From positions 124,001-188,000 of the forward strand of contig NC_007575.1 of NCBI RefSeq assembly GCF_000012965.1: 64,000 nucleotides of DNA, written 5' to 3'. This DNA is from Sulfurimonas denitrificans DSM 1251. Lineage in GTDB: Bacteria > Campylobacterota > Campylobacteria > Campylobacterales > Sulfurimonadaceae. A program made the translations under genes and the position numbers. The notes beneath the pieces are model-generated. The model worked only from the letters and a program-made list of their open reading frames with translations, was not told the origin of the DNA and did no database searches. Shown here piece by piece: positions 1 to 64,000 of the stretch (its first letter is position 1; every line of letters starts with the position of its first letter).

Positions 1-1257
1 TCTATCTAAGCTAGAGGATTGATATGCATGCGAATAGTTTGCAAAGAGAGATTTTTCTCTATCAAAGGTGTAGTTGTAACCGAGTTCTACGCCATATAGT
101 GTGTCGTCTTGATCTTCGCCACTTTTGCTCTTAAAAGAGATATCCTCATATCTAGCTCCCATCTTTATAGTACTGCTTCCTAGATAAATCTCATTTATAA
201 AGTAAAGAGCGTTAGAAATTTTTCTTAGGTCACTCTTGGTATTTACAAGATTGCCATCAAAGATATCATAACCAAGAGTAAAACTAAAGAGAGTATCAAT
301 ATAATTTAGTGATGAGTTAAGTGAATCATACTCATAATCTGTTTGAGAAATTGAGTTATAAACTGATTTCTTCTTCTCTTTTGCCCCATCAATATTTAAA
401 GAGATTTTATCACTTAAGTTGTAGCTAAAGCCTAAGTTTAGGGCGTCTGTGTCGTACTTTTGATTTGCTGCACCCCAGTTTGTACCTCCAGCTTGCTTAG
501 TATCATCATTGTACTCATCAAGCGTTAAAAAACTTCCATAAGTTATATCTGTTCTCGCAAAAGATGCACCAGCACGCAGTTCTAACGTATCTATTGGGTT
601 ATAAGATATGTTTAGTGAGGCTGTTTTTAAAGAGCTCTCGTCCTTGTCTTGAGCGCTATTTATATAACGGCTTCCATCACCTCTTTGTGCTTCGCCACTT
701 GAGGATATTGAGAATCTCTCTTCACTATGTCCTAGATAAAATGAGCCATCTGCCGTGCCTTGAGTTCCGCTATATACTGTTATCTCTTTTGCGCTATCTT
801 TTTTTGTGATGATATTTATAGCTCCAGCATTCGCACCATCGCCACCTTTTACAATTCCGCTTGATTTGATAATTTCTAATCTTTGGATTGAAGCGGGAGA
901 AATAGCCGATAGAAGCTGAGGAGTCATGTCAATATTGTTGATTTTTTTGCCGTTAATTGTAATAAGGATATTTTGGTATCCATCTCCTATCCCATAACCT
1001 CTAAAATCTAGCTTTTGCATAAAGGAGTTTCCAAAGGAAGGGGTGGCTGTAGCTGAAGACTGTTGGTTTAAAAACTCATAAATATTTTGAACATGAGCCT
1101 TTTGTATATCCTCTGCTGTATATATCTCTACTGCATCAGTTGATTTCAACTCATCTGTTGTTATGGCAGTTGAGGTGATGCTTAAAGGTTTTAGCTCAAT
1201 ACTTTGAGCAACTAAGATGCTTGAGATAAATATCGATAAAAGTATCTTTTTTTTCAT
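1..1257 (-). CDS. TonB-dependent outer-membrane receptor, 3' end cut by window edge
   Basis: The frame is open from an ATG at 1257 to the left edge (419 codons, no stop reached), so the C-terminal part of the beta barrel is missing. The N-terminus is a signal peptide (MKKKILLSIFISSILVAQS). A plug domain follows (about residues 25-140) with typical plug wording such as LDFRGYGIGDGYQNILI and an IKSSGIVKGGDGANAGAINI stretch. The rest alternates Ser/Tyr/Asn-rich strands as in a barrel. These receptors import siderophores, cobalamin or other metal complexes using TonB-ExbBD energy; the substrate cannot be read here. AGGG sits 8 bases before the ATG. A possible small gene lies 24 bases upstream on the same strand. 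Confidence 0.88.
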   Translation of the reverse strand, partial: MKKKILLSIFISSILVAQSIELKPLSITSTAITTDELKSTDAVEIYTAEDIQKAHVQNIYEFLNQQSSATATPSFGNSFMQKLDFRGYGIGDGYQNILITINGKKINNIDMTPQLLSAISPASIQRLEIIKSSGIVKGGDGANAGAINIITKKDSAKEITVYSGTQGTADGSFYLGHSEERFSISSSGEAQRGDGSRYINSAQDKDESSLKTASLNISYNPIDTLELRAGASFARTDITYGSFLTLDEYNDDTKQAGGTNWGAANQKYDTDALNLGFSYNLSDKISLNIDGAKEKKKSVYNSISQTDYEYDSLNSSLNYIDTLFSFTLGYDIFDGNLVNTKSDLRKISNALYFINEIYLGSSTIKMGARYEDISFKSKSGEDQDDTLYGVELGYNYTFDREKSLFANYSHAYQSSSLDR

Positions 1258-1281
1258 AATGATTTTCCCTAAATTAGTTTG

Positions 1282-1623
1282 TTAGTCTGTTTTGTTAGTA
1301 GTTAGGGGCGGAGGAGAGAGATTGTTATTTAAATTTTCAAAGTAGTTTGAGATTAGTTTTTGAAATTTGCACAGAAGAAGAGTTTTTCTTGTGCGACAAA
1401 AGTAGTAACAGTTACAATGGCAAGGTTTTGAAGATAGTTCTAAGGGCAGTGCGGCGGCGAGATCATCATCTTCTATCTCTACTTCTTGCTCATCACCATT
1501 AAAGTTTGACATGTGAAAACTCTCTACACAAGATGCTCTAGCATGAAGAGTCACTTGATTTGTCGTTGCAGTAATTGCTCTTAGAGTAAAATAGTTTTTG
1601 CCAAAGCCCTTAGGAAGTCTCAC
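1282..1623 (-). CDS. Possible small Cys-rich protein upstream of TonB receptor, unrecognised
   Basis: A 113-codon frame begins with GTG at 1623 behind a GAGG five bases upstream. It ends 24 bases before the receptor start, so the two could be co-transcribed. I recognise no family. The middle is acidic (VEIEDDDLAA); a compact cluster CHCNCYYFC with two further Cys and several basic residues follows, and the tail is Asn/Pro/Thr-rich. There is no signal peptide. The Cys/His cluster could bind a metal, which would suit a gene beside a metal-complex receptor, but this is speculation. It may equally be a chance open frame in a leader region. Confidence 0.3.
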   Translation of the reverse strand: MRLPKGFGKNYFTLRAITATTNQVTLHARASCVESFHMSNFNGDEQEVEIEDDDLAAALPLELSSKPCHCNCYYFCRTRKTLLLCKFQKLISNYFENLNNNLSPPPLTTNKTD

Positions 1624-1969
1624 AAACGCCTCATCTGTTTTTTTTTGAAATTATAGCACTATAAATTTATGCTACATGTAAAGATGCAAAAAGTAGCAAA
1701 AATTTATTTAAAGGGCTTAATGTCCGCCCTTATGTAGTGTGGCAACCCACCAAAATCTTATAATAAGAGCCTTTCGGATGTAATTGTACTAGATATTGCT
1801 GATAGAAGAAAGTGTTTAGCTATTTTGAGTTCCTTGTGTAATTATCTTTTTCTATATGCATCGTACATAGTTATTGCTTAAAATACATAAGTTTTACATC
1901 AAATTATATATTTTTACTTGGCTTTATATTTTTTATAATATAAAATAGATATTTTAGAAGGAAAAAAAT
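1624..1969. other. Intergenic region of 346 bases between receptor unit and RM module
   Basis: No convincing gene is seen. It holds the divergent upstream regions of the minus-strand receptor unit and the plus-strand RM module. A short hairpin (AAGGGC at 1711-1716 pairing with GCCCTT at 1726-1731) and a minus-strand TATAAT-like box at 1655-1650 are visible. I looked for a cobalamin riboswitch B12 box before the receptor and did not recognise one. Confidence 0.5.
1934..1939 (+). promoter_or_regulatory. Candidate -10 box of RM module
   Basis: TATAAT lies 31 bases before the ATG of the small HTH gene, within a very AT-rich stretch. No good -35 box is seen at 16-18 bases upstream, so this is weak. 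If the HTH protein is a controller, an operator should overlap this region; I see no clear palindromic C-box. Confidence 0.3.
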
Positions 1970-2179
1970 ATGGAATTTGAAAAGTTTTTAGAGCGCTTAA
2001 AAGAAGCTGGATTGTCTAAAGATGATTTTACAGAGCTTACAGGCTTATCTGGCAACACTTTAATTGGATGGGCCACAGAGAGACAAGGTAAAAAAACGCA
2101 ACCTTGGGTAAAGAGTTGGCTAGATTTATATATAAATAATAGAGAGAAAGATATTATTATCAAAGCATTAAGGAATTAG
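1970..2179 (+). CDS. Small helix-turn-helix protein leading an RM operon
   Basis: The gene encodes 69 residues behind a good AAGGA ribosome site. The central part (about residues 14-40: LSKDDFTELTGLSGNTLIGW) reads as a helix-turn-helix of the XRE/Cro kind, with an A/S-x-L-T-G-L turn followed by an Asn-Thr-Trp recognition helix. It ends two bases before the methyltransferase start. By position and size it could be a controller (C) protein that times expression of the RM genes, but it is not a textbook C protein and could be a repressor of another kind. Base composition matches the AT-rich module rather than the housekeeping genes. Confidence 0.65.
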   Translation: MEFEKFLERLKEAGLSKDDFTELTGLSGNTLIGWATERQGKKTQPWVKSWLDLYINNREKDIIIKALRN

Positions 2180-2181
2180 TT

Positions 2182-3369
2182 ATGAGAAATATAAAAGTTG
2201 CTTCTTTTTTTTCTGGTTGTGGGGGACTAGATATAGGTTTTGAGGGTGATTTTGAAACCAATTCTACATCAATAAGAAATAAATCTTGGATACAAAACAC
2301 TAATGAGAAAAAATGTAAAGTTAAAAAAACAACATTTGAAACAGTCTTTGCATGTGATATAAAGAAGTCAGCAAAAATTGCATGGGAATCTTATTTTAAA
2401 AAAGAGAATGTTTTTCATCTTGAAAGTATCGTTGATTTAATAAAAAAAGCACATAACAATGAGTTTATTTTTCCGCATGCTGACATCGTTACAGGCGGAT
2501 TTCCATGTCAAGACTTTAGCATCGCTGGAAAAAGAAATGGATTTAACTCCCATAAAACACACTCTAACACTTATGTTACGGATGAACCTTCCATTGAATC
2601 AAGAGGTATGCTTTACTATTGGTTGAGAGAAGCGATCTCAATTATAAAGCCAAAGATATTTATAGCTGAGAATGTAAAAGGCTTAGTTACAATGGGTGAT
2701 ATAAAAAATATTATCGCTGATGATTTTAGAAATATTAACGGCGGGTACATAGTTTTGGAACCTAGAGTATTAAATGCTGCTGATTATGGAGTTCCACAAA
2801 GTAGAGAAAGAGTTTTTTTTATTGGAATAAGGAGAGATTTAATTAATGATTTAACAATAAACATGTTAATCAATAATGAGTTAAGTCTATATCCGCCACA
2901 AACGCATGATTACAAAAATGATTTTGTTAGCACATCAGACATTTTGTCCGATTTGCCAGAACCAGAAGATAGCTCAGATATTTCACACCAAAAATATTCA
3001 AAGGCTAAATGGTACGGCAAACACTGTCAAGGGCAAACAGAAATAAATCCTGCAGGATTATCGCCAACAATAAGAGCTGAACACCACGGAAATATTGAAT
3101 ACAGAAGACTATCCAAAGAACATGGCGGAAAAATTATCAATGAATTTGATTTACTAGAGAGAAGATTAAGCGTAAGAGAGTGTGCGAGATTACAAACATT
3201 CCCAGATAATTATAATTTCGTTTCAGACAAAATAAGTGCCTCAGAAGCGTATAAATTAATAGGAAACGCAGTCCCGCCGCTACTCGGTTATCATATCGCA
3301 CAACACATACAATCCATTTGGGATATATTATTTTTAAATAAGAGTAAAACAGAAAAAAAGGTAGCATAA
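2182..3369 (+). CDS. DNA (cytosine-5-)-methyltransferase of a type II-like RM system
   Basis: A 395-residue protein with the ordered motifs of the C5-MTase family: SAM-binding motif I (FFSGCGGLDIGF, near residue 9), catalytic motif IV (GGFPCQDFS, Cys near 109), motif VI (ENVKG, near 162), motif VIII (QSRERVFFIG, near 206) and motif X (GNAVPP, near 362). The stretch from about 270 to 320 before motif IX would be the target-recognition region; I cannot predict the site. Around residues 30-50 is a lysine-rich insertion. The start is two bases after the HTH stop, and the stop overlaps the next start by one base (ATAATGG context), so the three genes form one operon. Confidence 0.93.
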   Translation: MRNIKVASFFSGCGGLDIGFEGDFETNSTSIRNKSWIQNTNEKKCKVKKTTFETVFACDIKKSAKIAWESYFKKENVFHLESIVDLIKKAHNNEFIFPHADIVTGGFPCQDFSIAGKRNGFNSHKTHSNTYVTDEPSIESRGMLYYWLREAISIIKPKIFIAENVKGLVTMGDIKNIIADDFRNINGGYIVLEPRVLNAADYGVPQSRERVFFIGIRRDLINDLTINMLINNELSLYPPQTHDYKNDFVSTSDILSDLPEPEDSSDISHQKYSKAKWYGKHCQGQTEINPAGLSPTIRAEHHGNIEYRRLSKEHGGKIINEFDLLERRLSVRECARLQTFPDNYNFVSDKISASEAYKLIGNAVPPLLGYHIAQHIQSIWDILFLNKSKTEKKVA

Positions 3370-4406
3370 TGGCTAGAGACCAAACAATATTTTCAGAGAT
3401 TTGTATTGCACTATCAATCATTGATGCAAGAGATACAGATTTCTCATTTATTGAAAATGTGACTAAAAAGGACGAAGAAATTTATTTAAAAGAGTTAGAA
3501 AAAAGAAGCCTATTAAAGAACGGTGCACTATCTATTGAGGCATTAAAACAATCGGGATTAATCATAAGGAACTATCTTGTTGGTTGTGGTTTTACTCCAA
3601 AAAAAATTATTTGGACAGGAAAAGATAATATCGCTGGTGTTGTATCAGTTGCTAAAGACCTTGAGATTTTAAATTTTAGAATTTCAGTAAAAGAAAATGC
3701 GGATGTTTTTATAAATGGTTCACCTTTAACAGTTTTTGAGGATTTACCAAAAGGATTATTTGGACAAAAGAAACGAGGAGAAGATTGGTTTATTAAAACA
3801 GCAAAAGATGAGATTGAAAGATATTATGCTTTATGCAGAAAGCATTTATCAGTTCATGATGATTTTTCAGCGATTGATAAGTTTTATGGGAATAGAGACA
3901 AAGCATATAAAAAAGAATTTAGCAAAAAAGTAGCGTTATTGCATAGTGAAAAAAATAACGAGATATTAGAATCTTATCAAATTATGTGTAATAAAGTAAG
4001 TCAAATATCTTCTGAAATATTTAACCAAAATCTTTTGAAATTTAAAACTGCGTACACCTCTTCTGTTTCATTGCAACCAATCTTTCATTATTTTTTCAAA
4101 ATAAATGGAATCAAATATATTATTGCTGGAACTGAAAAGAACAAACCATTTGCCAGTCTCTTAGAAAACAGCACAAGCTGGACGAAACAATACTCATTTT
4201 TAGACATTATCGCAAGTCCAAAGGAAGCAGGTCAGCCTGAGGTTCTGTTGCGTTTTATATTCAAAGACAAAAAAACAAATGAACAATTTGAAATTCCATT
4301 AAAAATAGAAATACGATGGTCACATGGTAAGTTTTGTGGAAATCCTGAAGCTAAAGTATATAAACAGTGGTCATACATGGAGCTTCCTTGGAGCGAGAAT
4401 TTATAA
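3369..4406 (+). CDS. Probable type II restriction endonuclease, family not recognised
   Basis: A 345-residue protein starting in the stop of the methyltransferase gene. I do not recognise the family by sequence. The assignment rests on context (HTH, C5-MTase, then this gene) and size. Candidate nuclease elements are an acidic stretch followed by FRISVKENADVF (about residues 102-113), which resembles the S-x-K or E-x-K half of PD-(D/E)XK sites, and a C-terminal LKIEIRWSHGKF segment. Both are weak hints. The final residues are W-rich (QWSYMELPWSENL). The gene is AT-rich like its partners. It could instead be an accessory protein of the system. Confidence 0.55.
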   Translation: MARDQTIFSEICIALSIIDARDTDFSFIENVTKKDEEIYLKELEKRSLLKNGALSIEALKQSGLIIRNYLVGCGFTPKKIIWTGKDNIAGVVSVAKDLEILNFRISVKENADVFINGSPLTVFEDLPKGLFGQKKRGEDWFIKTAKDEIERYYALCRKHLSVHDDFSAIDKFYGNRDKAYKKEFSKKVALLHSEKNNEILESYQIMCNKVSQISSEIFNQNLLKFKTAYTSSVSLQPIFHYFFKINGIKYIIAGTEKNKPFASLLENSTSWTKQYSFLDIIASPKEAGQPEVLLRFIFKDKKTNEQFEIPLKIEIRWSHGKFCGNPEAKVYKQWSYMELPWSENL

Positions 4407-4577
4407 ATTCGAACAAAGAACCCTCAGAACTAAAAATCTCATACGACCACGAAACAGATATTATCACGCTCGAAGCTTATGATGAGGGCTTTTTCCGCTG
4501 GAAAAAGATATTGCACTCAGGAAATCTTAGAAGTCGCTGTAGAGAAGCTCTTTGATGATATGGATTGCCCTATATAA
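4407..4577 (+). pseudogene. Frameshifted C-terminal remnant of an unidentified gene
   Basis: After the stop of the putative endonuclease, one frame reads NSNKEPSELKISYDHETDI then TLEAYDEGFF. The protein-like reading then jumps frame at a run of T (near 4490-4500) and continues as AGKRYCTQEILEVAVEKLF then DDMDCPI and a TAA ending at 4577. No single frame carries both halves with a good start. The codon use looks like real protein in both halves. It is probably the tail of a host gene broken when the RM module arrived, or a gene with one sequencing error. I do not recognise the protein. Confidence 0.5.
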
Positions 4578-4613
4578 GACCGCTAATATCTATATATGTG
4601 ATAAAATTCATCT

Positions 4614-5939
4614 ATGAAACTATCACATTTAAAGCAGATTCTTGAGTATCTGCAAAAATTTACAAAAATTTCCTCAATTTACAGAGTTAGTGACACTATC
4701 ATAAAGGTTTCTTTTGATAGAGATGATGAGCTCTACTTTGAGATGGCGCGCTCAAACTCCAAGATATTTAAGTGTCTCTCTTATGCTCGCTCAAAAGTCT
4801 ATAATGCACCATTTGACGTGCTCTTAGCAAAGCGATTTAATCGTGCAAATATACTACATGTAGAGCTTTTTGGTGGCGATAAAATTGTTCGCCTTAAAAC
4901 CTCAGTTGCCTCCGCATACAAAGAGGAGATTACCTATTTACAGTTTGAATTTACTGGAAAATATACAAATGTTATTATCTTAGATGAGAGTGAAATAGTT
5001 TTAGAAGCCCTGCGGCATGTTGACCTTTTTTCATCATTTAGAGAGGTGCGAGTCGGGCAAAAGCTACTTGATATTCCAGCTGCCCCATTTGAGGCAAAAG
5101 AGTATATTCTTGATGATGTTGAGTCGTTCTTATATGATGAGTATGAGCAAGAGCAGAGAGAAAAACTTGCCTCTTTAAAAAAACAGAAAATCTCTCTTTT
5201 AAGTAAAAAACTAAAAAAGTTAGAAAAACTATACACTACGCTAGATGATGAAGATGAGTTAGAAGCAGAGGCGCAAAAATATAACCACTTTGGCAATCTT
5301 CTTTTGTCCAATATGCATACTATTCGCCCATACCAAAGAGTAGTTGAGCTTGATGATTATAATGGAGTAAAACAGAGGGTTGAGCTTCACAAAGAGTTTT
5401 CAACTCCTGCTATGATGGCAAATTCACTTTTTGCAAGAAGTAAAAAAGCAAAGCAGAGAGCTTCACATCTACACATAGAGAGAGCTTCACTTATCTCAAA
5501 GATTGAGCATATAAAGTTATTTATTCACACTGTAACAGAAGCTAAAGATATGGCAAAGATTCAGCTGCTTTTTCCAAAAATATTACAGAGTAAAAAGATA
5601 AAAACAGATGATTCGATAGAGACTTTTTGGATAGAGGGATATAAAGTAACTCTTGGAAAAAATGAAAAAGGAAACATAACGCTTCTTCAAAACGCACGTG
5701 CAAAAGATATCTGGATTCACTTAAAAGAGCGTCCATCAGCACATGTAATCATCACAACAGATAAACAAAATGTTCCTATGTCTGTTATAGAAGGGGCTGC
5801 AAGATTGTGTGTCGATTTTACTATGTTTGAAAAAGACCGTTATTTGGTCGATTATACCCCAAGAAGAGAAGTAACAATCCAAAGTGGTGCCAATGTACTT
5901 TATAATAAGTACAAAACTATAGAGATAGACACTAGATAA
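4614..5939 (+). CDS. NFACT/RqcH-like (FbpA family) ribosome quality-control protein
   Basis: A 441-residue protein with the NFACT layout: an NFACT-N-like domain (about 1-160), two charged coiled-coil stretches (about 170-215 and 265-300) and a C-terminal NFACT-R/DUF814 domain with the diagnostic DIWIHLKERPSAHVII motif near residue 365. Family members bind peptidyl-tRNA on obstructed 60S or 50S subunits and, in bacteria, direct C-terminal alanine tailing. This one is shorter than Bacillus RqcH, as is usual in Campylobacterota. No strong ribosome site is visible before the ATG. Older annotation would call it a fibronectin-binding protein. Confidence 0.85.
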   Translation: MKLSHLKQILEYLQKFTKISSIYRVSDTIIKVSFDRDDELYFEMARSNSKIFKCLSYARSKVYNAPFDVLLAKRFNRANILHVELFGGDKIVRLKTSVASAYKEEITYLQFEFTGKYTNVIILDESEIVLEALRHVDLFSSFREVRVGQKLLDIPAAPFEAKEYILDDVESFLYDEYEQEQREKLASLKKQKISLLSKKLKKLEKLYTTLDDEDELEAEAQKYNHFGNLLLSNMHTIRPYQRVVELDDYNGVKQRVELHKEFSTPAMMANSLFARSKKAKQRASHLHIERASLISKIEHIKLFIHTVTEAKDMAKIQLLFPKILQSKKIKTDDSIETFWIEGYKVTLGKNEKGNITLLQNARAKDIWIHLKERPSAHVIITTDKQNVPMSVIEGAARLCVDFTMFEKDRYLVDYTPRREVTIQSGANVLYNKYKTIEIDTR

Positions 5940-5999
5940 AAGGTGCAAAATGGATGAAGGGTTTCTTTCATTTTATAAAGTAAAATTAAGGAGTATGTT

Positions 6000-6308
6000 A
6001 TGGCAGTAGGTTTGGTCGCAAACACAATTTATGTAAATCAGCAGACAGCTAGTGCAACATCGTTGCAAAATGCACATAACAATCGTGTTGAATTTCAAAA
6101 TATGGCAGCACTAGCCGCACTTCAAGAGAAAGAAGAAGAGGTGGCTCAGATTCGTCCAACAGAGGAGACGCATTCAATTGATGCAGAACGTGAGCATCAA
6201 AAAAATGAAGCAGACCAAGAGAGTGCTAGAAATAAAAAAGGCAAAAAAAAGCCTCAAGAGGAAGAAGAACCCACAGAACCTCTTCATATACTCGATATTA
6301 AAGTGTGA
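6000..6308 (+). CDS. Small hydrophilic protein, unknown
   Basis: A 102-residue protein behind AAGGAG six bases before the ATG. The first half (VGLVANTIYVNQQTASATS) is uncharged and mildly hydrophobic; the second half is extremely charged, with Glu runs and a KKGKKK patch, and it closes with LHILDIKV. The layout of a short ordered head and a charged linker ending in a small hydrophobic tag suggests a scaffold or partner-binding peptide. No family is recognised. It lies alone between rqcH and cdsA, with its own upstream gap of 60 bases. Confidence 0.7.
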   Translation: MAVGLVANTIYVNQQTASATSLQNAHNNRVEFQNMAALAALQEKEEEVAQIRPTEETHSIDAEREHQKNEADQESARNKKGKKKPQEEEEPTEPLHILDIKV

Positions 6309-6345
6309 TAGGTTATAATTATCTCATTTTAAAAAGGGGTTTTAT

Positions 6346-7101
6346 ATGAGTATATTTTCAGCTTCCAATGAGAGAGTCAAGACGGGATTGGTTCTTGTTG
6401 CTGGCGTGCTTCTCATAGGTGTAATAGATAATTTTTTCCTTATGTGGGCTTTTTTGGGTGTTGTATATATGTTGGCATTTAAAGAGGCTCTCGCTCTTTT
6501 TGATATAAAAAAGAGTGATTTGCTCTATTATGCCGCTGGACTCTGGTTAGTTGCAGCAATCTACCCATACAGTGATGACCTTTTTGTTTTAGCTGGTGTT
6601 GCTTATGCGAGTGCAGTTGCTTTTAACAAAAACCTTTCTTGGAAGAACTTCTTTCCATTTATGTACCCTACTGCTGGAATGCTCTTTGTTCTCTCAATGT
6701 ATCAAGAGTATGGTGTTTTAGCGCTTCTTTGGCTCTTGGTTGTTGTTGCACTTACTGATGTGGGAGCATACGCTGTTGGTAAAAGCATAGGAAAGACTCC
6801 ATTTAGCGCTACTTCTCCAAAAAAGACGATGGAGGGTGTTGTTGGAGGCATAATAGTTGCAACAATCGGCGGTATGTTTGTAGGTCTTGGTATCGTTGAT
6901 TTGGGTATCTCATTTATCATCTCGTTTATGGTCTCTGTTAGTTCAATCTTTGGTGATTTATATGAGAGCTCGCTAAAGAGAGCTGCTGGAGTAAAAGATA
7001 GTGGAGATATTTTACCAGGGCATGGCGGAATTTTAGACAGAATAGATGGTTATCTCTTTGGCGCAGTCGTTATGCTGATCTTACTCAGAGGCTTGGTTTA
7101 A
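6346..7101 (+). CDS. cdsA: Phosphatidate cytidylyltransferase
   Basis: CdsA makes CDP-diacylglycerol from phosphatidate and CTP at the inner membrane, the entry to phospholipid synthesis. The 251-residue protein has about seven hydrophobic segments and the C-terminal family signature: SSIFGDLYESSLKRAAGVKD followed by SGDILPGHGGILDRIDG (about residues 196-235). An AAAAGGGG ribosome site lies before the ATG. The gene runs directly into dxr, four bases away, an arrangement common in this phylum and across bacteria (lipid plus isoprenoid genes). Confidence 0.95.
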   Translation: MSIFSASNERVKTGLVLVAGVLLIGVIDNFFLMWAFLGVVYMLAFKEALALFDIKKSDLLYYAAGLWLVAAIYPYSDDLFVLAGVAYASAVAFNKNLSWKNFFPFMYPTAGMLFVLSMYQEYGVLALLWLLVVVALTDVGAYAVGKSIGKTPFSATSPKKTMEGVVGGIIVATIGGMFVGLGIVDLGISFIISFMVSVSSIFGDLYESSLKRAAGVKDSGDILPGHGGILDRIDGYLFGAVVMLILLRGLV

Positions 7102-7104
7102 CTT

Positions 7105-8166
7105 TTGATACTTTTAGGTTCGACAGGCTCTATAGGGGTAAATACACTTGAGATTGCTAAAAAATTCTCTATACATGTAGAGGCATTAGTAGCTGGAAAC
7201 AACATAGCTCTCTTAAATAAGCAGATAAAAGAGCACAATCCAAAAGTAGTTGTTATCGCCGATAAAGCAGATATTTCAAAAGTAAATCATAGTAACGTTC
7301 TTTACGGACAAGAGGCTGTTTTAAAAGTCATAGAAGACTCTTCAAGTGAGTTGGTTGTAAATGCTCTTGTTGGTTTTTTAGGGCTTCGTCCAACACTCAA
7401 AGCTCTTACATGTAATAAAAGAGTAGCTCTTGCAAATAAAGAGTCACTTGTCGCATGTGGGGCATTTATAGAGACTTCAAAGATTCAGCCAATAGATAGC
7501 GAACATTTCGGACTTTGGTATCTGATGCAAAACAGACCTGTAGAAAAGATGATTATCACTGCCAGCGGTGGTGCATTTCGTGACTGGAACATAGCAAAAC
7601 TCCAAAATGCTACTTTAGCAGACACACAAAAACATCCAAACTGGTCGATGGGGCAAAAGATAACTATTGACAGTGCGACAATGGTAAATAAGATGTTTGA
7701 ACTCTTAGAGGCTAGATGGCTCTTTGGTGAGGGCAAATATGACGCCCTCATCGAGACGAAATCACTCATACATGCACTTATAGACTTTAAAGACGGCTCG
7801 ACTACCGCTCACTTCGCAAATGCCAGTATGCAACTCCCCATAGCTTTTGCACTAAACACTAAGATGGATGAAAATATCCTCCCACATGTAGATTTGCTAA
7901 AAGTAGGCTCTTTGGAGTTTCGAGAGATTACATGTGAGAGATATCCAGTCTGGGAGATAAAAGACGAGCTTTTAAAAAATCCTGCAAGAGGTGTAGTTGT
8001 AAATGCGGCGAATGAAGCTGCAATAAAGAAGTTCATAGCTCGCAAAATAGGCTTCATGGACATAGCAAAAACTATCATAAAAGCTTATGAGAAGTTTGAT
8101 ATTTCGCCAAAAAATGTAGATGATGTTTTTGCTCTTGATGAAGAGGTAAGAAACTTTATAAAATGA
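7105..8166 (+). CDS. dxr: 1-deoxy-D-xylulose 5-phosphate reductoisomerase
   Basis: Dxr performs the second step of the MEP isoprenoid pathway using NADPH. Visible family marks are the N-terminal nucleotide-binding GSTGSIG, the ANKESLVACG segment (about residue 111), DSEHFGLW with substrate/metal-binding residues (about 131) and KMFELLEARWLF (about 195). The only start after the cdsA stop is TTG at 7105, with no room upstream, so translation is probably coupled to cdsA. Length 353 fits the shorter family members. Its stop overlaps the ATG of the methyltransferase remnant as ATGA. Confidence 0.96.
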   Translation: MILLGSTGSIGVNTLEIAKKFSIHVEALVAGNNIALLNKQIKEHNPKVVVIADKADISKVNHSNVLYGQEAVLKVIEDSSSELVVNALVGFLGLRPTLKALTCNKRVALANKESLVACGAFIETSKIQPIDSEHFGLWYLMQNRPVEKMIITASGGAFRDWNIAKLQNATLADTQKHPNWSMGQKITIDSATMVNKMFELLEARWLFGEGKYDALIETKSLIHALIDFKDGSTTAHFANASMQLPIAFALNTKMDENILPHVDLLKVGSLEFREITCERYPVWEIKDELLKNPARGVVVNAANEAAIKKFIARKIGFMDIAKTIIKAYEKFDISPKNVDDVFALDEEVRNFIK

Positions 8167-8310
8167 ACTACATCGGCTCAAAGTACAAACTCTCTGTCTT
8201 TTTAGAAGATGAGATAAGAGCCGCGGTTGAGGGCTCTTTGAGTAATAAACTCTTTTGCGATATGTTCGCTGGAATTGCGGTAGTGGGGTGCGAATTTAAA
8301 CAATATGTAA
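8163..8310. repeat. Left copy of imperfect direct repeat flanking AccI-like RM pair
   Basis: Ungapped match to 11212-11359, offset 3049 bases, about 82 percent identical by my hand alignment. The repeat consists of the start of the D12 methyltransferase gene. Both copies are in the same orientation and enclose the RM genes. Confidence 0.85.
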
Positions 8311-8357
8311 AAATAGCTGTGGACGGATATAAGGTTTTTTTGGAAATAGATGTTTAG
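8163..8357 (+). pseudogene. Truncated, decayed 5' copy of the adenine methyltransferase gene
   Basis: The 64-codon frame starts in the dxr stop (ATGA). It matches the N-terminus of the intact methyltransferase at 11212: [11 protein letters not shown], then LEDEIRAAV and FCDMFAG. Over the first 148 bases the two align without gaps with about 27 mismatches, roughly 82 percent. The SAM motif has decayed (FAGIAVVG here versus FAGTGVVG). Similarity fades near 8330 and the frame ends at 8357. The most economical reading is that this is the original position of the gene after dxr, separated from the intact copy by the RM pair at 8509-11210. A functional protein is very unlikely. Confidence 0.85.
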
Positions 8358-8508
8358 ATATAGAGCGATTTGACAATAGACTTCTGTATAACCTAAAAAT
8401 TAGATTCAAAATCAAGTTTAGAAAGACGAGGGATTATAGAAAATAGATAAAAATAAATTTACAAAAGCTTTAAGAATAGCTAAAATAAGAATTAAAAAGG
8501 AAAAGGTT

Positions 8509-9609
8509 ATGACATATTATGAAAATATTAGAGAAATGACAAAAATAGTTCCTGTTCAATTGGTAAATTTTGAAGAACCAAGAGATAAAGCTAGGACGCC
8601 AACACAGGCATCCTCAAATTTTATTACAAACAAAGAACAGGGAGATTGGGCTGAAAATCTCATTGCAAGAGCAATAAATGAAACATCAAATAATTTTGTT
8701 GCCGTGAAATATGGCAAATCTGACAATTTAGTGGCAGGAGAAGATGGATTTGATGCTTTTTACCAAGATTTTCAGAATGAACTTGACACTATTGGAAAAA
8801 GACCTGATTTATTAATATTTAACAAAGTCGATTTTGACAACAGTTTAGGTTTTGATATTAGCCAAGAACCTCATGAGGAAATTACAGACTATGTAAAAAA
8901 AGCGATAGCTGGTATTGAAGTGCGTTCAAGTGCCTTTTTGATTGACAGATACGAAGAAGCAATGCAAGCCAGAACCGAAAAATTTGTGCAGATTGCATTA
9001 GAAACAAAAGATAAGATACTTACTGATTTTTCAGATGTTTTAGAACATCCTGCAAGGCAAAGCTATATTGAGTTATTAAATAGTATTACTGCAAGCACTC
9101 TCAATGTAGCAGACTTTAGAGTTCCTAGCTGGAGTTCTTCAGATAGATTAATCCAAGTAAAAAATCTTTTTAAACAACTAAAAAATGCAATAAAAGAGAT
9201 TCAAAAAAGAGATTACCTTTCAATTACGCCGAAAGTTGAAGATCTTAAAGTTGTTTACAAATGGATTGAAACTTTCAATGTTCCTCATTTTTATTTTCAA
9301 GTATTTTTCGATAAAGTTTATGGGATTTCATTTGAGCAAATCCTAAAAATTATTTCAGATTCTGACAATGACGGTGTAATATTTTCAGTTGAGACAGACA
9401 CAAAAAATCAAAACAAGACAACAATAAAAATAAATTCAAAATTTGGTGTTCCAATTGCTTTAAAAGTTGATGAACCACTTCATGAAAGTGTTAGAAAAGA
9501 GATGGATAGAGGACGATTGCTGTTTTATGTAACATTTAAAGGTGGAACAGCTTACCTTGATATTGAAAACTTAAGAGCTATTTTAAACTTAGAAGAGTCT
9601 ATTTTTTAA
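8509..9609 (+). CDS. AccI-family-like type II restriction endonuclease
   Basis: A 366-residue protein whose features match my knowledge of the AccI endonuclease family (RE_AccI). There is a PD-(D/E)XK-like core, GKRPDLLIF (Asp near 99) followed by GIEVRSSAF (near 136), and the conserved stretch [20 protein letters not shown] followed by [18 protein letters not shown] (about 243-277). AccI cuts GT^MKAC; the same or a related site is a guess here. The next gene, a large adenine methyltransferase of M.AccI-like size, supports the call. AAGGAAAAGG precedes the ATG. The gene is more AT-rich than dxr and tsaD, consistent with transfer. Confidence 0.72.
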
Positions 9610-11210
9610 TGATGAAAATAAATAAACTTCTTGTTGATAATTTACTTGAAAATGAATATGTAAAAGCTATTTCAAGTAAGCACCGTAAACAGTTTGCCCA
9701 ATTTTTTACACCTTTTTCTATCGCAAATTTAATGTCAAAGTGGATTTTAGGAAATCAAAATTTAAAGACTGTGTTAGAACCGGCATTTGGACTCGGTATA
9801 TTTTCAAGAGTATTATTATCTTGCAAAGAAGATATTGAGATTAAAGGTTTTGAAGTCGATAAAATTATTTTTCAAAAGGCAAAACAATATTTTAGTGAAA
9901 CCAAAAATTGCAATATTATACTGCAGGACTACATGTATAATGATTGGAAAAATAAGTACGATGGAATTATCTGCAATCCGCCTTATTTTAAATTTCATGA
10001 TTATGATAATAAGAACATATTAAAAGAAATTGAAACTAATTTAAAATGCAAACTAAACGGATTTACTAATTTATATACATTGTTTTTATTAAAATCAATT
10101 CACCAATTAAGTGTAAATGGTCGTTGTGCTTATGTTATTCCTTCAGAATTTTTGAATTCTGATTATGGAAAATTGGTTAAAACTTATTTGATAAAAAGTA
10201 AAACATTAAGACATGTAATTGTAATTAATTTTGAAGAAAATCTTTTTGACGATGCCTTGACAACAGCTTCAATAATATTTTGCTCAAATGACAACTTGAC
10301 AGAAAAAGTTCAGTTTACAAATATTAAATCCTTAGAAGATTTAAGTAAAATCGAAGAAATAATTTCTAAATATCCAAACTTCTCTAAAACAGAGCAAACT
10401 TATCATTATTTGGATTTGAATCCGGAAATAAAATGGAAAGCATATTATCAAAAGCAAAACGGTGCTAAATTTAAAAATCTTATACCATTTTCAACTTATG
10501 CAAAAGTTGTTCGTGGAATTGCGACAGGTTCAAATAATTATTTTGTATTTAATTTGTCAAAAGCCAAAGAATTTGGTATTTCAGAACAGTATCTATTACC
10601 ATGTATTTGCAGTGCAAAAGATGCAAAAACATCATTTTTTACCACAAAAGATTTTGAAATACTAAAAAATAATGATAAATCAATTTTTCTCTTTAACGCA
10701 AAAGATTTAAATAATAAAAAAGTTCAAGAATATATCAAAAAAGGAGAGACAGAGGGAGTTGATAAGAAATTTTTAACATCGAGTAGAACACCATGGTATT
10801 CGATTGAAAATAGACAACCGGCACCAATTTGGGTTTCAGTTTTTAATAGAAATGGCTTACGATTTATAAGAAATGAGGCAAATGTCTCAAATCTAACTTC
10901 TTTTCATTGTGTTTATCCAAAACAAAATAATTTGTTTTCAGAATTAGATATTAATCTGCTATTTGCTTATTTACTAACAAATACTGCAAAACAAATTTTT
11001 ACAGATAACAGCAGAGAGTATGGAAATGGATTGCAAAAATTTGAACCTAATGACTTAAATAAAGCAATGATGCTAAATTTGAGTCTATTGGATAATGATA
11101 CTGTAAATAAAATTTTATATTTTTATGATTTGTACAGACAAGGGCTAGATTGTATTAGTGAAATTGATAAAATTTTAATAGAAAATTTTAGCTTAGAAGA
11201 GATACTTTGA
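9609..11210 (+). CDS. N6-adenine DNA methyltransferase partner (Eco57I-like class)
   Basis: A 533-residue protein with SAM motif I as VLEPAFGLGIFSRVL (about residue 57) and catalytic motif IV NPPY at about 123-126, the gamma-class order. An N-terminal region carries the QFAQFFTPFSIANLM segment typical of these enzymes. The C-terminal half (from about 290, KVVRGIATGSNNYFVF) is the presumed target-recognition domain. It starts inside the stop of the endonuclease gene (TAATG), so the two are one unit. It should protect the host from the endonuclease at 8509. Size and partner fit M.AccI-type enzymes. Confidence 0.82.
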   Translation: MMKINKLLVDNLLENEYVKAISSKHRKQFAQFFTPFSIANLMSKWILGNQNLKTVLEPAFGLGIFSRVLLSCKEDIEIKGFEVDKIIFQKAKQYFSETKNCNIILQDYMYNDWKNKYDGIICNPPYFKFHDYDNKNILKEIETNLKCKLNGFTNLYTLFLLKSIHQLSVNGRCAYVIPSEFLNSDYGKLVKTYLIKSKTLRHVIVINFEENLFDDALTTASIIFCSNDNLTEKVQFTNIKSLEDLSKIEEIISKYPNFSKTEQTYHYLDLNPEIKWKAYYQKQNGAKFKNLIPFSTYAKVVRGIATGSNNYFVFNLSKAKEFGISEQYLLPCICSAKDAKTSFFTTKDFEILKNNDKSIFLFNAKDLNNKKVQEYIKKGETEGVDKKFLTSSRTPWYSIENRQPAPIWVSVFNRNGLRFIRNEANVSNLTSFHCVYPKQNNLFSELDINLLFAYLLTNTAKQIFTDNSREYGNGLQKFEPNDLNKAMMLNLSLLDNDTVNKILYFYDLYRQGLDCISEIDKILIENFSLEEIL

Positions 11211-11211
11211 T

Positions 11212-11359
11212 ATGAACTACATCGGCTCAAAGTACAAACTCTCCGCCTTTTTAGAAGATGAAATAAGGGCTGCGGTTGGCGGTTCTTTGAGCGATAAAGT
11301 CTTTTGCGATATGTTTGCGGGAACGGGAGTTGTAGGGCGAATCTTTAAGCAACATGTAA
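11212..11359. repeat. Right copy of imperfect direct repeat flanking AccI-like RM pair
   Basis: Same 148-base segment as 8163-8310 but inside the intact methyltransferase gene. The mismatches cluster in the last third, where the left copy has lost the SAM-binding motif. Confidence 0.85.
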
Positions 11360-12222
11360 AAAGCGTTATCAGCAACGATATAGAAGATTACAGTTATGTT
11401 TTAAACAAAAACTATATACAAAACTACGCACAACTGCAAGATAATGAGAGTTACATAAAAGAGCTAAATGAGCTTCTTTTGCGAGAAGACGGGTTTATTT
11501 ATAACCACTACTGCTTAGGAAGCGGAAGCGGCAGGCAGTATTTCAGCGATGAAAACGGGAAAAAGATAGATACTATCAGGCTAAAGATAGAGGAGTTAAA
11601 ACGTAGCAAGAAGATAGACGATAACATGTACTACTTTTTACTTGCTTCTCTTATCGAGAGTGCGGACAAGGTGGCAAATACAGCCTCAATGTACGCCGCA
11701 TTTTTAAAAACTCTAAAAAAACCTGCACAAAGAAAGCTTGTCTTAGAGCCTGCATATTTTGAGCAGAGCCATAACGGACATGTAGTCTATCAAGAAGATA
11801 GCAACTCTCTTATAAAGAAGATAAAAGGAGATATTCTTTACCTTGATCCGCCTTACAACCACAGACAGTATGGAGCCAACTATCATATCTTAAATACAAT
11901 TGCTCTTTATGATGAGTTCGTACCAAAGGGAAAAACTGGTATTAGAGTCTATAATCGTTCTATGTATTGCAAAAAAAATAGAGCAATAAAAAGCTTTGAA
12001 GAGCTGATAAGAGATGCAAATTTTAAATATATTTTTTTGAGTTACAACAATGAGGGGATTATGAGCAGAGATGAGGTAAAATCTATCATGTCAAAATATG
12101 GAAAATACGATTTGAAAATAAAAGAACATAAAAGATTTAAGGCAAGTAATGCGTTAAGTAAAAAACATAAAACTGATTCTACTGATGAATATCTGCATAT
12201 TTTACAAAAGGATGGATTTTGA
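11212..12222 (+). CDS. D12-class DNA N6-adenine methyltransferase
   Basis: A 336-residue protein with the D12/Dam-like order: motif X at the N-terminus (NYIGSKYKL), motif I FAGTG at about 35-39, catalytic DPPYN at about 212-216 and FLSYNNEG near 276. It methylates adenine; the target is unknown. No endonuclease is adjacent except the AccI-like pair, which has its own methyltransferase, so this may be an orphan or a regulatory enzyme. Its codon use resembles the surrounding core genes, unlike the RM pair. The stop overlaps the TTG start of tsaD. Ancestrally it probably followed dxr directly. Confidence 0.88.
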
Positions 12223-13196
12223 TACTAAGCATTGAGAGTTCTTGCGATGATAGCGCGATAGCTATTACCGAGATTGCAACAAACAGACTTCTTTTTCATA
12301 AAAAGATTTCACAAGAGTTAGAGCATAGCGTTTATGGAGGAGTTGTTCCTGAACTCGCTGCAAGACTACATGCAGAAGCACTTCCTCGGATACTAGAGGA
12401 GTGCAATCCATACTTTAAAGATTTAAAAGCGGTCGCTGTAACAACCACTCCAGGGCTTAGTGTAACTCTTGTTGAGGGTGTAACTATGGCTAAAGCCATC
12501 TCTATTGCGCTAAATATTCCTATAATCGGTGTTAACCATTTGGTTGGGCATATATACTCTCTGTTTATAGAAAAGGAGTCATACTTTCCTTTAACAGTTT
12601 TGCTAGTTTCTGGTGGGCATACTCAGGTTATGGAAGTAAAAAGCTTTACAGAGATAAAAACGGTTGCAAAGAGTATGGATGATAGTTTTGGAGAGAGTTT
12701 TGATAAGGTTGCAAAGATGATGAATCTTGGTTATCCTGGAGGCCCTGTTATAGAAGCGTTGGCAAAAGGCGGAGATAGAAAAAGATATAATTTTACAGTT
12801 CCACTTTTTCAATCTCCGCTTATAGCTTTTTCATACTCAGGGCTGAAAAACTCTGTGCGTCTTGCTGTAGAAGCGGCAAATGAAGAGGATTTTAAAGATA
12901 TAGCCGCTTCATTCGAGCATATAGCAACTGCTCATATCATTCAAAAGCTAAAGAAATATTTTAAAGAAGTTCCTCCTAAAACCTTTGCTATTGTCGGTGG
13001 AGCGAGTGCAAATCTATATCTTCGCTCCTCCATAGAGGAACTTTTAAAGCCTCATGGTGCAGATTTACTACTAAGTGAGCTAAAATATTGTTCAGACAAT
13101 GCAGCAATGATTGGTCGAGTGGCAGTTGAGATGTATAAAGAGAGTTTGTTTAGTGATTTGAGCAGTTTGGAAGTTTGTCCAAAAAGTGTCATTTAG
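12219..13196 (+). CDS. tsaD: tRNA N6-adenosine threonylcarbamoyltransferase
   Basis: TsaD transfers the threonylcarbamoyl group to A37 of ANN-decoding tRNAs, together with TsaB and TsaE. Family marks are the opening [27 protein letters not shown] (about 40), the metal-binding NHLVGHIYS with two His (about 107-115) and [10 protein letters not shown] (about 128). Later come [12 protein letters not shown] and [10 protein letters not shown]. The 325-residue length is usual. It starts with TTG overlapping the methyltransferase stop by four bases, so translation is probably coupled. The C-terminus ends normally. Confidence 0.96.
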
Positions 13197-13314
13197 CTTA
13201 ATAAATCCTTGGAATAATACTCTTTTATTCTAATTAAGAGTGATATTATCCGATATAAAATATACTTCCTCATCAATAAAAAAGATAATTAAAAATAAAA
13301 AAACAGGAGTCAAA

Positions 13315-13818
13315 ATGGCAACTACAAAATTCAAAGGTACAGATGTACAATTATTAGGAAATCAAGTAAACGTTGGTGATAAAGCACCTCAAATTACAGT
13401 TGTAAACTCAGATGGTTTAGGTGATGTAGTAGTAGGTGGTGCTCAAGGGCATAAGCAACTAATCATTGTTGTTCCTTCACTAGACACTGGTGTGTGTGCT
13501 ACTGAAACTCGTAACTTTAATGCAAAAGCTTCTTCTTTAAATGGTGTTAAACCAGTTATTGTTTCATTAGACTTACCATTTGCTGCGGGACGTTTCTGTT
13601 CAACTGAAGGTATCACAAACCTAACTGTCACATCTGACTTTAGAAACAAAGAGTTTGCTAACGCTTATGGCGTTTTACTTGGCGGTTCAGTTCTTGCTGG
13701 TGTTACATGTAGAGCAATTTTTGCTGTAAATGAAGAAGGTATTGTAACTTACAAAGAGATTGTTCCTGAAATCACGGAAGAGCCAAATTACGACGCTGCA
13801 CTAGCGGCTGTTAAATAA
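13315..13818 (+). CDS. tpx: Thiol peroxidase (atypical 2-Cys peroxiredoxin)
   Basis: Tpx reduces hydrogen peroxide and lipid peroxides using thioredoxin. Peroxidatic Cys is at about 61 (DTGVCATETRNF) and resolving Cys at about 95 (GRFCSTEGI). I chose the ATG at 13315 because an AGGAG lies ten bases upstream and the first residues (MATTKFKGTDVQLLG) match the family. The frame is open further upstream, but those 25 codons are low-complexity Lys/Ile and unlike Tpx. A strong hairpin follows the stop, so the gene is probably transcribed alone. Confidence 0.95.
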   Translation: MATTKFKGTDVQLLGNQVNVGDKAPQITVVNSDGLGDVVVGGAQGHKQLIIVVPSLDTGVCATETRNFNAKASSLNGVKPVIVSLDLPFAAGRFCSTEGITNLTVTSDFRNKEFANAYGVLLGGSVLAGVTCRAIFAVNEEGIVTYKEIVPEITEEPNYDAALAAVK

Positions 13819-13834
13819 TTTTTATACGTTAGAT

Positions 13835-13865
13835 AAGTCATTTATTCTCCTAAGTGACTTTTTTT
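13835..13865 (+). terminator. Rho-independent terminator of tpx
   Basis: AAGTCATTTA pairs with TAAGTGACTT (one T-G wobble) around a TTCTCC loop, followed directly by a run of T. Confidence 0.85.
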
Positions 13866-13866
13866 G

Positions 13867-13889
13867 AGAGGTACTTTAGTGTTACCTCT
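13867..13889 (+). terminator. Second hairpin after tpx
   Basis: AGAGGTA at 13867-13873 pairs with TACCTCT at 13883-13889, followed by TATTTTTATTT. It may be a back-up terminator. Confidence 0.5.
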
Positions 13890-13993
13890 TATTTTTATTT
13901 CTCCTCTTACTCTCTTTTTAAGGGCTTTGCGCCCTTTATAAATAAAACTCACTTCTGATATAATTGCTGCATCTATTTAAAAGGTTTTTATTT

Positions 13994-14746
13994 ATGAAAA
14001 AAATCATATATTCACTTACATGTATCTCTCTTTTAACCTCTTGTGCTATGGCTGATATTGCTAGAGCTGAGATGGGAGCAGGAGTATGGATGCAGAGTTC
14101 AAAAGGAAACGTTAACTATTCTGATGGTGGAGCTAATGGAACTTATGTCTCAAGAGAAAAAGATAACAGTGAGCTTTACGTATGGGCGCTGGTTAAGCAC
14201 CCCGTTCCTATGCTTCCAAATTTAAGATTAGAGTATGCCAGTATAAAAGATGATGGTCTTGCTACTGGAAAATTTAAAGATTTTGATATTGGTGCAGCAA
14301 CGACTACACTCTCATACGATATGAAACAGTACGATATAATTGGGTACTACAACATTTTAGATAATACCGCTTGGACAACGTTTGATTTAGGTCTTGATAT
14401 CAAGATTGTTGATGCTTCATATGTAGCTGCACCTTCAGCTCCATTTACTGGATATAGCGATAGTGTAACATTTGCAGTTCCACTTTTATATGCAAGAGTT
14501 AGAGTTGAGATACCATCATCTGAGCTTGGAATTGAAGCTGATATAAAGTATATAACGACAGGAAATTCCACTGTTTATGATGCAAGAATAAAAGCTGACT
14601 ACACCCTGGATTTTTCCCCAGTAATTCAGCCAGCTTTAGAGGTAGGTTATAGAGTTCAAAAGTTAGATATTGATGAGAGCAGCGTTGATGCAAGAGTTGA
14701 TATTGATTTCTCAGGTATCTATGCAGGCTTGATGTTTCGTTTTTAA
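13994..14746 (+). CDS. Outer-membrane beta-barrel protein (TIGR04219-like)
   Basis: The predicted precursor of 250 residues starts at the ATG at 13994, giving a clean signal peptide (MKKIIYSLTCISLLTSCAMA). Ten more codons are open upstream but would spoil it. The mature part begins with ADIARAEMGAGVWMQSSKG, which I associate with the TIGR04219 barrel family. It continues as alternating polar/aromatic strands and ends in MFRF, a terminal Phe typical of barrel proteins recognised by BamA. Function is unknown. A Cys inside the signal region (TSCAM) is not a good lipobox. Confidence 0.78.
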   Translation: MKKIIYSLTCISLLTSCAMADIARAEMGAGVWMQSSKGNVNYSDGGANGTYVSREKDNSELYVWALVKHPVPMLPNLRLEYASIKDDGLATGKFKDFDIGAATTTLSYDMKQYDIIGYYNILDNTAWTTFDLGLDIKIVDASYVAAPSAPFTGYSDSVTFAVPLLYARVRVEIPSSELGIEADIKYITTGNSTVYDARIKADYTLDFSPVIQPALEVGYRVQKLDIDESSVDARVDIDFSGIYAGLMFRF

Positions 14747-14752
14747 AACCTT

Positions 14753-15304
14753 TTAATCCATCCATTTTCTGGGGTCGTAACCATCACATGGTCTTACGAC
14801 TCTCTCATTTGGTATCTTCTTAAGCATTGTTATAACTTCACTTCTATCGACTCCGCTTTTCTTTAGAGAGTTTTCAACTTCAACAAATCCAAAATTTTTA
14901 AAATAAGAGAGTGCTTTTTCATTGTTTAGCACACTTACACTTATCTCCTCAAACAGCGCTCCTGCTTCTAATAAAAGTTGCTCAAGCATAGCCTTGCCTA
15001 TACCTTTGTTTCTAAACTCTGGCTTTACTGCGATAGAGAGAACTGCTGTTTTATCGTTTATAAAACCTATAGCATTATCGCTCTCTTTGAGTAATCTTAT
15101 CCAAGCAGCACCTGCTATATTGTGCCCACTTAGAGCGTATAGTCCTAAATCTTTTGAGCTCAATCCATAAAATTTGCTAAAGACTTCAAGCTCCGAGAAA
15201 TCTTCAACACCCTTGTTTATCTCATCTAATCTATAAGCGTATCTAAGCATATCAGTTGCTATCTTTTGTTCGGATGATCTTAAAAAATATAGTGTAGTGT
15301 TCAT
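14753..15304 (-). CDS. GNAT-family N-acetyltransferase
   Basis: A 183-residue protein with the acetyl-CoA binding motif A, VKPEFRNKGIGKAMLEQLL (about 91-110), preceded by the beta-4 strand KTAVLSIAV. The substrate is unknown. It follows tex with six bases between them on the same strand, so it is probably the last gene of a DUF234-tex-GNAT operon. Converges with the barrel protein, with six bases between the two stops. Confidence 0.85.
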   Translation of the reverse strand: MNTTLYFLRSSEQKIATDMLRYAYRLDEINKGVEDFSELEVFSKFYGLSSKDLGLYALSGHNIAGAAWIRLLKESDNAIGFINDKTAVLSIAVKPEFRNKGIGKAMLEQLLLEAGALFEEISVSVLNNEKALSYFKNFGFVEVENSLKKSGVDRSEVITMLKKIPNERVVRPCDGYDPRKWMD

Positions 15305-15310
15305 GTTTAT

Positions 15311-17407
15311 TTACGCCAGAGAGAGTCCGACTTTTCCTTTTTCTTCATCTATTGAAATTACTTCTATCTGCGGGAGATACTGGTTTAGTGATAGAACTTC
15401 CAGCGGATGCGATACTTTTGTTGGAGCCATTTTTGAGATATGAATCATCCCATCATTTTTAAGCCCGATGTCCACAAATGCTCCAAAATCTGTAATATTT
15501 CTAACAACACCAGAGACAAAACTTCCTACATGTAACATCTTTATATCTGTTATGCCATCTTTAAAAGGTATGGGCGGAAGCTCTTCTCTTGGGTCATATC
15601 CAGGTTTGCAAAGCTCTTTTATGATGTCTCTTAGAGTCTCTTCTCCAACACAAAGCTCTTTAGCTTTTGCTTGGACATCAATATTTGTCAAATCAAGCCC
15701 AGTAAGTTTTTTTGCAACCTCATAGCTCTCTGGATGAATACCGCTATTATCAAAAATATTTTTAGAGTTTTTTATACGGATAAATCCAACAGCTTGTTCA
15801 TAAGCTTTCTTTCCTAAACCTTTTACACTTAGTAGTTGCTCTTTTGTCTTAAAGGCGCCATTTTCTTCTCTATAAGTGATGATATTTTGCGCCACTTTTG
15901 TGCCAACTCCAGCGACATAAGATAAAAGTGAGAGAGATGCAGAGTTTATATCAACGCCTATGCGATTAACCAAATCTTGCGTTACATCAGTTAGTTTTTT
16001 CTCTAAAAGCTTCTGATCCACATCGTGCTGGTACTGCCCGATGCCTAAAGATTTTGGGTCAATTTTGACAAGGGAGGCCATTGGGTCTTGAAGTCTGTGA
16101 GCTATTGAGATGGCGCCTCTGATAGTTACATCAAGGTTTGGATATTCAAGAGAGGCTACTTTTGAGGCTGAGTAAACAGAAGCACCTGCTTCAGATACAA
16201 CTGTGTAGTTTAAGTTTGCACCCTCGTCTTTGTTAAGACGTGCAAAAAACTCTTGTGTCTCACGTGAGCCTGTGCCGTTTCCGATAGCTACACCTGTGAT
16301 GTTGTACTTATCTTTAAAGGCTAAGACCTTCTTTTTTGAGTTTTCATAATCATTTTGAGGCTCTGTTGGATAGATAACAGATGACTCTAAGTAGTTTCCA
16401 TTCTCATCAACTACCGCTAGTTTACACCCAGTTCTAAAGGCTGGATCCACGCCTAAAATGACTCTTTTTGTAACTGGAGGAGTCATGAGGAGTTGATTTA
16501 GATTTTTGCCAAAAACAGATATAGCAGAGATGTCGGCTCTCTCTTTTAGCTCAGAGTTCACTTCTCTCTCAAGTGAAGGCAGAAGAAGGCGTTTTAGCCC
16601 ATCTTTGTAGGCTTCAAAAAGAAATTCTTTTGAGGAGGAAGCATTACGAGGGATTTTGTACTCTTTGATATTTGCTTCTATCTTTTGGACATCTATGGTT
16701 ATCTTTGCACTTAACTCTTTTTCATTTACCCCTCGCATAACTGCAAGATAGCGGTGAGATGGCATGTAAGCTACTCTCTCACTCTTGCCATCAAAGTTTT
16801 TAAAGAGTCCATTTTCGTCAAATGTTTTTGTTCTTTTTATCTCTAAAACACCACTGCGGAGCATCATATTTCTTATCGCTTCACGTTCACGAGGCATATC
16901 TGCATAACGCTCTGCTAGTATATCTTTTGCGCCATCTATGGCAGCCTCTACTGATGAGAGCTCACCTTTTACAAACTCTTTTGCTTTTGTTTTAAACTCA
17001 TCAGCACTAAGTTTTGCAGACTCTAAAATATTTGCAAGAGGTGTTAGTCCATTTTTTATAGCAGTTGCAGCGCGAGAGTTTTTTTTCTCTTTATATGGAC
17101 GATAAATATCCTCTAAAACCCTCATAGTATCGGCATCTTCTATGCTTTTGCTAAGCTCTTGCGTAAGAGTTGCTCTCTCTGAAATGAGTCTTTTTATCTC
17201 CTCTTTTCTCTCCAAGAGTTTTTTAGCCGCTATGTAGATAGTCTCAAACTCTCTTAGCACTTCATCATCAGCACCGCCAGTCATCTCTTTGCGGTATCTT
17301 GCTATAAAAGGGATAGTAGCACCCTCATCAAGAAGTTTTAAAATATTCTCTATATGCTCTTTTTTTAACGCTGTTTTTTTGGTTAGTAGGTTGATTAGAT
17401 TATTAAT
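15311..17407 (-). CDS. tex: Tex-type RNA-binding transcription accessory protein, apparent ATT start
   Basis: Tex binds nucleic acid and contacts the transcription and ribosome machinery. The protein has the N-terminal helical region, a YqgF/RuvC-like domain (VILGVDPAFRTGCKLAVVDE), helix-hairpin-helix segments (SLLSYVAGVG, LLSVKGLGKKAYEQAV) and a C-terminal S1 domain (VGSFVSGVVRNITDFGAFVD). The first ATG is at 17284, but the reading continues upstream with conserved Tex sequence (EHIENILKLLDEGATIPFI then ARYRKEM). An in-frame TAG limits it, and no ATG, GTG or TTG lies between. ATT at 17407-17405, eight bases after GAGGG and overlapping the upstream TAA, is the best start, giving 699 codons before the stop is counted. 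Confidence 0.85.
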   Translation of the reverse strand: MNNLINLLTKKTALKKEHIENILKLLDEGATIPFIARYRKEMTGGADDEVLREFETIYIAAKKLLERKEEIKRLISERATLTQELSKSIEDADTMRVLEDIYRPYKEKKNSRAATAIKNGLTPLANILESAKLSADEFKTKAKEFVKGELSSVEAAIDGAKDILAERYADMPREREAIRNMMLRSGVLEIKRTKTFDENGLFKNFDGKSERVAYMPSHRYLAVMRGVNEKELSAKITIDVQKIEANIKEYKIPRNASSSKEFLFEAYKDGLKRLLLPSLEREVNSELKERADISAISVFGKNLNQLLMTPPVTKRVILGVDPAFRTGCKLAVVDENGNYLESSVIYPTEPQNDYENSKKKVLAFKDKYNITGVAIGNGTGSRETQEFFARLNKDEGANLNYTVVSEAGASVYSASKVASLEYPNLDVTIRGAISIAHRLQDPMASLVKIDPKSLGIGQYQHDVDQKLLEKKLTDVTQDLVNRIGVDINSASLSLLSYVAGVGTKVAQNIITYREENGAFKTKEQLLSVKGLGKKAYEQAVGFIRIKNSKNIFDNSGIHPESYEVAKKLTGLDLTNIDVQAKAKELCVGEETLRDIIKELCKPGYDPREELPPIPFKDGITDIKMLHVGSFVSGVVRNITDFGAFVDIGLKNDGMIHISKMAPTKVSHPLEVLSLNQYLPQIEVISIDEEKGKVGLSLA

Positions 17408-18317
17408 ATCTCTTTCCCTCGCACTCTATAAAATCTTTAGGGCCTAAATCTTCAACTAAACTCTTGAAATTTTTAAGAGTTATAAGTTTTAGATTTTCGC
17501 TCTTTAGTGCTTTTAGTTCGTTTGAAAAGCCACTCTTTGAGACGATAACTAACGTATCAGGGGATAACTCTGCTATATCACACTGTTCATGGAGCTTTGT
17601 AAGAGCTGTTTTTTTGGTTTTTTGGTTTGAGTAGCGACTAGTTCCTGCTATGATTTTTCCAGACTTTGTTTTTGCCAAAATCTCTATCTCACTCTCTCTA
17701 TCCCAATAACTGCCTATCTCAAGAATCGGGTCATCTTTAAAACTATTTTTTATAATCTCGATAGAGAGCTTTTTAAAAGTTTGTTCATATAGCTCAATTT
17801 TACGATTGGCAAAACTCTCTTTTGCCTCTTTAAAATCTCCCTCTTTTATGCTCTTAAAATATGGCGATACAAAGGCAAACCAAAAGCGCATAAAAGGGGT
17901 GTTGAAATTTAATCTCTCATCTATTTTTTCATCAGAATCTATTGGAGATTCCAGAGAAAATTCAGCTATAAGAAGATTTTTTGCACAGAGCTCTTTTATA
18001 GATGCTTCGCCATCCATTCTTGAGACTCTAGCTCTCTTAAGTGCAGAGTGAACTCTTCCATCACCAACAGCGATAGCGCTGAGTATTGCATGAGCTGTTT
18101 TATCGCTTTTTGTTATTTTAGTTATATCTGAGTGGATGTAGGTATAGTTTTTTAAAACCTTGCTCTGTATAAGCTCTTCAAGGCTCTTTGACATATCTAC
18201 ACTCCAGCTCATACCGCCAAATACTGCAAAATACTCTATCGCACTCTCTAAATCTGCTGGAGAGTTTTGAAAGTAAAAAGAGCGAAATTGTTCTAGAAGT
18301 GAGGGACGTTTTGCCAT
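17403..18317 (-). CDS. DUF234-domain protein (archaeal-ATPase-associated nuclease-like)
   Basis: A 304-residue protein. A DNA-binding-like N-terminal half (about 1-130, with short helices KSLEELIQSKVLKNYTYIH) is followed by FNTPFMRFWFAFVSPYF (about 138-154), which is the DUF234 hallmark. The C-terminal part has EIGSYWDRESEIEILAKTKS then GKIIAG, resembling a PD-(D/E)XK fold. In many organisms this domain is fused to a P-loop ATPase; here the ATPase part is absent. The stop codon is shared with the tex start region, so the two genes are translationally coupled. Role unknown. Confidence 0.75.
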   Translation of the reverse strand: MAKRPSLLEQFRSFYFQNSPADLESAIEYFAVFGGMSWSVDMSKSLEELIQSKVLKNYTYIHSDITKITKSDKTAHAILSAIAVGDGRVHSALKRARVSRMDGEASIKELCAKNLLIAEFSLESPIDSDEKIDERLNFNTPFMRFWFAFVSPYFKSIKEGDFKEAKESFANRKIELYEQTFKKLSIEIIKNSFKDDPILEIGSYWDRESEIEILAKTKSGKIIAGTSRYSNQKTKKTALTKLHEQCDIAELSPDTLVIVSKSGFSNELKALKSENLKLITLKNFKSLVEDLGPKDFIECEGKRY

Positions 18318-18394
18318 AAAGGAGCCTTTGGAATGTTTTTAAAATTATACTTCATTAAGATACAAAAGAGCTTGAGAAATGATATACTTTAAAC

Positions 18395-19744
18395 ATGATT
18401 AATTTATCTCTTGATAAGCATCTTGGCATTATGACACCAGTTACTAACAAAGCGTTAGCTGCTGTTTTAAGGGAAGCATCCCCAAAAGAGATGGAGATGC
18501 TTAGTAAAGATAAAGATTTAAAGTCAGTTATAACCTCACTGCTTAAAGAGAGTAGCCAAAACGCAGATTCTAACAAAACTCTTTTAACTCTTGTAAAAAA
18601 CAATCCGACACTCAAAGATTTGGGTAATGTCTCCTCTAGTATCAAAGATTTGCTCAGTTTAATAAAAAATGACAAAGAGCCTCTTAAAATTGAGACTGTT
18701 CTTAAAAAATTTATCCTCGATACAAAAGAAGAGTTAAGTCCTCCTGTTTTAAAGCAAAAACTACAAAATTCAGGTGTTTTTTTAGAGTCTAAACTAAAAA
18801 ATGTACAAAACCCGCAAGTTGAGTTAAAAAATACTCTGCTCACGCTTGAAAAAAGTATAGAGAAGAGTAACCTACCAGTAGCTAAACTTGTAGTACAAAA
18901 TATAAGAGAACTCTTAGCGACACCAACTCTAAGAGATGCCACAAATTTGGCTCTCTTAGAGTCTCCAAAAGATGAGAAGAGTGCCTTAAAAAATATTGCA
19001 AAAGAGGTTGCTGAAATAGTCTCAAAACTAAATGGGGCGCAAAAAGCTCCAGATATTGCAAAGGAGATAAGTGAAGTTATCTCAAAACTAAATGAAGCGC
19101 AAAAATCTCCAAATGTTGAAAAAAGTAAAGTTCATATAGCGGAGCCTATCTACTCCAAAGAGACTCTCTCTCTTACCTCAAAACTCACACTCTTCTCAGA
19201 TGCTCAGAAGCTACTTCCGCATGAAGATGTAAGAGATATATTATCTAAAGATTTAAAAGCAATTTTGCTAAAAACTTCAGATGAAGCGGCAAAATCATCA
19301 CACCCAAATCAGAGTGAAATAACAAAACATGTAGATAAACTTCTTCTTCAAATTGACTACTTCCAACTGCTTAGCCATCTATCTTCATCATCAATTCTCT
19401 ACGTTCCTTTTTCTTGGGATGCCTTGCAAGAAGGAAGTATAGATATTAAAAAAGATAAAAATTCTGTATTTTACTGTGACATAGATTTGAAGCTAAAAGA
19501 GTATGGAGAGTTGAAACTAAAACTCGCACTCTATGAGGAAAATCAGATAAATGTTCACATCTACTCAGATAACAAAGATTTTAAAGAGATTGTAAAAGAA
19601 AATATCTCCTCTCTTAGAAGTGCGCTTATAGAGGCACAAATCATACCTAAAGAGATACGAATATTTGATGCAACTAAAAAAAATCCATCTCCTTATGGAC
19701 AAGAACAAAGAGAGATAAATATGGGATTTGAGATAAAAGCATGA
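18395..19744 (+). CDS. fliK: FliK-like flagellar hook-length control protein
   Basis: A 449-residue hydrophilic protein. The long N-terminal part is Lys/Ser/Leu-rich and helical, as expected for a molecular ruler. The last 130 residues (FSWDALQEGSIDIKKDK, LKLKLALYEENQINVHIYSD, SLRSALIEAQIIPKEIRIFD) match the FliK C-terminal domain that switches export specificity through FlhB. The next gene, overlapping by four bases, is an FhlB-like switch protein, which strengthens the call. It contains a 20-residue tandem repeat near residues 202-241. The divergent neighbour is DUF234. Confidence 0.75.
   Translation: MINLSLDKHLGIMTPVTNKALAAVLREASPKEMEMLSKDKDLKSVITSLLKESSQNADSNKTLLTLVKNNPTLKDLGNVSSSIKDLLSLIKNDKEPLKIETVLKKFILDTKEELSPPVLKQKLQNSGVFLESKLKNVQNPQVELKNTLLTLEKSIEKSNLPVAKLVVQNIRELLATPTLRDATNLALLESPKDEKSALKNIAKEVAEIVSKLNGAQKAPDIAKEISEVISKLNEAQKSPNVEKSKVHIAEPIYSKETLSLTSKLTLFSDAQKLLPHEDVRDILSKDLKAILLKTSDEAAKSSHPNQSEITKHVDKLLLQIDYFQLLSHLSSSSILYVPFSWDALQEGSIDIKKDKNSVFYCDIDLKLKEYGELKLKLALYEENQINVHIYSDNKDFKEIVKENISSLRSALIEAQIIPKEIRIFDATKKNPSPYGQEQREINMGFEIKA
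18998..19117 (+). repeat. Two 60-base tandem repeats inside fliK-like gene
   Basis: Units 18998-19057 and 19058-19117 encode AKEVAEIVSKLNGAQKAPDI and AKEISEVISKLNEAQKSPNV. The in-frame repeat adds 20 helical residues to the ruler-like region. Confidence 0.85.
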
Positions 19745-19992
19745 AAAAAGCAGCAGCACTTAGATATGATGTAGAAAAAGAGGGTGCACCTCGCGTAGTT
19801 GCAAAAGGGCAGGGCAGAAGTGCTGAGAATATCATCAAGATAGCCCAGCTTCATAATCTTCCAATAAGAAAAGATGAAGACCTAATAGAACTTCTCTCAA
19901 AAGTAGAGTTAGACAAAGAGGTTCCCTCAGCCCTATACAAGGCAGTTGCAGAGGTTTTTAGCTTTATATATAAAATTAGTAAAAAAGAGTAA
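19741..19992 (+). CDS. FhlB-like flagellar export switch protein (FlhB C-terminal homologue)
   Basis: An 83-residue protein equal to the cytoplasmic switch domain of FlhB: ALRYDVEKEGAPRVVAKGQG at the N-terminus, then ELLSKVELDKEVPSALYKAV. The autocleavage NPTH motif of full FlhB is absent, as in other stand-alone FhlB proteins (also called FlhX or YlqH). These can partly replace the FlhB C-domain. The start overlaps the FliK-like stop (ATGA), an arrangement that fits joint work on substrate-specificity switching. Confidence 0.85.
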   Translation: MKKAAALRYDVEKEGAPRVVAKGQGRSAENIIKIAQLHNLPIRKDEDLIELLSKVELDKEVPSALYKAVAEVFSFIYKISKKE

Positions 19993-19997
19993 ATTTT

Positions 19998-20222
19998 TTA
20001 TTGATACTCTGCGATTTTGGTTATATCGATGCCTTTTTCTTTGAGCTTATTTCCTATATCAACTATTTTTTTGTTATACTCCTCTGTCTGCACAAACCCT
20101 TCATAAGCGTCTAAAGTACCCTCATAAACTCTTGCTGCTATATTTTCAACTGCTGCGATTGCTTTTTGCAACTCCTCATCCAAATACTCAACCGTATCGC
20201 CTAAAATTTCTTCTTCTTGCAT
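19998..20222 (-). CDS. Small acidic protein, unknown
   Basis: A 74-residue acidic, helical protein (EEEILGDTVEYLDEELQKAI). No family is recognised. It follows rmuC on the same strand after 21 bases, with AAAGGATG as the ribosome site, so it may be co-transcribed. It converges with the FhlB-like gene. Confidence 0.65.
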   Translation of the reverse strand: MQEEEILGDTVEYLDEELQKAIAAVENIAARVYEGTLDAYEGFVQTEEYNKKIVDIGNKLKEKGIDITKIAEYQ

Positions 20223-20243
20223 AGTTGCATCCTTTTTTTAATA

Positions 20244-21467
20244 TTAATCTTCACTTGCATCGGTGAGGGATTTTGGTAAAACTTTAGAGCTTTGAGCACC
20301 AAGGGATTCTAGTTTTTGAAACTGGCTCGTTATGCTTCCTGAACCTGTGTGAAGCTTTGAGAAAGTCTCATCATATGTCTTTTGAACAGTTGTTATCTGT
20401 TTTCCAAGCTTCTCAATACTCTCTACAAAACCTGAAAACTTATCAAAGAGCATACCTGCTCTTTTTGCTATCTCTTGGGCATTTTTTTGCTGTTTTTCGT
20501 ATCTCCAGCTATTCTCGACGGCTCGTAGTGAAACCATAAGCGTGGTTGGTCCAACTAAGATAACGCTCTTTTTAAAAGCGTGGTCAAAGAGCGTTTTGTC
20601 ATGCTCCATAGCCATAAGCAAAGCGCTCTCAATTGGTACAAACATAAAGACAAAATCAAGTGTTTTTATACCTTTTAAGTTCGCATAATCCTTCTCACTA
20701 AGCTCTTTTATATGTTTTTTGATAGAGATTATATGCTCATTTAGAAATCTCTCTTTATGCTCATCATCCTCAACCGAGGAGTACTGCTCATACGCAACAA
20801 GTGATGTTTTAGCATCAACGATAATATCTCTGCCATCAGGAAGATGAACGATAACATCGGGGCGGTAACGACTTTGGTTATGCTCATGCTCAAGCGTTAC
20901 TTCACGCTCATACTCAACACCAACTCGAAGCCCAGAGTGTTCAAGAACGCTCTCAAGTACCATCTCTCCCCACACACCTTGCTTTTTGCTTTCGCCTTTT
21001 AGGGCTTTTGTGAGGTTTTGTGCATCTTTGCTCATCTGATGGTTTATCTCTTTTATGCTTTTTATTTCAGCTTGAAGCATTGAGCGGTCTTTTGCCTCTT
21101 TTATGTAAACATCATCAATTTGCTTTTTAAACTCATTAAACTGCTCTCTCATGGGTGTTATCATCTTTGAGAGATTTTCTTGATTTTGGAGTGAAAATTT
21201 TTGTGAGTTATTTTCTAAAATGCTTTGCGCTAGCTCTTTAAACTCAAGTCTCATCTGCTCTTTGTTCTGCTCAAGCAGTATAAATTTCTCTTGGTTTTTC
21301 TCATTTATGCCATTAATACGCTCTGTTAAAACAGCGTTTTGGTTTAAGAGAGAGGCTGATTTTTCTTTCTCAAAACTTAACTCATTTTTTAGATTTTTTA
21401 TAACAGCAAGCCAAATTCCAATTACTCCAAAAAATAGACCAACTCCAACATAAAGGGCTTCAAACAT
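20244..21467 (-). CDS. rmuC: DNA recombination protein RmuC
   Basis: A 407-residue protein with an N-terminal membrane anchor (LYVGVGLFFGVIGIWLAVI), a coiled coil (about 30-150) and the RmuC nuclease-like core: GVWGEMVLESVLEHSGL (about 168), YRPDVIVHLPDGRDIIVDAK (about 200; PD...D-x-K) and FVFMFVPIESAL (about 270). RmuC limits inversions and other rearrangements at short repeats; the enzymatic activity is inferred from fold. No clear partner in the neighbourhood. Confidence 0.92.
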   Translation of the reverse strand: MFEALYVGVGLFFGVIGIWLAVIKNLKNELSFEKEKSASLLNQNAVLTERINGINEKNQEKFILLEQNKEQMRLEFKELAQSILENNSQKFSLQNQENLSKMITPMREQFNEFKKQIDDVYIKEAKDRSMLQAEIKSIKEINHQMSKDAQNLTKALKGESKKQGVWGEMVLESVLEHSGLRVGVEYEREVTLEHEHNQSRYRPDVIVHLPDGRDIIVDAKTSLVAYEQYSSVEDDEHKERFLNEHIISIKKHIKELSEKDYANLKGIKTLDFVFMFVPIESALLMAMEHDKTLFDHAFKKSVILVGPTTLMVSLRAVENSWRYEKQQKNAQEIAKRAGMLFDKFSGFVESIEKLGKQITTVQKTYDETFSKLHTGSGSITSQFQKLESLGAQSSKVLPKSLTDASED

Positions 21468-21562
21468 CTCTAATACTCTCCAAATTATTGGCTTATTGTA
21501 GCAAAAAGATACTATAATCTACTTTTTTAAAAACGATGAAATGATAAAATATTGGAGATATA

Positions 21563-22936
21563 TTGAATAACGCAAAAGAGTTCTCAAATCTGAATCTAAC
21601 TAAAGAGATGCTTCATAACTTAAATGAGATAGGTTATACAAAGATGAGCGATATTCAAGAGCAGAGTTTGCCTTTTATATTGGATGGTAAAGATGTAATA
21701 GCTCAGGCCAAAACAGGAAGTGGCAAAACAGCTGCGTTTGGTATAGGGCTACTTCATAAACTTCAAGTAAAAAAGTTCAGAGTCCAAGCTCTTATCTTAT
21801 GCCCAACTCGTGAACTCTCAGATCAAGTAGCCCGTGAGCTAAGAGTTCTCGCTAGATTTTCACACAATATAAAAATTTTAACTCTCTGTGGAGGCGTGGC
21901 ATTTGGTCCACAACTTGGCTCACTTCGTCATGGCGCACATATCATAGTCGGTACTCCAGGACGTATTTTAAAACACTTAAAAAAAGATACTCTATCTCTT
22001 GAAGATGTTGATACGCTTGTGCTTGATGAAGCAGACAGAATGCTTGATATGGGATTTAGTGAAGAGATAAATGAGGTTTTAGAGTTTGTTCCAAAAAACA
22101 GACAAACACTGCTTTTCTCAGCGACCTATACGGATGAGATTTTAGACATAAGCAAGTCTATACAAAATGGTGCCATACACGTAAAGACAACTTCAACTGA
22201 AATCGCCAACAAGATAGAGGAACGATTTTATGAGGTAAATAACGCAGATAAAATCAAAACAGTTATAGATATTTTGAGCAATTTCAGACCTCAAAATGTG
22301 ATTATCTTTGCTAACACAAAAGTAGAAGTGGATGAGATAGCAAAAAGACTTCAAGAGAGTAAAGTCGATGCACTGGCAATTCATGGTGATTTAGAGCAGT
22401 ACGACAGAAACGATGTGTTAGTTCAGTTTGCTAACAAAAGTTGCCCTGTGTTAGTAGCAACTGATGTTGCCGCACGTGGGCTTGATATAAAAGAACTCTC
22501 TATGGTTATAAACTATGACCTGCCTCACTCTCTTGAAACATATACTCACCGCATAGGCAGGACGGCAAGAGCTGGAGCTGAAGGATTGGCATTTACGCTT
22601 TATAGTGCTTATGAGGAAGAAAAAGTTGATGAGTATAAAAATGACAATCGTATCTTTGAATCAAGCAAAACACTAAAAACTGTTAGTGGTTTTGTTATGA
22701 AGCCTCAAAACATCACTCTTGTAATTGAGGGTGGCAAAAAAGATAAAGTTCGTGCTGGAGATATTTTAGGCGCATTAACAGGAGAAGCGGGACTTAGTGG
22801 TAGCTCAATTGGTAAGATAGATATTTATGACAGACAGAGCTATGTAGCCATAGAAGCCTCTAAAATAGATGAAGCACATGATAAGCTAAAGAGTGGAAAA
22901 ATAAAAGGTAAAAAGTTCTCAGTTTGGATTCTCTAA
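21563..22936 (+). CDS. DEAD-box ATP-dependent RNA helicase (DbpA/CsdA type)
   Basis: A 457-residue protein with the ordered helicase motifs: Q motif near MSDIQEQSLPFIL, Walker A AKTGSGKTAAFG (about 48-59), PTRELSDQ, DEAD within LVLDEADRMLDMG (about 153), SAT (LFSATYTDEI) and HRIGRTARAG (about 328). The C-terminal 80 residues (LVIEGGKKDKVRAGDILGAL ... VAIEASKIDEAHDKLKSGKI) are a DbpA-type RNA-binding domain, which suggests work on 23S rRNA or ribosome assembly. The start is TTG behind GGAGATATA. Confidence 0.92.
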   Translation: MNNAKEFSNLNLTKEMLHNLNEIGYTKMSDIQEQSLPFILDGKDVIAQAKTGSGKTAAFGIGLLHKLQVKKFRVQALILCPTRELSDQVARELRVLARFSHNIKILTLCGGVAFGPQLGSLRHGAHIIVGTPGRILKHLKKDTLSLEDVDTLVLDEADRMLDMGFSEEINEVLEFVPKNRQTLLFSATYTDEILDISKSIQNGAIHVKTTSTEIANKIEERFYEVNNADKIKTVIDILSNFRPQNVIIFANTKVEVDEIAKRLQESKVDALAIHGDLEQYDRNDVLVQFANKSCPVLVATDVAARGLDIKELSMVINYDLPHSLETYTHRIGRTARAGAEGLAFTLYSAYEEEKVDEYKNDNRIFESSKTLKTVSGFVMKPQNITLVIEGGKKDKVRAGDILGALTGEAGLSGSSIGKIDIYDRQSYVAIEASKIDEAHDKLKSGKIKGKKFSVWIL

Positions 22937-23436
22937 AATATATACATAACTATCCCCAAAACATAAAAAATCAAGTGTTAGAACTTATCAAAGAGGATAA
23001 ACTGGCACTTCATCTTAAGAGAAAATACTCCTTATCACACACCATAAAAACAGATAAAGCACTTTTTTCTTATGTAAATGAGTTAAAACAGACTCATATG
23101 AAAAATGCTCCCACGCTGAGTAAAGCGCTCTATGATGGCAAAATAAGCGTTATTCATAACGCATTGGGTACACATCATATCATCTCAAGAGTACAAGGCG
23201 CAAAACTTAAGAGTAAAAATGAGATTCGCATAGCGTCAATGTTTAAGAGTGTGCCTGAGGAGTTTTTAGAGATGATAGTTGTCCATGAGTTGGCGCACTT
23301 TAAACAAAAAGAGCACAACAAAGCATTTTATAGTTTGTGTCTTTATATGCAACCATCTTATCATCAAGTTGAGTTTGATGTAAGGCTATATATGACACAG
23401 ATGGAAATTTTTGGCAAAATAGAGGAGTGGAGCTAA
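22924..23436 (+). CDS. YgjP-like (DUF45/M48-related) metallopeptidase domain protein
   Basis: A 170-residue protein with the zinc motif VVHELAHFKQKEHNKAFY (about 119-136; HELAH plus downstream His), the hallmark of the YgjP/DUF45 family. The presumed role is proteolysis, but substrates are unknown. The TTG start at 22924 lies inside the end of the helicase gene (13-base overlap), so the genes are coupled. Confidence 0.82.
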   Translation: MDSLKYIHNYPQNIKNQVLELIKEDKLALHLKRKYSLSHTIKTDKALFSYVNELKQTHMKNAPTLSKALYDGKISVIHNALGTHHIISRVQGAKLKSKNEIRIASMFKSVPEEFLEMIVVHELAHFKQKEHNKAFYSLCLYMQPSYHQVEFDVRLYMTQMEIFGKIEEWS

Positions 23437-23439
23437 GGA

Positions 23440-25275
23440 TTAATCCCCAAGCTCTGCTATTTTTTCATCAAAATCTTTTGTTATTTCATCAAACTCATTT
23501 TGTAAAATTTCTAGAAGTTCAAACATCTTCTCAACCTCTTTTTGTTCCATGCTTGAGAGTTTTGAGTACTCTATGATTTTAAAACTATCGCCACTGCTTG
23601 AAGCTTCTAGGAGCTTTTTCTGATGAGAAGCGAGAGTATCTTCTGCTTTAATTATGTTCTCTTCTAGCTTTTGAATCTTTTTATGTATAGGCGTTGTCAA
23701 TTTGCTTTTTGTTTTTATCAAGTCAGCTTTTGTTTTTTTGTTATCTTTAAAGCTGTTTTTTGGTTTTTGTTTTGCGCCCCCTTCATCCTCTTCCTCTTCC
23801 CAGCCCATTTTCTCTAAAAAGAGGTCATATCCGCCATCAAATAATTCTGCCCCGTTTCTTGTAAAGACGATAAGTCTATCACATGTACGGCGAAGCAACT
23901 CTTCAGAGTGCGTTACTATGATGAGTGAACCTTCAAAGTTTTCAATTGCAACTGTTAAAGCTTCAATAGAGTCCATATCTAAGTGGTTTGTAGGCTCATC
24001 CAAAAATAGCAGGTTTACATCACGAGCCAAAATTTGTCCAAGCATTACACGGCTTTTCTCTCCACCTGAGAGTAGAGATACTTTTTTCTCAGCGCTATCT
24101 CCACTAAACATCATGGAGCCACAAATAGCTCTGATAGTTTGTGCGGAGAGTTTTGTGTTTGCTGAGTGAATCTCATCCATAACATTGCTATTTGGATGAA
24201 GCCTAGCTATATTTGTTTGACCAAAGTGGGCGTAAGCTGTGCTTGGGTGCATGTGGACTTCACCGCTTAGGGCTTTTAACTCACCTGCAATCGTATTTAA
24301 AAGAGTTGATTTACCTTTTCCATTTTTACCGATGATGCCTAATCTTTGACCTTTTTCAAGCACAAAGGAGATATTTTTAAATAGAATATTATCCTCTGTA
24401 TAGCCAAAGCTTAGATTTTTAACATCAAGGAGGACTTTTGCTGGAGTGTCTTTGTAGTTAAAAGCAAAACTAAGAGTTGAATCATAACCCAAATCTTCAA
24501 GCAAATCCATCTTCTCAAGCTGCTTTACTTTTGATTGTGCAAGAGCGGCAGTTGATGCACGTGCTTTATTTTTTGCTATAAAATCCTCTAGCTCTTTTAC
24601 CTTTTTATCTTGTGATATTTTTTGCTTCTCATGAAGCTCATCACTTGATTTTAACTGCTCATAATACTTATGCGTATCTCCAGCGATAACCCTTAAGTTT
24701 CTACGCACAATTCCCATTGTGTGAGTTGTGATGGCATCCATAAAATCTCTATCGTGAGTGATTAGGATAACTTCGCCTTGAAATGCTTTTAAAAAACTCT
24801 TTAACCATCTAAGTGAGAGAATATCAAGGTAGTTTGTAGGCTCATCAAGCAGTAGCAGGTTTGGCTCTGTGACAAGTAGTTTTGCTAGGTTTATACGGAT
24901 TTGATAACCGCCTGAAAATGAGAGAGGATTTTTTTCTAAATCATCTTGCGTAAAACCTAAACCAAAAAGAATCCTCTCAACTCTATAAACATCATACTTC
25001 ATATCCTCTTCAAGGGCAAGTGCCGCCTCTTCTCTAAGTGTGGACTCTGTGAAGACTAGATACTGTTTGAGTGTTCCTATTTTGTACCCTTTTGGGATTA
25101 TTACCTCGCCACTATCTGGGGTCTCTTCACCCAAAATCATCTTAAAGAGTGTCGATTTTCCACTTCCATTTCTTCCAACTAAACCCATTTTGTTTCCAGC
25201 GTTTAGTTTAAAGCTAAGACCGTTAAATAGGTCTTGCTTTCCAAAGTTTTTTGTTATATTTATTAACTGTATCAT
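23440..25275 (-). CDS. ABC-F family ATPase (ribosome-associated)
   Basis: A 611-residue protein with two ABC domains and no membrane segments. Walker A is GRNGSGKST (about 35) and GKNGKGKST (about 310); signatures are SFSGGYQIR and LSGGEKSRV; Walker B is LLLLDEPTNYLD and LLFLDEPTNHLD. A charged linker separates the domains and a C-terminal coiled coil (about 515-605) is present, as in Uup/YheS-type proteins. ABC-F proteins act on the ribosome at the tRNA exit side. The exact subgroup is not decided by eye. Converges with the YgjP-like gene. Confidence 0.9.
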   Translation of the reverse strand: MIQLINITKNFGKQDLFNGLSFKLNAGNKMGLVGRNGSGKSTLFKMILGEETPDSGEVIIPKGYKIGTLKQYLVFTESTLREEAALALEEDMKYDVYRVERILFGLGFTQDDLEKNPLSFSGGYQIRINLAKLLVTEPNLLLLDEPTNYLDILSLRWLKSFLKAFQGEVILITHDRDFMDAITTHTMGIVRRNLRVIAGDTHKYYEQLKSSDELHEKQKISQDKKVKELEDFIAKNKARASTAALAQSKVKQLEKMDLLEDLGYDSTLSFAFNYKDTPAKVLLDVKNLSFGYTEDNILFKNISFVLEKGQRLGIIGKNGKGKSTLLNTIAGELKALSGEVHMHPSTAYAHFGQTNIARLHPNSNVMDEIHSANTKLSAQTIRAICGSMMFSGDSAEKKVSLLSGGEKSRVMLGQILARDVNLLFLDEPTNHLDMDSIEALTVAIENFEGSLIIVTHSEELLRRTCDRLIVFTRNGAELFDGGYDLFLEKMGWEEEEDEGGAKQKPKNSFKDNKKTKADLIKTKSKLTTPIHKKIQKLEENIIKAEDTLASHQKKLLEASSSGDSFKIIEYSKLSSMEQKEVEKMFELLEILQNEFDEITKDFDEKIAELGD

Positions 25276-25291
25276 TTTCTTCTTTTTTGTT

Positions 25292-25822
25292 TTATTTTTT
25301 TATCTCTTCAAGAAGCCATGGCCATTCGCCATAACCACTATTAGTGTTTATATGTCCTGCGTTTTGCAACACTTTCATATCTACATGTAGAGCTATTTGC
25401 AGCTCTTGTGCCTCATCTTGCCTCAAGTAAGGGTCATCTGTTGAGGTAATGAGTAGCGTTTTTTTAGCATAAAGTTTTTTGGGTACTTCGCATGGAAAAA
25501 AACTCTCAAGTTCCTCTATTTTACACGAGAGACTCGGCGGTGCTACTAAAAAAAGTTTCTCCACCTCTTGCATCTTTTGTTTGTTGCAAAGATGAAACCA
25601 AAGTATATTTGCAAGAGAGTGACAAAGAACTGTATCTGGGTGAAATCTTTGCATCTCAAGTTCCAACTCTTCTAGCCAAACATCTTTTTTTGGAAAATCC
25701 ATATCGCTAAACTTTAAGAAACTAACGCACCCATAATCTTTTGCTATCTCAGAACTTAGCCAACTCTGCCAGTGGGGAAAATCACTCCCGCCCCAGCCAT
25801 GCAAAATTAAAACTCTTCTCAT
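25292..25822 (-). CDS. RBBP9/YdeN-like alpha/beta hydrolase
   Basis: A 176-residue hydrolase. The opening LILHGWGGSDFPHWQSWL, nucleophile elbow CHSLANILW (Ser near 67), a later Asp (TSTDDPYLR) and the closing His (AGHINTNSGYGEWP) give the Ser-Asp-His triad of the RBBP9/YdeN serine-hydrolase family. The elbow has CHSLA instead of GHSLG, which is normal for this family. The start overlaps the gltX stop by four bases. The substrate is unknown. Confidence 0.85.
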   Translation of the reverse strand: MRRVLILHGWGGSDFPHWQSWLSSEIAKDYGCVSFLKFSDMDFPKKDVWLEELELEMQRFHPDTVLCHSLANILWFHLCNKQKMQEVEKLFLVAPPSLSCKIEELESFFPCEVPKKLYAKKTLLITSTDDPYLRQDEAQELQIALHVDMKVLQNAGHINTNSGYGEWPWLLEEIKK

Positions 25823-27207
25823 TTTACAAGTGCTAAAGCGCTCTTTACTCTTAGAATTGTCTCATCAATCCCAATAACCGCCATAACGCTATCAAGCCCT
25901 GGACCGCTCATTTTTCCAAGTAGAGCAACTCTTAGAGGCTGCCCGATTTTTCCAAAACCTATGCCCATCTCATCTACAACTTCTTGCATCACATGATGAT
26001 ACTCACTTGGAAGATGAAGCTCTTTACATGCAGAGAGTTTTGCAATAAAGTTATTTAAAACTTCAACAGCCTCACCTTTGAGTGACTTCTCAAGTGCTTT
26101 TTCATCATAAGAAGCTGGAGGATTAATGACCTCAGTTACAAGAAGCGCCAACTCTTTAAGAGTTTTTGCACGCTCTTTTAGGGCATCAAGTAAAATCTCT
26201 TTTTTATCATGTGAAGCTATTGTTAAATTGTACTCTTCTAACATCTTTGCCAACTCTTGATTTGGAGTGTTTTTGATGTAGTGCGAGTTTAGCCAGTCAA
26301 GTTTTTCAGTGTTGTATATGGAAGCAGAGCGATTTATGTTTTTTGGATCAAAAAGCTCTCTCATCTCATCCATTGAAAATATCTCTTGATCTCCGTTGCT
26401 CCAGCCCAAACGAACTAAAAAGTTTAAGAGCGCCGCAGGAGTGTAGCCCATCTCCTTATATGCCATAACATCAGTTGCTCCATCTCTTTTTGAGAGTTTT
26501 TTGCCCTCTGAGTTATGAATCATAGGTACATGGTAAAATTTTGGTACATCAAATCCGAGTGCTTCATAGATTACTATCTGTTTTGGTGTATTTGAGAGGT
26601 GGTCATCACCACGGATAACCTCAGTTACTCCCATAAGGTGGTCATCAATTGCAACAACAAAGTTATATGTAGGTGAGCCATCAGCTCGAGCAATTACAAA
26701 ATCATCCAGAATATCTTCAGCCTTAAAGACAACATCACCCTTTACTCCATCTCTTACGATAATTTCACCGCTAAGAGGAGCTTTTATGCGGATAACACTA
26801 TCAACTCCATCTGGAGGCGTGCCATCAAAATCACGATATTTGCCATCATATTTTGTTCGCTCTTTGTTCGCCATCTGAGTCTCTCTAAGAGCGTCTAACT
26901 CCTCTCTTGACATGTAGCATCTGTACGCTTTGCCCTCATCAAGGAGTTGTTTGACATAAATAGCATAAATATCATCTCTTTGTGACTGATACGTGATTTC
27001 GCCATCATGCTCTAAACCTAACCAATTAAAAGCTTTTACAATAGCCTCTGCTGCTTCTTGAGAGTTTCTTGCTTTATCGGTATCTTCAATGCGAAGAAGA
27101 AATTTACCACCGTTTTTTCTAGCCCAAAGATATGAAAAAAGTGCCGTTCTTAAACCACCGATATGTAAATAGCCTGTGGGACTTGGAGCAAAACGAGTGA
27201 CAATCAT
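25819..27207 (-). CDS. gltX: Glutamate--tRNA ligase
   Basis: A 462-residue class I aminoacyl-tRNA synthetase with RFAPSPTGYLHIGGLRTALF (HIGH variant), the glutamate-binding IRIEDTD segment (LLRIEDTDKARNS), DDHLMGVTEVIRGDDHLSNT and the KMSKS variant KLSKRDGA (about 240). Many Campylobacterota carry two GltX enzymes with split Glu/Gln tRNA specificity; I cannot say which one this is. Divergent from the SurA-like gene with a 91-base gap. Confidence 0.95.
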   Translation of the reverse strand: MIVTRFAPSPTGYLHIGGLRTALFSYLWARKNGGKFLLRIEDTDKARNSQEAAEAIVKAFNWLGLEHDGEITYQSQRDDIYAIYVKQLLDEGKAYRCYMSREELDALRETQMANKERTKYDGKYRDFDGTPPDGVDSVIRIKAPLSGEIIVRDGVKGDVVFKAEDILDDFVIARADGSPTYNFVVAIDDHLMGVTEVIRGDDHLSNTPKQIVIYEALGFDVPKFYHVPMIHNSEGKKLSKRDGATDVMAYKEMGYTPAALLNFLVRLGWSNGDQEIFSMDEMRELFDPKNINRSASIYNTEKLDWLNSHYIKNTPNQELAKMLEEYNLTIASHDKKEILLDALKERAKTLKELALLVTEVINPPASYDEKALEKSLKGEAVEVLNNFIAKLSACKELHLPSEYHHVMQEVVDEMGIGFGKIGQPLRVALLGKMSGPGLDSVMAVIGIDETILRVKSALALVK

Positions 27208-27298
27208 AAAAAAGCCTTTGTAAAATAGTTGTCGAATTTTAGGCTATCATTTGTTAAAAGCGGGTAAAATACTTATCTTAAATTTTAGAGGATTTTAA

Positions 27299-28135
27299 AT
27301 GTATAAAATAATATTAGTGCTTTTTTTAGGCACGATGCTAAGTGCTGAGATGATAAATGGGATTAGTGTTGTTGTAAAAGGAGAGGCTATTACGATTTAT
27401 GATATCAAAGATGAGATGCGCCTCTCAAAGGTAAATGCAACAACTGCAACAGATATTTTGATAAGAAAAAAGCTAGAAGCGGCTGAAATACAAGAGAGAA
27501 AAATCACAGTAGATAGCAGTGAAGTTTATGATGATATTAAAAAAGTTGCAGCTTCAAACAAGATGAGTATTGATGAATTTTATGATGCAGTTCGTGACTC
27601 AAATGGGCTAACTTCCGCAGAGTTTAAAGAGAAGACAAGAGAGAAGATTCTATCTCAAAAGCTATACTCTGCAATCGCATACTCTTCAATTAATATGCCA
27701 GATGAAGATGAGATGAGAGAGTATTATGAACTTCACAAAGATGAGTTTTCTCGCCCAAAAGCTTTTAGTGTTATTATCTACTCTTCACAAAATGAAGAGG
27801 CTCTAAGAAAGAAGATAACAACTCCTATGTTTGTCTCGGATGAAATAAAGGCAGAGGAGAGAGTGCTTGGATATGACAAAATATCTCCTGAGTTAGCAAA
27901 AATGCTTGAATCAACACAGCAGAAGAGTTTTACGCCTGTTATTATGGATCAAAAAGGCTCACATATGAGCTTCTACCTTGTGGAGAGCAAAATGCCGCAA
28001 AGCAGCAGTTATGAAGATGTTCAAAACCAACTAAGCAACGCTATTATGGGGCAAAAAAGAGAGCAAGTTTTAAGTGATTATTTTGCCAGATTAAGAGGAA
28101 ACGCAGATATTCAAATTGTACGAGAAGTAAAGTAG
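27299..28135 (+). CDS. SurA/PpiC-like periplasmic peptidyl-prolyl isomerase or chaperone
   Basis: A 278-residue protein with an N-terminal signal peptide (MYKIILVLFLGTMLSAEM), a SurA-N-like helical region (VKGEAITIYDIKDEMRLSK) and a parvulin-like segment (about 140-240: EYYELHKDEFSRPKAFSVII). The parvulin core looks degenerate, so chaperone activity may dominate. It probably assists outer-membrane protein folding. The next gene starts immediately after its stop. Confidence 0.78.
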   Translation: MYKIILVLFLGTMLSAEMINGISVVVKGEAITIYDIKDEMRLSKVNATTATDILIRKKLEAAEIQERKITVDSSEVYDDIKKVAASNKMSIDEFYDAVRDSNGLTSAEFKEKTREKILSQKLYSAIAYSSINMPDEDEMREYYELHKDEFSRPKAFSVIIYSSQNEEALRKKITTPMFVSDEIKAEERVLGYDKISPELAKMLESTQQKSFTPVIMDQKGSHMSFYLVESKMPQSSSYEDVQNQLSNAIMGQKREQVLSDYFARLRGNADIQIVREVK

Positions 28136-28573
28136 ATGCTAAGTGATGAAAATTTTATAAATATAGCCATAGAGATAGCAAAAGCTTCAAAATGCGTCTC
28201 TAAACAAGTAGGTGCTGTTATTGTAAAAGATGGAAGAATTTTAAGTACTGGTTACAACGGAACACCTGCTGGATATATAAACTGTCGTGAGCATTGGGAA
28301 GATAAATATACTCATGAACACCACGAGTGGTCAAAAACATACGAAATACATGCAGAGATGAATGCGATAATCTGGGCAGCAAGAAAAGGCATAAGCATAG
28401 AGAATGCTACTATCTATGTAACTCTTGAGCCATGTAGTGAGTGCAGTAAAAATATTATAGCAAGTGGGATACAGAGGATTGTATATCTAAAGCCTTATGA
28501 ACATACACACTCAGAGGTAATCTCAAAATTTATTAAAGATAACAATGTAGTTATACAAAAACTTCAGGAGTAG
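28136..28573 (+). CDS. Deoxycytidylate (dCMP) deaminase-like protein
   Basis: A 145-residue zinc deaminase. Motifs are YEIHAEMNAIIWAARKG (HAE, about 78) and VTLEPCSECSKNI (PCxxC, about 100), with an N-terminal KCVSKQVGAVIVKDGRILST and a GYNGTPAGYINC loop typical of the dCMP deaminase/ComEB family. It converts dCMP to dUMP for thymidylate synthesis. Starts at the base after the SurA-like stop. Confidence 0.9.
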   Translation: MLSDENFINIAIEIAKASKCVSKQVGAVIVKDGRILSTGYNGTPAGYINCREHWEDKYTHEHHEWSKTYEIHAEMNAIIWAARKGISIENATIYVTLEPCSECSKNIIASGIQRIVYLKPYEHTHSEVISKFIKDNNVVIQKLQE

Positions 28574-28576
28574 AAA

Positions 28577-29122
28577 ATGGTTGAAGATAAAGAGTTACAA
28601 GCAGAGATAGGAAAACACCTTATGCAGCCTGAGAATTATGGCAAATTAGAAGATGCATCGTGCATAGGAGTTGGGATAGACCACTCAAGAAAAAGCTATG
28701 TAATTATGTATATAAAAAGAGATGAGACTACTATCTTAGACGTTATGTTTGGAACCAATGGTACGCAAGATACAACTACGCTTGGCTCAATTTTTACTGA
28801 TATGATTAAGGGTGAGAGTATTGAGAGTGCGCAAGAGATAGCAGATACCTTAAATAAAGAGCTACAAGAGAGTTACGCATCTATTCCTGCTCCAAAGGTT
28901 GATTTGAGCAAGCCTGAGGGTGAGCAAGTTGAGAGAGTCTCTACAGAGCATCAAGATAGCGCAAATATGGTTCTTACAGCATTTAATGCAGCAATGCGTC
29001 ATTTTGAGAGAAAAGAGGGCGGCATAGAAGAGGAGCAGTATGAGATGAGTATAGTAAAAACTTGTCCATACTCAACTACTGAGTGTCACTTTGTAACAAA
29101 AGAAAAAAGCAAAGAGGTTTAA
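28577..29122 (+). CDS. IscU/NifU-N-like protein lacking most cluster ligands
   Basis: A 181-residue protein whose first 145 residues follow the IscU/NifU-N fold order: HLMQPENYGKLEDASCIGVG, a central VMFGTNGTQDTTTLGSIFTD and EHQDSANMVLTAFNAAMRHF. Of the three conserved Cys of IscU, only the first has an equivalent (Cys near 29). The YGCG position reads NGTQ and the HCSxLAEDA position reads EHQDSANMV. Two Cys occur near the C-terminus (TCPYSTTEC). It therefore is unlikely to be a classical Fe-S scaffold. The real function is unknown. Confidence 0.65.
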   Translation: MVEDKELQAEIGKHLMQPENYGKLEDASCIGVGIDHSRKSYVIMYIKRDETTILDVMFGTNGTQDTTTLGSIFTDMIKGESIESAQEIADTLNKELQESYASIPAPKVDLSKPEGEQVERVSTEHQDSANMVLTAFNAAMRHFERKEGGIEEEQYEMSIVKTCPYSTTECHFVTKEKSKEV

Positions 29123-29472
29123 CTCTTTAAAAACTTTTCAATTATTTCACTCGGGCGACCTATGATTGCACGATTACCTTTAAAAATAATAGGTCTCTCG
29201 ATAAGCTTTGGGTTTTGTACCATTGCATCTACAAGCTTGTCATAATCATACTCATCTTTTAGATTTAATTCTTTATAAATATCCTCTTTTGTTCTCATTA
29301 GCTCTTTTGGGTTCATTCCAAGCATGGTAAGTGCAGTTATGATTTCATCTTTGCTTGGAGCAGAATCTAGATATTTAACAACTTCTACCTCACAACCGTT
29401 TTGTTCTAAAATAGCCATAGCTTCACGAGATTTTGAACATTTTGGATTATGCCAAATGGTTATATCTTGCAT
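29119..29472 (-). CDS. ArsC/Spx-family thioredoxin-fold protein
   Basis: A 117-residue protein with IWHNPKCSKSREAMAILEQ (catalytic Cys at 12) and ERPIIFKGNRAIIGRPSE (Arg and Pro typical of ArsC). The family includes glutaredoxin-dependent arsenate reductases and the related YffB proteins. No other ars gene is nearby, so an arsenic role is not supported by context. Its 3' end overlaps that of the convergent IscU-like gene by four bases. Confidence 0.8.
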   Translation of the reverse strand: MQDITIWHNPKCSKSREAMAILEQNGCEVEVVKYLDSAPSKDEIITALTMLGMNPKELMRTKEDIYKELNLKDEYDYDKLVDAMVQNPKLIERPIIFKGNRAIIGRPSEIIEKFLKS

Positions 29473-29537
29473 TTTGACCTCTTTTTTCTTTGTATTTTAC
29501 ACTATAATCAAAAATAAAAAACAGATAGGAAGAGTTT

Positions 29538-29993
29538 ATGGTAGATGTAGTACTTTATATACATATATTGGGAGCAACCGCTTGGATTGGCGGATCGTTG
29601 TTGCTCTTTGCACTTGGGATATTGCTAAAGGGCAAGGAGGCTCAAGCACAAACTTATGAGTATTTAGGACCATTATATGGCTATTTTGAGACGTTTTGGC
29701 TGATTATTCTTATAAGCACTGGCACATTTTTATTTTTTAATTTTAACCTTTTCTCAGTTCTAACACTTGACATAAATGAGTCAAAACTTGGTTACATGAT
29801 GAGTCATAAACTCTTTTTTGTAGTAACTATTACAATGCTTACTATTATTCACATGCGAATTGCATTAAAAACACATAAAAATGAGCGAACAATAGTTCAG
29901 AAGATAGTTTCACGTGCAAGCTCTATGATGATTTTCCTCTTAAATCTTATAGTTCTATGGTATGCCATGCAGTTAAGACATATCCTCTCTTAA
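29538..29993 (+). CDS. Four-helix membrane protein, CopD-like
   Basis: A 151-residue integral membrane protein with four hydrophobic segments (about 1-25, 50-75, 88-105, 125-148). The first carries YIHILGATAWIGGSLLLF, a His and Trp arrangement seen in CopD/DUF2269-type proteins; another His pair lies in MSHKLFF and IIHMRIA. These could bind heme or copper. The function is unknown. Its 3' end overlaps the convergent DUF4395 gene. Confidence 0.65.
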   Translation: MVDVVLYIHILGATAWIGGSLLLFALGILLKGKEAQAQTYEYLGPLYGYFETFWLIILISTGTFLFFNFNLFSVLTLDINESKLGYMMSHKLFFVVTITMLTIIHMRIALKTHKNERTIVQKIVSRASSMMIFLLNLIVLWYAMQLRHILS

Positions 29994-30418
29994 GGGACGA
30001 ATTTCTTTAAGAGTATATATATCTGGCATCCGACACAGTAGCCAAAAGCAGCTTCTAAAAATGCACAACAAACAAGTAAAAACATAATCACAATTGCAAC
30101 AAGTGGATACCCGAGAAAAAATATGATTGCAGCACTAGCAACAAACAAAAAGCCTAATTTTGATGCAAACTCTTTAGGTCCTGAATCAACCTCACTCTTT
30201 TTGAGTTTTGCAAGTTTTGCAAAAAAACTACTTATGTGAAAAAGTGGACTAATTTTTTTATAATCAAAAATACGTACCAAAAAATCATATAGCAAGATAA
30301 TCAGCAAGAGAATCTGAGAAGATAAAATAAATAAAAGACCAATTAGCGTGACTAAGCCTGCAAGAATACGCATTATATTTTGATCAGCTTTTTTATAATT
30401 TATTGGGCAAGATTTCAT
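29990..30418 (-). CDS. DUF4395 membrane protein (first of two)
   Basis: A 142-residue protein with about four hydrophobic segments, an N-terminal CPINYKKADQN, the family-typical KEFASKLGFLF and a C-terminal AAFGYCVGCQIYILL with paired Cys. It has a paralogue at 31049. It follows the Rrf2-type regulator after seven bases, so both are probably one transcript facing the cysteine operon. The context implies a sulfur-related membrane function such as transport or thiol handling, but this is inferred. Confidence 0.75.
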   Translation of the reverse strand: MKSCPINYKKADQNIMRILAGLVTLIGLLFILSSQILLLIILLYDFLVRIFDYKKISPLFHISSFFAKLAKLKKSEVDSGPKEFASKLGFLFVASAAIIFFLGYPLVAIVIMFLLVCCAFLEAAFGYCVGCQIYILLKKFVP

Positions 30419-30425
30419 GTTTTAC

Positions 30426-30830
30426 CTATATATTATAATTCAAAAATTTATTTTGGTAAGCAGAGAGTTCCATCATATTTATATTAAAAATACTCTTTAC
30501 ACTCTCGCTTGCATCTTCAAAAAAAAGCTTTAATATTGGATGCTCTACCAAAGTATCAACTATTTTTAAATCATCCTCTAGTGCCATTAAGATATCCAAT
30601 ATTTTTATATCTTGTGGTGGACGTGCTAAAATATAACCGCCTTTGGCTCCTCTTATGCTCTCTACTAACCCTGCACGTCTTAGTTTGCCAAGTAACTGTT
30701 CAAGATAGTTTTGTGGAACATTAGCATTTAAAGCTATCTCTTTAATTTGCATCGGAGAGTTCTCTTTGCGTTTGCTAAGCTCACATATCGCTGCTAAGCC
30801 ATAAGACCCTTTTGTAGATATGAGTGGCAT
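30426..30830 (-). CDS. Rrf2-family transcriptional regulator, CymR-like by context
   Basis: A 134-residue winged-helix protein with STKGSYGLAAICELSKRK, the recognition region PQNYLEQLLGKLRRAGLVES and the wing RGAKGGYILARPPQDI. The three Cys that bind an Fe-S cluster in IscR are absent (no Cys at all by my reading). This groups it functionally with CymR-type regulators of cysteine metabolism. It is divergent from the sulfate-assimilation operon across a 218-base promoter region, so it is the likely regulator of that operon. Confidence 0.85.
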   Translation of the reverse strand: MPLISTKGSYGLAAICELSKRKENSPMQIKEIALNANVPQNYLEQLLGKLRRAGLVESIRGAKGGYILARPPQDIKILDILMALEDDLKIVDTLVEHPILKLFFEDASESVKSIFNINMMELSAYQNKFLNYNI

Positions 30831-31000
30831 CTATAACTCCCTTTATAAGTATTTAGTTAAGCAAGTATACACTATTTCATAGATAATGTAAAGTAATTTA
30901 GTCATAATAAAATATAAATTTTTATCCAATTTAAACACCATAATATAGGGTTTCTAATTAAACTTGAGTAAATCACTATATATAAATACAACAAAATCAC

Positions 31001-31029
31001 TTGACATTAATATAGAAATTAATTATACT
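31001..31029 (+). promoter_or_regulatory. Sigma-70-like promoter of the cysteine/sulfate operon
   Basis: TTGACA at 31001-31006 and TATACT at 31024-31029 are separated by 17 bases, close to consensus. The spacer and -10 region include a dyad-like AATATAGAAATTAATT that could be an Rrf2 operator. The first gene starts 20 bases after the -10 box, or 32 if the later ATG is used. Confidence 0.75.
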
Positions 31030-31048
31030 GCCGATTAAATTTTAGGAG

Positions 31049-31507
31049 ATGGGAGTTTGTATGACACAAATTAAATTAAAAACGTTAAATATCATAGATG
31101 AAAATCAAACACGTATGCATGCAGGATTAGTAGTTTTAATTCTGATTGCATATATGGCGAGTGGAAATTTATCATTTATATACATGTTGATTTATGATTT
31201 TTTTGCACGTATTTATGTGACATCACTGATAAGCCCTCTTTATCTTTTATCTAAAGGCTTAGTAAATTTGATTGGATTGAAGCAGAGGTTTTCAGAAGAA
31301 TCAGCAAAAGAGTTTGCTTCACACATCGGATTGATGATAATTTTTGTGGCTCTGTATGCAGAACTTTTAAATTGGACCTCTTTTTCTTACATGTTGATTA
31401 CATTTTTTGGTGTATGGAAAACATTTGAAGCAACAAAAGATATCTGTTTTGCATGTAAGCTCTATGAACTCTTAGTGCGCAAAAATATTAGAGTGGAGTC
31501 ATTATGA
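31049..31507 (+). CDS. DUF4395 membrane protein (second), first gene of sulfate-assimilation operon
   Basis: A 152-residue membrane protein paralogous to the minus-strand protein at 29990: AGLVVLILIAYMASGNLSFI, then MLIYDFFARIYVTSLISPL, KEFASHIGLM and a C-terminal DICFACKLYELL with paired Cys. The start may be the later ATG (GTATGACACAAATT, 31061), with GGAG nearer that one. It overlaps cysK by four bases. As the leader gene of a cys operon without an obvious sulfate importer, it could take part in sulfur-anion transport, but this is conjecture. Confidence 0.75.
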   Translation: MGVCMTQIKLKTLNIIDENQTRMHAGLVVLILIAYMASGNLSFIYMLIYDFFARIYVTSLISPLYLLSKGLVNLIGLKQRFSEESAKEFASHIGLMIIFVALYAELLNWTSFSYMLITFFGVWKTFEATKDICFACKLYELLVRKNIRVESL

Positions 31508-32427
31508 AATATGCAAAAAATGTAACAGAACTTATTGGAAATACGCCTTTGGTTAGGATTAATATAGCCAGCCAGAACGCTCTTGTTTTAGGAAAATGCG
31601 AGTTTATGAATCCGACACACTCCATAAAAGACAGGATAGGAAAATATATGATTCAAGAAGCATTAACGCAGGGTCTTATAACTAAAAATACAACAGTAAT
31701 AGAGCCGACAAGCGGAAATACGGGAATTGCACTTGCAAGTGTATGTGCGAGTTTGGGCATAAAACTTATCTTAACCATGCCAAGTTCGATGAGCAAGGAG
31801 AGAATACAGCTCTTAAGAGCATTAGGCGCAAGAGTAGTTTTAACTGATGCAAAACAGGGGATGATGGGCGCTGTGCGAGAGGCTAAAGAGCTTTGCTCTC
31901 AGCACAGTGAGGCTCTGATGCTTCAGCAGTTCTCAAACAGAGCAAATCCTGAGATACACAGAAAAACAACAGCTTTAGAAATAATAAGAGATACACAGGG
32001 CAAGGTTGATATTTTAGTTTTGGGTGTTGGAACAGGCGGCTCAATTACAGGAGTCGGAGAAGTGCTAAAGAAGCATAATCCAAACATAAAGATTATCGCC
32101 GTTGAGCCTGAAAATTCACCTGTACTATCTGGCGGAGAAGCAGGTCCGCATGAGATACAGGGAATAGGAGCAGGGTTTATACCCGAAATATTGAATACTG
32201 AAATTTACGATGAGATTATAAGAGTAAGCGGTGAAGATGCAATTAACTGCTCAAGAGAGATGGCAAAAAAAGAGGGGCTCTTAGTAGGTATATCCTCAGG
32301 AGCCAATGTGTTTGCTTCAACTCAAGCTGCCAAGAGGCAAGAGAATAGAGGTAAAACTATCGTGACTATTTTGTGTGATACCGCAGAACGATATTTAAGC
32401 TGCGGGCTTTACGATGAGGATGAATAA
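31504..32427 (+). CDS. cysK: Cysteine synthase (O-acetylserine sulfhydrylase)
   Basis: A 307-residue PLP enzyme that makes L-cysteine from O-acetylserine and sulfide. Visible are the PLP lysine region NPTHSIKDRIGKYMI (about 38-52), the substrate loop PTSGNTGIALA (about 69), the phosphate-binding GVGTGGSITGVGEV (about 178-191) and a C-terminal ILCDTAERYLS. Start overlaps the DUF4395 stop (ATGA). It consumes the sulfide made by the enzymes encoded downstream. Confidence 0.95.
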   Translation: MKYAKNVTELIGNTPLVRINIASQNALVLGKCEFMNPTHSIKDRIGKYMIQEALTQGLITKNTTVIEPTSGNTGIALASVCASLGIKLILTMPSSMSKERIQLLRALGARVVLTDAKQGMMGAVREAKELCSQHSEALMLQQFSNRANPEIHRKTTALEIIRDTQGKVDILVLGVGTGGSITGVGEVLKKHNPNIKIIAVEPENSPVLSGGEAGPHEIQGIGAGFIPEILNTEIYDEIIRVSGEDAINCSREMAKKEGLLVGISSGANVFASTQAAKRQENRGKTIVTILCDTAERYLSCGLYDEDE

Positions 32428-32432
32428 AATTT

Positions 32433-32663
32433 ATGCAGGAAAAAGCGTACAGATCGATTGTTAAAACTCTCTCATGGAGAACAATCGGGACATTAGACAC
32501 AATGGTTATATCTTATCTGATAACAGGCAACTTAACCATGGCGGCTTCCATTGGATCAATTGAACTTTTTACAAAAATGTTTTTGTACTATTTTCATGAA
32601 AGAGCGTGGAATAAAATAAGCCTTGGCAGACATAAGATTACAGCTAATGATTATCATATTTAA
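32433..32663 (+). CDS. DUF2061 small membrane protein
   Basis: A 76-residue protein with RSIVKTLSWRTIGTLDTMVI, then SYLITGNLTMAASIGSIELF and KMFLYYFHERAWNKI, the diagnostic DUF2061 pattern with two membrane segments. In other bacteria this domain often sits beside sulfate-assimilation genes, as here between cysK and cysH. The function is unknown; an anchoring or transport accessory role is possible. Confidence 0.85.
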   Translation: MQEKAYRSIVKTLSWRTIGTLDTMVISYLITGNLTMAASIGSIELFTKMFLYYFHERAWNKISLGRHKITANDYHI

Positions 32664-32675
32664 TAGGAAAATATT

Positions 32676-33392
32676 ATGAAAGAGAAAATAAATTTTTTAA
32701 ATAAAGAGTTTAAAAATGTACCAACAAAGGAGCTTCTTGAATTTTTTTTAAAAGAGTCTAAAGATTCAATAGCTCTATCTTCTAGTTTTGGAGCAGAGGA
32801 TCAGGTTTTGAGTGATATGGTTTTAAAAATTGAGAGCGAGACAAATATATTTACACTCGATACAGGGAGGCTTCCCTATGAGACGTACGATGTGATGCAG
32901 AGGACAAATTTAAAATATAACACAAAAATAAAGGTCTATTTTCCTAATAGTGAAGATATTGAAAAATTGTATCAACAGCAAGGAATTAACGGTTTTTATG
33001 ACTCTGTTGAGAATAGAAAAGAGTGCTGTTATGCGAGAAAAATTGCACCTCTAAAGAGAGCTTTAATGGGTATAGATATTTGGATTACAGGTCTTAGAGC
33101 ACAGCAGAGCCTTACGAGAAAGAGCACGCAGCTCTTTGAGTGGGACGAAGAAAACAGAGTTATAAAATTAAACCCTTTGATTTTGTGGAGCGAGGAAGAT
33201 GTGTGGAGATATATCAATGAAAACAGTGTTCCATATAACGCTCTGCATGATAGCGGGTATCCAAGTATCGGATGTGCACCGTGCACAAGAGCAGTTGAAG
33301 AAGGCACAGATATAAGAAGTGGCAGATGGTGGTGGGAGAGCCCAGAACATAAAGAGTGCGGATTGCATATAAAGGAGATAAAACAGTGTTAG
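32676..33392 (+). CDS. cysH: Assimilatory adenylylsulfate (APS) reductase
   Basis: A 238-residue PAPS/APS reductase family protein with [15 protein letters not shown] at the N-terminus and [15 protein letters not shown]. It keeps the Cys pair KECCYARK and the GCAPCTRAV pair that bind a [4Fe-4S] cluster in APS-specific enzymes, and ends with the catalytic ECGLH. It therefore probably reduces APS directly to sulfite, which agrees with the absence of an APS kinase domain in the adjacent cysN. Confidence 0.93.
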
Positions 33393-34297
33393 ATACAAAA
33401 AAATTGACACATCTAAAACAGCTTGAAGCTGAATCTATTCATATATTAAGAGAGGTAGTAGCGGAGTTTGACAATCCCGTTATGATGTACTCCGTAGGAA
33501 AAGATTCTGCGGTAATGCTTCATCTTGCGCTCAAGGCTTTTTTCCCTGCAAAATTGCCATTTCCGCTTCTACATGTAGATACTAAATGGAAATTTAAAGA
33601 GATGATTGAATTTCGTGATAAAAGAGCAAAAGAGGAGGGTTTTGAGCTTCTGGTTCACACAAACCCTGAGGGAATAGAAAAAAATATAAACCCTTTTGTG
33701 CATGGTTCGGCTGTTCATACCGACATCATGAAGACAGAGGGCTTGAAGCAAGCACTCAACAAATATAAGTTTGATGCCGTTTTTGGCGGGGCAAGACGAG
33801 ATGAAGAGAAATCCAGAGCAAAAGAGAGAATCTACTCTTTTAGAGATAAAAACCATAGATGGGACCCGAAAAATCAGAGACCTGAGTTATGGAACTTGTA
33901 TAACTCAAAAGTTCACAAGGGTGAGTCAATTAGAGTTTTTCCGCTCTCAAACTGGACGGAGCTTGATATTTGGCAATATATTTACCTTGAAGGGATTCCT
34001 ATTGTGCCGCTATATTTTGCCAAAAGGCGACCCGTTATTGAAAAAGATGGAGTAAAAATAATGGTTGATGATGAGAGAATGCCAATTGAAGAGCATGAAG
34101 TAGTAAAAGAGGAGATGGTAAGGTTTAGAACCTTGGGATGTTACCCTCTCACAGGAGCAGTCGAATCTAGCGCCACAACATTGCCTGAGATTATCCAAGA
34201 GATGCTTTTAACAAAAACAAGTGAGAGACAAGGGCGAATGATAGACAATGACTCCAGTGGGTCGATGGAGAAGAAAAAAATAGAGGGGTATTTTTAA
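33386..34297 (+). CDS. cysD: Sulfate adenylyltransferase subunit 2
   Basis: CysD is the catalytic subunit that makes APS from sulfate and ATP. The start is GTG at 33386, inside the end of cysH, because AAGGAG lies nine bases upstream and the resulting [20 protein letters not shown] matches family N-termini. The frame is open ten codons further upstream but without a site. PP-loop motif [20 protein letters not shown] (about 35-54) and [16 protein letters not shown] follow. Length of 303 matches the E. coli protein closely. Confidence 0.95.
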
Positions 34298-34298
34298 C

Positions 34299-35711
34299 AT
34301 GTCACTATTAGAGACAAAAATAGCAACAGATATAGAGAGTTATCTCAAAGAGCATGAGAATAAAGAGCTGCTTAGATTTATTACATGTGGAAGTGTAGAT
34401 GATGGTAAAAGTACACTTATCGGCAGACTTTTACATGATTCAAAAATGATTTTTGAAGACCAATTGGCGGCTATAAAAAAAGATAGCAAAAAGAGCGGTA
34501 CGACAGATGGTGAGTTTGATTTGGCACTTCTTGTTGATGGTTTGCAGAGTGAGAGGGAGCAGGGGATTACTATTGATGTCGCATACAGATATTTTACGAC
34601 AGATAAGCGAAAATTTATTATCGCCGACACCCCTGGGCATGAGCAATATACAAGAAACATGGCGACAGGTGCTAGTACGGCTGATTTGGCAATCATTTTA
34701 ATTGATGCAAGATACGGGATTCAAACGCAAACAAGAAGGCACTCTTTTATAGCGAAACTGCTCGGCATTAAGCACATTGTAGTTGCTGTAAATAAAATGG
34801 ATTTAGTAGATTTTTCTCAAGAAGTGTATGAGAACATTGCAAAAGAGTATTTGCTTTTTGCAAAAGATATAGGCTTGAGTGATGATATTAGCTTGATTCC
34901 GTTATCTGCTTTAAATGGCGACAATATTGTAGAGCGAAGCCAAAAATCTCCATGGTATAAGGGCGAGACACTGATGCATCTCTTAGAGAACATTGAAATC
35001 TCAAGTAAGAGAGATTTGTCGCATTTTAGACTGCCTATTCAGTATGTGAATAGACCAAATTTAGATTTCAGAGGCTTTTGCGGAACTATATCTTCTGGAG
35101 TTATAAGAGTTGGCGATTTAATCACTGTTTTGCCATCTAAGAAAAGTTCGAGAGTTAAAGAGATAGTGACTTATGATGGAAATCTTGAATATGCGTATGC
35201 CCAAGAGGCAGTGACTTTGACATTGGAAGATGAGATAGATATAAGTCGTGGAGATTTAATTGTAAAGAGTGATGAAGAGCCACAGAGTGCAGATGCTTTT
35301 GATGTGAATATTGTATGGATGAGTGAAGATGCTTTAGTCAAAGGCAAACGCTATCTTATCAAAAGAGCGTCTTGTGTAAGTGTGGCTAGCGTTGATGAAT
35401 TTTATTATAAAACAGATGTAAATACCTTAGAGAAACAGAGTGCCAATATGCTAAACCTAAATGAGATTGGGCATGTTAAATTAGATTTGGAGCACTCTCT
35501 TGCTTATGATTCTTATGAGAATAACAAAGCTATGGGAAGCTTTATAATAATTGACAGGATAACAAACAATACACTTGGAGCTGGCATGATTGTTGAAAAA
35601 TCATTACAAGAATCAAAAGCCAAGGTATCACAATATGGAGCATTCGAGTTAGAGCTAAACGCATTGGTGAGGAAATATTTTCCTCATTTTGAATGTAAAG
35701 AAATTTTTTAG
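34299..35711 (+). CDS. cysN: Sulfate adenylyltransferase subunit 1 (GTPase)
   Basis: A 470-residue EF-Tu-like GTPase that drives APS synthesis by CysD. G1 is [16 protein letters not shown] (about 31-46), G3 [18 protein letters not shown] and G4 [12 protein letters not shown]; beta-barrel domains II and III follow. There is no C-terminal CysC kinase fusion. It starts two bases after cysD and ends nine bases before the sulfite reductase. Confidence 0.95.
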
Positions 35712-35720
35712 GAAAATATA

Positions 35721-37280
35721 ATGTCAAAAGAGACAAAAGCACAGAGAGTAGAGCGTATAAAAAAAGATAAAGATGGCTTAGATGTACTTCAAGACATATA
35801 TCGCTATGCAAAAACAGAAGAAGAAATTGATCCCGAAGATATAGACAGGTTTAAGTGGTATGGCTTATATACGCAAAACAGAAACTTACAAGATGAAGAT
35901 GACTCTACTCTATATTTTATGTTAAGAGTCAAGCTCCCAGAGGCTAAACTTAATCTTAAAGGGCTTGAAGCAGTTGCAGATATTTCAAGAAAGTATGCAA
36001 GAGCAACGGCTGATTTTACAACAAGACAGGATATTCAATTTCATTTTATAACAATAAAAGATTTGCCTGCAATTTTTGCTCGTTTAAAAGAGGTAAACTT
36101 AAGTACGGTTTTTGCGTCTGGGGATGTTCCTAGAAATGTTGTTACTTGTCCTGTAAATGGAATTGATAAGGAGCAAATTTGTGATGTTAATGCCCTTGCA
36201 CAGGATATTAATAGATATTTTGATAAAAATGCAGAGCTCTCAAATTTGCCTAGAAAATATAAGGTTGGAGTCAGCGGCTGTTCTAAGCACTGTATCTCTC
36301 ATGAGATACAAGACCTAAGCTTTAATGCTATAAAAACAGAAACTGGTGAGATTCTCTTTTGTGTTAATGTAGGAGGTGGTTTGGCTTCAAACAAACGTAT
36401 AGCTTCACATATAGGATATGTCACAGCATCGCAGGTTCTGCCAATTGTAAAAGCAGTAACTCAGATATATAAAGAGTATGGAAACAGAGAAAACAGAAGA
36501 AAAGCGAGGCTTGGACACCTTCTTGATTTATGGGGAGTTGAAAAATTTATAGAAATTTTGCATGAAAATATAGATTTTATTTTACAAAACAGAGAGCTTC
36601 AAGAGTATGTGCCGTATGAAAAAAGAGAGCATTTTGGAGTTCATGAGAGCGTAGAAGATGGTAAAAGTTATGTAGGATGCGCAATTGATGGCGGAAGAAT
36701 CGGTGCGGATGGTTTGTATAAACTTTTAGAGATACTACAAAACAACGGCGCTACAACTATCAAGGCGACAACAACGCAAAACCTTGTGATTACTGATGTG
36801 CCTAGTAGTAGTGTTAATGCACTCTCAAAAGCACTCAAAGAGATAGATATAGATGTAAATCCATCTCCGTTTAAAGCAAGAACACTCTCATGTACGGGAA
36901 AAAACTTTTGTAAATACGCTGTCTCCGAGACAAAAGATTTGGCATCGAGACTGGTTGCTCATTTGCAAAACAGATTTCCTGATTTTAAAGAGCCTCTCTC
37001 TTTTAGTGTCAATGGATGTTCTCACTCATGTGCACATCCACATGTAGTAGATATTGGTCTGCTTGGATGTAAGGTAGAGAATAACCGTAAATATGTTTCA
37101 GGTTTTGAACTTATCTTAGGCGGTCATTTAGAGGGAGACAAAAGTAATTTCGCTAAGAGTACTGGTATAAAGTTTATACCAGAAGATGCTTGCCAAATTG
37201 TAGAAAATATAATAGAGAGTTACCTAAATAGTCATTATAAAAATTTTCATGACTATGCAACAGGAAAAATATATGGATAA
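35721..37280 (+). CDS. Ferredoxin-type sulfite (or nitrite) reductase
   Basis: A 519-residue siroheme/[4Fe-4S] reductase of the duplicated Nir/Sir family. Visible are FTTRQDIQFHFI (siroheme-phosphate region, about 100), the first-repeat VGVSGCSKHCISHEIQDL and the cluster ligands CTGKNFC (C-x5-C, about 391) plus NGCSHSCAHP (C-x3-C, about 430). Sequence alone does not separate sulfite from nitrite reductase by eye. The operon (APS synthesis and reduction, cysteine synthase) favours sulfite to sulfide. Ribosome site is AGGAAA before the ATG. Confidence 0.88.
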   Translation: MSKETKAQRVERIKKDKDGLDVLQDIYRYAKTEEEIDPEDIDRFKWYGLYTQNRNLQDEDDSTLYFMLRVKLPEAKLNLKGLEAVADISRKYARATADFTTRQDIQFHFITIKDLPAIFARLKEVNLSTVFASGDVPRNVVTCPVNGIDKEQICDVNALAQDINRYFDKNAELSNLPRKYKVGVSGCSKHCISHEIQDLSFNAIKTETGEILFCVNVGGGLASNKRIASHIGYVTASQVLPIVKAVTQIYKEYGNRENRRKARLGHLLDLWGVEKFIEILHENIDFILQNRELQEYVPYEKREHFGVHESVEDGKSYVGCAIDGGRIGADGLYKLLEILQNNGATTIKATTTQNLVITDVPSSSVNALSKALKEIDIDVNPSPFKARTLSCTGKNFCKYAVSETKDLASRLVAHLQNRFPDFKEPLSFSVNGCSHSCAHPHVVDIGLLGCKVENNRKYVSGFELILGGHLEGDKSNFAKSTGIKFIPEDACQIVENIIESYLNSHYKNFHDYATGKIYG

Positions 37281-38601
37281 AGATATATTTTCTCCAATTT
37301 TGAGGGATAAAAAAAACATTAGAGATGAGATAAAAAAAGGCATCATAGGTGTACATAAAAAATATTATTTCGATTATACAGCTTCTGGATTGGCATATAA
37401 AACAATTGAATTGCGTGTTCAAGAGGTATTAAAAACATATGCCAATACACACTCAAAAGAGGCTTCAATGGCGGCAAAGACAGACTTCTACTATACACAG
37501 GCACGCAGACATTTAAAAAGGTTACTGAAGCTTGAATCTGATTTTGCAATTTTGCCGTGTGGCTGTGGTGCGACATCTGCAATAAAGCGTTTTCAGGAGA
37601 TTGTAGGCATATATATCCCTCCTGCTACTCGTAAACGATTTAATATTAATAATGATAAAGAGTCCACTCCTTTAGTAATTACAGGACCTTACGAGCACCA
37701 CTCAAATGAGGTAAGCTATCGTGAAGCACTCTGCGATACAGTGCGTATTGGACTTAATAATAGAGGAGTGATTGATTTAGAACAGCTTGAGCAAATTTTA
37801 CAAACAAGTACGCACTCTCAGATAATTGGGGCATTTTGTATAGCTTCTAATGTCACGGGAATCATAACTCCGTATGAAAAAATTTCTCTGCTTCTTCGCA
37901 AATATAATGCGATTGTCTGTTTTGATGCGGCTGCTTCATCTCCATATATGAATATACCGTCTTCTCTATATGACGCTATGTTTCTCTCCCCGCACAAACT
38001 CATAGGCGGTCCAGGTTCTTGTGGAATTTTAGCCATACGAAAAGGGCTGATTGATGAGGACATCGCTCCAACATTTGCAGGAGGAGGTACATTTAAATAC
38101 GTTAATCGCAACACGCATCAGTTTATTGACGAAAAAGAGGCTCGTGAGGATGCAGGAACGCCTGGAATATTACAACTAATTAGAGCTACTTTGGCATATC
38201 AACTTCGTAATGAAGTAGGTTTTATAAGAATAAAAAAACAAAAAAATATACTGATGAAACATTTAATTGATGCTCTTATGGATATAAAAGGGTGTACAAT
38301 TTACGGTAATTTAGAAGAAGAGAACATAGGTATAATCTCGTTTAATATCGATGGAGTTGACCCTTATCTGCTCTGTTCTTACATGTCAAATCTTGATGGC
38401 ATCCAAAGTCGTGCAGGTTGTTCATGTGCAGGACCGTATGGACACGATCTCTTAGGACTAAAGGATAACTCAAATTTTGCAAAAAAACCAGGATGGCTTC
38501 GCCTGAGCATCCACTATGCACAGGAGATTAATGATATTGATTATCTCTTGGGAGCACTTAAAAAAAGTATTATAGAGATAAAAAAAATTAAGAGCGATTG
38601 A
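37273..38601 (+). CDS. Class V aminotransferase (cysteine desulfurase-like)
   Basis: A PLP enzyme with FDYTASGLAYKTIE at the N-terminus, the PLP-lysine region LSPHKLIGGPGSCGIL (about 240) and a C-terminal SRAGCSCAGPYGHDLLGL whose Cys lies where the catalytic Cys loop of SufS/IscS-type enzymes is. I prefer the ATG at 37273 (AGGAA just upstream, eight-base overlap with the reductase stop); another ATG eight codons earlier is in frame. As the last gene of the cys operon it probably moves sulfur from cysteine or a related compound. Exact substrate unknown. Confidence 0.8.
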   Translation: MDKDIFSPILRDKKNIRDEIKKGIIGVHKKYYFDYTASGLAYKTIELRVQEVLKTYANTHSKEASMAAKTDFYYTQARRHLKRLLKLESDFAILPCGCGATSAIKRFQEIVGIYIPPATRKRFNINNDKESTPLVITGPYEHHSNEVSYREALCDTVRIGLNNRGVIDLEQLEQILQTSTHSQIIGAFCIASNVTGIITPYEKISLLLRKYNAIVCFDAAASSPYMNIPSSLYDAMFLSPHKLIGGPGSCGILAIRKGLIDEDIAPTFAGGGTFKYVNRNTHQFIDEKEAREDAGTPGILQLIRATLAYQLRNEVGFIRIKKQKNILMKHLIDALMDIKGCTIYGNLEEENIGIISFNIDGVDPYLLCSYMSNLDGIQSRAGCSCAGPYGHDLLGLKDNSNFAKKPGWLRLSIHYAQEINDIDYLLGALKKSIIEIKKIKSD

Positions 38602-38699
38602 ATAGTTACAAGAGTACAATTTGCTCAAAAATTAGCTACTTTAATAAAGGCAAACAGTGATTTACAAATTTTTTAATTCCCTTAATATGCGGTTAAACA

Positions 38700-39581
38700 A
38701 TGAGGATTGATTTAAAAAACAGAACCTCAAAAGAGATATTGGACTATTTTGAGGGGTTACATGTAAAAGAGGGAGCGGTTGTAGAGGCAGAGTTTTTGGA
38801 CGCTGATATAGATACTTTTGGCTATAAAGCTTTTGTTGATTTAGCACAGCTCTTTTTTATGAAGATGCTTACACCGATAAAAAATGAGACAACTACTGTG
38901 TTGAGATTTCAAAAACTTCATCTTGAATCCTCTTTTCATAAAGCAGACAAAAGTAGCGAAAAATATGGAGCAGATAGCGAGTTTTTTAAGATAGATAAAA
39001 CTGCACAGTTTAGCTTTTTATATCATTATCAAAAAGCGCTGGAATTTATAGATATCAAGAGTAAAAAGAGAGTTCTAAATCTTGGTGTAAATCGTGGTGA
39101 TGAGTTTAGGGTTATAAAAGAGATGTTGAGCTGTGAGGAGTTTGAATTAACGGAGTTTGTCGGGGTTGACTACTCCACTTCTGCAATAGAGTATGCAAAG
39201 GATGATTTTTTAGATGATAAAAATGTAAAATTTATCTGCCATGATATAAATAGGCTCTGTGAACTTGATTTGGGAGAGTTTGACCTTATCATATCTATTG
39301 GAACTCTGCAGAGTTCAAACATAGAGTTTAACGCTACATTTATGAGTATCTACCAAAATTATCTCCACAAAGACGGAGCTATAATTTTGGGCTTTCCAAA
39401 TTGCAGATGGATTGATGGTGAGATGATTTATGGTGCAAAAACTCCAAACTATGCCTTTAGTGAAATGAGTTTGGTTTTAAAAGATATACATTTTTGTAAA
39501 AAATATCTTCAACAAAAAAAGTATAGAGTAACTATTAGGGGCAAAGATTATCTCTGTTTAACAGCTAGGAAAGTTATTTAG
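38700..39581 (+). CDS. Class I SAM-dependent methyltransferase
   Basis: A 293-residue protein with an N-terminal 110-residue region of unknown fold, then SAM motifs: KRVLNLGVNRGDEFRVIKEM (motif I, about 121), FVGVDYSTSAIEYAKDDF (motif II) and FDLIISIGTLQSS (motif IV, about 195). Substrate is unknown. It is preceded by AT-rich DNA and no evident ribosome site, and is followed 23 bases later by the carbonic anhydrase. Confidence 0.8.
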   Translation: MRIDLKNRTSKEILDYFEGLHVKEGAVVEAEFLDADIDTFGYKAFVDLAQLFFMKMLTPIKNETTTVLRFQKLHLESSFHKADKSSEKYGADSEFFKIDKTAQFSFLYHYQKALEFIDIKSKKRVLNLGVNRGDEFRVIKEMLSCEEFELTEFVGVDYSTSAIEYAKDDFLDDKNVKFICHDINRLCELDLGEFDLIISIGTLQSSNIEFNATFMSIYQNYLHKDGAIILGFPNCRWIDGEMIYGAKTPNYAFSEMSLVLKDIHFCKKYLQQKKYRVTIRGKDYLCLTARKVI

Positions 39582-39616
39582 ATATAATTTTTTTCACGAA
39601 TTTTATGGAGGTTTAT

Positions 39617-40294
39617 ATGGTTCACAACAATATGATTTTAGGTAATGAACTTTTTCAAAAGAGTTTTTTCAAAGCTTATGAAAAAGAGTTTTTACAGTTG
39701 TCTCAAAAAGGTCAAACACCAAAAGCCTTGTATATAGGCTGTTCCGATTCAAGAGTTTTACCAAATCTTATAACACAAAGCGCTCCAGGGGATCTTTTTG
39801 TTGTAAGAAATGTAGGTAATTTTGTTGCGCCATATAAACCAGATGAGGATTTTCACTCCACAGCTTCAGCTATAGAGTATGCGGTAACTGTTTTAGAGGT
39901 AAAGAGTATTATTGTTTGTGGACATACAAAATGTGGAGCGATAGAGGCAATTCATAAAAAAAGTTGTGCAAATAATCCTGAGTTAGTTCATACAAAAACA
40001 TGGCTCACACTTGGAGAGAGCGCAAAAGCTCAGGCTATTTTAGCACTTGGATTAAGAGCAGACAAAGAGACGCTCTACCGCTTGACAGAGAAACTCTCAG
40101 TTGTATCACAGTTAGAGAATCTTCTTACATACCCATCTGTTAAAAAGAGAGTAGATAATGCAGAGATTGCAATTCATGGCTGGATATATGATATAGAGAG
40201 TGGTGAGATAGAGTACTACGACCCAGAAATCTCACAATTTGTACACCTAAGTTCTCTAAAAATTGAAGAAGAGGAGGAGGAGAGTAGTTTATAG
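39617..40294 (+). CDS. Beta-class carbonic anhydrase
   Basis: A 225-residue zinc enzyme converting CO2 and bicarbonate. Zinc ligands appear in IGCSDSRVLPNL and in VCGHTKCGAIEAI, with FVVRNVGNFVAPY between. I start at ATG 39617 because GGAGG lies five bases upstream; an ATG four codons earlier overlaps that ribosome site. In autotrophs fixing CO2 by the reductive TCA cycle such an enzyme supplies bicarbonate, which would fit this organism type. Confidence 0.93.
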   Translation: MVHNNMILGNELFQKSFFKAYEKEFLQLSQKGQTPKALYIGCSDSRVLPNLITQSAPGDLFVVRNVGNFVAPYKPDEDFHSTASAIEYAVTVLEVKSIIVCGHTKCGAIEAIHKKSCANNPELVHTKTWLTLGESAKAQAILALGLRADKETLYRLTEKLSVVSQLENLLTYPSVKKRVDNAEIAIHGWIYDIESGEIEYYDPEISQFVHLSSLKIEEEEEESSL

Positions 40295-42097
40295 CAGATA
40301 CTTCTTTAACCAAACACTTAGCACATAAAGTCCCCATATATGCTGTTTAAAGCCGCCATTAGCGGCTTTTTTGATATGTTCATCTAAAATCTCTTTTTTA
40401 AAAATCCCAGTTTTCTCATTTACTTCTTTAATAAGAGATATTTTTTTACTCTCTATTAGATACTCCATAAATGGATTTGAGAAGCCTTTTTTTCTGCGTG
40501 AGAGTATTTTTTCATCTAGCATGGGTTTTAGAGCGGATTTTAAAAGAGATTTGGTTACGCCATCCATATAGCGGATTTTTGGGTCTATGCTAAAGACGAG
40601 AGAGGCTAGCTTATGATCTAAAAATGGGGTGCGTGACTCTATTGAGTGAGCCATACTTAAGCGGTCTAGTTTAGTGAGATAGTGTTCTGCTTGGAAAAGA
40701 TGTAAATCTATATAACTGTACCATATACTCTCATCAGAGTGTGATGAGGCGAGAAATGTCTCTCTATAATTTTGTATGTATTTAAGTGATTCGTTATCTC
40801 TTACGTTTCTCTTCATTGATACGTTTTTTTGCAAATCTGTAAAATTCTCTCCAGTTGTGCGAAACAAAAGTGAGCCATCAAAAACTCTTTTGTATCTCTC
40901 CCACTCTCTGTTCATTGAGAAATTTGAGTGAAAATAGCCGCTTAACCAGTTTTTGTTTTTTAGATTTGTAAGTTTCTCAATATCTAAAAACTCAAAATAT
41001 TGTCTATATCCCAAAAACAGTTCATCGCTTCCCTCGCCGCTTAAGACAACTTTGTAGCCATCTTTTTTTATATGTCCAAAAAGCAGATACAACGGCACCG
41101 CAGCAGGGTCATTGAGTGGCTCATCAAGGGCATCTAAGACTATGTCGCATGACTCATCAAACTCTCTTTGAGAAATTTCAACAGCTCTATTTTTAACCCC
41201 AAGAAGAGAAGCACTCAAAGAGGCATTTTGTCTCTCGTCATATTTTGCAAACTCTTTGTATCCTAAGGTGTAGGTTTGAATATCCATTGAAGCTTTTTTT
41301 GCATAAGCATTGATTGCTGCACTGTCAATTCCACCAGAGAGCAGTGATGCCATTGGAACATCAGTAGCTAATCTTATATTTATCGCTTCTTCTAGTGCAT
41401 TTTGGACTAAAAAAACTGCTTCATCCCTGTTGGTTATAAGAGATGGCGTTGTGTCAAGCAAATCAAAATATCGCTTAATTTCAACTTTTGAATCTTTAAA
41501 AATAAGATACTCACCAGCGGCTAATTTTTTGATATTTTTAAAAAAGGTAAATGGCGGGGTTGGTGCTAAAAATGAGAGGTAACTAAGAAGTGCATCCTCA
41601 TCCATCTCAATACTATGCAAAAATGGTACAAGTGCTTTTATCTCAGAAGCAAAGATAAAAGCATTTACATGTAGATAAAAGAGCGGTTTTTTACCAAGTC
41701 TATCACGAAAAAGGTAGAGTATTTCATCATCTAAAAGAGCTATTGCAAACATTCCTCTTAAATGCAATACAAAATTAACGCCCCATTTTAAGTAAGAAGC
41801 AGCGATAACTTCCGCCTCGCTTTGTGTTTTAAAATTAAACTCACAAGACAAATCGGCTCTTAACTCTTTGTAGTTGTATATCTCTCCATTAAATGAGAGA
41901 AGTATCTTCTCATAAGAAAATGGCTGATTTGAGTCTGAGTTAGTGCCTGTTATGCTAAGTTTATGGTGCGCAAAAAAGAGATTTTGCCCTTGAGTAATCC
42001 CGCAAAAATCTCCTCCTCTGTGAGAGAGTAAAGCAAGAGCATCTTTTGCTTTTTTCTCATCATGCTCTCCTAATATCCCAAAAATAGCACACATCAA
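40289..42097 (-). CDS. asnB: Asparagine synthase (glutamine-hydrolysing)
   Basis: A 602-residue enzyme with an N-terminal class II glutaminase domain (CAIFGILGE with catalytic Cys, LLSFNGEIYNYKELRADL, FIFASEIKAL) and a C-terminal synthetase PP-loop (MASLLSGGIDSAAINAYAKK, about 250; VVLSGEGSDELFLGY). Two adjacent ATG codons open the gene; the second (42094) puts Cys directly after Met, as required for the nucleophile. It overlaps the stop of the upstream methyltransferase. May serve amino-acid synthesis or amidation of a surface sugar. Confidence 0.93.
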   Translation of the reverse strand: MMCAIFGILGEHDEKKAKDALALLSHRGGDFCGITQGQNLFFAHHKLSITGTNSDSNQPFSYEKILLSFNGEIYNYKELRADLSCEFNFKTQSEAEVIAASYLKWGVNFVLHLRGMFAIALLDDEILYLFRDRLGKKPLFYLHVNAFIFASEIKALVPFLHSIEMDEDALLSYLSFLAPTPPFTFFKNIKKLAAGEYLIFKDSKVEIKRYFDLLDTTPSLITNRDEAVFLVQNALEEAINIRLATDVPMASLLSGGIDSAAINAYAKKASMDIQTYTLGYKEFAKYDERQNASLSASLLGVKNRAVEISQREFDESCDIVLDALDEPLNDPAAVPLYLLFGHIKKDGYKVVLSGEGSDELFLGYRQYFEFLDIEKLTNLKNKNWLSGYFHSNFSMNREWERYKRVFDGSLLFRTTGENFTDLQKNVSMKRNVRDNESLKYIQNYRETFLASSHSDESIWYSYIDLHLFQAEHYLTKLDRLSMAHSIESRTPFLDHKLASLVFSIDPKIRYMDGVTKSLLKSALKPMLDEKILSRRKKGFSNPFMEYLIESKKISLIKEVNEKTGIFKKEILDEHIKKAANGGFKQHIWGLYVLSVWLKKYLL

Positions 42098-42681
42098 AGA
42101 CTCTTTTTAAACATAACAGTTACGTCATCTTGCAAATAATCATCTCTAAATATAACCTCTGCTACGCCCAAATCAGCAGCGATTTTATCTATCTTTGTTT
42201 TTGTGAGGTAGTTGTAAGTCTCACTGCGCTTATCTCCATAAAGTACATTAAATAAAAAACCAACTCTACATGTACGAAAGCAGTTTTGCATAAATAGATG
42301 TGTTTCAAAATCATTTAAAACATTCATAGCGCCACTACAGATATAAAAATCAGCTGAGGGAAGAGAATCTTTGCAGATGTCAGCGACTACTATCTCGCAC
42401 CCCGTCCTCTCACTTGCAATTGAGTACATGTCAACTAAAGTATCTATACCAATATACTCTTTTGGAACTCTTCTTTTTTTTTGCATGTAGAGATATAAAT
42501 CGCCAAATCCACATCCAGCATCAGCAACGCTAAAGTCACTCATAACTTCTGGAAGCATCTCTAAGATAATCTCAAATCGTAGATTTTGTGACTCTTTTGA
42601 GTGCCAGTTTACCCCTTTTGCAGTTATGCCATACATCTCAATCGCGCTTGAGTAGAATGTTTTATTGTCAATTTTAGGCAT
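42094..42681 (-). CDS. Class I SAM-dependent methyltransferase
   Basis: A 195-residue protein with SAM motif I as VADAGCGFGDLYLYM (about 52), motif II EYIGIDTLVDMYSIASER and motif IV ADFYICSGAMNVLND. The substrate is unknown. It overlaps asnB by four bases, so they are likely co-transcribed. Divergent from the oxidoreductase across 126 AT-rich bases. Confidence 0.8.
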   Translation of the reverse strand: MPKIDNKTFYSSAIEMYGITAKGVNWHSKESQNLRFEIILEMLPEVMSDFSVADAGCGFGDLYLYMQKKRRVPKEYIGIDTLVDMYSIASERTGCEIVVADICKDSLPSADFYICSGAMNVLNDFETHLFMQNCFRTCRVGFLFNVLYGDKRSETYNYLTKTKIDKIAADLGVAEVIFRDDYLQDDVTVMFKKSL

Positions 42682-42807
42682 TTGAAGAGTTCATAGTGTA
42701 GGATTTTTCCAAAAAAAGAGATTTAATTTTCAAATTATAGTACAAAATATATATAGAACACTTTTTCATTGTGATATTATGCAGACATTCAAAGATAAGG
42801 ATTTGTA

Positions 42808-43761
42808 ATGAGTCACATGTATAATCTTGCAATTATTGGTGCAGGACCATCGGGAATTGCAACTGCGGTTGAGAGCTATCTGCTTGGGGTTAGAGATATT
42901 ATAATTTTAGAAAAAGATCAAAACCACAACTCAACTATACGAAAATATTATAAAGATAACAAAAGAGTTGATAAAGATTGGAAGGGTCAAAAGGTAGAGC
43001 TTGAGGGCAAAATCTATTTCGTCGATGGAACAAAAGAGAGTACTTTAGATTTTTTTGATGAGATTTTAAATAACCACTCAGTGGAGTTGAGAACACATAC
43101 AGAGGTTCAAAACATCAAAAAAAGAGATGGATATTTTGAGATATTTATCGCAGGAGAGAGCATAAATGCAAAATATGTGGTGGTAACCATTGGAAGAATG
43201 GGTAAGCCAAATAAACCAGACTACAAGATACCACAGGGAGTTAAGGATAAGGTTGCCTTTACACTTGATAATTGTGGGATTGGTGAGAAAATTTTAGTCG
43301 TTGGCGGAGGCGATAGCGCCATAGAGTATGCGATTGATTTAAGCGCTAAAAATGAGGTTGCAATTTGTTACAGAAGAGAGACGTTTAGACGAGCAAATCC
43401 AACAAACCAAAGAGATATAGCAAACGCAATTATGCACAAAGAGGTAGAACCGATTTTGGGAGTAGATATAAATTCTCTTGAAGATGAAAACGGCAGAGTA
43501 AAAGTTATCTTTAGCGAGAGAGAAGCTGATATTTATGATAGAGTAATTTATGCAATTGGTGGAACGACACCTAGTGCATTTTTGGCAAGTTCGGGCATAA
43601 AAGAGGAGGATGGCAAACCTAGCCATGATGAAAATTATGAGACAAATATAGAGGGGCTATTTGTAGCTGGAGATATAACGCAAGAGTCAGGCGGAAGTAT
43701 AGCTCTTGGGTTAAATCATGGTTATGCTATAGCTAAACATATTCAAGAAAAAAAACTCTAA
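42808..43761 (+). CDS. NAD(P)/FAD-dependent oxidoreductase (thioredoxin reductase/YpdA-like)
   Basis: A 317-residue flavoprotein with the FAD dinucleotide motif IIGAGPSGIATAVESYLLG (about 9-27), the NAD(P) motif ILVVGGGDSAIEYAIDLS (about 165) and a C-terminal FVAGDITQESGGSIALGLNH. The redox-active CxxC of thioredoxin reductases is absent, as in YpdA-like and ferredoxin-NADP reductase-like relatives. Electron partner unknown. Ribosome site AAGGA before the ATG. Confidence 0.85.
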   Translation: MSHMYNLAIIGAGPSGIATAVESYLLGVRDIIILEKDQNHNSTIRKYYKDNKRVDKDWKGQKVELEGKIYFVDGTKESTLDFFDEILNNHSVELRTHTEVQNIKKRDGYFEIFIAGESINAKYVVVTIGRMGKPNKPDYKIPQGVKDKVAFTLDNCGIGEKILVVGGGDSAIEYAIDLSAKNEVAICYRRETFRRANPTNQRDIANAIMHKEVEPILGVDINSLEDENGRVKVIFSEREADIYDRVIYAIGGTTPSAFLASSGIKEEDGKPSHDENYETNIEGLFVAGDITQESGGSIALGLNHGYAIAKHIQEKKL

Positions 43762-43765
43762 AGCC

Positions 43766-44170
43766 CTATTTTAGAGCGTCTAATAGGTTCTTAAAATCTA
43801 TTTTATTTGAGAAGCCAACACTCTGATGAAAAGGTTTCTCAGTAGATGCTTCTATAAAAAATGTTGTTGGTACGACTGGAACATTTAAAAAAGATGGAAA
43901 CTCTTTCTCCTCTTTGTTTATGATAAGAGGGATATATTTTGCTTTTATAGCTCTGTCTATATCAGCATCCATAAGAGTTTTTTTCTCAAATTTTGAGCAC
44001 CATGGGCAGTAGTTAGTAACCATTAAAACCATAAGGTTTTTCTTCTGCTCTTTTGCTCTCTTTAGTGCGACTTCATAGCTAGTCTCGTAACTCATACTCT
44101 CTGCAAAATCTCTATAACCATCTGCAAAAACAAAAACGCTAAATAAAAGTATTAAAATTATATTTTTCAT
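43766..44170 (-). CDS. Periplasmic thioredoxin-fold protein
   Basis: A 134-residue protein with a signal peptide (MKNIILILLFSVFVFADGY) and a CPWC active site in LMVTNYCPWCSKFEKKTL, followed by cis-Pro VPVVPTTFFIE. It is probably a periplasmic disulfide reductase or isomerase of the DUF255/thioredoxin_7 type. Last gene of the topA operon; its start overlaps the previous stop. Converges with the oxidoreductase, four bases between stops. Confidence 0.83.
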   Translation of the reverse strand: MKNIILILLFSVFVFADGYRDFAESMSYETSYEVALKRAKEQKKNLMVLMVTNYCPWCSKFEKKTLMDADIDRAIKAKYIPLIINKEEKEFPSFLNVPVVPTTFFIEASTEKPFHQSVGFSNKIDFKNLLDALK

Positions 44171-44619
44171 AAATTATCCTCTTTATATTGTGCTTCAAAC
44201 ATATCTAAAAGCTCCTCTGCATTGTCGATGAGCTCCTCTTCTAGTTCTTGAGGAACAAAGATGCGAGAGTTCATGTAAGAGATTACAAAGACACTCTCCT
44301 TTGTATCAAGGCGCATAGCATTCTCTCCAACCATTAACTCCATTTTAAGTGCTAATGTATCGCCTATACCGATGAAACCTATAAGAAATGCAAGTGAGCG
44401 AGATGAGAAGTTTTTTGTCTCAATCCCCAGTTTTTGAGATTTTTTTATGAGCATCTCTAATATTTTCTCTTTATATTTTATATCTATTTTGTCTGTGTTC
44501 AACTCAACTACTGGGTAATAACTCTTAACACCACTTAAGGTAAAAGGAGTTTGCGCTCCTACATGTGAAGCAAAGAAGAGAAAAAAAAGGGTAACAAATA
44601 TGGTTTTAAATTTACTCAT
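44167..44619 (-). CDS. Exported protein of unknown function
   Basis: A 150-residue protein with a clear signal peptide (FVTLFFLFFASHVGA then AQTPF). The mature part (YYPVVELNTDKIDIKYKEKI, SRSLAFLIGFIGIGDTLALK) matches no family I recognise. It overlaps both its neighbours by a few bases, between the antiporter and the thioredoxin-fold protein, so it probably acts in the periplasm, perhaps with the latter. Confidence 0.75.
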   Translation of the reverse strand: MSKFKTIFVTLFFLFFASHVGAQTPFTLSGVKSYYPVVELNTDKIDIKYKEKILEMLIKKSQKLGIETKNFSSRSLAFLIGFIGIGDTLALKMELMVGENAMRLDTKESVFVISYMNSRIFVPQELEEELIDNAEELLDMFEAQYKEDNL

Positions 44620-45775
44620 CTACAATCCTGCTTTTTATTTTATAATTATTTATCAACTTAATTATAACCATAATTGCGATTGCTTGGAAGAGTGAAGCTA
44701 AGATAAGTGCATAGTAATAGAGTTCAGTTATGCTCTTGCCATTGTAAGCGAGTGTCGCCATTGCAATAAGAAGTGTAAGCGGCATAGAGTGTGACAAGCC
44801 CATCAAAAGAGAGTCCACAAGTTTTAACTCTTTTATAAAAACAAGTGAAGCTATAAGACGCATCATAGTCATAGCTAGAGTAATTAAAAGAGCTTTTGTG
44901 ATAAGTCCATCCATAAATAGCGCTTCAAGATTAAATGAACTTCCTATATGGATAAAAAATATAGGGATTAAAAAGCCAAAACCAAAAGAGGCAAGTTTTT
45001 CTGGAAGCTCTTTTTTATGTTCAAAAAATGTTGGTATAAAAATCCCAGCCAAAAACGCACCAAAAGCGAGTTCAAGTTTTAGATAGAGCATCGCACCGAC
45101 TAAAATGAAAAATATCCCCATAGATAGTCTTATATCTTGCTCTTTGTTGTCATCATGAGGCATAAGTGATGTTGCAACTGTAGGAAACCACCAAAAAAGA
45201 AGCTCGATTGCACGAAATAGTAAAAACATAAATAGTAAAAACAGCGCAAGTGCAAAAATAGTCTGAGCAAGAGCAAAGCCCACACCAGTTTCAAGTGTCG
45301 CTGATGTTAGTGTTAAAAAGCCGATACTTACTATCTCTCCAATTGCTCCTGCGGTCATGGAGAGAGCAAGCCATGGAGTTTTTCCATACTCTTTTGAGAG
45401 CGTTGCAATTAGCCCAACGGAGATAAGCGGCATAAGCACCATAAAGATTTTTCCAAGCTCAAAGTAAAGAGAGATAGCGATAGAAAAAGAGTATAAAATA
45501 GCCAGATATATGATGATTTTTTGCATTAACTCTTTTGGGGTTTTTAGAGTACTTTTGAGATTTATCTCCGTCCCAGCGATAAACATAAGATACAAAAATC
45601 CAAGTTCCGCAACTATTTTAAAGAGATGTTCCTCATGTATAAGACCAATATATGCAAAAACAGCGCCAAATATAATCTCTATTGGGGTAGTTGGAAGTTT
45701 TATGAGCTTCGCAAAAAAAGGAGAAAATATAATAATAAGAGAGATAGTTACTATTAATATTATATTTTCATACAT
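44612..45775 (-). CDS. Kef/NhaP-type cation:proton antiporter (CPA2-like)
   Basis: A 387-residue protein with about twelve membrane segments. Family marks include LPTTPIEIIFGAVFAYIGLI (about 28), a segment with LYLMFIAGTEINLKSTLK (about 63) and GAFLAGIFIPTF (about 237). There is no C-terminal TrkA-N regulatory domain, so it is a bare transporter core. The ion (Na+ or K+) is not readable. Starts three bases after bioB. Confidence 0.85.
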   Translation of the reverse strand: MYENIILIVTISLIIIFSPFFAKLIKLPTTPIEIIFGAVFAYIGLIHEEHLFKIVAELGFLYLMFIAGTEINLKSTLKTPKELMQKIIIYLAILYSFSIAISLYFELGKIFMVLMPLISVGLIATLSKEYGKTPWLALSMTAGAIGEIVSIGFLTLTSATLETGVGFALAQTIFALALFLLFMFLLFRAIELLFWWFPTVATSLMPHDDNKEQDIRLSMGIFFILVGAMLYLKLELAFGAFLAGIFIPTFFEHKKELPEKLASFGFGFLIPIFFIHIGSSFNLEALFMDGLITKALLITLAMTMMRLIASLVFIKELKLVDSLLMGLSHSMPLTLLIAMATLAYNGKSITELYYYALILASLFQAIAIMVIIKLINNYKIKSRIVDE

Positions 45776-45778
45776 CTA

Positions 45779-46624
45779 CTATTTTACCGAGGAGGCTACA
45801 TCAAGATTGAGAGATTTTAGCATCTCCAAATCCCTCTGCATGGCCTTTCCGCTTGTTGTGAGATAGTTTCCAATAACGATAGAGTTAGCGCCATTTGCAA
45901 ATATTTCACTCTCTCTATCTCCAAACATAAGCTCTCTTCCACCTGCGACCATGATTCTTTGTGCATCTGGAATCATTGCGCGAGTAAGCTTTATAAGTGA
46001 TAATGCTTCATCAACACTTAGAGGATTTGGGCTAAGCTCAAGAGCTTCGTTATGATGATAGAAGTTTATAGGAACAGAGGTTGGTTTTAGACTATCTAGT
46101 GATTTTAACATCGAAACTCTGTCTTCTTCTCTCTCTCCAAGTCCAAAAATCCCACCGCTTATAAGGACTAAACCAGCGTTGTTAATATTTTGACAGGTCT
46201 CATATCGCTCATCCCAAGAGTGAGTTGTGCAGATTTTTGGGTAAAACTCTCTTGAAGTCTCAAGGTTATGGTTGTATGCTTTTATGCCAGAAGCCCTAAG
46301 TGTTAGAAGTTGCTCTATTGTAGCCGTTCCATTGCATGCGATAAGTCTTAACTCTGGTAGCTCTTTGCTTAGAACCTCTGCAATAGAGCAGACAAAATTT
46401 AGTGTTTTATCATTTAACCCTTTGTCTGAAGTTACAAGGCAAAAGCCAAGCGCACCATTAGAGTAAGCATCCTGAGCCTCTTTAAGGATTAGTGAAATCT
46501 CTTTTTGCTTATATCTGTCTATATCAGCTTTGTAACGTACACTTTGAGAACAAAACTTGCAATCTTCATTACATGTACCGCTATTTATGTTGCAAATGGA
46601 GCATAAAAATATTTTCTGATTCAC
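45779..46624 (-). CDS. bioB: Biotin synthase (short epsilonproteobacterial form)
   Basis: A 281-residue radical SAM enzyme that inserts sulfur into dethiobiotin. The [4Fe-4S]-SAM motif is CNEDCKFCSQS (Cys 18, 22 and 25); MVAGGRELMFGDRE near 222 is a typical late BioB motif; YNHNLETSREFYPKICTTHS carries the second-cluster environment. The protein is shorter than E. coli BioB (346) at both ends, as in relatives. Start overlaps the yfcE stop (ATGA). Confidence 0.93.
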   Translation of the reverse strand: MNQKIFLCSICNINSGTCNEDCKFCSQSVRYKADIDRYKQKEISLILKEAQDAYSNGALGFCLVTSDKGLNDKTLNFVCSIAEVLSKELPELRLIACNGTATIEQLLTLRASGIKAYNHNLETSREFYPKICTTHSWDERYETCQNINNAGLVLISGGIFGLGEREEDRVSMLKSLDSLKPTSVPINFYHHNEALELSPNPLSVDEALSLIKLTRAMIPDAQRIMVAGGRELMFGDRESEIFANGANSIVIGNYLTTSGKAMQRDLEMLKSLNLDVASSVK

Positions 46625-47142
46625 TTTTTTTCTCGTAGGTACTTAAAGTTTTTCTTCTCTATGATATCACTTTTGTTCTCTCTTGTATATCTTGTGAGCT
46701 TGTAGCTTTTATTTTCTACATCAAGCATAGCCCACTCTGAGAGAGGTTTGTTTCTAGCACAAATTTCTCCTGAATTAACAAAAAGAGTGTTGTTTATAAA
46801 TTCCAAAGAGAACTCATGGGTATGTCCAAAAACTACAACATCTGCGTCAGGTGACATGTAAAATGGAATGTGCATAAGTTTAAACTTTATATCTGCCACC
46901 TCAAAGTAGTAAGGCTCTTGAACTAAGTTAAACTGAGTGTGAAATTCAGCTAAATGAGCATCATTATTTCCATAAACCGCTACATATTCAACACCACTAT
47001 CTCTCAAAAGATTAAGAATTTCAACATCTACAATATCACCTGCATGGATAATAAACTCCGCTCCATCTTCGATTAGAGTGTTTATAGCACGCCTAGCTTT
47101 TTTAACTTTTCTATGAGTGTCTGAGATGATGCCTATCTTCAT
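46621..47142 (-). CDS. YfcE/MJ0936-type metallophosphoesterase
   Basis: A 173-residue phosphodiesterase with the five metal-binding blocks of the family: GIISDTHRKVKKA, IIHAGDIVD, VYGNNDAH, MHIPF (where a GH is common) and VVFGHTHEFSLE. The GNND/H and GHTH blocks are intact. Substrate unknown. It begins two bases after the topA stop. Confidence 0.88.
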   Translation of the reverse strand: MKIGIISDTHRKVKKARRAINTLIEDGAEFIIHAGDIVDVEILNLLRDSGVEYVAVYGNNDAHLAEFHTQFNLVQEPYYFEVADIKFKLMHIPFYMSPDADVVVFGHTHEFSLEFINNTLFVNSGEICARNKPLSEWAMLDVENKSYKLTRYTRENKSDIIEKKNFKYLREKK

Positions 47143-47144
47143 TT

Positions 47145-49376
47145 TTACTCTGCTACTATCTCTTGTGCTGGAGTTTTTGCTTTACACTTTATGCACTCAT
47201 AAATCTCTTTGCCTCTAAATACCCTAAAAGCTAGTGCACCATCACATCCAGATTCTCTACACTTATATTTTGATGGTTCAAACTTTGAGATAAACTTACA
47301 TGTAGGGTAGTTTTCACATCCCCAAAATGGTCCTCGTCTTGAATTTTTGAGGCTTATTTTACCACCACAATCAGGACATGGAGTCTCACTTGTCTTCTCC
47401 TCAACATTTATGCTTTTTGTGTTTTTACAATCAGGGTAACCGCTACATGCTAAAAATGGACCATTTCTCCCGTTTTTAGTAACCATCTCTTTTCCACATT
47501 TATCGCATATTTCATCACTTGAAGATGATTGTGCATTTTCTTCACCTTCTTTTTTCTCGCCCTCAACCTGTTCTGTATATTTACATTTTGGAAAGGCACT
47601 ACATGCTATAAACTCGCCAAATCTCCCTGAACGTAAAAGTAGCTCTTCTCCACATTTAGGGCAAGCTCTGCCTAGAGGTGTTGCCATCTTTAGAGACACT
47701 ATATTTGTTTTTCCCTCTTCAACTTGTGCTAAGAAATCGCCATAAAAGTCACTAAGTAGTTTTTGCCAATCATTTTGCCCCTCTGCTATCTCATCAAGCT
47801 TTTCTTCCATGTTTGCCGTAAAGGAGAGATCAACGATGTTTGAGAAGTTTTTCTCTAAAATCTCGGTAACTGTAAATGCCATCTCTGTCGGAATAATCTG
47901 CTTTTTCTCAATAGTCACGTAAGTGCGGTTACTAAGAGTTGCTATAGTTGGAGCATAAGTAGAAGGTCGTCCAATCCCCTCACTCTCAAGTTTTTTGATA
48001 AGTGCAGCTTCAGAGTAACGAGCTGGTGGCTCTGTAAAGTGCTGAGTTGACTCTATCTTTTGGATTTGAGCACTTTGCCCTTCACTTAGAGATGGAAGAA
48101 GTTTGTCTTTATCTTCTGCTCCAGTGAGAGCGTAAAAACCATCAAATGTTAATTTTCTACCGATTGCTTTGTATTCGTTATTTGCTCCGCTAAAGATAAT
48201 GCTTTGTTGCTCAAATACAGCATCATTCATTTGACAAGAGACAAAGCGCTCATATATAAGGCGATATAGTTTTATCTCATCTGGTTTTAAAAATGAAGCT
48301 GCCACCTCTGGAGTAAACGCAAGCATAGTAGGGCGAATAGCTTCGTGAGCTTCTTGTGCGCCTTTTGCCTTTTTAGTGTAAATTTTAGGCTCTGCTGGGA
48401 GATATTTTTTGCCAAATCTGCTCTCAATAAGACCACGAACAGCAGTTAGCGCTTCATGTGCTAAGTTTAGTGAATCTGTTCTCATGTAGGTGATAACACC
48501 GCTTGTTCCGCTTGGAGTTTTAACACCTTCATAAAGAGTTTGTGCGACCATCATAGTTTTCTTAGGAGTAAACCCTAGTTTGCTTGAAGCGACTTGTTGA
48601 AGAGTTGATGTCATAAATGGCGGTGGAGTTGCACTTCTTCTCTCTTTAGTCTCTATCTTAGAGATAATAAAACTATCTTCTTTTACACTTTTTACTATTG
48701 AAGATGCATCAGCTTTGTTTGTGATTGAGAGTTTTGAGAGCTTCTCTCCCATGTGAGATATAAGAGAAGCTTCTATATCTTTTGCAAAGAGTGTATCTAT
48801 AGTCCAGTACTCTTCTGCTACAAACGCTCTTATCTCTCTCTCACGGTCAACTACAAGTTTTAGTGTTGATGATTGCACACGTCCAGCGGAGAGCCCCTTT
48901 TGGATTTTTGAGCTAAGAAGCGGAGAGAGTTTATAGCCAACTACACGGTCAAGGATACGACGTGCTTGTTGAGCGTTTACCATATCCATATCTATCTTTC
49001 TAGCGTTTAAGAGTGCGTTTTCTATGGCTGTTTTAGTTATCTCATGAAAAACTATACGAGGAAGTTCTGCAGGGTCTTTTTTGATAGCATGAGCTATATG
49101 CCATCCGATTGCTTCACCCTCACGATCCTCATCGGTCGCGATATAGATGATATCGCTCTTTTTTGCTAAAGTGGTTATCTCTTTTACAGTTGCAGCATTC
49201 TCTTTTGCAACACTATAAGCTGGAATTAGATGAGAGTTTTCATCTACTGTTATTCCAAAACGAGATTTTGGCAAATCTCTTATGTGTCCCTTTGATGCAA
49301 TAACCTCATATTCCTTGCCAAGGAAGTTTTTTATTGTCTTTGCTTTTGCAGGTGATTCAACGATAATTAGGTTCAA
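47145..49376 (-). CDS. topA: DNA topoisomerase I
   Basis: A 743-residue type IA topoisomerase that relaxes negative supercoils. It has the Toprim domain (IVESPAKAKTIKNFLG; IYIATDEDREGEAIGWHIA), the catalytic Tyr in SGVITYMRTDSLNL (about 295) and GRPSTYAPTIATL. Four Cys-type zinc ribbons close the protein (CPKCGEELLLRSGRFGEFIA, CDKCGKEM, CPDCGGKI and a last CIKCKAKTP). It is the first gene of a six-gene minus-strand operon. Confidence 0.97.
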   Translation of the reverse strand: MNLIIVESPAKAKTIKNFLGKEYEVIASKGHIRDLPKSRFGITVDENSHLIPAYSVAKENAATVKEITTLAKKSDIIYIATDEDREGEAIGWHIAHAIKKDPAELPRIVFHEITKTAIENALLNARKIDMDMVNAQQARRILDRVVGYKLSPLLSSKIQKGLSAGRVQSSTLKLVVDREREIRAFVAEEYWTIDTLFAKDIEASLISHMGEKLSKLSITNKADASSIVKSVKEDSFIISKIETKERRSATPPPFMTSTLQQVASSKLGFTPKKTMMVAQTLYEGVKTPSGTSGVITYMRTDSLNLAHEALTAVRGLIESRFGKKYLPAEPKIYTKKAKGAQEAHEAIRPTMLAFTPEVAASFLKPDEIKLYRLIYERFVSCQMNDAVFEQQSIIFSGANNEYKAIGRKLTFDGFYALTGAEDKDKLLPSLSEGQSAQIQKIESTQHFTEPPARYSEAALIKKLESEGIGRPSTYAPTIATLSNRTYVTIEKKQIIPTEMAFTVTEILEKNFSNIVDLSFTANMEEKLDEIAEGQNDWQKLLSDFYGDFLAQVEEGKTNIVSLKMATPLGRACPKCGEELLLRSGRFGEFIACSAFPKCKYTEQVEGEKKEGEENAQSSSSDEICDKCGKEMVTKNGRNGPFLACSGYPDCKNTKSINVEEKTSETPCPDCGGKISLKNSRRGPFWGCENYPTCKFISKFEPSKYKCRESGCDGALAFRVFRGKEIYECIKCKAKTPAQEIVAE

Positions 49377-49483
49377 ATAGCATTCCTATATATATAGTAT
49401 AGTTCTTTTTAAGTCTGGAAGTGTAGCAAAAAATAAATAAATAGATGAAATCAAATATTTTTGAAAAATATTTGTAAATTGAT

Positions 49484-49510
49484 TAAAGTTATTTTTGAGA
49501 GTGTCGATTT
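49484..49510 (+). promoter_or_regulatory. Sigma-28 (FliA) type promoter of first flagellin gene
   Basis: TAAA at 49484-49487 and GTCGATTT at 49503-49510 are separated by 15 bases. This fits the FliA consensus TAAA-N15-GCCGATAA. It lies 74 bases before the ATG. Confidence 0.8.
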
Positions 49511-49584
49511 AGTTAACATCAAGGCATGGAAGCCAAGATAAAAAATTAACTAGAGCGTAAGGCTCTACCCTAAAAGGATTTATC

Positions 49585-50763
49585 ATGGGATTTAGAATAA
49601 ACACAAATATTAGTGCGATGAACGCACATAGAAATGCTCAGCAAACTAATATAGGACTTGATAAAAGTCTTGGTTCACTTAGTTCTGGTTTAAGAATTAC
49701 GAAAGCGGCAGATGACGCTTCTGGTATGGCTATTGCCGATTCTCTTCGTCAACAAGCTCAAGGTTTGGGTCAAGCTGTATCAAATGCAAACGATGGTATT
49801 GGTATTACTCAAACAGCGGATGGTGCTTTGGATGAGTATATAAATATTGCTAATACTATTAGAACTAAAGCTATTCAAGCTGCGTCTGATGGTCAAACTT
49901 TAGATACACGTAAAGCTATTCAGGCTGATATTGACAAACTTATGGCAGAGGCTCAAAATATTGCTTCAACTACTTCGTTTAATGGTCAAACACTTCTAAA
50001 TGGTGGTTATCAAAATAAATCATTCCATATTGGTGCATACTCTGGAGAGGCTGTAAAAATCTCTATAGAAGATAGTAGAACTGAAAAAATAGGTAAATTT
50101 GCTCTAGCAGAATCAACTACAGGATTAACAGCTACTACAGGTCAGGCTGGTGTTAGTACAGTATCTCTTAGCGTTACTGTTACAAGTGCAGATGGTACAA
50201 CATCAACATCAACAGGTGAAGCTGTACTTACTTCAGGTGCACACTCTAGTTATGAGATTGCACAGATGGTAGTTGATGCATTTAACTCAGATGCTCAAAC
50301 AGATGGAACAAATGCAAGAGCTAGTGTATATGAACTTACATCTTCGACTGCAGGAACTGCGGCATTTGGTGTTAGAGTAGATTCTAGTGATAAATTTACT
50401 ACAACTGAAGCAGGATTTACTATTGGAGATGCTACGGCTGCTCTAACAAATAACTTTAGTACTATTGATGTTACAACTAGAGAAAAAGCAGAGAAAGCTA
50501 TTATCATCTCGGATTATACTCTTAAAGATTTAGACTCTAGAAGATCAGATATAGGTTCGGTTCAAAATCAACTTGAATCAACTATTAGAAATATCTCTGT
50601 AACTCAGGTAAATGTTCAAGCGGCAGAATCACAGATTCGTGACGTTGACTTTGCGGCAGAGAGTGCGAACTTTGCGAAATTTAATATCTTAGCTCAGTCT
50701 GGTTCATACGCTATGAGTCAAGCTAACGCTGTTCAACAAAATGTTATGAGACTACTTCAGTAG
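49585..50763 (+). CDS. flaA: Flagellin (first copy, sigma-28 promoter)
   Basis: A 392-residue flagellin. The N-terminal D0/D1 (GFRINTNISAMNAHRNAQQT ... LSSGLRITKAADDASGMAIA) and C-terminal D1/D0 (SQANAVQQNVMRLLQ) polymerisation domains are intact. The central surface region (about 165-300) is Ser/Thr-rich (VTSADGTTSTSTGEAV), offering many O-glycosylation sites. Sequence is almost identical to the copy at 50976, including the centre. AAAAGGA precedes the ATG. In this phylum flagellins are heavily O-glycosylated by Maf-type enzymes; such a gene lies at 52198. Confidence 0.96.
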   Translation: MGFRINTNISAMNAHRNAQQTNIGLDKSLGSLSSGLRITKAADDASGMAIADSLRQQAQGLGQAVSNANDGIGITQTADGALDEYINIANTIRTKAIQAASDGQTLDTRKAIQADIDKLMAEAQNIASTTSFNGQTLLNGGYQNKSFHIGAYSGEAVKISIEDSRTEKIGKFALAESTTGLTATTGQAGVSTVSLSVTVTSADGTTSTSTGEAVLTSGAHSSYEIAQMVVDAFNSDAQTDGTNARASVYELTSSTAGTAAFGVRVDSSDKFTTTEAGFTIGDATAALTNNFSTIDVTTREKAEKAIIISDYTLKDLDSRRSDIGSVQNQLESTIRNISVTQVNVQAAESQIRDVDFAAESANFAKFNILAQSGSYAMSQANAVQQNVMRLLQ

Positions 50764-50806
50764 TCGTCTTGAGTAAGTAGCTTTAGCTACGCTCACGTCC
50801 CTTTAG

Positions 50807-50835
50807 AAAACATTATGAGATTGTTACAGTGGTAA
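50807..50835 (+). pseudogene. Fossil 3' end of a further flagellin copy
   Basis: The bases here read, in frame, NIMRLLQW and a stop. This mirrors the first flagellin's closing QNVMRLLQ-stop. It lies 44 bases after that gene's own stop. It looks like the degenerate end of another flagellin copy lost by recombination. Confidence 0.5.
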
Positions 50836-50858
50836 CTCATCTATAACTGTTATTTTAC

Positions 50859-50893
50859 AAACCCATCTTCAAGTAAAACTTGAGGATGGGTTT
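50859..50893 (+). terminator. Rho-independent terminator after first flagellin
   Basis: AAACCCATCTTCAAGT pairs with ACTTGAGGATGGGTTT (one wobble) around an AAA loop, a 16-pair stem, followed by AAACCTCTTTT. Confidence 0.88.
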
Positions 50894-50925
50894 AAACCTC
50901 TTTTAAGCTCTCATTTTAATTTTTT

Positions 50926-50941
50926 TGGAACACTCATTGCT
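50926..50941 (+). promoter_or_regulatory. Sigma-54 (RpoN) type promoter of second flagellin gene
   Basis: TGGAACACTCATTGCT has the essential GG-N10-GC spacing (GG at 50927-50928, GC at 50939-50940). It differs from TGGCAC-N5-TTGCT at one position. It lies 35 bases before the ATG. Confidence 0.8.
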
Positions 50942-50975
50942 TAAACTCTACAAATAACCTTAAAAAGGATTTGTA

Positions 50976-52154
50976 ATGGGATTTAGAATAAACACAAATA
51001 TTAGTGCTATGAACGCGCATAGAAATGCAAGCATGACTAACTTAGGACTTGATAAAAGTCTTGGTTCACTTAGTTCTGGTTTAAGAATTACGAAAGCGGC
51101 AGATGACGCTTCTGGTATGGCTATTGCCGATTCTCTTCGTCAACAAGCTCAAGGTTTGGGGCAAGCTGTTATGAATTCAAATGATGGTATAGGTGTTACC
51201 CAAACAGCGGATGGTGCTTTGGATGAGTATATAAATATTGCTAATACTATTAGAACTAAAGCTATTCAAGCTGCGTCTGATGGTCAAACTTCTGATACAC
51301 GTAAAGCTATTCAGGCTGATATTGACAGACTTATGCAAGAGGCTCAAAATATTGCTTCAACTACTTCGTTTAATGGTCAAACACTTCTAAATGGTGGTTA
51401 TCAAAATAAATCATTCCATATTGGTGCATACTCTGGAGAGACTGTAAAAATCTCTATAGAGGATAGTAGAACTGAAAAAGTAGGTAAATTCTCGCTAGCA
51501 GAATCAACTACAGGATTAACAGCTACTACAGGTCAGGCTGGTGTTAGTACAGTATCTCTTAGCGTTACTGTTACAAGTGCAGATGGTACAACATCAACAT
51601 CAACAGGTGAAGCTGTACTTACTTCAGGTGCACACTCTAGTTATGAGATTGCACAGATGGTAGTTGATGCATTTAACTCAGATGCTCAAACAGATGGAAC
51701 AAATGCAAGAGCTAGTGTATATGAACTTACATCTTCGACTGCAGGAACTGCGGCATTTGGTATTAGAGTAGATTCTAGTGATAACTTTACTACAACTGAA
51801 GCAGGATTTACTATTGGAGATGCTACGGCTGCTCTAACAAACAACTTTAGTACTATTGATGTTACAACTAGAGAAAAAGCAGAGAAAGCTATTATCATCT
51901 CGGATTATACTCTTAAAGATTTAGACTCTAGAAGATCAGATATAGGTTCGGTTCAAAATCAACTTGAATCAACTATTAGAAATATCTCTGTAACTCAGGT
52001 AAATGTTCAAGCGGCAGAATCACAGATTCGTGACGTTGACTTTGCGGCAGAGAGTGCGAACTTTGCGAAATTTAATATCTTAGCTCAGTCTGGTTCATAC
52101 GCTATGAGTCAAGCTAACGCTGTTCAACAAAATGTATTAAAACTACTTCAGTAA
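50976..52154 (+). CDS. flaB: Flagellin (second copy, sigma-54 promoter)
   Basis: A 392-residue flagellin nearly identical to flaA. Differences are few and mostly in the terminal domains: NASMTNLG for NAQQTNIG near residue 17, AVMNSNDGIGV for AVSNANDGIGI near 72, DRLMQEA for DKLMAEA near 115, and NVLKLLQ for NVMRLLQ at the end. The Ser/Thr-rich centre is nearly unchanged at base level. Different promoters (sigma-28 and sigma-54) imply different timing or position in the filament, as for flaA and flaB in Campylobacter. Confidence 0.96.
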   Translation: MGFRINTNISAMNAHRNASMTNLGLDKSLGSLSSGLRITKAADDASGMAIADSLRQQAQGLGQAVMNSNDGIGVTQTADGALDEYINIANTIRTKAIQAASDGQTSDTRKAIQADIDRLMQEAQNIASTTSFNGQTLLNGGYQNKSFHIGAYSGETVKISIEDSRTEKVGKFSLAESTTGLTATTGQAGVSTVSLSVTVTSADGTTSTSTGEAVLTSGAHSSYEIAQMVVDAFNSDAQTDGTNARASVYELTSSTAGTAAFGIRVDSSDNFTTTEAGFTIGDATAALTNNFSTIDVTTREKAEKAIIISDYTLKDLDSRRSDIGSVQNQLESTIRNISVTQVNVQAAESQIRDVDFAAESANFAKFNILAQSGSYAMSQANAVQQNVLKLLQ

Positions 52155-52157
52155 TAT

Positions 52158-52193
52158 AAAAACATCTTACACATGTGAGTGTAAGATGTTTTT
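52158..52193. terminator. Bidirectional terminator between flaB and the Maf gene
   Basis: A perfect 15-pair stem, AAAAACATCTTACAC with GTGTAAGATGTTTTT, surrounds a six-base loop. A and T runs on both sides let it act on flaB (plus) and the glycosylation operon (minus). Confidence 0.88.
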
Positions 52194-52197
52194 ACTA

Positions 52198-54186
52198 CTA
52201 CAAATCTTCTAAAACTTTTTCTATCTCTTGCTCATATGCTTTTATTATTTTTTCTAAAAGTGTAATAATTATCTTTTTAATTTTTTTAATATGTTTTTTA
52301 TGATTATCTAGCTCTTTTGTATTGAAGAGATCTGAGATATAAGTTGATGAGATAAGAAGATAATTCATCATGATTTGATGCAGTTCATCTTGCTCGAATG
52401 CAACCATAGAGTTAAGTAATTTTGTATAACTTTGCATAAATATTTCACTACTTGATGAACTATCTTCTCTAAAAGTGTTTACAAAGTCATAATATTTTTG
52501 AACTCTTTTTTGTCTATCTTTTAACATTTGTAACTCTTCATTCGATAAAGAACTTGAAGAGTATTTGTCAAAAAGAGCTAAAAGATGACTCTTTAAATCT
52601 ATTTTTTTTATAATTTTTGTTACTTTAACATCTGATGGTTCAAGTGCTATAGTCTCTTGAAAGTAAGCTCCATCACTAAGATTATATATATTTTGATTTG
52701 GTAATTTTAGTTTGCTTGTATGTATGTCAACTACAGGTATGGACATAGCAAGAAGAGGTATTGTGTTTACTTGTTTTCTAAAATTTCCTCGTACTTGTGT
52801 CACCGCTGTATCAAGTGAAGCACTTTGTGTGATAGAGTTTGCAGAGGATGTATCAAGGTTTCTGTGATCTGAGTGATCTTTTGCATGAGTTGAACCATCG
52901 TCTCCTATGGCTAAATCAAGCCCTAGTAGATATATATCGCCTTTACTAAAAGAGAGCGCTATAGCATACGAAGCTTCACCAACACTAGCAACATCAATAA
53001 AACAGTTGTTTAATTTATAGCTTGTTCTATCTTCAAGAAGATAAATCTTCTCTTTTTCGAAAGTTTCAAAAAATATATCTGCTACAGAAGCTGTAAATAT
53101 AAAAATAGTCTCTTTAAAATAGTCTCTGTTTTCAAAAAAGTCTAGCTCTCTTTTTGCAAGAGGTTCATTTTCATCGATATGTACAACAATATCGGCAGGT
53201 ATATCTAGTTTATAAAGTGTTTTAAGTGCAGCTAAAGGAGCTATAATAATGAACTTTTTATGGTGTTTTTTTAGCCACTCTTTGTGAGCATTTAGAGAAG
53301 GACCAGCAGCTAAGACTAAAAAAGGTTTATCATTAAAAAAGTTTTCTGACTCTTTTTTTTGTAAGTTTACAAACTTATAATCTTTCGCAATTCTATTTAA
53401 GATTTTTTGGCTTTTTTGTAAAAGTCTTGAGTGTGAATAACACTTTTCAGGGCGAATAAGTATGGCTTGTTGTACCTGTTTTATAGTTGATTCATCTTTT
53501 GAAGAGAAGAGACAAAATTTTAGATAATGGTTTCTTATGATACCATTTTCATAAAAACTATTGAAAGTATGCGCAAGCTCAATACTACTTTGTGCTATAG
53601 AAAAAAAAGTTTTCTTGCCACAAAGTGCATCTTTATAATTACATGTAAACATAGATAGTCTAAATAGTTCTATATCGTTATCAGTTACTAAAATAATTTC
53701 TGTTTTAGTTTTTTGGATTATATCTTTTATGTGCAGACCAAGCCCTACTCCTAAAAAAATAAACTTATATATTTTATTCATACTCATCGAAGCGTTAGTG
53801 TTTGAACTATGATAGTAGATTATGGGTGCGGTTGTTGCATGAGGGAAAAAGGCATCAGCTTCTTTGAGTAAGTCTATAGAGTTTTTATCATAAATAAAGT
53901 TATAAGAGCTCTCAAGAACTTGGTCATCTTTTTTAAATGATATTGTATCGAGGAGCTCTTTTGAGTATTTTATGGAATTTTGACCGTAAAGATAATTACC
54001 TGAAGATAGCTCTTTGATATCAAAATAGCTGTTTTTATATTCAAGTTCATATTTTTGAGGGTATTTACCATCACTTAATAGAGTTTCTAAAGCTATTAAC
54101 ATCTCATAGAGTCTTTTATGCTCTTTTTCGAAGAACTCCATATTTTGTTTATAATTGAGTACTGCTTTATCTTCTATTTTTTGCAC
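52198..54186 (-). CDS. Maf-family (DUF115) flagellin glycosyltransferase
   Basis: A 662-residue protein of the motility-associated factor family. The central DUF115 domain contains FLVLAAGPSLNAHKEWLKKH (about 290), FIIIAPLAALKTLYKLDIPA, VVHIDEN and IYLLGLDLAIGDDGSTHAKD (about 420). Maf enzymes transfer nonulosonic acids or other sugars to Ser/Thr of flagellin in the cytoplasm. It lies at the end of the sugar operon and converges on flaB. Which sugar it transfers is not readable from sequence. Confidence 0.9.
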   Translation of the reverse strand: MQKIEDKAVLNYKQNMEFFEKEHKRLYEMLIALETLLSDGKYPQKYELEYKNSYFDIKELSSGNYLYGQNSIKYSKELLDTISFKKDDQVLESSYNFIYDKNSIDLLKEADAFFPHATTAPIIYYHSSNTNASMSMNKIYKFIFLGVGLGLHIKDIIQKTKTEIILVTDNDIELFRLSMFTCNYKDALCGKKTFFSIAQSSIELAHTFNSFYENGIIRNHYLKFCLFSSKDESTIKQVQQAILIRPEKCYSHSRLLQKSQKILNRIAKDYKFVNLQKKESENFFNDKPFLVLAAGPSLNAHKEWLKKHHKKFIIIAPLAALKTLYKLDIPADIVVHIDENEPLAKRELDFFENRDYFKETIFIFTASVADIFFETFEKEKIYLLEDRTSYKLNNCFIDVASVGEASYAIALSFSKGDIYLLGLDLAIGDDGSTHAKDHSDHRNLDTSSANSITQSASLDTAVTQVRGNFRKQVNTIPLLAMSIPVVDIHTSKLKLPNQNIYNLSDGAYFQETIALEPSDVKVTKIIKKIDLKSHLLALFDKYSSSSLSNEELQMLKDRQKRVQKYYDFVNTFREDSSSSSEIFMQSYTKLLNSMVAFEQDELHQIMMNYLLISSTYISDLFNTKELDNHKKHIKKIKKIIITLLEKIIKAYEQEIEKVLEDL

Positions 54187-54231
54187 TTAATATCCTTTGT
54201 ATTTGTAAAAGTATAGCAAATAATATACCTC

Positions 54232-54936
54232 TCAATTTTGTTTTAAAACTTCTATTTGCGAGAGTGCATAACTCTCAATAGTGCCAATATCTCTATGATA
54301 TGTATTGTTAAAGTATGTGTTTATTTTTCCGAGATACTTTGGTAATACATCATTGCTAAAATCTATCTCTTTTTTATCCAAACACTCTAAAAAATCAAAT
54401 AGTGAAGCTTCACAAATATATACTGCACCATTTGCGAGATTTGATGGTGGATTTTTTACCTTTTCATAAAACTCTTGCACAATGCCTCTGTTATCTAGTT
54501 CCACTATACCGCAGCTAGAGGGGTTGTCACTTTTAAATAGCATCATAGTTATATCACAATTATTAGGTCTATTTTTATGAGCATTTATGAATTTGCCAAA
54601 ATCACAAAAACTTAAATTATCAGCATGAACTAACATAAAGGGCTCATTATCAAAAAATGCTCTGTTTGTTAAGAGCGTTGAACCTGTATTTAAAAGCTTT
54701 TTTTCATATACTAATGTTATTTTGTCTCTATATTTTGAACTCTCAATGAACTCTTCTACTTGTACATGTAGATGGTGAGTATTTATCAGAAATTCATCTA
54801 TTCCAGCCTCAGATAGGTTCTTTAGCCAATACTCTAAAAGAGGTTTGCCATTTATTGGGACTAAGCATTTTGGGATGGTGTTGGTTATTGGTCTTAACCT
54901 ACTACCGATTCCAGCGGCTAAAAGTAAAGCTCTCAC
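54232..54936 (-). CDS. Sugar-phosphate nucleotidyltransferase
   Basis: A 234-residue NTP-transferase with LLAAGIGSRLRPITNTIPKC (about 5-24: G-x-G-x-R...PK), FMLVHADNLSFCDF (the metal Asp; about 100) and NLANGAVYICEASLFDFL. This fits the RmlA/HddC/GmhC group that activates sugar 1-phosphates. The start overlaps the HldE-like stop by four bases. Together with that gene and the SIS isomerase at 62598 it suggests a heptose-type activation route. Confidence 0.86.
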   Translation of the reverse strand: MRALLLAAGIGSRLRPITNTIPKCLVPINGKPLLEYWLKNLSEAGIDEFLINTHHLHVQVEEFIESSKYRDKITLVYEKKLLNTGSTLLTNRAFFDNEPFMLVHADNLSFCDFGKFINAHKNRPNNCDITMMLFKSDNPSSCGIVELDNRGIVQEFYEKVKNPPSNLANGAVYICEASLFDFLECLDKKEIDFSNDVLPKYLGKINTYFNNTYHRDIGTIESYALSQIEVLKQN

Positions 54937-56342
54937 TCAAGCTCTTTTAGGATTTCATCTTTTTTTATAGGTACATTTCCTATACGACTCACTTGTATAG
55001 CCGATGCTAAAGAGCCAAGATATGCACTTTTCCATATATCAGCGCCAACAGCCAAAGCCATTGAACTGCATGTAAGAAGAGAATCACCTGCACCACTCAC
55101 ATCTTTTACGAGGGCACCCAAGGCTTCAATATTATCTGTTAATAAGCCACTAGAGACATTATTATAAATCATAACGCCCTCAGCACCAAGAGTTGTAAAG
55201 ATATACTTAGCATCTGTTTTAGAAGCTAATTTTTCAGATAAAACAACCAAACCAGATTCAAAATCATTAAGTGATAGTCTAATCTCTCTCTCCGTAGGAG
55301 TTACAAGCGTCATATGTTTAAACTTAGAGATATCTCCGATTTGAGAAGAACTTTGAGAATCTGCTGCCATTAAAATCTTTTTTTCAATACCCATAGCTGT
55401 TATGGAGTTGATAATATTTTTTGTTAAAACACCATAACTAAAGTCTGAAAATATTATTAAATCAACTTTATCAATACACTCATTAATACTCTTTAGTATC
55501 TTTTTTTCTATATCTCTACTTACTCCATGCTGTTTAAGATGATTTACTCTTAGAAGAGTTTTCTCTTTTGCTCGAAAGCGCTGCTTTAAGGTAGTAGGTC
55601 TTGAAGTGTCGGTGTGAAGTGAAACATCTATATCTAGCTTCTCTAAAGTATCTTTTACAAAGTTATTATTATCACTTCCTATAACAGATATAAACTTGAC
55701 ATTTGCGCCTAATGTTTTGGCATGGCTTGCTACAATTGCTGCTCCGCCTAGAAATTTGTTGCTAAGTAGAGGAGTAACTACTATTGTTGGATCTTCTTGA
55801 CTCATTCCTAATGGCTCACATGTAATATACTCATCAACAATCGTGTCACCTATAACTAAAACATTTAAATTAGCAAAGCTCTCAACGATGCTCTTTAGCT
55901 CATGAGGCTTAAAAGAGTGTCTGTTTGTATATTTGTTGCTATGGTTTACTTTATAGTTTGTAGATAAAAACTCTTTTCTTAAGAGATCCATAGATGAAAA
56001 ACCAATCTCCCCAGAACTAAAGAGAAGCTTTCCGCCATAGGCATTAATAGTGTCTAATTCACTATTTTCTCTGTTTTCATGCTCTTTACCTTTAACTACT
56101 ATATCTGGCATGTGCTCTTTTATATACTCTAGGGCTGAGACTTCCAAGATAAAAGCTTCATCTACATAGCTAGTCGCTTTTATGGATTCAAGTCTTATCT
56201 CTTGATTTATTCCTTTATAGCTCATAGCATCACTATTTACCCCTACTGTAAGGTATTCACCACTCTCTTTTGCAAACTTTAAAAGTCTAAGGTGTCCAGG
56301 ATGCAAAATATTAAAATCACCGCTTACAAATACTTTTTTCAT
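54933..56342 (-). CDS. HldE-like bifunctional enzyme with reversed domain order
   Basis: A 469-residue fusion. Residues 1-135 are a cytidylyltransferase-like domain (VSGDFNILHPGHLRLLKFAK with HPGH at 14-17; LTVGVNSDAM; DIVVKGKEHENRENSELD). Residues about 155-469 are a PfkB/ribokinase-like domain (LVIGDTIVDEYITCEPLG; KFLGGAAIVASHAKTLGA; VTPTEREIR; anion hole DVSGAGDS near 415-421). In classical HldE the kinase comes first and the nucleotidyltransferase second, so the order here is swapped. Presumed chemistry is phosphorylation and nucleotidylation of a heptose-like sugar; substrate unproven. Confidence 0.85.
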   Translation of the reverse strand: MKKVFVSGDFNILHPGHLRLLKFAKESGEYLTVGVNSDAMSYKGINQEIRLESIKATSYVDEAFILEVSALEYIKEHMPDIVVKGKEHENRENSELDTINAYGGKLLFSSGEIGFSSMDLLRKEFLSTNYKVNHSNKYTNRHSFKPHELKSIVESFANLNVLVIGDTIVDEYITCEPLGMSQEDPTIVVTPLLSNKFLGGAAIVASHAKTLGANVKFISVIGSDNNNFVKDTLEKLDIDVSLHTDTSRPTTLKQRFRAKEKTLLRVNHLKQHGVSRDIEKKILKSINECIDKVDLIIFSDFSYGVLTKNIINSITAMGIEKKILMAADSQSSSQIGDISKFKHMTLVTPTEREIRLSLNDFESGLVVLSEKLASKTDAKYIFTTLGAEGVMIYNNVSSGLLTDNIEALGALVKDVSGAGDSLLTCSSMALAVGADIWKSAYLGSLASAIQVSRIGNVPIKKDEILKELE

Positions 56343-56350
56343 AAATTACC

Positions 56351-57469
56351 TTATATAAAATTTATATGTTGAGGCTTCTCTCCTGTTGGAGCTTCTAGTG
56401 GGTGTAAACCTTTTTTATAGTCATCCAAGAACTCATTTACTTTATGTTGCAGGCAGAGTGAGCCACACATTGTTTGAGCATCAAAATTCTCAGATGAGAT
56501 ATGATTCATAATCTCCCAGTATTTTTCGCTTTTTACAATATCTCTAAATCTTGTTTGGGTAATATTGCCTATATGAAAACGGCTATATTTTTCATTAAAG
56601 AACATTCCACATGGAGCCACTAACCCTGAGCCTGATATTTGTAGTTGAAACGGTGCCCCATAGCATTTTTGGTAGCTTCGTTTTCCTTCACTATTTATCT
56701 TAGACCACTTAACAGATACTTGGTACTCATCATCGCTATAAGATTCCGCCTCTTCTAAAATATGTGTTAGTTCTGCGTATTTGGAATAATCAACGCCAAG
56801 CGCTCCATCTTCGCTATCACTTGTGTGCTTTACCACTAAGTAGTCTGGTCTAATCTCTTTACCAAGTTTTGCAAGTGGTATTACTTGATCTGCATCTTCT
56901 GGCATAAGTACCATCTGCATGCCGATTGTTACACTTAAGTTGTTCTTTTTCTTTATCTCTACCATATCTTTTATATTTTGAATAACCTGATAAAAGTAAT
57001 CTTCTTTAACTCCCATAATCTCACCATATCTCTTTGCTTCACCTGCTGAAATATTTACTCTAAGGTATGTTAGATGAGGAAGGATTCTCTCTAGTGCCTC
57101 ATATCTTGTGTTATAGCCATGGGTTGCTACTGCCATTGATAAACCAAGCTGTGAACCTCTTATAATTGTATGCTCATAAACAGGCGAGAGGGTGCTCTCC
57201 CCATCACTAACAAGGCTAATTGCCTTAACTCCTATCTCAGCACAATCTTCTAAAAAATTATCAATAACATCTTTTGTAATATCAAATCTATCATTCTCTT
57301 GTAATCTTGCATAACAAAAATGACAACCATAATTACAAGCTCTAGTTAGAGCCATATCTATGGTTATAGGGACTATTCTCTCTCCTTTGTCCCACTGCTT
57401 TATCCGTTCTTGATGCCAATATATTTTTGTAGCATCGAGTATGATTTTATTGTCTTTTTTTATTTGCAT
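56351..57469 (-). CDS. Radical SAM/SPASM-like enzyme (first paralogue)
   Basis: A 372-residue protein with the [4Fe-4S]-SAM motif CNYGCHFC (Cys 45, 49, 52), a SDGESTL segment and C-terminal Cys groups KCYGAPF, APCGMFF and MCGSLC, as in SPASM or twitch auxiliary-cluster domains. It is paralogous to the protein at 60031: shared IGMQMVLMPED / IGAQMLLLPEN, YLVVK / YLVIK and closing H-x-NFI. It lies in a sugar operon, so a radical epimerisation, dehydration or C-C step on a sugar intermediate is plausible, but no reaction can be assigned. Starts 23 bases inside the upstream gene. Confidence 0.85.
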   Translation of the reverse strand: MQIKKDNKIILDATKIYWHQERIKQWDKGERIVPITIDMALTRACNYGCHFCYARLQENDRFDITKDVIDNFLEDCAEIGVKAISLVSDGESTLSPVYEHTIIRGSQLGLSMAVATHGYNTRYEALERILPHLTYLRVNISAGEAKRYGEIMGVKEDYFYQVIQNIKDMVEIKKKNNLSVTIGMQMVLMPEDADQVIPLAKLGKEIRPDYLVVKHTSDSEDGALGVDYSKYAELTHILEEAESYSDDEYQVSVKWSKINSEGKRSYQKCYGAPFQLQISGSGLVAPCGMFFNEKYSRFHIGNITQTRFRDIVKSEKYWEIMNHISSENFDAQTMCGSLCLQHKVNEFLDDYKKGLHPLEAPTGEKPQHINFI

Positions 57470-57746
57470 CTGTTTTTCCTTCTAAGAGCACAATAATTGG
57501 AATATTGTTTAATTTTTCTCGTAAATAAGCCTCATACGTCACTAAAACATCATATACGTCATCTTTTTGTACATATAACTCTACTTTTATAGATTGATTA
57601 TGTACATCTATTACCTTAAGTTTTTCTTTAAAAATTTGACTTAATCCACTGACTCTTTCAAACTGTTTATCAGCAGTCAATTTTTTCCAGAGTTTTAGTT
57701 CAGGCGATTCATATCTGTAATATTCTCTTTCACTCACCTTTTGCAT
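57447..57746 (-). CDS. Small protein of unknown function in sugar operon
   Basis: A 99-residue soluble protein (KVSEREYYRYESPELKLWKK; VDVHNQS-like IDVHNQSIKVELYVQKDD; NIPIIVLLEGKTDANKKRQ). No family is recognised. It sits between the epimerase (5 bases after) and the radical SAM gene, which begins 23 bases before its stop. The tight coupling suggests a partner of the radical SAM enzyme, for example a substrate carrier or binding subunit; this is inference. Confidence 0.65.
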   Translation of the reverse strand: MQKVSEREYYRYESPELKLWKKLTADKQFERVSGLSQIFKEKLKVIDVHNQSIKVELYVQKDDVYDVLVTYEAYLREKLNNIPIIVLLEGKTDANKKRQ

Positions 57747-57751
57747 CCTTT

Positions 57752-58741
57752 TTAAGCTTTATGTATATAGTGATCTGGAAAATTTTTCAAATCTTCATAA
57801 TTTAATTCCATCCATCTTACTACATCGTCAATACCATCACTTAGCTTTACATGTGGAGTTAGATTAAACTCTCTTAAGAGCTTTTCATTGTTCATTAGAT
57901 AGAGATTATCCTCAGATGTTCTCTCTTGGACAAGTTCTATCTGCTCTAAGATGTTTTTGCCGAGCTTGTTACAAATTAAATTAACCAAATCATATATGGA
58001 GATGGTTTTTGTGTCGCTTAGATGGTAAATTTCACCGCTTTTTGCCTCTTTGGCAATTTTTAGTGTAGCCTTGCAAACATCATCTATGTGAATAAAGCTC
58101 CTTACTGCTTTACCTCCACCATGGAGTTGAAGTTTTTGATTTTTCTTTATCATCAAAATTGTTTTTGGGATTATTCTGTAGAGCTGTTGATATGCTCCAT
58201 AGACATTTGAAGCTCTAGTGTAGTTAATAGGAAACCCATGCGTTTTAAAATAGCTATACAAAATAAGGTCTGCACTTGCCTTTGAGGCTGCATAAGGTGA
58301 AGATGGCAGCAGAGCCATGGACTCTTTTATGTTGTTGCAACTCCCATATACTTCAGGTGTGGATACCTGCACAAACTTTTTAATAAAGCTAAATTTATAT
58401 ATCTTGTCTAAAAGTGCAACTAATGAGAGAGTGTTTGTGTTGAACCACTCAAGCGGTGCATCCCAGCTTTGGGCAACCATTCCTTGAGCTGCAAAGTTTA
58501 TGATGTAGTCAATCTTATTATCAAAAATAAGGTCTGAAATATTTTGAGAATCATTGTTGATGTCTAGTTGAAAAAACTTTACTCTGTTTTGTTTAGGGTT
58601 GTTTTTGTAAGCTAAAAGAGAGTCATGATACTCAGCACTTCTGCTAATGGCAAAAATCTTTGCATCTTCTTCATTATCAAGGAGATAGTTAATAAATGAG
58701 CCGCCTGAGAAGCTGTTGCTCCCTAGAACTAAATACTTCAC
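57752..58741 (-). CDS. NAD-dependent sugar epimerase/dehydratase (extended SDR)
   Basis: A 329-residue short-chain dehydrogenase-type enzyme with LVLGSNSFSGGSFINYLL as a slightly altered Rossmann glycine motif, the active-site YAASK (in SSPYAASKASADLILYSY, about 148) with a preceding Ser/Thr (VSTPEVYG), and YTRASNVYGAYQQLYRIIPK. Closest by eye to UDP-glucose 4-epimerase or GDP-mannose 4,6-dehydratase enzymes. The start is GTG overlapping the transketolase stop by one base. Likely acts on the nucleotide sugar made by this cluster. Confidence 0.88.
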   Translation of the reverse strand: MKYLVLGSNSFSGGSFINYLLDNEEDAKIFAISRSAEYHDSLLAYKNNPKQNRVKFFQLDINNDSQNISDLIFDNKIDYIINFAAQGMVAQSWDAPLEWFNTNTLSLVALLDKIYKFSFIKKFVQVSTPEVYGSCNNIKESMALLPSSPYAASKASADLILYSYFKTHGFPINYTRASNVYGAYQQLYRIIPKTILMIKKNQKLQLHGGGKAVRSFIHIDDVCKATLKIAKEAKSGEIYHLSDTKTISIYDLVNLICNKLGKNILEQIELVQERTSEDNLYLMNNEKLLREFNLTPHVKLSDGIDDVVRWMELNYEDLKNFPDHYIHKA

Positions 58742-59229
58742 TACAGAGATCTCATATATACTGGACCGTTATGTTCTATCATCTTTTTAACTTCATCTCT
58801 TACACTCTCTTTAGTGGGTGATAAAATCAGTATATTTTTTAAGATAGATATTAGTTTGATGTCATCATCATCCATACAGTGGCTTCTGCCAAGCATAGAA
58901 AAGTAGTTATCTGCACCGACTCCAATGATTTTTATATTTAGTTTATGCTCATTTACATCATATCTAAGCTGCTCGTAAGCTCTCATAGTAATAAAAGGTA
59001 TTTGAGAGTAGATAATTGGCTTTAAACCAGTCATTGACATACCCGCAGCCATACTTACGGTTGCTTGTTCATTTATGCCTGTATTAAAAGCTCTGTTTGA
59101 ATGGTTATCAAAAAACTCGTCTAAGACCGCAAAACCCATATCTCCTGCTAAGAGCACCATAGATTCATCTTCTTTAAAATAAGAGTAAAGTTCTTTCATA
59201 ATATCTTGTTTTGATACTAAGTTACTCAT
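58741..59229 (-). CDS. Transketolase second subunit, pyrimidine-binding domain only
   Basis: A 162-residue protein (start ATG 59229, eight bases after GGAG; an ATG eight codons earlier is less likely). It contains the TPP-pyrimidine domain: VLLAGDMGFAVLDEF, then FNTGINEQATVSMAAGMSMT with the catalytic Glu near 54. The usual C-terminal transketolase domain (about 130 residues) is missing: the protein ends at GPVYMRSL, where that domain would begin. It pairs with the N-terminal subunit at 59222, whose stop it overlaps. The truncation looks clean. Confidence 0.83.
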   Translation of the reverse strand: MSNLVSKQDIMKELYSYFKEDESMVLLAGDMGFAVLDEFFDNHSNRAFNTGINEQATVSMAAGMSMTGLKPIIYSQIPFITMRAYEQLRYDVNEHKLNIKIIGVGADNYFSMLGRSHCMDDDDIKLISILKNILILSPTKESVRDEVKKMIEHNGPVYMRSL

Positions 59230-60019
59230 TGTCCAACTCCAGTACATATCCATCTAGTGTAGGGCATCTGAAGTGATGTTTTTGAGAATCTTCTAATATT
59301 GTTACTCCTTTACCTTTAATAGTACGGGCAAACATGATAGAGAAATTTTTATTTTTAGTATTATAAAATTTATCAAAACACTCAGATATAAGCTCCTCAT
59401 TATGACCATCAATATCATAAAAACCATCATCTATAAAAGAGCTTAAGACTTTTGAGAGTCTATTATTATCAAGCGCTATATCATCAACCCTTCCCATTGC
59501 TTGGAGATTATTTGCATCTACGATGACCATCAGGTTGTCTAGTTTAAATCTATAGGCAAGCATCAAAGCTTCCATATTGCTTCCCTCTTGCATCTCGCCA
59601 TCGCCAACCATGCAGATAACTCTGTTTGGTTTATTTTGGATTTTAAAAGATTGAGCCATTCCCACAGCTATTGGAAGACCGTGACCGAGTGAACCAGTTG
59701 AAGCTTCTATCATGTAGTTGCTATTTTGCGTAAGACAACCTTTTATTGAAGCTTCATCAGTGTTGAATTTTTCGAGTTCAAAGTCTGGCAAGAAACCAAG
59801 TTCATTTAAGATGATGTAGTAAGCATACGCACCATGTCCTTTGCTCAGTATAAACCTATCTCTAGAGTCATCTTGTGGATTGTTTTTTGTATATTTTAAA
59901 TATTTATTAAAAAGGACACTTAAAATTTCTACTGTTGAGAGTGATGGGGCTAAGTGTCCAGCTCCTGTATCACAAGAGAGTTTTATAGTCTTGTGTCTAA
60001 TCTCTTTAGAGTTTATCAT
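59222..60019 (-). CDS. Transketolase first subunit (TPP-diphosphate-binding half)
   Basis: A 265-residue protein with SKGHGAYAYYIILNELGF (about 59), EASTGSLGHGLPIAVGMA (about 105) and the TPP motif GDGEMQEGSNMEAL...NN (GDG at 139-141, VDANNLQAMG near 164). Split transketolases consist of such halves. In a sugar operon this may transfer a two-carbon unit to build a longer ketose or branched sugar instead of serving the pentose phosphate pathway. It is one gene downstream of the second radical SAM enzyme. Confidence 0.9.
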   Translation of the reverse strand: MINSKEIRHKTIKLSCDTGAGHLAPSLSTVEILSVLFNKYLKYTKNNPQDDSRDRFILSKGHGAYAYYIILNELGFLPDFELEKFNTDEASIKGCLTQNSNYMIEASTGSLGHGLPIAVGMAQSFKIQNKPNRVICMVGDGEMQEGSNMEALMLAYRFKLDNLMVIVDANNLQAMGRVDDIALDNNRLSKVLSSFIDDGFYDIDGHNEELISECFDKFYNTKNKNFSIMFARTIKGKGVTILEDSQKHHFRCPTLDGYVLELDNE

Positions 60020-60030
60020 TTAAAGATTTC

Positions 60031-61140
60031 CTATATAAAATTTACATGAGCATTTGGATGTTTTAATGCCCATAAATATCGATTAACTTCATCCATTCTA
60101 CAGTTTTTTCTACAAGAAGATATATCTAGTTCATTTTTTACATAGTTAATATTTTGTTTTCTTTTGTCACCTTGCCAAATCTCTTTAAAAGTTTGAGTAT
60201 TGATATTTCCCAAGTTGAAATTTTCATTTCCTAAAAACGCACTACAACTATAAACAGAACCATCTGCCATAATATATCCCCAAAAAAATGGAGTAGCATA
60301 ACATTTTTCATAAGGCTGTTTTAACTCTTCTAATTTTTTCATAGTATTTGCTCTAAAGATTACTTTAAACTCATCAGTCTCATATTTTTTTAGCTCTTCC
60401 TCGAGACCCATCATGCTTTTATAAGTTAAACCTTCATATTTTCTAGAAGTCCCATATAGACTCTGTGTATAAGGTTTTATAACCAAGTAATCTACACCGA
60501 TTTGAGACATTTTTTTAGCTAGCAAAATGGCACTTTGCATGTTTTCTGGAAGCAAAAGCATTTGAGCACCGATAGTACAACTGTAATTGTTCTCTTTTTT
60601 AATCTTTACAGCAGTAGATAAGTTATCCACTACCTTGTCAAAATCTTCAGGTTTTGTTTGGTGAACAGAAGCATAAGTATCTCTATCTCCTGCATTGATG
60701 CTAACTTTAATCCATTTACAATTTTTTACATAATTTTTGACAGTTGTCTCATTTATGGCTACGGCATTTGTAGTTAAGGAGGTATCAATTCCTACTTCAC
60801 TACAAATATCTAAGATATTTGGAAGTGGTTTGTAAAGAGTTGGTTCGCCTTCACCTGCAAACATAATGCTCTTTACTCCCAAGGAGGCCATTTCCCTGAT
60901 TCTATCACCTAAAATCTTCTCATCTTGTTTGATGCTTTTGTAACCAATATAATCAACTGAACAAAATGTGCACCTGTGGTTACATGAGCCTATAGGTGTA
61001 ATCTCCAAGTATATAGGATAAATCTCTTTTTGTTTTTCCCAATCATCTTTAGTCTCATACCATTTTGAAACTTCTAGAGGATGATAGAGTAGTTTATGAG
61101 AATCTATTGAGTATGTATCAGCCATTTGGTTGTCCATCAT
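60031..61140 (-). CDS. Radical SAM/SPASM-like enzyme (second paralogue)
   Basis: A 369-residue protein with CNHRCTFC (Cys 53, 57, 60), FAGEGEPTL (GGE-like motif, about 95) and C-terminal Cys groups KCYATPF, YSCSAFL and SCRKNCRM. The pattern matches the paralogue at 56351 through the whole length. The start region has two ATG in a row within the end of the glycosyltransferase gene, an overlap of about 23 bases. The substrate is unknown; neighbours suggest a sugar phosphate or nucleotide sugar. It lacks a B12-binding domain. Confidence 0.86.
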   Translation of the reverse strand: MMDNQMADTYSIDSHKLLYHPLEVSKWYETKDDWEKQKEIYPIYLEITPIGSCNHRCTFCSVDYIGYKSIKQDEKILGDRIREMASLGVKSIMFAGEGEPTLYKPLPNILDICSEVGIDTSLTTNAVAINETTVKNYVKNCKWIKVSINAGDRDTYASVHQTKPEDFDKVVDNLSTAVKIKKENNYSCTIGAQMLLLPENMQSAILLAKKMSQIGVDYLVIKPYTQSLYGTSRKYEGLTYKSMMGLEEELKKYETDEFKVIFRANTMKKLEELKQPYEKCYATPFFWGYIMADGSVYSCSAFLGNENFNLGNINTQTFKEIWQGDKRKQNINYVKNELDISSCRKNCRMDEVNRYLWALKHPNAHVNFI

Positions 61141-62533
61141 TGATAATGTTTAATAGTTTTTGAATAAAACCTTTGTAGCTGTTCTCTTGTAATAATCGTT
61201 TAAAATCTTTTTTTGGTGATTTTTTCAATAAAACTTTTTCTATATCTTCAAATGTTTTAAAAAAAACTACTGCTTCGCTATATGATTTTTCTTTTGATAA
61301 TTTTCTGCAATCATAAACTATAGGTATTGCCCCACAAGCGGCCGCTTCAAGTGTTCTTTGTTGTAGTATGTAGTTTTGATGTGGTGCAAAAGCGAAGGTA
61401 GCACTATTATAGACCTCTGCTATCTCTTCTCCATAATTGAGTACACCTTTGTAGTATGGTCTTAGTACTTCGTACTTATCCCAGCCTGAGCCATAAATCT
61501 CTATTTTGTACTTTGATTTAATTTGACAAAGGTCAATTAAAGAAATATCTCTGATAATAAATGGAATAATTCTTGCACTCAGATAGTGCTTATCTAGACG
61601 AAAAGTATTTGAAATCTTATCTATCTTTTCGTCTGTAAACTCTCCTCCAGCATGAAAAAAAGATATCATGAATTTTACTGCTTCATTGACTTGATCATTG
61701 TCCTCTGGAATAAAATCTAAGTAAGAACTTCCTATAAAAACAATCTTTTTTTCTCTTTTTATTGATGGGTTAAGCTTATAAATTTTTTCATTGACACAAA
61801 AGCTTTGTCTTTGAAACTCTACACCTTTTTTCTCTAATAAATCATCAATCAAATTTACTAAGGAAAATATATAGTCTCTCTTTCTAAGTGTTATTTTAGA
61901 GTCATCACTTAGATATGGCATAGGGTCTTGAACCCATACAAAGTTAAAAACATCATCACTTAAAAAACTATTTCTAATGAAGTTAATGTTGATAGTTACA
62001 TGTGGGTTAAATTCAAAGATTTTTTTATAATTGTTATACTCTTCATGTCCTTCATAGAGATGAAAAAATACTTCATATCCCATCTCTATTAAGGTATCAG
62101 CAATATTTTTTGATATATGTTGCATTACGGTTGTGCAGCTGTGCGCAAATAGATAAAACCTTAGTGGTTCATTAAAGTCTAGCTTTGCATTTTTTAATCT
62201 ATCTACATATATGTTATTTAATTTTTGCCTGAATAATTGAGCTTCATTTATGGCTTTGGTTAGATTTTCTGATATTACATCTACTTCTTCTTGTAAAATA
62301 TCTAGCCCGTTAAAGTCAATCTTTGTAGGAAGTCTAAACTCTCCCTGCGCTAAATCATCTACAAGAGAGTTGATAGGAAGATGTACTAGATTAGCTAAAT
62401 TTGAATCTATCTTTTCGCCGTTATAGTAGCAAACCTGTAAAAATTCATGGTCTTGATCATCGCTTCTATTTTGTTGTTTTGCAACTCTAAGCGCTTCTTT
62501 ACTAGAGAGAAAGTAAGTATCAGGCTCAATCAT
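61118..62533 (-). CDS. Glycosyltransferase with CgeB-like C-terminal domain
   Basis: A 471-residue protein. The N-terminal 130 residues are helical and unassigned. Residues about 140-470 read as a GT-B glycosyltransferase: RFYLFAHSCTTVMQHISKNI, VVW-like FVWVQDPMPYLSDDS, IEIYGSGWDKYEVLRPYYKG and FAPHQNYILQQRTLEAAACG, the last being the donor-binding block of CgeB/Glyco_trans_1_2 proteins. It is first in the operon; its ATG is 65 bases from the divergent SIS gene. It might extend or modify the flagellin glycan. Confidence 0.8.
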   Translation of the reverse strand: MIEPDTYFLSSKEALRVAKQQNRSDDQDHEFLQVCYYNGEKIDSNLANLVHLPINSLVDDLAQGEFRLPTKIDFNGLDILQEEVDVISENLTKAINEAQLFRQKLNNIYVDRLKNAKLDFNEPLRFYLFAHSCTTVMQHISKNIADTLIEMGYEVFFHLYEGHEEYNNYKKIFEFNPHVTININFIRNSFLSDDVFNFVWVQDPMPYLSDDSKITLRKRDYIFSLVNLIDDLLEKKGVEFQRQSFCVNEKIYKLNPSIKREKKIVFIGSSYLDFIPEDNDQVNEAVKFMISFFHAGGEFTDEKIDKISNTFRLDKHYLSARIIPFIIRDISLIDLCQIKSKYKIEIYGSGWDKYEVLRPYYKGVLNYGEEIAEVYNSATFAFAPHQNYILQQRTLEAAACGAIPIVYDCRKLSKEKSYSEAVVFFKTFEDIEKVLLKKSPKKDFKRLLQENSYKGFIQKLLNIINDGQPNG

Positions 62534-62597
62534 AATTTAATCTTTATGTTTAGTTTTAAAGAGTAAAATACTATAAATTTACTTAAAGTGTGTTTGA

Positions 62598-63152
62598 ATG
62601 GAAACTTTTACAAAACAGTACATCTCTAAACTGGTTGATACTCTAAAGAAGAGCGATTTAAAATCTATTTCTAAAATAGTTGATGCCTTGGATAATGCCA
62701 AAGGCAAAATCTATATTATCGGTAATGGTGGAAGTGCAGCAACTGCATCGCATATGGTAAATGACTTAGGTGCAGGGCTTAGGCGCAGAGGTATAAAAAG
62801 CTTTGATGTTGAGAGTCTTAGCGATAATACACCAGTTTGCAGTGCATTAGCAAACGATATAGGTTATAAAAATATTTTTTACATGCAACTAAAAGATAGA
62901 TTAAAACCAGAAGATATTCTTATAGCAATCTCTTGTAGCGGAAACTCTAAAAACATTACAAAAGCTGTAAAATACGCTAAAAAAATAGGTTCAAAAATCA
63001 TAGGAATTACAGGTTTTGATGGTGGAAAATTAAAAAAACGCTCAGATATAAACTTTCATGTTGAGACAGATGCAGGAGAGTATGGTATTGTGGAAGATAT
63101 GCACATGGTCTTAAACCATATAATTTACAGCTATTATATATCTAAGGCTTAG
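62598..63152 (+). CDS. SIS-domain phosphosugar isomerase, GmhA-like
   Basis: A 184-residue protein with IYIIGNGGSAATASHMVNDL (about 34-53), AISCSGNSKNITKAVKYAKK (about 115) and DMHMVLNHIIYSYY at the end, the layout of D-sedoheptulose 7-phosphate isomerase (GmhA). GmhA supplies D-glycero-manno-heptose 7-phosphate for ADP- or GDP-heptose. With the HldE-like and nucleotidyltransferase genes it points to a heptose-like precursor. Other SIS functions cannot be excluded. Convergent with the DUF354 gene, overlapping by four bases. Confidence 0.82.
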   Translation: METFTKQYISKLVDTLKKSDLKSISKIVDALDNAKGKIYIIGNGGSAATASHMVNDLGAGLRRRGIKSFDVESLSDNTPVCSALANDIGYKNIFYMQLKDRLKPEDILIAISCSGNSKNITKAVKYAKKIGSKIIGITGFDGGKLKKRSDINFHVETDAGEYGIVEDMHMVLNHIIYSYYISKA

Positions 63153-64000
63153 CTTAAGATATTTTTTATCATATCGTCTATATCGATGCTCATCTGTTTT
63201 ATTGCACGAGTATCAACTTTTGTTCCTATAAGAAGCTTGGCTTTTTTGATTAGCTCCTCTTTAGTCTCTACCCAGACCATGAGATTGTTGTCTATTTGAT
63301 ACTTGTCATAGTGGCTTATAAAGCTTCTTGTAGAGATTGTAGGAGTTCCTAAAAAGCAAGCTTCAGAGTTTATAGTTCCACCTCCGCCTATGAACAAATC
63401 ACAAAAGAAAAGCAGATGTTGTATCTCTACTTTTTCTTCTAAAACAGAAGCCAAAGGAAACGCTTTTTTTAGGTAATTGCTCTCATATCTAGGTATGATA
63501 ATGATATTTGAGTTAGTTAGTTTTTGTATCTCATCAATTGCTTCATATAGCATGGGATACTTTTTATCTACATAACTAGCTTTATACTCCTCTTCTCTGA
63601 TTACAATAGTAGGTTTTTTATAGTCTATATTGTAGTTTTTAAGAATCTTTTTTACATATTCAAAATCATATTTAAAGTTTTTTAGCCAGATTAGCGGGTC
63701 TATGAAGTTGTATTCATAAATTTGAGAGCTATCTAGCCCAAATCTCTCTATAACTTCATCTGGAACTACAAAAGGTTTAAACATCTTATGTGCTAGAGGG
63801 ATAGTTAGTCTAGCTTGAGGCAAGGCTCTTGTAAAATTTGTTTTGTAGTCTGAGAGAGGAATATCGTAAAAATTTATGATTTTGATTCCCAAACCAAAAG
63901 CAGCCCTGCAAGCATCAACAGAAGAGAGGCAGACAAGTCTATCTATATGATGCTCATTTAAAAACTCCATAAACTTTATCTGTCTATCTATAGATGCTCT
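63149..64000 (-). CDS. DUF354 GT-B-like protein, 5' end beyond window
   Basis: The frame is open to the right edge (284 codons, N-terminus missing); an internal ATG at 63970 is not the start because conserved-looking coding (ASIDRQIKFMEFL) runs on upstream. Visible are LVCLSSVDACRAAFGLGIKI, PTIVIREEEYKASYV and FFCDLFIGGGGTINSEACFL then GTPTIS, the GT-B-type nucleotide-sugar block of DUF354 and UDP-GlcNAc 2-epimerase-like proteins. It may hydrolyse or transfer a nucleotide sugar in the surface-glycan pathway. Confidence 0.8.
   Translation of the reverse strand, partial: RASIDRQIKFMEFLNEHHIDRLVCLSSVDACRAAFGLGIKIINFYDIPLSDYKTNFTRALPQARLTIPLAHKMFKPFVVPDEVIERFGLDSSQIYEYNFIDPLIWLKNFKYDFEYVKKILKNYNIDYKKPTIVIREEEYKASYVDKKYPMLYEAIDEIQKLTNSNIIIIPRYESNYLKKAFPLASVLEEKVEIQHLLFFCDLFIGGGGTINSEACFLGTPTISTRSFISHYDKYQIDNNLMVWVETKEELIKKAKLLIGTKVDTRAIKQMSIDIDDMIKNILS

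Follow-up and report, generated by a model that had tools for sequence, protein, structure and literature searches.

Nobusato reportedly described, in 2000, the insertion of restriction-modification (R-M) genes with long target duplication in Helicobacter pylori. Several other described systems resemble the locus studied here. As far as the accessible parts of these papers describe them, homology-facilitated illegitimate recombination has been proposed for displaced T6SS effector genes in Vibrio cholerae (PMC5361080), and joins formed by that process carry 3-10 bp of microhomology (PMC3240628); cDHS1 and cDHS2 are core defence hotspots of Pseudomonas aeruginosa, cDHS1 having a median size of 26 kb (PMC10250203); and chromosomal hotspots of gene transfer have been surveyed in 80 species (PMC5635113). 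How R-M and defence genes move between chromosomes without a transposase is an open question.

Here we analyse a stretch of 64,000 nucleotides from Sulfurimonas denitrificans DSM 1251 (contig NC_007575.1, positions 124,001 to 188,000; hereafter the window), in which an R-M pair lies between dxr and tsaD, together with 104 complete dxr-tsaD intervals from species-level genomes. No earlier report of this site was found in the parts of the literature available to us. The comparison provides empty, occupied and intermediate states of one interval as well as two sharp breakpoints. We consider it likely that the cargo has been exchanged between Sulfurimonas species by homologous recombination and that a doubled start of a D12 methyltransferase gene is the scar of this swapping. 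Recombination via a shared methyltransferase gene is a testable route for such transfer.

Anatomy of the dxr-tsaD interval

The interval and its flanks contain the following features (window coordinates).

7105..8166, + strand: dxr (TIGR00243), left flank of the hotspot
8163..8309, + strand: D12a, the left D12 copy, truncated, first 49 codons
8305..8310, + strand: join between D12a and the ATPase 3' end, with TAAAAA-like candidate microhomology of 5-6 nt (sequences compared side by side)
8310..8357, + strand: 3' stub of an AAA_14/DUF4143 ATPase gene, KIAVDGYKVFLEIDV stop (protein shuffles against the G142 and G004 ATPases)
8358..8493, + strand: AT-rich stretch, 23.5% GC
8509..9609, + strand: AccI-type restriction endonuclease (PF09545, 766 bits; PADLOC REase_II, 684 bits)
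9609..11210, + strand: methyltransferase of the AccI pair, Eco57I family (PF07669; PADLOC type II methyltransferase model, 1170 bits)
11212..12222, + strand: D12b, complete D12 methyltransferase (Pfam D12), 336 aa
11870..11882, no strand: recombination breakpoint of D12b compared with G004, near nt 665 (dLL 48.1, 0/500 shuffles)
12219..13196, + strand: tsaD (TIGR03723), right flank of the hotspot

The first-pass annotation, made from the letters alone, had placed an AccI-like R-M pair at 8509-11210, and the profile searches agree: PF09545 (RE_AccI) aligned over 366/366 positions to 8509-9609, and the PF07669 and PADLOC matches identify the adjoining gene as a methyltransferase. It was also correct that direct copies of the first 150 or so bases of a D12 gene enclose the pair (124/150 positions, 82.7% identity, in the first 150 nt), that the left copy overlaps the dxr stop as ATGA and that the right, intact copy overlaps tsaD, at its TTG start. 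A repeat search of the window recovered the repeat as 8148-8313 / 11197-11362 (80% over 166 nt), and a blastn search with the left region as query gave, within the window, 83.7% over 153 columns (E 5e-41). Similarity begins at the two ATGs, 8163 and 11212, the 15 nt 5' of which are by eye no more alike than chance. The D12 protein had no solved-structure relative at E 0.001, and neither tRNA nor tmRNA genes were found in the window.

The left open frame (64 aa, 8163-8357) scores 22.9 bits with Pfam D12, against a cut-off of 22. Its final ~15 codons belong to a different gene, an ATPase whose 3' end continues the D12 stub in frame. When the stub was compared with the cargo proteins collected, the top two were the ATPases found at the same site, between dxr and tsaD, in two relatives, G142 and G004 (0/5000 protein shuffles each); a Pfam scan assigned AAA_14/DUF4143 domains to the G142 protein. 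At the DNA level the stub is short, and its score was reached by 6/2000 shuffles against the whole G004 gene and by 0/2000 against that of G142. This stub and about 135 nt separate D12a from the R-M pair, and the stretch 8358-8493 showed no convincing homology.

Occupancy of the site across Sulfurimonas

The first-pass annotation had proposed to look for an empty site in the dxr-tsaD interval of relatives, and empty is in fact the commonest single state (38 of the 104 intervals). Among the 66 occupied intervals, 31 carry R-M or methyltransferase families, 21 a histidine kinase and 8 an outer-membrane-like protein; complete intervals span 0-5.1 kb (sequence taken to ~6 kb at most). The interval combines constant core flanks, varying cargo and empty sites, as a hotspot does, and judged by its gene content the dxr-tsaD gap in Sulfurimonas is a swap site for restriction and methylation genes. 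The earlier view that the R-M pair was gained here is upheld. The original operon then assumed, dxr-methyltransferase-tsaD, exists as a gene order in G033 and G156, but is one state among many. D12 adjoins dxr in G033 and G103; G004 has the order ATPase-D12 and G075 the order AccI-D12, with the R-M pair, one D12 gene and no left copy. An ATPase-AccI-D12 order was absent from all 104 complete intervals.

Relatives with both D12 copies that lack the R-M pair had been named as evidence that would speak against the first interpretation of the repeat, and G063 is such a case in kind. It carries, in order, a D12 fragment (nt 1-420), a degraded methyltransferase piece, u208, an IceA-like protein (weak structural relative only, E 0.038), XRE and a complete D12 gene. 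Identity between these D12 copies is 75.6% up to nt 82 and 99.1% thereafter (0/500 shuffles), and side-by-side comparison places a join over GAGTTTGTA. G063 is a repetition of the window anatomy with a fresh chimeric D12. An IceA-like neighbour is present in G097 too, and would make CATG a conceivable motif for D12b.

Relatives and activity of the AccI pair

AccI endonucleases are spread over several phyla: one scan returned 182 relatives, and going by record titles most of the 80 retained come from Bacteroidota. A methyltransferase relative adjoins the endonuclease in 79/80 loci. Trees were built from 47/80 endonuclease and 44/74 methyltransferase rows, window included. The window endonuclease does not stand beside that of G075, which groups with L262 (98/82), and the methyltransferases of the window, G075, Sulfurimonas STE_9 and a Sulfurovum form one clade (100/98).

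AccI presumably acts on GTMKAC, GTATAC being one of its sites. GTMKAC occurs once in the window against 20.5 sites expected, and 127 times in other loci of the genus against 241.6 expected. Genome-wide, GTATAC was counted in 16 genomes, with 8-22 occurrences per genome in the 4 known carriers and 90-276 in 12 others, 4 of which were searched for the AccI endonuclease. Because GTATAC is scarcest in the four known carriers, the AccI pair is probably active. The depletion further suggests that AccI has been in this lineage for a long time, which fits poorly with a late import of the pair.

Breakpoints and conflicting flanks

D12b is 96.8% identical to its G004 counterpart over nt 1-665 and 76.8% (~77%) beyond (0/500 shuffles); at third positions identity falls from 94% to 58%, the values for dxr and tsaD being 66% and 52%. 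In this test neither dxr nor tsaD shows a significant break (75/500 and 154/500 shuffles). The same is true of the D12b-G075 and G004-G075 comparisons (146/500 and 168/500 shuffles), so a fast-changing D12 3' end alone does not explain the position at nt 665. The break makes a mosaic of one of the two alleles, either D12b or that of G004. Over D12 nt 780-989, the window has identities of 0.752 to its sister G064, 0.757 to G004 and 0.802 to G075, and here the sister is no nearer than the other two. Two breakpoints are thus located inside D12, the gene at the insertion site, one at about nt 665 in the window and one at nt 82 in G063.

The flanks conflict as well. Kinship of the genomes was drawn from four genes near the site. 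A change point lies in dxr at 7119 (0/1000 shuffles): the dxr allele of the window is nearest G004/G075, cdsA to its left is nearest the sister genomes G141/G064, and tsaD is again nearest these sisters. The window's own genome (G000, its D12b copy being G000b), G141 and G064 each have a dxr 3' allele of their own (0.79-0.80 in pairwise comparison), and the cdsA and tsaD genes on either side are congruent. Their three interval contents differ, one sister's site being empty. At least two of these three lineages seem, from their alleles, to have changed the dxr 3' end. Import of the window's dxr alone was considered and dropped, since G141 and G064 are just as different from each other in their dxr 3' ends.

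An old tandem locus might produce some of these patterns. The ancestral order would have been dxr-D12a-ATPase-AccI-D12b-tsaD, one internal deletion would have fused D12a to the ATPase end, and recombination would be incidental. This agrees with the nearest dxr alleles being those of G004 (ATPase-D12) and G075 (AccI-D12), with 54 nt of the G075 dxr-R gap that resemble the ATPase upstream region (0/1000 shuffles against G004, 4/1000 against G142), and with window-G075 identities (80.6% for AccI DNA, 84 and 80% for D12) near core divergence. We nevertheless consider it improbable, given that none of the 104 genomes has two complete D12 genes and that the break at nt 665, the conflicting dxr and the empty-site sister are left unexplained.

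The doubled D12 start probably consists of diverged alleles

D12a and D12b are identical over nt 1-32 (4/500 shuffles) and 77.6% identical after nt 32, a difference of the size seen between alleles from separate species. These values speak against copies of one allele, short of a very old insertion. There is no other stretch of near-identity between the two, so a D12a-D12b crossover is not evident from the window by itself. In D12a the FAGTG motif has become FAGIA, and +2/-2 indels compensate each other. Synonymous changes make up 7/13 of those specific to D12a, against ~0.22-0.27 expected without selection; the third-position excess is not significant (7/13, p 0.10), and these few sites hint that D12a was formerly a working gene.

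The first-pass annotation had read the repeat as an insertion with a long target duplication. In such a reading the AccI pair would have inserted into D12 and duplicated its first ~147 nt, and the left copy would have decayed later; we assign this a quite low probability. Two D12 5' copies in the same orientation do flank the pair, their first 32 nt are identical, the indels and non-synonymous changes of D12a are as in a dead copy, the third-position excess falls short of significance, and R-M insertion of this kind has been proposed for H. pylori jhp045/046 in the accessible part of PMC4978471. However, D12a is followed by the ATPase stub and 135 nt rather than directly by the pair, and G075 holds the same pair and D12 with no left copy. 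D12b is closer to another species (95.3% over nt 1-150) than to D12a past nt 32, and the synonymous changes hint at a once-working gene. An uninterrupted single target does exist in G033 and G156, yet 38 intervals are empty.

Movement of the AccI pair by a transposase or integrase since lost is scarcely credible: the spread of AccI endonucleases over several phyla would fit, but a Pfam scan of 30 cargo proteins, covering part of the cargo frames, detected no transposase or integrase family, the window has no tRNA, and every family match listed for the remaining occupied intervals is on the dxr/tsaD strand. The first-pass annotation had named a transposase footprint as something that would refute its target duplication.

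Proposed exchange through a shared D12 gene

Under exchange by homologous recombination, crossovers would fall in the flanking genes and in D12 as an extra anchor, the anchors being dxr, D12 and the tsaD side, and a non-homologous cargo end would be joined by microhomology, truncating the resident gene. D12a would then combine the 5' part of one D12 allele with the 3' end of the ATPase gene, D12b would be a different allele, and the AccI pair would have arrived within such a block and not as a target-duplicating element. A homologous crossover at one end is seen at nt 82 in G063 and at nt 665 of D12b relative to G004; candidate microhomology at the other end is GAGTTTGTA in G063 and, by eye, the TAAAAA-like sequence in the window. 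G075, with the R-M pair and D12, no D12a and a remnant like the ATPase upstream region, also speaks for exchange; the lack of an ATPase-AccI-D12 order in the 104 intervals and the long stay suggested by GTATAC depletion speak against it.

A single one-ended event, in which a G004-like donor supplied stub, AccI pair and D12, was rejected: at 77% over 39 nt, the stub is too unlike G004 to have travelled with the 96.8% D12 tract. For this reason, and because dxr was exchanged too, a two-sided block exchange would be enough for the window, the stub having been made earlier. This order of events, the donor and, for the window, the use of D12 as an anchor are what we infer from the observed stub, breakpoints, conflicting flanks and site occupancy. 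DNA may have entered by natural transformation; the only families located were ComEC and DprA, and they also match in 10/14 and 11/14 control genomes.

A further idea, which we regard as unlikely, is that the solitary D12 gene is kept partly as a landing pad, a conserved sequence beside tsaD that would admit R-M cargo with neither housekeeping gene broken; D12 would then be the handle common to the cassettes of a transposase-free system in Sulfurimonas. The dxr-tsaD site is in any case a place to seek new cargo of unknown function.

Comparison with known systems

The following comparisons extend to the accessible parts of the cited papers. As in H. pylori long target duplication (PMC4978471), R-M genes lie between direct repeats of a methyltransferase gene segment, but here the repeats are probably diverged alleles and one of them runs into a third gene. 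Like cDHS1 and cDHS2 (PMC10250203), the site holds changing defence genes between two fixed core genes. It differs from them in its size (0-5.1 kb, in intervals taken to ~6 kb, where the cDHS1 median is 26 kb), in the absence of mobile genes from the 30 proteins scanned, and in its co-directional flanks, often with start-stop overlap, and a window with no tRNA or tmRNA. Both here and in the gene-transfer hotspots of PMC5635113, transferred genes are concentrated at a small number of positions with rapid turnover, although that survey covers 80 species and ours resolves one site to its breakpoints. The V. cholerae case (PMC5361080) shares one homologous anchor, a non-homologous other end and resident genes truncated or displaced beside new cargo; in contrast to it, the Sulfurimonas site takes up R-M genes along with others, a methyltransferase gene flanked by housekeeping genes serves as the anchor, and homologous exchange on both sides seems to take place as well.

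A hotspot between dxr and tsaD

A match to tsaD was present in 119 of 135 Sulfurimonas genomes, and the interval between dxr and tsaD was examined in the window and in 111 tsaD-bearing genomes (G106, G153, G130, G151, G136, G154 and G133 were left out). Eight of the 111 lacked a complete interval: no dxr lay within 6 kb in G129, and in the others the contig ended or dxr and tsaD were on separate contigs. This gave 103 complete intervals, 104 with the window, from about 6 kb per region, so that longer intervals would be missed. The first-pass annotation had read the window locus as an AccI-like restriction-modification (R-M) pair inserted with a long duplication of the 5' end of a D12 methyltransferase gene, and had proposed a search for the empty site in relatives. 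No insert is present in 38/104 intervals (40 nt or less, dxr and tsaD often overlapping as ATGA), and the 66 occupied ones, including the window, hold 77 to 5079 nt. The interval is a hotspot.

Family matches in the 65 other occupied intervals comprise histidine kinase (21), D12 (14), a 41-aa membrane-like protein (13), Dcm-type methyltransferase (9), outer-membrane-like protein (8), fused N6 methyltransferase with specificity domains (7), N4/N6 methyltransferase (6) and two HNH nuclease families (4 and 2), the remaining families occurring one to three times each. An R-M or methyltransferase family is present in 31/66 occupied intervals, window counted. Two occupied intervals (G105, G107) matched none of the families used, no listed family match lay on the minus strand, and no transposase or integrase was matched by Pfam among 30 proteins scanned (one from outside the genus). 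On the dxr tree, interval content requires 58 changes and occupancy 21, both rough counts because the tree is a quick one, 39 of its 101 inner branches have support below 80, and dxr itself recombines. Among seven genomes from other families of the order, six carry between dxr and tsaD a gene belonging to a single protein cluster and G045 is empty; the member tested (G044) is a Ser_hydrolase by Pfam, and a second dxr-tsaD copy in G007 also holds a gene of this cluster.

Other cargo was observed as well. A conserved 41-aa membrane-like protein (L101, L113 and others) occurs in 13/103 other complete intervals, sometimes as the sole gene. Positions 1288-2757 of L108 (G016, minus strand) encode a 490-aa protein, outer-membrane-like as judged by eye and without Pfam match, whose family is found in 8 intervals. 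A 669-aa HSP90-like ATPase (PF13589) at 2991-5000 of L211 (G111), between a methyltransferase stub and D12, has no PADLOC match and is a candidate unknown defence gene. Toxin-antitoxin pairs of BrnT/CopG, ParE/RHH and HepT/nucleotidyltransferase type were also seen (L220, L232, L243).

The left D12 copy is a fusion

The window (G000:C1:124001-188000) belongs to a single-contig Sulfurimonas genome of 2.2 Mb and contains the following genes at this site.

Features of the locus in the window
left of dxr, + strand: cdsA (presumed name)
7105-8166, + strand: dxr
8163-8357, + strand: 64-aa open frame carrying the left D12 copy
8509-9609, + strand: AccI-type endonuclease
9609-11210, + strand: methyltransferase of the AccI pair
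11212-12222, + strand: D12 methyltransferase, complete
12219-13196, + strand: tsaD

Direct copies of the D12 5' end do lie on both sides of the R-M pair, agreeing at 124 of the first 150 nt positions. D12 likeness of the left copy stops near 8309, past which the frame continues as KIAVDGYKVFLEIDV and then a stop. Compared against the cargo proteins gathered from dxr-tsaD intervals, this tail scored highest with two AAA_14/DUF4143 ATPases, 48 for that of G142 and 47 for that of G004, against 30 for the third-best match, and the matched stretch forms the final residues of both proteins. For neither ATPase did any of 5000 protein shuffles reach the score; among DNA shuffles, 6/2000 did so for the whole G004 gene and 0/2000 for G142. 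The D12 and ATPase parts join over a TAAAAA-like overlap. The gene order is dxr-ATPase-D12-tsaD in G004 and dxr-ATPase-tsaD in G142. Since the left D12 frame ends in an ATPase 3' tail, the left copy does not directly adjoin the R-M pair. Insertion with a long target duplication, as first proposed, is also disfavoured by G075, whose interval holds R-M pair and D12 and no left copy. Changes specific to the left copy are synonymous in 7/13 cases against an expected share of 0.22-0.27, a hint that it was once a working gene; the excess of these changes at third positions falls short of significance (p 0.10).

Both window copies are among the 7/15 aligned D12 sequences that share the same first 20 nt (window 11212-11231), even at synonymous sites, which may reflect coupling to the upstream stop or repeated exchange. 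GATC is avoided in the whole window (37 observed vs 250.5 expected) and in other loci of the genus (677 vs 2019).

D12 and the AccI pair

G075 carries, in order, dxr, 109 nt, the AccI pair, D12 and tsaD. Within the dxr-side gap, 54 nt resemble the ATPase upstream region of G004 (0/1000 shuffles) and G142 (4/1000), and an ATPase may therefore once have occupied this spot. In a set of 80 named loci encoding the AccI endonuclease, the methyltransferase is present in 79 and a D12 like that of the window in one (G075), although many are short contigs in which a more distant D12 could be missed. By this distribution, D12 looks like a part of the dxr-tsaD site and not of the AccI pair.

Conflicting kinship of the flanks

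By Tex (like cdsA, a gene name we presume), tsaD and cdsA, the window lies closest to G064 and G141, with amino acid identities of 97 and 95% (Tex), 92 and 94% (tsaD) and 87 (partial) and 90% (cdsA), respectively; by dxr, it lies closest to G075 and G004. The signal of the informative sites shifts at 7119: to the left (291 sites), 59% group the window with G141, and to the right (77 sites), 19% do so (dLL 20.2, 0/1000 shuffles). The dxr 3' ends of G000 (the window's genome), G141 and G064 share 0.79-0.80 identity in every pair, whereas their cdsA, tsaD and Tex share 0.82-0.94; dxr therefore seems to have been replaced in at least two of the three. Their intervals hold AccI and D12 (G000), nothing (G141) and epimerase, methyltransferase, HNH and a D12 remnant (G064), a pattern consistent with homologous recombination that swapped the interval and extended into dxr. 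At nt 780-989, the identity of the window D12 to G064 (0.752) does not exceed that to G004 (0.757) or G075 (0.802), whereas for tsaD it does (0.849 vs 0.793 and 0.782), which places the return to the sister background at about the D12-tsaD border. The G004 dxr (L096) has an in-frame TAG, either a sequencing error or a broken gene.

Mosaic D12 genes and truncated neighbours

The complete window D12 is 96.8% identical to that of G004 over nt 1-665 and 76.8% beyond (dLL 48.1, 0/500 shuffles), with third positions at 94% before and 58% after nt 665. Window and G004 share 84.1% in dxr and 77.7% in tsaD, with no significant break (75/500, 154/500), so part of D12 was exchanged much later than the sequence around it, in either the window or the G004 lineage. 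An intrinsically variable D12 3' end was rejected as the explanation of the drop, since neither the window gene (146/500) nor that of G004 (168/500) has a significant break against G075. The two window copies are identical at nt 1-32 and 77.6% identical beyond (4/500).

In G063, an upstream D12 fragment matches the complete gene at 75.6% to nt 82 and 99.1% over nt 82-420 (0/500), and is joined at nt 420, over GAGTTTGTA, to a degraded N4-type methyltransferase piece. The G063 cargo shares 94.7% identity with G097 across 1678 nt, a stretch that stops 15 nt short of D12. Such a structure could arise by a crossover within D12 combined with illegitimate joining at the opposite end, or by one crossover involving a circle closed by end joining, a route reported in PMC3240628. 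This fresh two-copy locus (L204, 2719-6001), with its chimera breakpoint at nt 82, offers the clearest example of the proposed mechanism.

Several intervals contain a truncated gene that retains its dxr-side end and is followed by new cargo, as with the N4-type methyltransferase (residues 1-192 in G074, 1-199 in G005, 1-94 in G064, 1-29 in G111). This polarity is not exclusive, since only the opposite end is kept by D12 in G005 and G064, a kinase in G099 and a methyltransferase in G063.

Activity of the AccI pair and relation to known systems

GTMKAC, which we take to be the AccI specificity, occurs once in the window against 20.5 expected (maximal-order Markov estimate), 127 times in 111 other genus loci (241.6 expected) and 0 to 5 times in 10-15 kb stretches of seven relatives (3.1 to 6.1 expected). 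Whole-genome GTATAC counts are 22, 15, 13 and 8 in the known endonuclease carriers G000, G075, G001 (endonuclease in pieces on two contigs) and G047, and 90 to 276 in 12 other genomes, of which the endonuclease search covered four (G004, G005, G012, G021; absent in all four). Carriers and other genomes separate less sharply when the counts are set against the backward control (G047 8/43, G021 90/566). The depletion suggests that the AccI enzyme has long been active.

The fusion, the occupancy of the site, the breakpoints, the conflict between flanks and the missing left copy in G075 are observed directly, and any order of events or choice of donor lineage is inferred; DNA would have entered by transformation, with the D12 gene as a putative recombination anchor. 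ComEC and DprA families were found, but they match 10/14 and 11/14 control genomes too. Precedents exist for hotspots flanked by core genes (PMC10250203) and for one-ended recombination (PMC5361080). In the literature searched, we found no report of the dxr-tsaD site or of crossovers recurring within a methyltransferase gene. In G097 and G063, D12 is preceded by an IceA-like protein (PF05315 in G097), an arrangement reminiscent of the NlaIII-like iceA-hpyIM pair of H. pylori.
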